From: an uncultured Sphingomonadales bacterium
GTDB lineage: Bacteria > Pseudomonadota > Alphaproteobacteria > Sphingomonadales > Sphingomonadaceae
Direction: 5' to 3'
DNA: 11,494 nt
NCBI GenBank assembly: GCA_903893935.1
Contig: CAITOD010000471.1
Span: 1 to 11,494 of the forward strand
Shown: in pieces, positions 1-11,494 of the stretch
Layout: each line of letters begins with the position of its first letter
Position numbering within the stretch: position 1 is the first letter of the stretch
Notes under the pieces: generated by a model
The model's input: the letters and a program-made list of their open reading frames with translations, nothing else
Told to the model about the DNA's origin: nothing
The model's database searches: none
Position numbers and translations under genes: made by a program

Positions 1-1563
1 GATCAGAACATGGAGACCTTGGCCGGCTATCTGCTGATGTTCGTTCCCGTCATCGCCGCTGGCATGGCCAAAGGCGCCCTGTCGATCGCGTCCAACACCA
101 CCGCCATGCTCGCCCCTGCGATGCAGGCGGCGGAAGCGGCAGCTGTTGAACGCACAACCGGCAATTACGCCTATGGCAACAGCCAGTTCCAGAACATGAC
201 CGGCAACCAGGTCAACACCGCGCCGACATGGAATGTAGCCACGTCCACAGTTCCACAAGTGAACATGCGCGAAGGCAACGGCACGGTGACCACCACCACC
301 GCCGACGGTTCGACCGTCTACAATGCGGCGCCAGGAATCAGCCGGTTCGGCTTTTCCGCCAGCGAAGTCGCCAGCGTTACTGGCAATCTGCAGGATACCG
401 GCGCGCAGTATCACACCCGCGCAAACCAGTTGCGCGAGAGTTCGAGCCAGCGCTGGAGTGAGGGTCTGCGAACGCTCGATGGAGCATCGTCAGGATTCCG
501 CTCGGCGCATGGCAGCGAAGCGGCAAGCGGCGCGCAAGGTGGAAATGTCGAAACCCAGTTCGACCGTCAGGGTACTGATGCCAAGCATCAGACCGCGTCG
601 AGCCGAAGCATCGGAGACACACTGTCTGACGGCAAATCACTTGGGCACGCACAGACCAACACCTGGGGGCTTCACGCCGGGCTCAAGGCAGGTGCCGGCG
701 CCAAGATTCTCGGCGGTGAATTGGGCGGGTCAGGCAGCGGCACGTGGGATCATGCCTGGGCCAAGACCACTGGCGACCAGGAAGCGCATGGCTCGAGCGA
801 TAGCCAGACCGAAACCCAGAGCGCCAATGTCGCGCACTATCACGCCAACGGGCAGGACATTACGCTGACCGATGGCGGTTACTGGCGTGACGGGGCGTTT
901 CACCGGGTCGAGAATTTCTCGGAAAAGCGCCATGCTGTCGAACGCGACTTCTCCGAGGCCCAAGCGCTCGAACATCAGGCATCGCGCTCCGACGATATCG
1001 GCACCCGCCTTGAACACATTGCCTCGATCTCGCGCAGCAACGGCTACCAGATTTCTGACGACATGAGCCAGGTCATCGCCAGCCGATATGCCACCATGGC
1101 CGCATCGCCTGAGTTCCGCGGCCTTGGCGCACCGTCGCTCACCAGCACCACGCCGTCCTCCCATCAGCGCGAAGTCCGCAATATGATCGTTTCGCGGATT
1201 CTGGAGGAATACGCGGCGAATGATCTCGGGCGTGTGCAAGGGGCGCTCAGGGATCCGGCGGAGGAGATGGGTGCGGTTCGTGGGGTCGATCCGGTTCATA
1301 TGCCGCATGGGCCGGGGACGAGCCATAACGGACACGCGCACCATAGTCAGCCAAGACATGCTCCGGGATCAAGTACGCAAGATCAGGCGGCCGCCGAGCA
1401 ACAACCCCATTTCGCACCTGGCGATCAGCAAGCTCGCGATGCCATTGATAGAGGTGCGGCTGACGTGCGGCGTGAGGATGGGTCAGCGAAGGCTGATTTC
1501 AATGCGGGTGCGAAGGAAGCCAAAAGTAGGGACAGCAAAATCAAACGCGAAGTCGATCAATGA
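1..1563 (+). CDS. traG: F-type conjugal transfer protein TraG, C-terminal part (5' truncated by window edge)
   Basis: TraG of F-like type IV secretion systems is an inner-membrane protein. Its N-terminal part helps assemble the pilus and its C-terminal periplasmic part stabilises the mating pair. The reading frame is open from base 1 (Asp-Gln-Asn before the first visible Met at base 10), so this is the tail of a longer gene; family members are usually about 900-1000 residues. Numbering from that Met, residues 5-40 are hydrophobic and look like the last membrane segment. Then comes a long Gly/Ser/Thr/Gln-rich, low-hydrophobicity stretch to about 300 (periplasmic TraG C-terminal type), a helical segment around 300-420, and a hydrophilic tail with eight His between 430 and 467. 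Codons are strongly GC-rich. The stop overlaps the convergent minus-strand gene by 7 bp. The family call rests on overall character and on linkage to a MobF relaxase. I am confident of the TraG type and less sure of sub-domain limits. Confidence 0.82.
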   Translation, partial: DQNMETLAGYLLMFVPVIAAGMAKGALSIASNTTAMLAPAMQAAEAAAVERTTGNYAYGNSQFQNMTGNQVNTAPTWNVATSTVPQVNMREGNGTVTTTTADGSTVYNAAPGISRFGFSASEVASVTGNLQDTGAQYHTRANQLRESSSQRWSEGLRTLDGASSGFRSAHGSEAASGAQGGNVETQFDRQGTDAKHQTASSRSIGDTLSDGKSLGHAQTNTWGLHAGLKAGAGAKILGGELGGSGSGTWDHAWAKTTGDQEAHGSSDSQTETQSANVAHYHANGQDITLTDGGYWRDGAFHRVENFSEKRHAVERDFSEAQALEHQASRSDDIGTRLEHIASISRSNGYQISDDMSQVIASRYATMAASPEFRGLGAPSLTSTTPSSHQREVRNMIVSRILEEYAANDLGRVQGALRDPAEEMGAVRGVDPVHMPHGPGTSHNGHAHHSQPRHAPGSSTQDQAAAEQQPHFAPGDQQARDAIDRGAADVRREDGSAKADFNAGAKEAKSRDSKIKREVDQ

Positions 1564-1904
1564 GCGAGTTCTTCTTCAACATTCTGCTCGATTGTGTCGC
1601 TGAAACTCGCCTCAGCTTTTTGAAATTCGACCGACCGCACGTGATCCCGATAGGCGTTGATACCGCCGACTACGGCAACCACCGCCAGCATCGCCGGGAT
1701 GATGAGCAGGAGTGCCGTCGCGACCTTGCGCTGGACGCCGATCGCGCCGGGGGTCTTCAGGAAGGTCGGGATGCGGTCATATTCAAAGGCCAGCATCGCC
1801 TCGGCCTTCGAGCCACGAAAACCCGCATGGCACAGGGCTTCGTTTTCAGCGTTAAGCCGTTCAAGCTCGCGCTTAAGGTGGGCGATTTCTGGGTCGTCAG
1901 GCAT
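1557..1904 (-). CDS. small single-pass inner-membrane protein with N-terminal coiled coil, unknown function
   Basis: I do not recognise this 115-residue protein. Residues 5-25 form a charged heptad-like helix (HLKRELERLNAENEAL), typical of a short coiled coil. Residues 61-82 are one strong transmembrane helix (VATALLLIIPAMLAVVAVVG), preceded by Arg-Lys. The last 30 residues are acidic and hydrophilic. With Arg/Lys just before the helix, the N-terminal coiled coil is probably cytoplasmic and the acidic tail periplasmic. Third codon positions are strongly G/C, as in traG, which supports this strand over the overlapping plus-strand frame. The start is ATG at 1904; no good Shine-Dalgarno is visible. 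It converges on traG with a 7-bp overlap and diverges from the giant gene. In F-like plasmids the gene next to traG is the inner-membrane entry-exclusion protein TraS. The position is suggestive, but I see no sequence resemblance and the orientation is opposite. Confidence 0.7.
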   Translation of the reverse strand: MPDDPEIAHLKRELERLNAENEALCHAGFRGSKAEAMLAFEYDRIPTFLKTPGAIGVQRKVATALLLIIPAMLAVVAVVGGINAYRDHVRSVEFQKAEASFSDTIEQNVEEELAH

Positions 1905-1938
1905 ACCGTCAAACTAAACCCGAGTGAACAGACAGCAA

Positions 1939-1948
1939 GCAAATTTGC
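1939..1948. repeat. 10-bp perfect palindrome GCAAATTTGC
   Basis: This self-complementary decamer lies 35 bp upstream of the minus-strand membrane-protein start, where a repressor site could cover its promoter. A 10-bp palindrome can also arise by chance, so the regulatory role is a guess. Confidence 0.3.
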
Positions 1949-2090
1949 GAATCAAGGCGCTCAAATCTTGTCCGAAATGACCGGGATTGGGGACTGACCG
2001 GAAAGACTGGTTTTGGATAGCGAATTGCAGGAATCAGACATTTATCATGGCTTCTTACGGCGCCCAATTTCGGCGCTCCCCGGAACGGGT

Positions 2091-2109
2091 TTGGCATCCT
2101 GAATGCCAA
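2091..2109. repeat. inverted repeat TTGGCAT-N5-ATGCCAA
   Basis: Two perfect 7-bp arms (2091-2097 and 2103-2109) are separated by CCTGA. The site starts about 107 bp before the giant gene's start codon. Arm length and spacing fit a dimeric helix-turn-helix regulator site. There is no T-run after it, so it does not look like a terminator. Confidence 0.4.
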
Positions 2110-2115
2110 TATTCT

Positions 2116-2142
2116 GTTGATCGATCGGAATCCTCGTTGATC
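2116..2142. repeat. direct repeat GTTGATC spaced 20 bp
   Basis: GTTGATC occurs at 2116-2122 and 2136-2142, two helical turns apart and therefore on the same face of the DNA. It lies about 55-80 bp upstream of the giant gene. It could be a paired regulator site; chance is not excluded. Confidence 0.25.
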
Positions 2143-2189
2143 ATGTGGCATTGCTGCAGCAAGTTGGCCTCACAGCGTCGAACGGACTT

Positions 2190-2194
2190 AGGAG
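2190..2194 (+). promoter_or_regulatory. ribosome binding site AGGAG of the giant gene
   Basis: AGGAG ends at 2194. Two GTG codons follow directly, at 2198 and 2201. The spacing is 3 nt to the first and 6 nt to the second, so the second GTG (2201) is the better-spaced start and would make the protein one residue shorter. No in-frame ATG near here offers a better start. Confidence 0.5.
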
Positions 2195-2197
2195 TAC

Positions 2198-5100
2198 GTG
2201 GTGGTCATAGGTTGGCGAGAGGTGGGGTCGAAGGCAGCTGCAGCCGCCCTAAAGCCGGCAATCGATGCGCTTAAACCGCAGATTGCTCGGCGCGGTGCAG
2301 CAGCGATAGCGGGGCAAAGTCTGCAACTGTTATCAGCCCATTTTGACGAAGCCCTTTCGTTGATTTCAGAAAACGCGGGGAGCCTAGGGCAGTTTCTATC
2401 CGATAAACTGAAGCGTGTGCTTTCAGATATTCCCGACGTATTTGATGACTCTGATGTGAAGCTGTGGCTTCAACAGGATGCAGTGCGTGCTTTGGTCATC
2501 GAAGGGGCACGAGCAGCACTGTCTGGACAACCTTTCGACGAATCTCGGAATTCTGCGGCTGCGTCTTTCGCGAGCTTTTCATCAGATGGACAATGGTGGG
2601 GTGAGTTTGTTTTCGATACAGCAGTCGCTTTCGTGGCGCTGTCGATTGAGGCGAAGCTAAACTTTGGTGATCGCGCGGCCATTGACAATGCAGCATTCTT
2701 AGCGAGCCAAACTCACGACCGCCTTGATAAAATTGAAGAATTATTAAGGGTTGGCACCTATCCGCCTGAAGATGCTGTACGTGCGCTAGTCGAGCCCGAA
2801 ATTGAGAAGGCAGATCGCCTGCGAGCTTTGACTGACGCCGAGCGTCCGAACAGACTGGTTCAGTTCGCAGAGCGGGTGGTGAAGGGCGACTTGCACGCTG
2901 CCGATAATAATCTACGCATTTCTCTTTTTCTGTCGACGGCGGCTGCCTTAGCCAGGGTCAAACGTACAGATGAGGCAGATCGTTGGGTTGAGGAGGCACG
3001 GAATGCTGGTGCGAATGATTTTGCTCCGGACTTAGCGCGGATTGCTTTGAACCGAGATCAGCTGGCCGAAGTATTCACGCTCCTCAAATCGCGAACGGAC
3101 TGTGTTTCAGTCATGCTGGTGGGTGAGGCACTCACGAAGCGTGATGGGGTAAGCGCCGGTTTGGGCTACGTGCGAAGCATTCTGACTCCCGGATCAATGA
3201 CAGGCTTCGCGATTGCGACCGTGGCCGACTGGCTTCAGAAGAACGATGAATGGGAAGAGGCGGAGCAGATTCTAGCCGCCGCCACTGAAAGGCAAAAGGA
3301 AGAAAATCCGACAATTCCCTACAGTTTAATGCGACTTCGAATCGCACTTATGATTCCAGCAGCGAACGAACGCACCAGGATGATTGGCGGAGACTCCTAT
3401 CTTCCTAAGCCTCATGATTTGCGTTCTGATGCTGAAGGTTTGAGATTGCGAATGGCGGCTCTTTCAGCTCTGGCCGAATTCCGTCATCGAATTTCCGACC
3501 TTGAACCAAGGGTTACCTGTTGGTTTGATGCTCAGCGATTATATTTAGAACTTTTGAATACGGACGAAAATCAGTTCATTGCAGCAGTAAGTGAGCTACA
3601 AACTAAATGTGAAGAGCCAGATAATAGCATCCTTTTTGCGTCAATTGCTGTGGTATTTGGGCTAAATTTTGGTATCGAAATCGCCCAGCGCGAATTGGAT
3701 CGCAAGGAATTACTAAATGGACTTGCTGATCATGATTTGATCGGCGCGTTGCCATTGATAATGCGACGACCGCCGACAGAGATCATTTTATTTCTAGACC
3801 GTTATCATGACGCACTGCTTGCCGCTGGAGCGCCGCTGCCATTCGTAGTCGGATTGCGAATAGAATTGCTCGCAAAGACGGGCGACACGCCACATGCCCG
3901 CTCTGAACTCAAGGCATGGGAATCTCGCCTCGGAGAAGAGGCTGTTGCGCGCCTAGAGGCTATACTAGTCGAAGTTGAGAACGGTGCGCTACCCGTAGCC
4001 CAGTGGCGTAAAGCCTTTGAAATTTCTGATACTGATGGAGACCTCTCCAACTTAGTTGAAGCAATGATTGTTGCAAACCATCCTGAGCTCGGTGAGTTTG
4101 CGATCAAGCATTGGCAGAGGCGGCATCGCATTGAAGAGACCATTCGTGCCGCCACCGCTCTTTTCAACGCACAGCGGGATCGGGAACTGGACCTGCTTCT
4201 CACCGAGATTGGGGATGCTGGCGAAGCCAGTGACGATATCCTGAGGCACAGGGCATGGGCTGCGTTTCGTGCCGGCCAGCTTGACGAGGCCAGGAGGCGG
4301 ACCACTGAATTGCGCGCGCGGCTGCCGCACGACCAAGGCCTGCGTCAGCTTGAGATAAACGTAGCACTTGAAAGTGGGCGCTGGGGCGACCTTGGGAAGC
4401 TTGCAAACGAGGACTATGAACGACGAGAGCACCGAGAAGCCCTGCAACTGCTACAGGGTGCTCAATTTGCACAGCTAATCAACGACCCCATCGCAGAGCA
4501 GTTGGCGCGTGCAGCCGCACATAAGAATCCCGATGACCCAGTGATACTGTTGTCTGCCTTCCAACTGGCAGTCGAAAGGGGAACTGATTGGGGAACGGAG
4601 GCGGGCGGCTGGTTCCGGACTGCAATTGCGCTTTCGGATGCCAACGGTCCAGTGCAGCAAGGCGAACTCCGCGAAGTCGTGGAGATGATCAAAGACCGGC
4701 AGGCGCAGGCCATCGAGCTTGATCGCATGATGCTGGCTGGACAGGTGCCGTTTGAACTGGCTGTCCGGCGATTGGGCGTGACCGTCAGCGAATTGTTGCT
4801 TGACCGTCTCTCGCGCAATGCAGAGCAACGCGATGCCCGGCGCAGATACTGTCTACCACTGATCGCCGGCAACCGTTTTGCTGGCGACATGTCAGGTTTT
4901 CACGCCGTCGCTTTCGACTTGGCGTCGCTGCTGACGCTGGAGTTGCTCGGGTTGCTTGACGAAGCACTGTTAGCCTTTCGCAAGGTAGTGATACCGGCTG
5001 GTACATTGCCGTACCTGTTCGATGATTATTTTCGAGCTCATCGCGGCCAAAGATCCCGTTTCCAACAGGCGGATCGGCTGAAGGCACTTATAACCGCCAA

Positions 5101-8100
5101 CAAAATCAATGTGATCAAACTACCTGATTGTGATGATGGCGACCGAGGTGAGCTACTGTTCGCCGCACAGACAAATTCGCGTTACGTGCATGACTTCCCC
5201 ATTCACGAGCCGGGGTCATTCGGCGAGCGGACGATGGATCTCACCGAAATTAGCGCCGAGATCGTCTCCCCAGCTGGCGTCATAGACGTGTTGGAAAATG
5301 GGGGGGAATTGGACACCGCTTCTGCGAATGCGGCCCGGACCATGCTTGGTAGCAGTGCGATGCGATGGCCATCGGAAATGACTGTCGATTTTTCGCGGCC
5401 CATACTGCTCAACATTGTCGCTCTGAATGGCCTCGAAAATGCGCGGGTTTTGACGACGCTGATAATGGCGGGCGCTCAACTCGTCGTCACCGACGTTACA
5501 GAAAGGGCCATCGATGACGAAATACGTGAATGGCAAGCGTCGCGGAATACCTTGGAGGCCATCGAAGGTTTCCGGGAAAAGCTGGTCGCGGCCACTGCCG
5601 CCGGTCGAATAACCCATGGCGGGTTCCGTCGGGACGGGGCCGAGGCCGAGCTGGATGGCAGTTTAGGGCCAAGCCCAATCATCGCTTTGCTTTCCGATGC
5701 ATCAAAATACGACGCGCTTGTGTCAGCGGAACGCATGTTTACGAGAGAGGCGGGCATCACTGATCGGATGGGGCAAAGTCGCCCGCTCTTCACGATTTTG
5801 GACGTGATTGATGAACTGGCACGTAAGGAGCTAATCGAACCCAGCAGGAGGTTGGCTGCGAGGACCAAACTACGGGCTTGCGGCGTGAGCTTCATTCCCG
5901 TCGATGCGGACGAGATCGTACAGGCTGCAGCACAAGGTGACTGGAAGAACGATCCGCCCCGGGCGATACGGGAAATAGTCAACTCCATTCATCTTCCGCT
6001 CATTCGCCATGCAATTGATTTACCGCGTGAAATGCATTGGGTCAGCAACGCTCTGGCCAATATGGTCGTCGCTATCAGACGGTGTTGGGCGGAGTTACCA
6101 GATGAGATTGCTGAGCCGGCGGCGACCTGGCTCCTGAAGGCTCTCCCGGACAGCCATTGGGTAGCACGGCAAGGCGCCACAGAAGAGCTAAGGCAGTGGG
6201 CGGCCAATACGCGCGTCATAATACACACGCTTCTCGCGCAACCCGTCGCAATTCCCGAGGAACGGCTAGATCAGTATGATGGGTGGCATGAATCGCTTGT
6301 AGGCCCCCAATTGGCAGGCCGAGATCGCGACATTAAATCCATTGCCTTCAATAACCTTGCTCAAGCTGTCAGCGATGTTGAGCCGGCCTCGTTTGAAGGT
6401 GAAGTGGTCGTACCGAAGAATCAAGTATGCATGTGGCTCTTGCGTCATGTTCCATCAGCATTTCGCGCAATGATCATCGGAGATGAGAGAATTCAAACGT
6501 CCCTTGGATTTGGAAAAGGAATTTTAAAAATCTTGGATCACAGGGTGTCGTTTAATAATCTAAGAGAATTTTTAAAAACAACCATAAATGGGGGGATTTC
6601 CCATCTAGAAGATGTCAACGGCAACATCGTCGCGGAAGCAGGTGAGATAAATGAAGCCGGAGACGCTGTGGCAGTTTTTGGGCAAAAGCGAGTTGCATTC
6701 GATTTTTCTGGTTTGCTACATGAAAATTTAAACGAAAGGACGCTAAATCTTGATCGCTTGTTTGCAGATGGGACCCTTGAACCCGAGCGGATCTCATTCT
6801 GGAGGAGTGCGGTAACTGACCGCGCTTTAGAATCCGACGAGCTTCATGAGCTAGTATCAGAGTTTTCGTGGACGCCCGAAGCTTGGGCCGAACAGACGAA
6901 AGCCAAGCAAGGAAAACTTGCATTCTCCGACCTGTGCGCGAAAGATCGGCGTTACTTTGCGGCATTGTTCCCTCTTGACCCGCAATTGTCATTGGCAGAT
7001 GCGTTGACGCAAGCGGTCGGTCGGCGGATGCATGGGCCAAACATTGCCGCGTCGGCACGAGCCCTAGCCCCTCTGACCATCACATCCAATTTTGACATTA
7101 TCGCGCTCACGAGCGCTTTGGGCGACGCTGAAATTGCTCAGCTATCGGAGCAATTGCTATCGGACGGAGACCTGTTTTCGATATTGGCTGCGTTTCAGAT
7201 TGCAAGCGCGCGATCCAAATCGGCGCCATGTGTGGAAGCCGGCACTAAGGCTCTCGATGCAATGCTCGGAGACGGAGGCCACTTGCAAAGTGCGGCGAAC
7301 GACTTTTCTGCCGTTGCGGTGGCCGCCATAGGGTGCGCTGATGCACTGGGGGTGCTTGCAGATTTGCCGTTGTCTCATCGTCGGTGCGCACTTCTGGCGC
7401 TCAGCGGCCATACAATCCGCGGTCTCGGTGGAATTGAATATGAGAGGCCGGAATTTCTTGATGCGGTTTTGCAGTGGCTCGGGCCCGGCAATCAACTAGG
7501 CGGTATGGTCGAGCGGCAGGTGGGGCGTTGGTGGGTACGTGAGTGGCTGCATCCCGCAGTTGTGGCCGCCCAGTTTCGCGCACGGGTGATAGCCATAATC
7601 CGTGCCGTTCCGGACGAATTTCGACCCGAACGATGGGCCTTTGAACTAAAGGCTCACGATGATGCCAACCCTGATATTTTAGAACAGATCACAGGCCCTC
7701 TTGACGAATTTAGCTCAAGCTGGAAGACACTGGAATTTCCCACGGATATTATGGAACACGTTTTAGATGACGATAATATAGACCAAGCAAGCAACACGCT
7801 ATTGAATATTATTATGGCATTTGAGCTTCCTGACAATCCGAAAATTGCACGCGATGCAGTTCTTTCACTATTGAAACGCTGCAGTCCGGACAACTTTAAT
7901 ATGGCGGTAAAACTAGCTTTACTTGCTGCATGGCGATGGGCAGATGCCGAGCTCGCCATCAAGGCATATCAAAGTGGTATTTCAGTGCAAACAGCGACAA
8001 ACATTTCTATCCGAACAAAAGGAGAGTGGGCTGTTAGCGCAGGCGCTTGCATTGCTGACGCAGCCGAAAGGGCTCGAGTTTTGGAGCAGAATTTTAGACA

Positions 8101-8230
8101 GTTGATCAATATTCCACTAACTCCAGCCCAAGCAAGGGAGATGCTCGGACTTATCGATAAATTGCAGGATTTTTATGCTAGGGATGATTGGATTTCGGAG
8201 ATTCGGTCCACTTTGCTATTGGCTGCATGA
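2198..8230 (+). CDS. giant TPR-like protein with central PIN-like nuclease region, candidate conflict/defence protein
   Basis: This is a soluble protein of about 2010 residues, with no signal peptide or clear membrane helix. Residues 1-80 are amphipathic helices. Residues 85-185 form a compact helical module ending in DRLDKIEELL, a style I associate with N-terminal adaptor modules of large bacterial conflict proteins. Residues about 215-820 are repeated helix pairs with TPR-like spacing (for example WAAFRAGQLDEARRRTTELR at 687-706). Residues about 895-1240 resemble the PIN module of the 'PIN-TPR-GreABC' family as I remember it: a first strand VAFDLASLLTLELLGLLD with D907, then a long helical insert, then a second PIN-like half ending ITDRMGQSRPLFTILDVIDEL. 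PIN domains are metal-dependent RNases, but N1072 and A1177/E1178 stand where I expect acids. Residues 1280-2010 are mostly helical and unassigned, and I see no GreA/GreB C-terminal domain. The gene sits alone between transfer genes with patchy, often AT-rich composition, which suggests transfer. Target and activity are unknown. Confidence 0.8.
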   Translation: MVVIGWREVGSKAAAAALKPAIDALKPQIARRGAAAIAGQSLQLLSAHFDEALSLISENAGSLGQFLSDKLKRVLSDIPDVFDDSDVKLWLQQDAVRALVIEGARAALSGQPFDESRNSAAASFASFSSDGQWWGEFVFDTAVAFVALSIEAKLNFGDRAAIDNAAFLASQTHDRLDKIEELLRVGTYPPEDAVRALVEPEIEKADRLRALTDAERPNRLVQFAERVVKGDLHAADNNLRISLFLSTAAALARVKRTDEADRWVEEARNAGANDFAPDLARIALNRDQLAEVFTLLKSRTDCVSVMLVGEALTKRDGVSAGLGYVRSILTPGSMTGFAIATVADWLQKNDEWEEAEQILAAATERQKEENPTIPYSLMRLRIALMIPAANERTRMIGGDSYLPKPHDLRSDAEGLRLRMAALSALAEFRHRISDLEPRVTCWFDAQRLYLELLNTDENQFIAAVSELQTKCEEPDNSILFASIAVVFGLNFGIEIAQRELDRKELLNGLADHDLIGALPLIMRRPPTEIILFLDRYHDALLAAGAPLPFVVGLRIELLAKTGDTPHARSELKAWESRLGEEAVARLEAILVEVENGALPVAQWRKAFEISDTDGDLSNLVEAMIVANHPELGEFAIKHWQRRHRIEETIRAATALFNAQRDRELDLLLTEIGDAGEASDDILRHRAWAAFRAGQLDEARRRTTELRARLPHDQGLRQLEINVALESGRWGDLGKLANEDYERREHREALQLLQGAQFAQLINDPIAEQLARAAAHKNPDDPVILLSAFQLAVERGTDWGTEAGGWFRTAIALSDANGPVQQGELREVVEMIKDRQAQAIELDRMMLAGQVPFELAVRRLGVTVSELLLDRLSRNAEQRDARRRYCLPLIAGNRFAGDMSGFHAVAFDLASLLTLELLGLLDEALLAFRKVVIPAGTLPYLFDDYFRAHRGQRSRFQQADRLKALITANKINVIKLPDCDDGDRGELLFAAQTNSRYVHDFPIHEPGSFGERTMDLTEISAEIVSPAGVIDVLENGGELDTASANAARTMLGSSAMRWPSEMTVDFSRPILLNIVALNGLENARVLTTLIMAGAQLVVTDVTERAIDDEIREWQASRNTLEAIEGFREKLVAATAAGRITHGGFRRDGAEAELDGSLGPSPIIALLSDASKYDALVSAERMFTREAGITDRMGQSRPLFTILDVIDELARKELIEPSRRLAARTKLRACGVSFIPVDADEIVQAAAQGDWKNDPPRAIREIVNSIHLPLIRHAIDLPREMHWVSNALANMVVAIRRCWAELPDEIAEPAATWLLKALPDSHWVARQGATEELRQWAANTRVIIHTLLAQPVAIPEERLDQYDGWHESLVGPQLAGRDRDIKSIAFNNLAQAVSDVEPASFEGEVVVPKNQVCMWLLRHVPSAFRAMIIGDERIQTSLGFGKGILKILDHRVSFNNLREFLKTTINGGISHLEDVNGNIVAEAGEINEAGDAVAVFGQKRVAFDFSGLLHENLNERTLNLDRLFADGTLEPERISFWRSAVTDRALESDELHELVSEFSWTPEAWAEQTKAKQGKLAFSDLCAKDRRYFAALFPLDPQLSLADALTQAVGRRMHGPNIAASARALAPLTITSNFDIIALTSALGDAEIAQLSEQLLSDGDLFSILAAFQIASARSKSAPCVEAGTKALDAMLGDGGHLQSAANDFSAVAVAAIGCADALGVLADLPLSHRRCALLALSGHTIRGLGGIEYERPEFLDAVLQWLGPGNQLGGMVERQVGRWWVREWLHPAVVAAQFRARVIAIIRAVPDEFRPERWAFELKAHDDANPDILEQITGPLDEFSSSWKTLEFPTDIMEHVLDDDNIDQASNTLLNIIMAFELPDNPKIARDAVLSLLKRCSPDNFNMAVKLALLAAWRWADAELAIKAYQSGISVQTATNISIRTKGEWAVSAGACIADAAERARVLEQNFRQLINIPLTPAQAREMLGLIDKLQDFYARDDWISEIRSTLLLAA
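4880..5917 (+). other. PIN-like region of the giant protein (residues about 895-1240)
   Basis: This is a sub-region of the giant gene. The first half starts with a hydrophobic strand carrying D907 (codon 4916-4918), then a helix and the segment VVIPAGTLPYLFDDY, which matches the usual PIN order of strand, helix, strand, acidic helix. A second half begins at PILLNIVALNGLENARVL (1068-1085), where the strand residue is Asn1072 instead of Asp, and continues through VVTDVTERAIDDE to DALVSAERM (1172-1180). I read this as two tandem PIN-like halves, or one PIN with a long helical insert. From memory, family relatives read D-D-R where this protein reads A1177-E1178-R1179. Confidence 0.55.
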
Positions 8231-8373
8231 ACGTGATCGTTTCGAATGACTGGCCGGGTGTAAAAATTGGAAGCGTCGTCGCGATCCGGATGGTGAACAA
8301 TCGACAGGTTCAGCTTGTGAACCGGAACTTCGAACGGCCGCTGCGACGGCGATTGTCCTTGTGCTCAGTTTAG
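8227..8373 (+). CDS. possible 48-residue ORF overlapping the giant gene stop (ATGA)
   Basis: An ATG at 8227 overlaps the giant gene's TGA in an ATGA arrangement, the usual signature of translational coupling. The frame runs 48 codons with a basic composition (an FERPLRRRL segment near the end) and stops at 8371-8373. I recognise no family. It has no separate ribosome binding site, and its length and composition could be chance, so it may be either a small partner of the giant protein or non-coding spacer. Confidence 0.25.
   Translation: MNVIVSNDWPGVKIGSVVAIRMVNNRQVQLVNRNFERPLRRRLSLCSV
8307..8323. repeat. inverted repeat GGTTCA-N5-TGAACC in the gap after the giant gene
   Basis: Two 6-bp arms (8307-8312 and 8318-8323) flank a 5-nt loop. 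A wider pair, ACAATCG (8297-8303) and CGATTGT (8350-8356), encloses it. No T-run follows, so this is not a typical intrinsic terminator. It may be an RNA hairpin limiting read-through or a binding site ahead of the next gene. The rest of the 8231-8412 gap holds a tandem TTTAGC pair (8369-8380) and a weak promoter-like match (TTGTCC at 8353, 16 nt, TTTAGC at 8375). Confidence 0.3.
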
Positions 8374-8400
8374 CTTTAGCTCGTGCCGAGTTGTTAGATT

Positions 8401-8406
8401 GGAGAA
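8401..8406 (+). promoter_or_regulatory. ribosome binding site GGAGAA of the small gene
   Basis: GGAGAA lies 6 nt before the ATG at 8413. The good spacing fixes this start and argues that the frame beginning there is, or was, a real gene. Confidence 0.55.
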
Positions 8407-8412
8407 GCACCC

Positions 8413-8783
8413 ATGACCATCAAGGTCAAAGCCCATCATCGCCGCATTCTGGATTTGGCCGCAGAGGACAACCCTACCAACGCGCGCGTCGATGCCTACA
8501 AGAAGTCCCTCGGCTACCAAGAAAGTCTTGCCCAAGGTTGGATTGAGGAACTTCCAAAACCTGCGGGTAACGGATTCTATTTTCGCATCACTCCTGCAGA
8601 GACTGAAGCCCGATATAGGCCGAATTTGAAGGCGTTACCCAAGCGAAAGCCCTTGGCGATGGCCAAGCTAAGACTTGCCACTTTCGCGGGGTGCCTCTCG
8701 ACAAATCCAAAGGGTTGCTGAGTGAATGGACGACGGTTACCGACGAACTCGAACATCGCAGGGAACGACTGCTTGTTCGCTAA
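8413..8783 (+). pseudogene. small hypothetical gene, apparently frameshifted near 8616
   Basis: The uninterrupted frame gives 102 residues (stop 8719-8721), but its last third has a non-protein-like composition. From about 8619 another frame is open to a TAA at 8781-8783 and reads like real protein: AEFEGVTQAKALGDG, then RGVPLDKSKGLLSEW and DELEHRRERLLVR at the end. Joining the first frame up to about 8616 to this one gives roughly 122 residues, and the stop then falls 9 bp short of the convergent traI stop. The implied lesion is loss of one base (or gain of two) around 8605-8620. The N-terminal part is basic and helical, with KKSLGYQESLAQGWIEEL in the middle. I recognise no family. Alternatives are a sequencing error, or a natural 102-residue protein with an unrelated open frame downstream. 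The gene has its own ribosome binding site. Confidence 0.5.
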
Positions 8784-8792
8784 ACACGCGCA

Positions 8793-11494
8793 TCACAATC
8801 CTAACTCGAGATCAATCTCGGGAACATCGAGTTCCGGTGCTTTGGGTGCGATTGTTGCCTGCAACCGTCCTGCACTCATGGAAAGCGGATCAACTGCGAA
8901 CGGATCCTGTTGCACGGGCTGCTGGTGGCGATCTTCCCGCCTGCCCTGCGCGCTCTTCCGACTCTGCTGTTCACTTACCGCCTCGACTGCACTAGCCTTG
9001 TCACCTGAATTGGCGCCAATGGTTCGCAGCAGGTGGTCCCGATCATTCGTGAAAATTGTTAGATCATCCCGAACCCGTGTCGCCATGACATGGGCAAGCC
9101 GCTGGCTGGACAGATGGCGTTCGGCGGAATGCATCACGCCAATCCCCCTGTCGGTGGTCATACCCTGCGCCTGGTGCATGTTGATGGCATAGGCGAGCCC
9201 GAGGCGCGTCAGCATCCGATCTCCAGGCTCCAGCAGCAGCGTTGCCCCGTCAGATGTCCTGACCTCAACACCGGCTTTGCCGATGGAAACAATCTCAGCC
9301 TCTGCCGAATTCAGCAGCCCGCGCGCCTTGTCGTTTGCCGTCCAGCGAACACGATCACCCTCATAGAGGCGAAAGGTCTCGCGTTCGGAAAGGTTCAATA
9401 TGTCACGTTTAGCCGCAGCATCGAGCTGGTCCGGCCTGAATTTGTGCTGATTTCCCTCGCCATCCCGCAAAGTGACCACACCTTCGCGAGAAACCCGCAG
9501 AACCTGATATGACCCGTGCTCCAACCCAGCCGGCTTGTCCCGCGCCACCACCTCCAGCACCTGTCTGGGCTGATAGTTATGGGCATAACGCAGTTCCTCG
9601 CGCGTCAGGTGCACGGATTCGAGGCGCGTGAGGCTGATTCCCTCGCCACGCAAGGTGCCTTCGGCCTTCAACCCCTCCTGTACGAGCACGTTGAGAACGG
9701 ACCGTGTTTCACGGCCCGAGGCATAAAGCGCCGTCGTTTCCCGATCCTCTGCGGACAGCTCCAACCACTTTTTCGCCGCTGCCTGACGAAAATCCACGCC
9801 GGCGCTGACAACACGATCGCCGAGCACCTCAAATGCCGCCGCGAATTCACCCGCCCGCGTCAGCGCCGCAATGGCCTGCATGTGCTCGGTCCGCTGCCTG
9901 TGACTGACCTCCATCCTGGCCATCGCCGGCTGATGCGACTGGACCAGCGTAAAGGCCTTGCCGGCATCGATCGGTTGCAACTGCGCACGATCGCCTATCA
10001 TGGCCAGGCGATCGAGACCGAGCCGGTTGGCGATGGTCACAAGGTCGTTCATCGGCTTGTTGGCAACCAGCGAGGCTTCGTCGAGCACCAGGATCGTGTC
10101 CTTGAGCGCGGCACGCGACGCCTCGAATACTTCACGGCCCCCAATTAGCGCCGCGCGTAAATGGTCATTGACGAACGACGACACGGTCTGCGCCGAAATG
10201 CCCGCCTCATCCTTCAACATGGCGACCATGGTGTTGGCCTGGGCGAGTCCAAGGACCTGTTTGCCCTCCTGACGCGCCACATCGGCAATGCTGGAAATGA
10301 GCGATGTTTTACCGGCGCCCGCGACACCCTGAATGACCACAACGCGATCCGAACTCGATAGCGCCAGCACACCGGCTGCCAGTTGTTCCGAACCAAGCGG
10401 CCGCTCACGAGATTGTGCCTGCAGGCGGCCGGTTGCGTCAGCAGGCGCAACGATGGCTGCGCCTTTGCCTCGCCCCTCGTCAATTCCGGCCAGCAGGTTG
10501 CGTTCTTCGGCCAGATGCTCCGGTGTCGTGACATGGGTGATCGTGCCGTCGGCCCGAGTGGGCCTGCCGAAAATCAGCGCCCCCTGCTTCGCCAGGGTGG
10601 CAATGCGGTCCTCGACGGCATTGATGGTCACGCCCTTGATCCCAAGATCGAGCGCCGCGCGCGACACTTCGTGGATGGCAAATGCCGCCTCCCGCTGTCC
10701 CAGAATGCGGATCGCCGACGCCACTGCCATTTCGGCGCCGATCTCCGCCGGGCTCATCGACAGGCGTGCCATGCCCCGACTCAACAGGGGATCGCTCGGC
10801 CGCAACCATTCGCGCAGGCGTTTGGCCCATTCAGCAGCCTTCGTAGCGACCATCTGCAAGGCGTTGATCCCTTGGCTATCCTTCGCGGCACCGGCGACCC
10901 GCACTTCCGCTGCCGACACCACAGCCGCGCCATCAAACCCCAAACCCGCAGCCCGTTCCCCCCACTCCGCGCGAAGAGCATCACGGTCCTCAAGGTTGAT
11001 CTTGTCATCCCGAGTGCGCTTGGTGATTTCGCGCATAAGAGCTGGATTGGTGGCATCCCGACCAAGATCGTTTGCCTTTGCCAGGATGTCCTCTCGCCGC
11101 TGACTGAAGGCTGAGAGGACATTCTTGGGCACGCCCTCAATTTCAAACTGGCCGTGCTTTCCGGTCAGGCTGGTCTCGTAGCCAAGCTCGTCGACCAGCG
11201 TTCGCAACGCCGCGTGATAGACGCTGCCGATGATGGAATTGTTTTTCCAAAGCTGCTCGTTGTGAAGCGCGCGCCACTCGCCGGCGACTTTGGTCAGGTT
11301 GGCGATTACGACATGGATGTGCGCCTGCGGGTCAAGCTTGCGGCTCGTGTCGTGCTGGAACATCGCATACGTCAGGTGTTCGGTGCGGACCGGATCACCC
11401 TTGCGGTTGGTGTCGTATGTGCGCCCTTCCGCGAATGCCTTTTCGACCCAGCCCATGGTTTGCCGCACAGCGGCCATGTGCGCGGCCAGCAATC
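8793..11494 (-). CDS. traI: MobF-type conjugative relaxase-helicase TraI/TrwC (N-terminus beyond window edge)
   Basis: MobF relaxases nick oriT, stay covalently bound to the 5' end and unwind the transferred strand. The visible part is about 899 residues of an open frame that continues past the window; the catalytic tyrosines near the N-terminus are therefore missing. Counting from the first visible Met, the HUH metal site is H47 with H58-I-H60 inside HDTSRKLDPQAHIHVV (bases about 11313-11354), a TrwC-family signature. The RecD-like helicase follows: Walker A GVAGAGKT at 389-396, Walker B LVLDEAS at 468-474, motif III GDRAQLQP at 500-507, and the C-terminal motif YAINMHQAQGMT at 768-779. After about 825 comes a Gln/Arg-rich linker and an acidic tail ending VPEIDLELGL, possibly a coupling-protein recognition tail. 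All visible motifs are intact. The gene converges on the small upstream gene with a 9-bp gap to the repaired frame. Confidence 0.93.
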   Translation of the reverse strand, partial: LLAAHMAAVRQTMGWVEKAFAEGRTYDTNRKGDPVRTEHLTYAMFQHDTSRKLDPQAHIHVVIANLTKVAGEWRALHNEQLWKNNSIIGSVYHAALRTLVDELGYETSLTGKHGQFEIEGVPKNVLSAFSQRREDILAKANDLGRDATNPALMREITKRTRDDKINLEDRDALRAEWGERAAGLGFDGAAVVSAAEVRVAGAAKDSQGINALQMVATKAAEWAKRLREWLRPSDPLLSRGMARLSMSPAEIGAEMAVASAIRILGQREAAFAIHEVSRAALDLGIKGVTINAVEDRIATLAKQGALIFGRPTRADGTITHVTTPEHLAEERNLLAGIDEGRGKGAAIVAPADATGRLQAQSRERPLGSEQLAAGVLALSSSDRVVVIQGVAGAGKTSLISSIADVARQEGKQVLGLAQANTMVAMLKDEAGISAQTVSSFVNDHLRAALIGGREVFEASRAALKDTILVLDEASLVANKPMNDLVTIANRLGLDRLAMIGDRAQLQPIDAGKAFTLVQSHQPAMARMEVSHRQRTEHMQAIAALTRAGEFAAAFEVLGDRVVSAGVDFRQAAAKKWLELSAEDRETTALYASGRETRSVLNVLVQEGLKAEGTLRGEGISLTRLESVHLTREELRYAHNYQPRQVLEVVARDKPAGLEHGSYQVLRVSREGVVTLRDGEGNQHKFRPDQLDAAAKRDILNLSERETFRLYEGDRVRWTANDKARGLLNSAEAEIVSIGKAGVEVRTSDGATLLLEPGDRMLTRLGLAYAINMHQAQGMTTDRGIGVMHSAERHLSSQRLAHVMATRVRDDLTIFTNDRDHLLRTIGANSGDKASAVEAVSEQQSRKSAQGRREDRHQQPVQQDPFAVDPLSMSAGRLQATIAPKAPELDVPEIDLELGL

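Follow-up and report, generated by a model that had tools for sequence, protein, structure and literature searches.

The window, i.e. the whole stretch of 11,494 nucleotides analysed here, carries part of an F-type region in which a giant gene is placed between TraG and TraI. The following features were recognised (residues are those of the giant protein).

1 to 1563, + strand: C-terminal part of TraG, 5' end cut by the contig (NCBIfam PRK13735, E 1.2e-23, below the full-length cut-off)
2190 to 2194, + strand: AGGAG, likely ribosome-binding site (by eye)
2198 to 8230, + strand: giant TPR–HTH–double PIN–permuted GreAB-C protein, 2,010 aa (ORF list, relatives, dN/dS)
2198 to 2767, + strand: helical N-terminal module, residues 1–190 (AF2), the site of swapped effector/adaptor domains in relatives
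2771 to 4663, + strand: TPR superhelix, residues 192–822
4667 to 4876, + strand: HTH_upst_double_PIN (PF24407), residues 824–893 (Pfam E 6.1e-20)
4904 to 5299, + strand: PIN1 (PIN-like), residues about 903–1034 (AF2 secondary structure, conservation, hhalign to PIN2)
5402 to 5878, + strand: PIN2 (PIN-like), residues about 1069–1227 (AF2 secondary structure, conservation, hhalign to PIN1)
6416 to 8182, + strand: fused partner module, residues 1407–1995 (hhalign, HMM)
6530 to 6679, + strand: permuted GreA/B C-terminal domain (PF24388), residues 1445–1494 (Pfam E 2.1e-6)
8793 to 11492, − strand: TraI/MobF relaxase-helicase, N-terminus cut by the contig (Pfam TrwC E 6.9e-51; NCBIfam MobF 162 bits versus a cut-off of 100)

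The giant open reading frame was confirmed (2,010 codons), the AGGAG lying 3 nt from the GTG at 2198 and 6 nt from the GTG at 2201. A frameshift or assembly artefact was rejected as the origin of this frame because 11 relatives align over 99–100% of its length (33–47% identity) and because the dN/dS ratio of the whole gene is 0.23, which indicates purifying selection; the ratio for PIN2 alone in a close pair (0.76) is based on 9 versus 4 differences, numbers too small to interpret. No promoter was found between positions 1500 and 2400, no inverted repeat at the borders of the gene, and no tandem repeat, tRNA or Rfam match. The two small ORFs adjoining the gene match no Pfam or NCBIfam family, and a toxin–antitoxin pair of the VapBC type was rejected on account of this and of the size of the protein. 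A role as part of the transfer apparatus was likewise rejected.

The N-terminal module of the window protein, which has no Pfam family over its cut-off and whose residues 1–41 and 182–187 fall below pLDDT 50 in the AF2 model, precedes the TPR array that forms the core of the protein. The HTH domain directly upstream of the two PINs scores 71.8 bits against a cut-off of 27, is found at the same place by the genome search, and is matched in 15/15 members of set A1. The GreAB-C domain, which is short and permuted, scores 27.7 bits against a cut-off of 27 (E 7e-8 in the genome search), and residues 1442–1501 are beta-rich in the AF2 model. PF24407 and PF24388 are both already named Pfam families, for which no naming paper was found in the literature searched; what is described here is their fusion, the switching between fused and split forms, and the pattern of acids in the PINs. 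A PADLOC search with the giant protein, for which there is no model, gave no family at E ≤ 1, the best PHROGs match had an E-value of only 0.13, and none of 50,697 phage records carries the protein.

The architecture recalls the TPR–GreAB-C–PIN conflict system, reportedly described by Kaur et al. That system (PMC8195603, eLife 2021, PF20698) shares with the window protein a variable N-terminus, a TPR array, a GreAB-C domain and a PIN domain in one fast-evolving protein, a mostly stand-alone gene, and the same proposed RNA polymerase logic. In canonical members the order runs effector–TPR–GreAB-C–one PIN, as seen in L041 and L048 (GreA_GreB at about 812–888, below cut-off, and PIN at about 994–1139), whereas the window protein reads TPR–HTH–PIN–PIN–permuted GreAB-C–solenoid with the partner gene fused on. 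The large protein of L050 gave no family in a scan that covered the end other than the N-terminus. PF20698 reaches 14.4 bits on the window protein, under its cut-off of 27.8; it is matched by 6/15 members of set A1 at E ≤ 0.01 (best 6.7e-10), and 4/23 relatives bear a precomputed PF20698 label. On balance, we see even chances that the window protein belongs to the TPR–GreAB-C–PIN kind of conflict (defence) proteins, as a mobile and modular member with tandem PINs, a permuted GreAB-C domain and its partner fused on.

The preliminary description of this DNA had proposed a TPR array, now delimited, and a PIN-like core, which appears to consist of two tandem PIN-like domains. Its lead towards a 'PIN-TPR-GreABC' module is supported as a kinship by the Pfam families, by PF20698 in relatives and by section 7 of PMC8195603, and its suggestion of a distinct subfamily holds. 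It was wrong in stating that a GreA/GreB C-terminal domain is lacking, since this domain is present, permuted, after the PINs, and the 730 extra C-terminal residues that it left unassigned are mostly the fused partner.

As judged by sequence comparison, the C-terminus of the window protein is mostly a second protein fused on, which other relatives encode separately. In all six relatives whose large protein stops after the PINs and whose context is readable, a gene for a partner of ~640 residues overlaps downstream, and the fused module matches the profile of the stand-alone partners end to end (hhalign probability 100, E 3.9e-43, 586 of 626 columns). Twenty-two of the 33 relatives are long enough for the fusion, and the partner module is confirmed by HMM in 19 of them; L023, L026 and L027 are long proteins in which no module is detectable by HMM. 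Five of the 11 proteins counted as split (P0017–P0020 and P0023) were so classed from the protein end alone, their context being unseen, and the giant protein of L008 is cut at a contig start. With L023, L026 and L027 set aside, the fused and split states interchanged at least twice on well-supported branches (AU test p 2e-42, for groups named after the tree was seen and in a tree with long branches). The large protein and the partner occur in the same three plasmid records, two of which look like one plasmid (same species, same length). Among 398 genomes, the partner module occurs in three. It is fused in the window's own genome and in G367; G570 has the same split system in decayed form. The module was not found in three (G185, G436 and G475) of the nine genomes with PF24407, the window's own included. 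PF24388 was found in the window's own genome only, of 299, so this model misses divergent partners; at E ≤ 0.01 it matches 17 of the 22 partners that are stand-alone or split.

The same module could be read differently: the PINs would cut mRNA or tRNA without RNA polymerase, and the permuted GreAB-C domain and the C-terminal solenoid would bind another protein or RNA as an inhibitor or sensor. This unlikely alternative draws on the shortness and permutation of the GreAB-C domain, on its being encoded in a separate protein in the split forms, as an inhibitor would be, and on the many binding partners of FKBP-like folds. However, repeated change between fused and split forms suits a permanent complex more than a removable antitoxin, and kinship to the canonical system, with GreA_GreB (PF01272) before the PIN in two of the six canonical proteins scanned (both below cut-off), argues for the polymerase.

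The two PIN-like domains match each other by hhalign (probability 95.6, E 1.1e-8), pointing to an internal duplication, and match the canonical PF20698 PINs weakly (probability 51 for PIN1, 37 for PIN2). Their folds were assigned from secondary structure, profile and motif, without a fold match. The AF2 model shows a PIN-like strand–helix order, so that it does not refute the preliminary description, which named the absence of a PIN fold as a refutation. When the C-terminal half was submitted to Foldseek and VIA-align, which barely tested residues 820–1222 and did not isolate the PIN part, no PIN or GreA structure appeared among the matches listed; these were all helical repeats, so the result says nothing against either fold. 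Sequence profiles from the PDB gave only designed TPR proteins and chance-level matches. In PIN1, D907 is an Asp in 33/33 relatives and position 943 an acid in 29/33, and the strand-4 positions are mostly without acid (998 in 2/30, 999 in 1/30). In PIN2, the first Asp is N1072 in the window protein and is lost in 8/31 relatives; D1172 and E1178 are retained, position 1178 being an acid in 33/33. Across relatives the first catalytic Asp thus persists in PIN1 and the last acid in PIN2, a pattern that suggests one composite active site. SMG5–SMG6 is described in the consulted part of PMC12923823 as a composite PIN nuclease in which two paralogous PINs may complement one active site; being eukaryotic, made of two proteins and devoted to mRNA decay, it offers an analogy only. 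A possible, if doubtful, extension is that the window protein is a complementary-degenerate tandem-PIN nuclease held at RNA polymerase by a repeatedly fused and split GreAB-C partner, providing cassette-borne, transcription-coupled RNase immunity.

The losses in PIN1 strand 4 and at the first Asp of PIN2, together with the enzyme-like N-termini of some relatives, would also suit two catalytically dead PINs in a protein that acts as scaffold or sensor and leaves the effector role to its N-terminal module or to a partner. The acids at 907, 943 and 1178 are nevertheless very conserved for dead domains, and we consider this distinctly improbable.

The gene is cargo, as the preliminary description had claimed, and is mobile and patchy: it was found in 7/296 Sphingomonadales genomes (own included), and its similarity to Novosphingobium sp. 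FSW06-99 stops 109 bases beyond the stop codon. A recombinase lies within 10 kb in 5/8 genomes versus 0.53 expected (P about 5e-5, with the reach picked after the loci were seen, counts entered by hand, and G144, a ninth genome with a broken 214-aa frame, excluded). The defence and mobile neighbours anticipated there were seen in some relatives, with NADAR, HmaB and HmaC beside L025 and type I restriction genes beside L026; six of the ten neighbours scanned had no PADLOC family, all six from the two plasmids, in a scan that covered few neighbours for several chromosomal relatives. The homologues seen have no single chromosomal setting in common, so the syntenic housekeeping context that would have refuted the preliminary description did not appear. 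By eye, L005 and L022 adjoin an hslU-like ORF and L006 a topA-like ORF.

Its position between TraG and TraI could mean that the protein serves the plasmid, through entry exclusion, competition between plasmids or regulation of conjugation, rather than phage defence. We regard this as remote, since relatives reside in chromosomes and other plasmids where no tra gene is annotated or was recognised over the stretches read, similarity ends just past the gene, and restriction genes fill the same TraG–MobF interval in one of three plasmids examined. That the gene is merely a chromosomal or decaying one of the ordinary sort, with no part in defence, as the chromosomal genes near some relatives might suggest, is highly improbable given the patchy distribution, the purifying selection and the defence and recombinase neighbours.

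Returning to the conflict-protein reading, and starting from the anatomy, fusion, rarity, mobile setting and swapped N-termini established here, we infer the following mechanism. The TPR superhelix would keep the protein inactive and sense an invader-linked signal; the GreAB-C part would dock on RNA polymerase in the way that GreA/GreB bind the beta-prime coiled coil of its secondary channel; the double PIN would in this manner reach transcripts that are nascent or backtracked, and cleave them; and the N-terminal module may recruit or trigger a second response. The copy on the conjugative element would protect host and plasmid from phages or rival elements. For the parent kind, association with RNA polymerase and transcript cleavage were predicted in section 7 of PMC8195603; no activity of any member is reported in the literature, among the matches listed. 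If true, bacteria would police transcription with a polymerase-docked RNase that destroys invader transcripts during their synthesis, at the secondary channel, and the composite PIN would be a built-in switch. The natural fusion shows which protein is the partner in split two-gene systems and offers a one-gene version to clone, so the 2021 prediction becomes directly testable. DefensePredictor DS-3 and DS-5 are also PIN defence proteins outside the classical toxin–antitoxin pair, and their PIN domain is required for phage defence (PMC13092281); they are likened here by description, not by sequence, and the part of that source consulted describes no TPR–GreAB-C architecture for them.

The N-terminal effector or adaptor is indeed variable across relatives, where HNH-like (below cut-off), esterase-like and phosphorylase domains are swapped. 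L027 carries a death-like domain (bDLD3) at its N-terminus, and a phosphorylase–bDLD3 protein is encoded directly upstream.

The giant gene is real and mobile. We found that its product, which the preliminary description had treated as an orphan, is a variant of a known predicted conflict system, the TPR-GreAB-C-PIN system; what is new here is the double PIN and the permuted and fused GreAB-C. The window is one entire contig of 11,494 bases. The source assembly comprises 3.2 Mb in 755 contigs (82% complete), and the gene lies among the following features:

left of the giant gene: C-terminal piece of TraG, running off the contig
1557-1904, minus strand: small ORF, 115 aa, probably containing a membrane helix (judged by eye)
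2198-8230, plus strand: giant ORF, a single frame of 2,010 residues
8413-8721, plus strand: small ORF, 102 aa
right of the giant gene: TraI/MobF piece, facing TraG and running off the contig

Neither of the small flanking ORFs has a Pfam or NCBIfam match. GC content is about 0.62 in the tra flanks and drops to about 0.45-0.60 within the giant gene, at whose start two GTG codons are preceded by a ribosome-binding-like AGGAG.

Sequence comparison identifies the C-terminus of the giant protein as a fused partner. In Methylophaga and Agrobacterium plasmids, the large protein stops after the PINs, and its gene overlaps a downstream one of about 625-640 residues, whose product is matched by the window protein in BLAST (E 4e-9 for Agrobacterium, 1e-3 for Methylophaga). 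A profile of 15 fused C-termini aligned with the stand-alone family over 586 of 626 columns (probability 100, E 3.9e-43). With the Agrobacterium partner as query, 44 proteins were listed, the query counted, and 17 of the 22 partners scanned matched Permuted_GreAB-C at E <= 0.01. The frames overlap by 4-23 bases in all six split loci with context (L002, L003, L008, L019, L020 and L021; mechanical starts, annotated starts for plasmid loci). Partner and large protein occur in the identical 3 of 72,556 plasmid records, two of which look like one plasmid. Among 33 large proteins, 19 carry the partner module, 11 end before it and three are long without it, namely these relatives of about 1,930-2,050 residues:

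L023, 3567-9650
L026, 7048-13206
L027, 1729-7515

A tree built from residues 600-1395 requires three changes between the fused and the split state, at least two of them on well-supported branches.

The HTH family PF24407 was found in 7/296 genomes of the order (5 above cut-off) and 4/398 of the phylum, own genome counted in both. Six of the nine PF24407 genomes, own counted, contain the partner module; it was not found in the other three (G185, G436, G475), which counts against the fused-partner pattern. The module is present in 3/398 genomes: fused in the window's own and G367, and as a decayed split copy in G570. In the latter (L058, 7275-9357), an esterase-like N-terminus and a section of the TPR directly adjoin the partner's second half, as after an internal deletion in a split system.

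In PIN1, position 907 is Asp in 33/33 relatives and position 943 an acid in 29/33, E985 being nearly invariant among 15 close relatives; at strand 4, an acid occurs at 998 in 2/30 and at 999 in 1/30, the latter being the window's own D999. The first Asp of PIN2 (1072) is retained in 23/31 relatives and is Asn in the window, while positions 1172 and 1178 are acidic in 30/33 and 33/33. Because the losses in PIN1 and PIN2 are complementary, we suggest that the two may form one composite active site. Such a site is reported for SMG5-SMG6 (PMC12923823). Alternatively, given D999, PIN1 of the window might be complete by itself. First and late Asp are both present in 8/9 readable canonical single-PIN relatives (by eye; the ninth PIN is cut), and in profile comparison PIN1 and PIN2 resemble the canonical PIN weakly (probability 51 and 37). 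For L026 and L027 the alignment covers the equivalent of a single PIN, and the two are possibly single-PIN forms.

The N-termini are exchanged among relatives, a likeness to the effector/adaptor exchange described for the canonical system in section 7 of PMC8195603. An esterase-like N-terminus is present in protein P0018 and locus L003, and an HNH-like one, below cut-off, in P0017. The distant members L026 and L027, both lacking the partner module, carry a phosphorylase and the bacterial death-like domain bDLD3, respectively. Directly upstream of the large gene in L027 lies a phosphorylase-bDLD3 gene, and L050, with a PF20698-type large protein, adjoins the same neighbour.

Parts, fusion, conservation and mobility of the giant protein are matters of observation. 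From the families involved, GreAB-C would dock at RNA polymerase, the PINs would cut RNA, the TPR would sense or hold, and the N-terminus would recruit a second response. No published test of any member was found among the papers listed, most subscription journals lying outside the literature search.

The window is 93.7% identical in DNA to Novosphingobium sp. FSW06-99 (L004), within 3382-8339 only: similarity ends 109 bases past the stop codon and, at the other end, at that contig's edge. Between the two, synonymous divergence over 3382-8230 is 0.03-0.07 in the HTH and PINs, 0.14 in the TPR part and linker, 0.18 in the GreAB-C region and 0.28 in the C-terminal solenoid. The gene thus looks like a mosaic, and the solenoid value, four to nine times that of HTH/PIN, suggests intragenic recombination.

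In 5/8 genomes examined, a recombinase of the tyrosine or serine type is located no more than 10 kb away (about 0.5 expected; a ninth, G144, omitted). L026 has an integrase nearby, together with the S and R genes of a type I restriction system. At L025 (2-13491), NADAR, HmaB and HmaC genes directly precede the giant TPR-PIN-GreAB-C gene, in that order, on one strand and with short gaps; this is possibly an extended Hma operon, with no HmaA seen in that stretch. Around the plasmid copies, annotation shows an HsdR-like protein, SIR2, VapBC, RelE/HigA and restriction endonucleases, among others; none of the six neighbours of these copies that were scanned matched a PADLOC family. In Sphingopyxis macrogoltabida plasmid 1, a type III restriction system occupies the corresponding convergent interval between TraG and MobF, where the following were identified:

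L052, NZ_CP012701.1 112000-140500: DrmD-like SNF2 protein, type III methyltransferase, restriction enzyme and PDC-S06 candidate

Two further plasmids do not show this; the interval is possibly a hot spot for defence-gene cargo, as observed on one plasmid of three.
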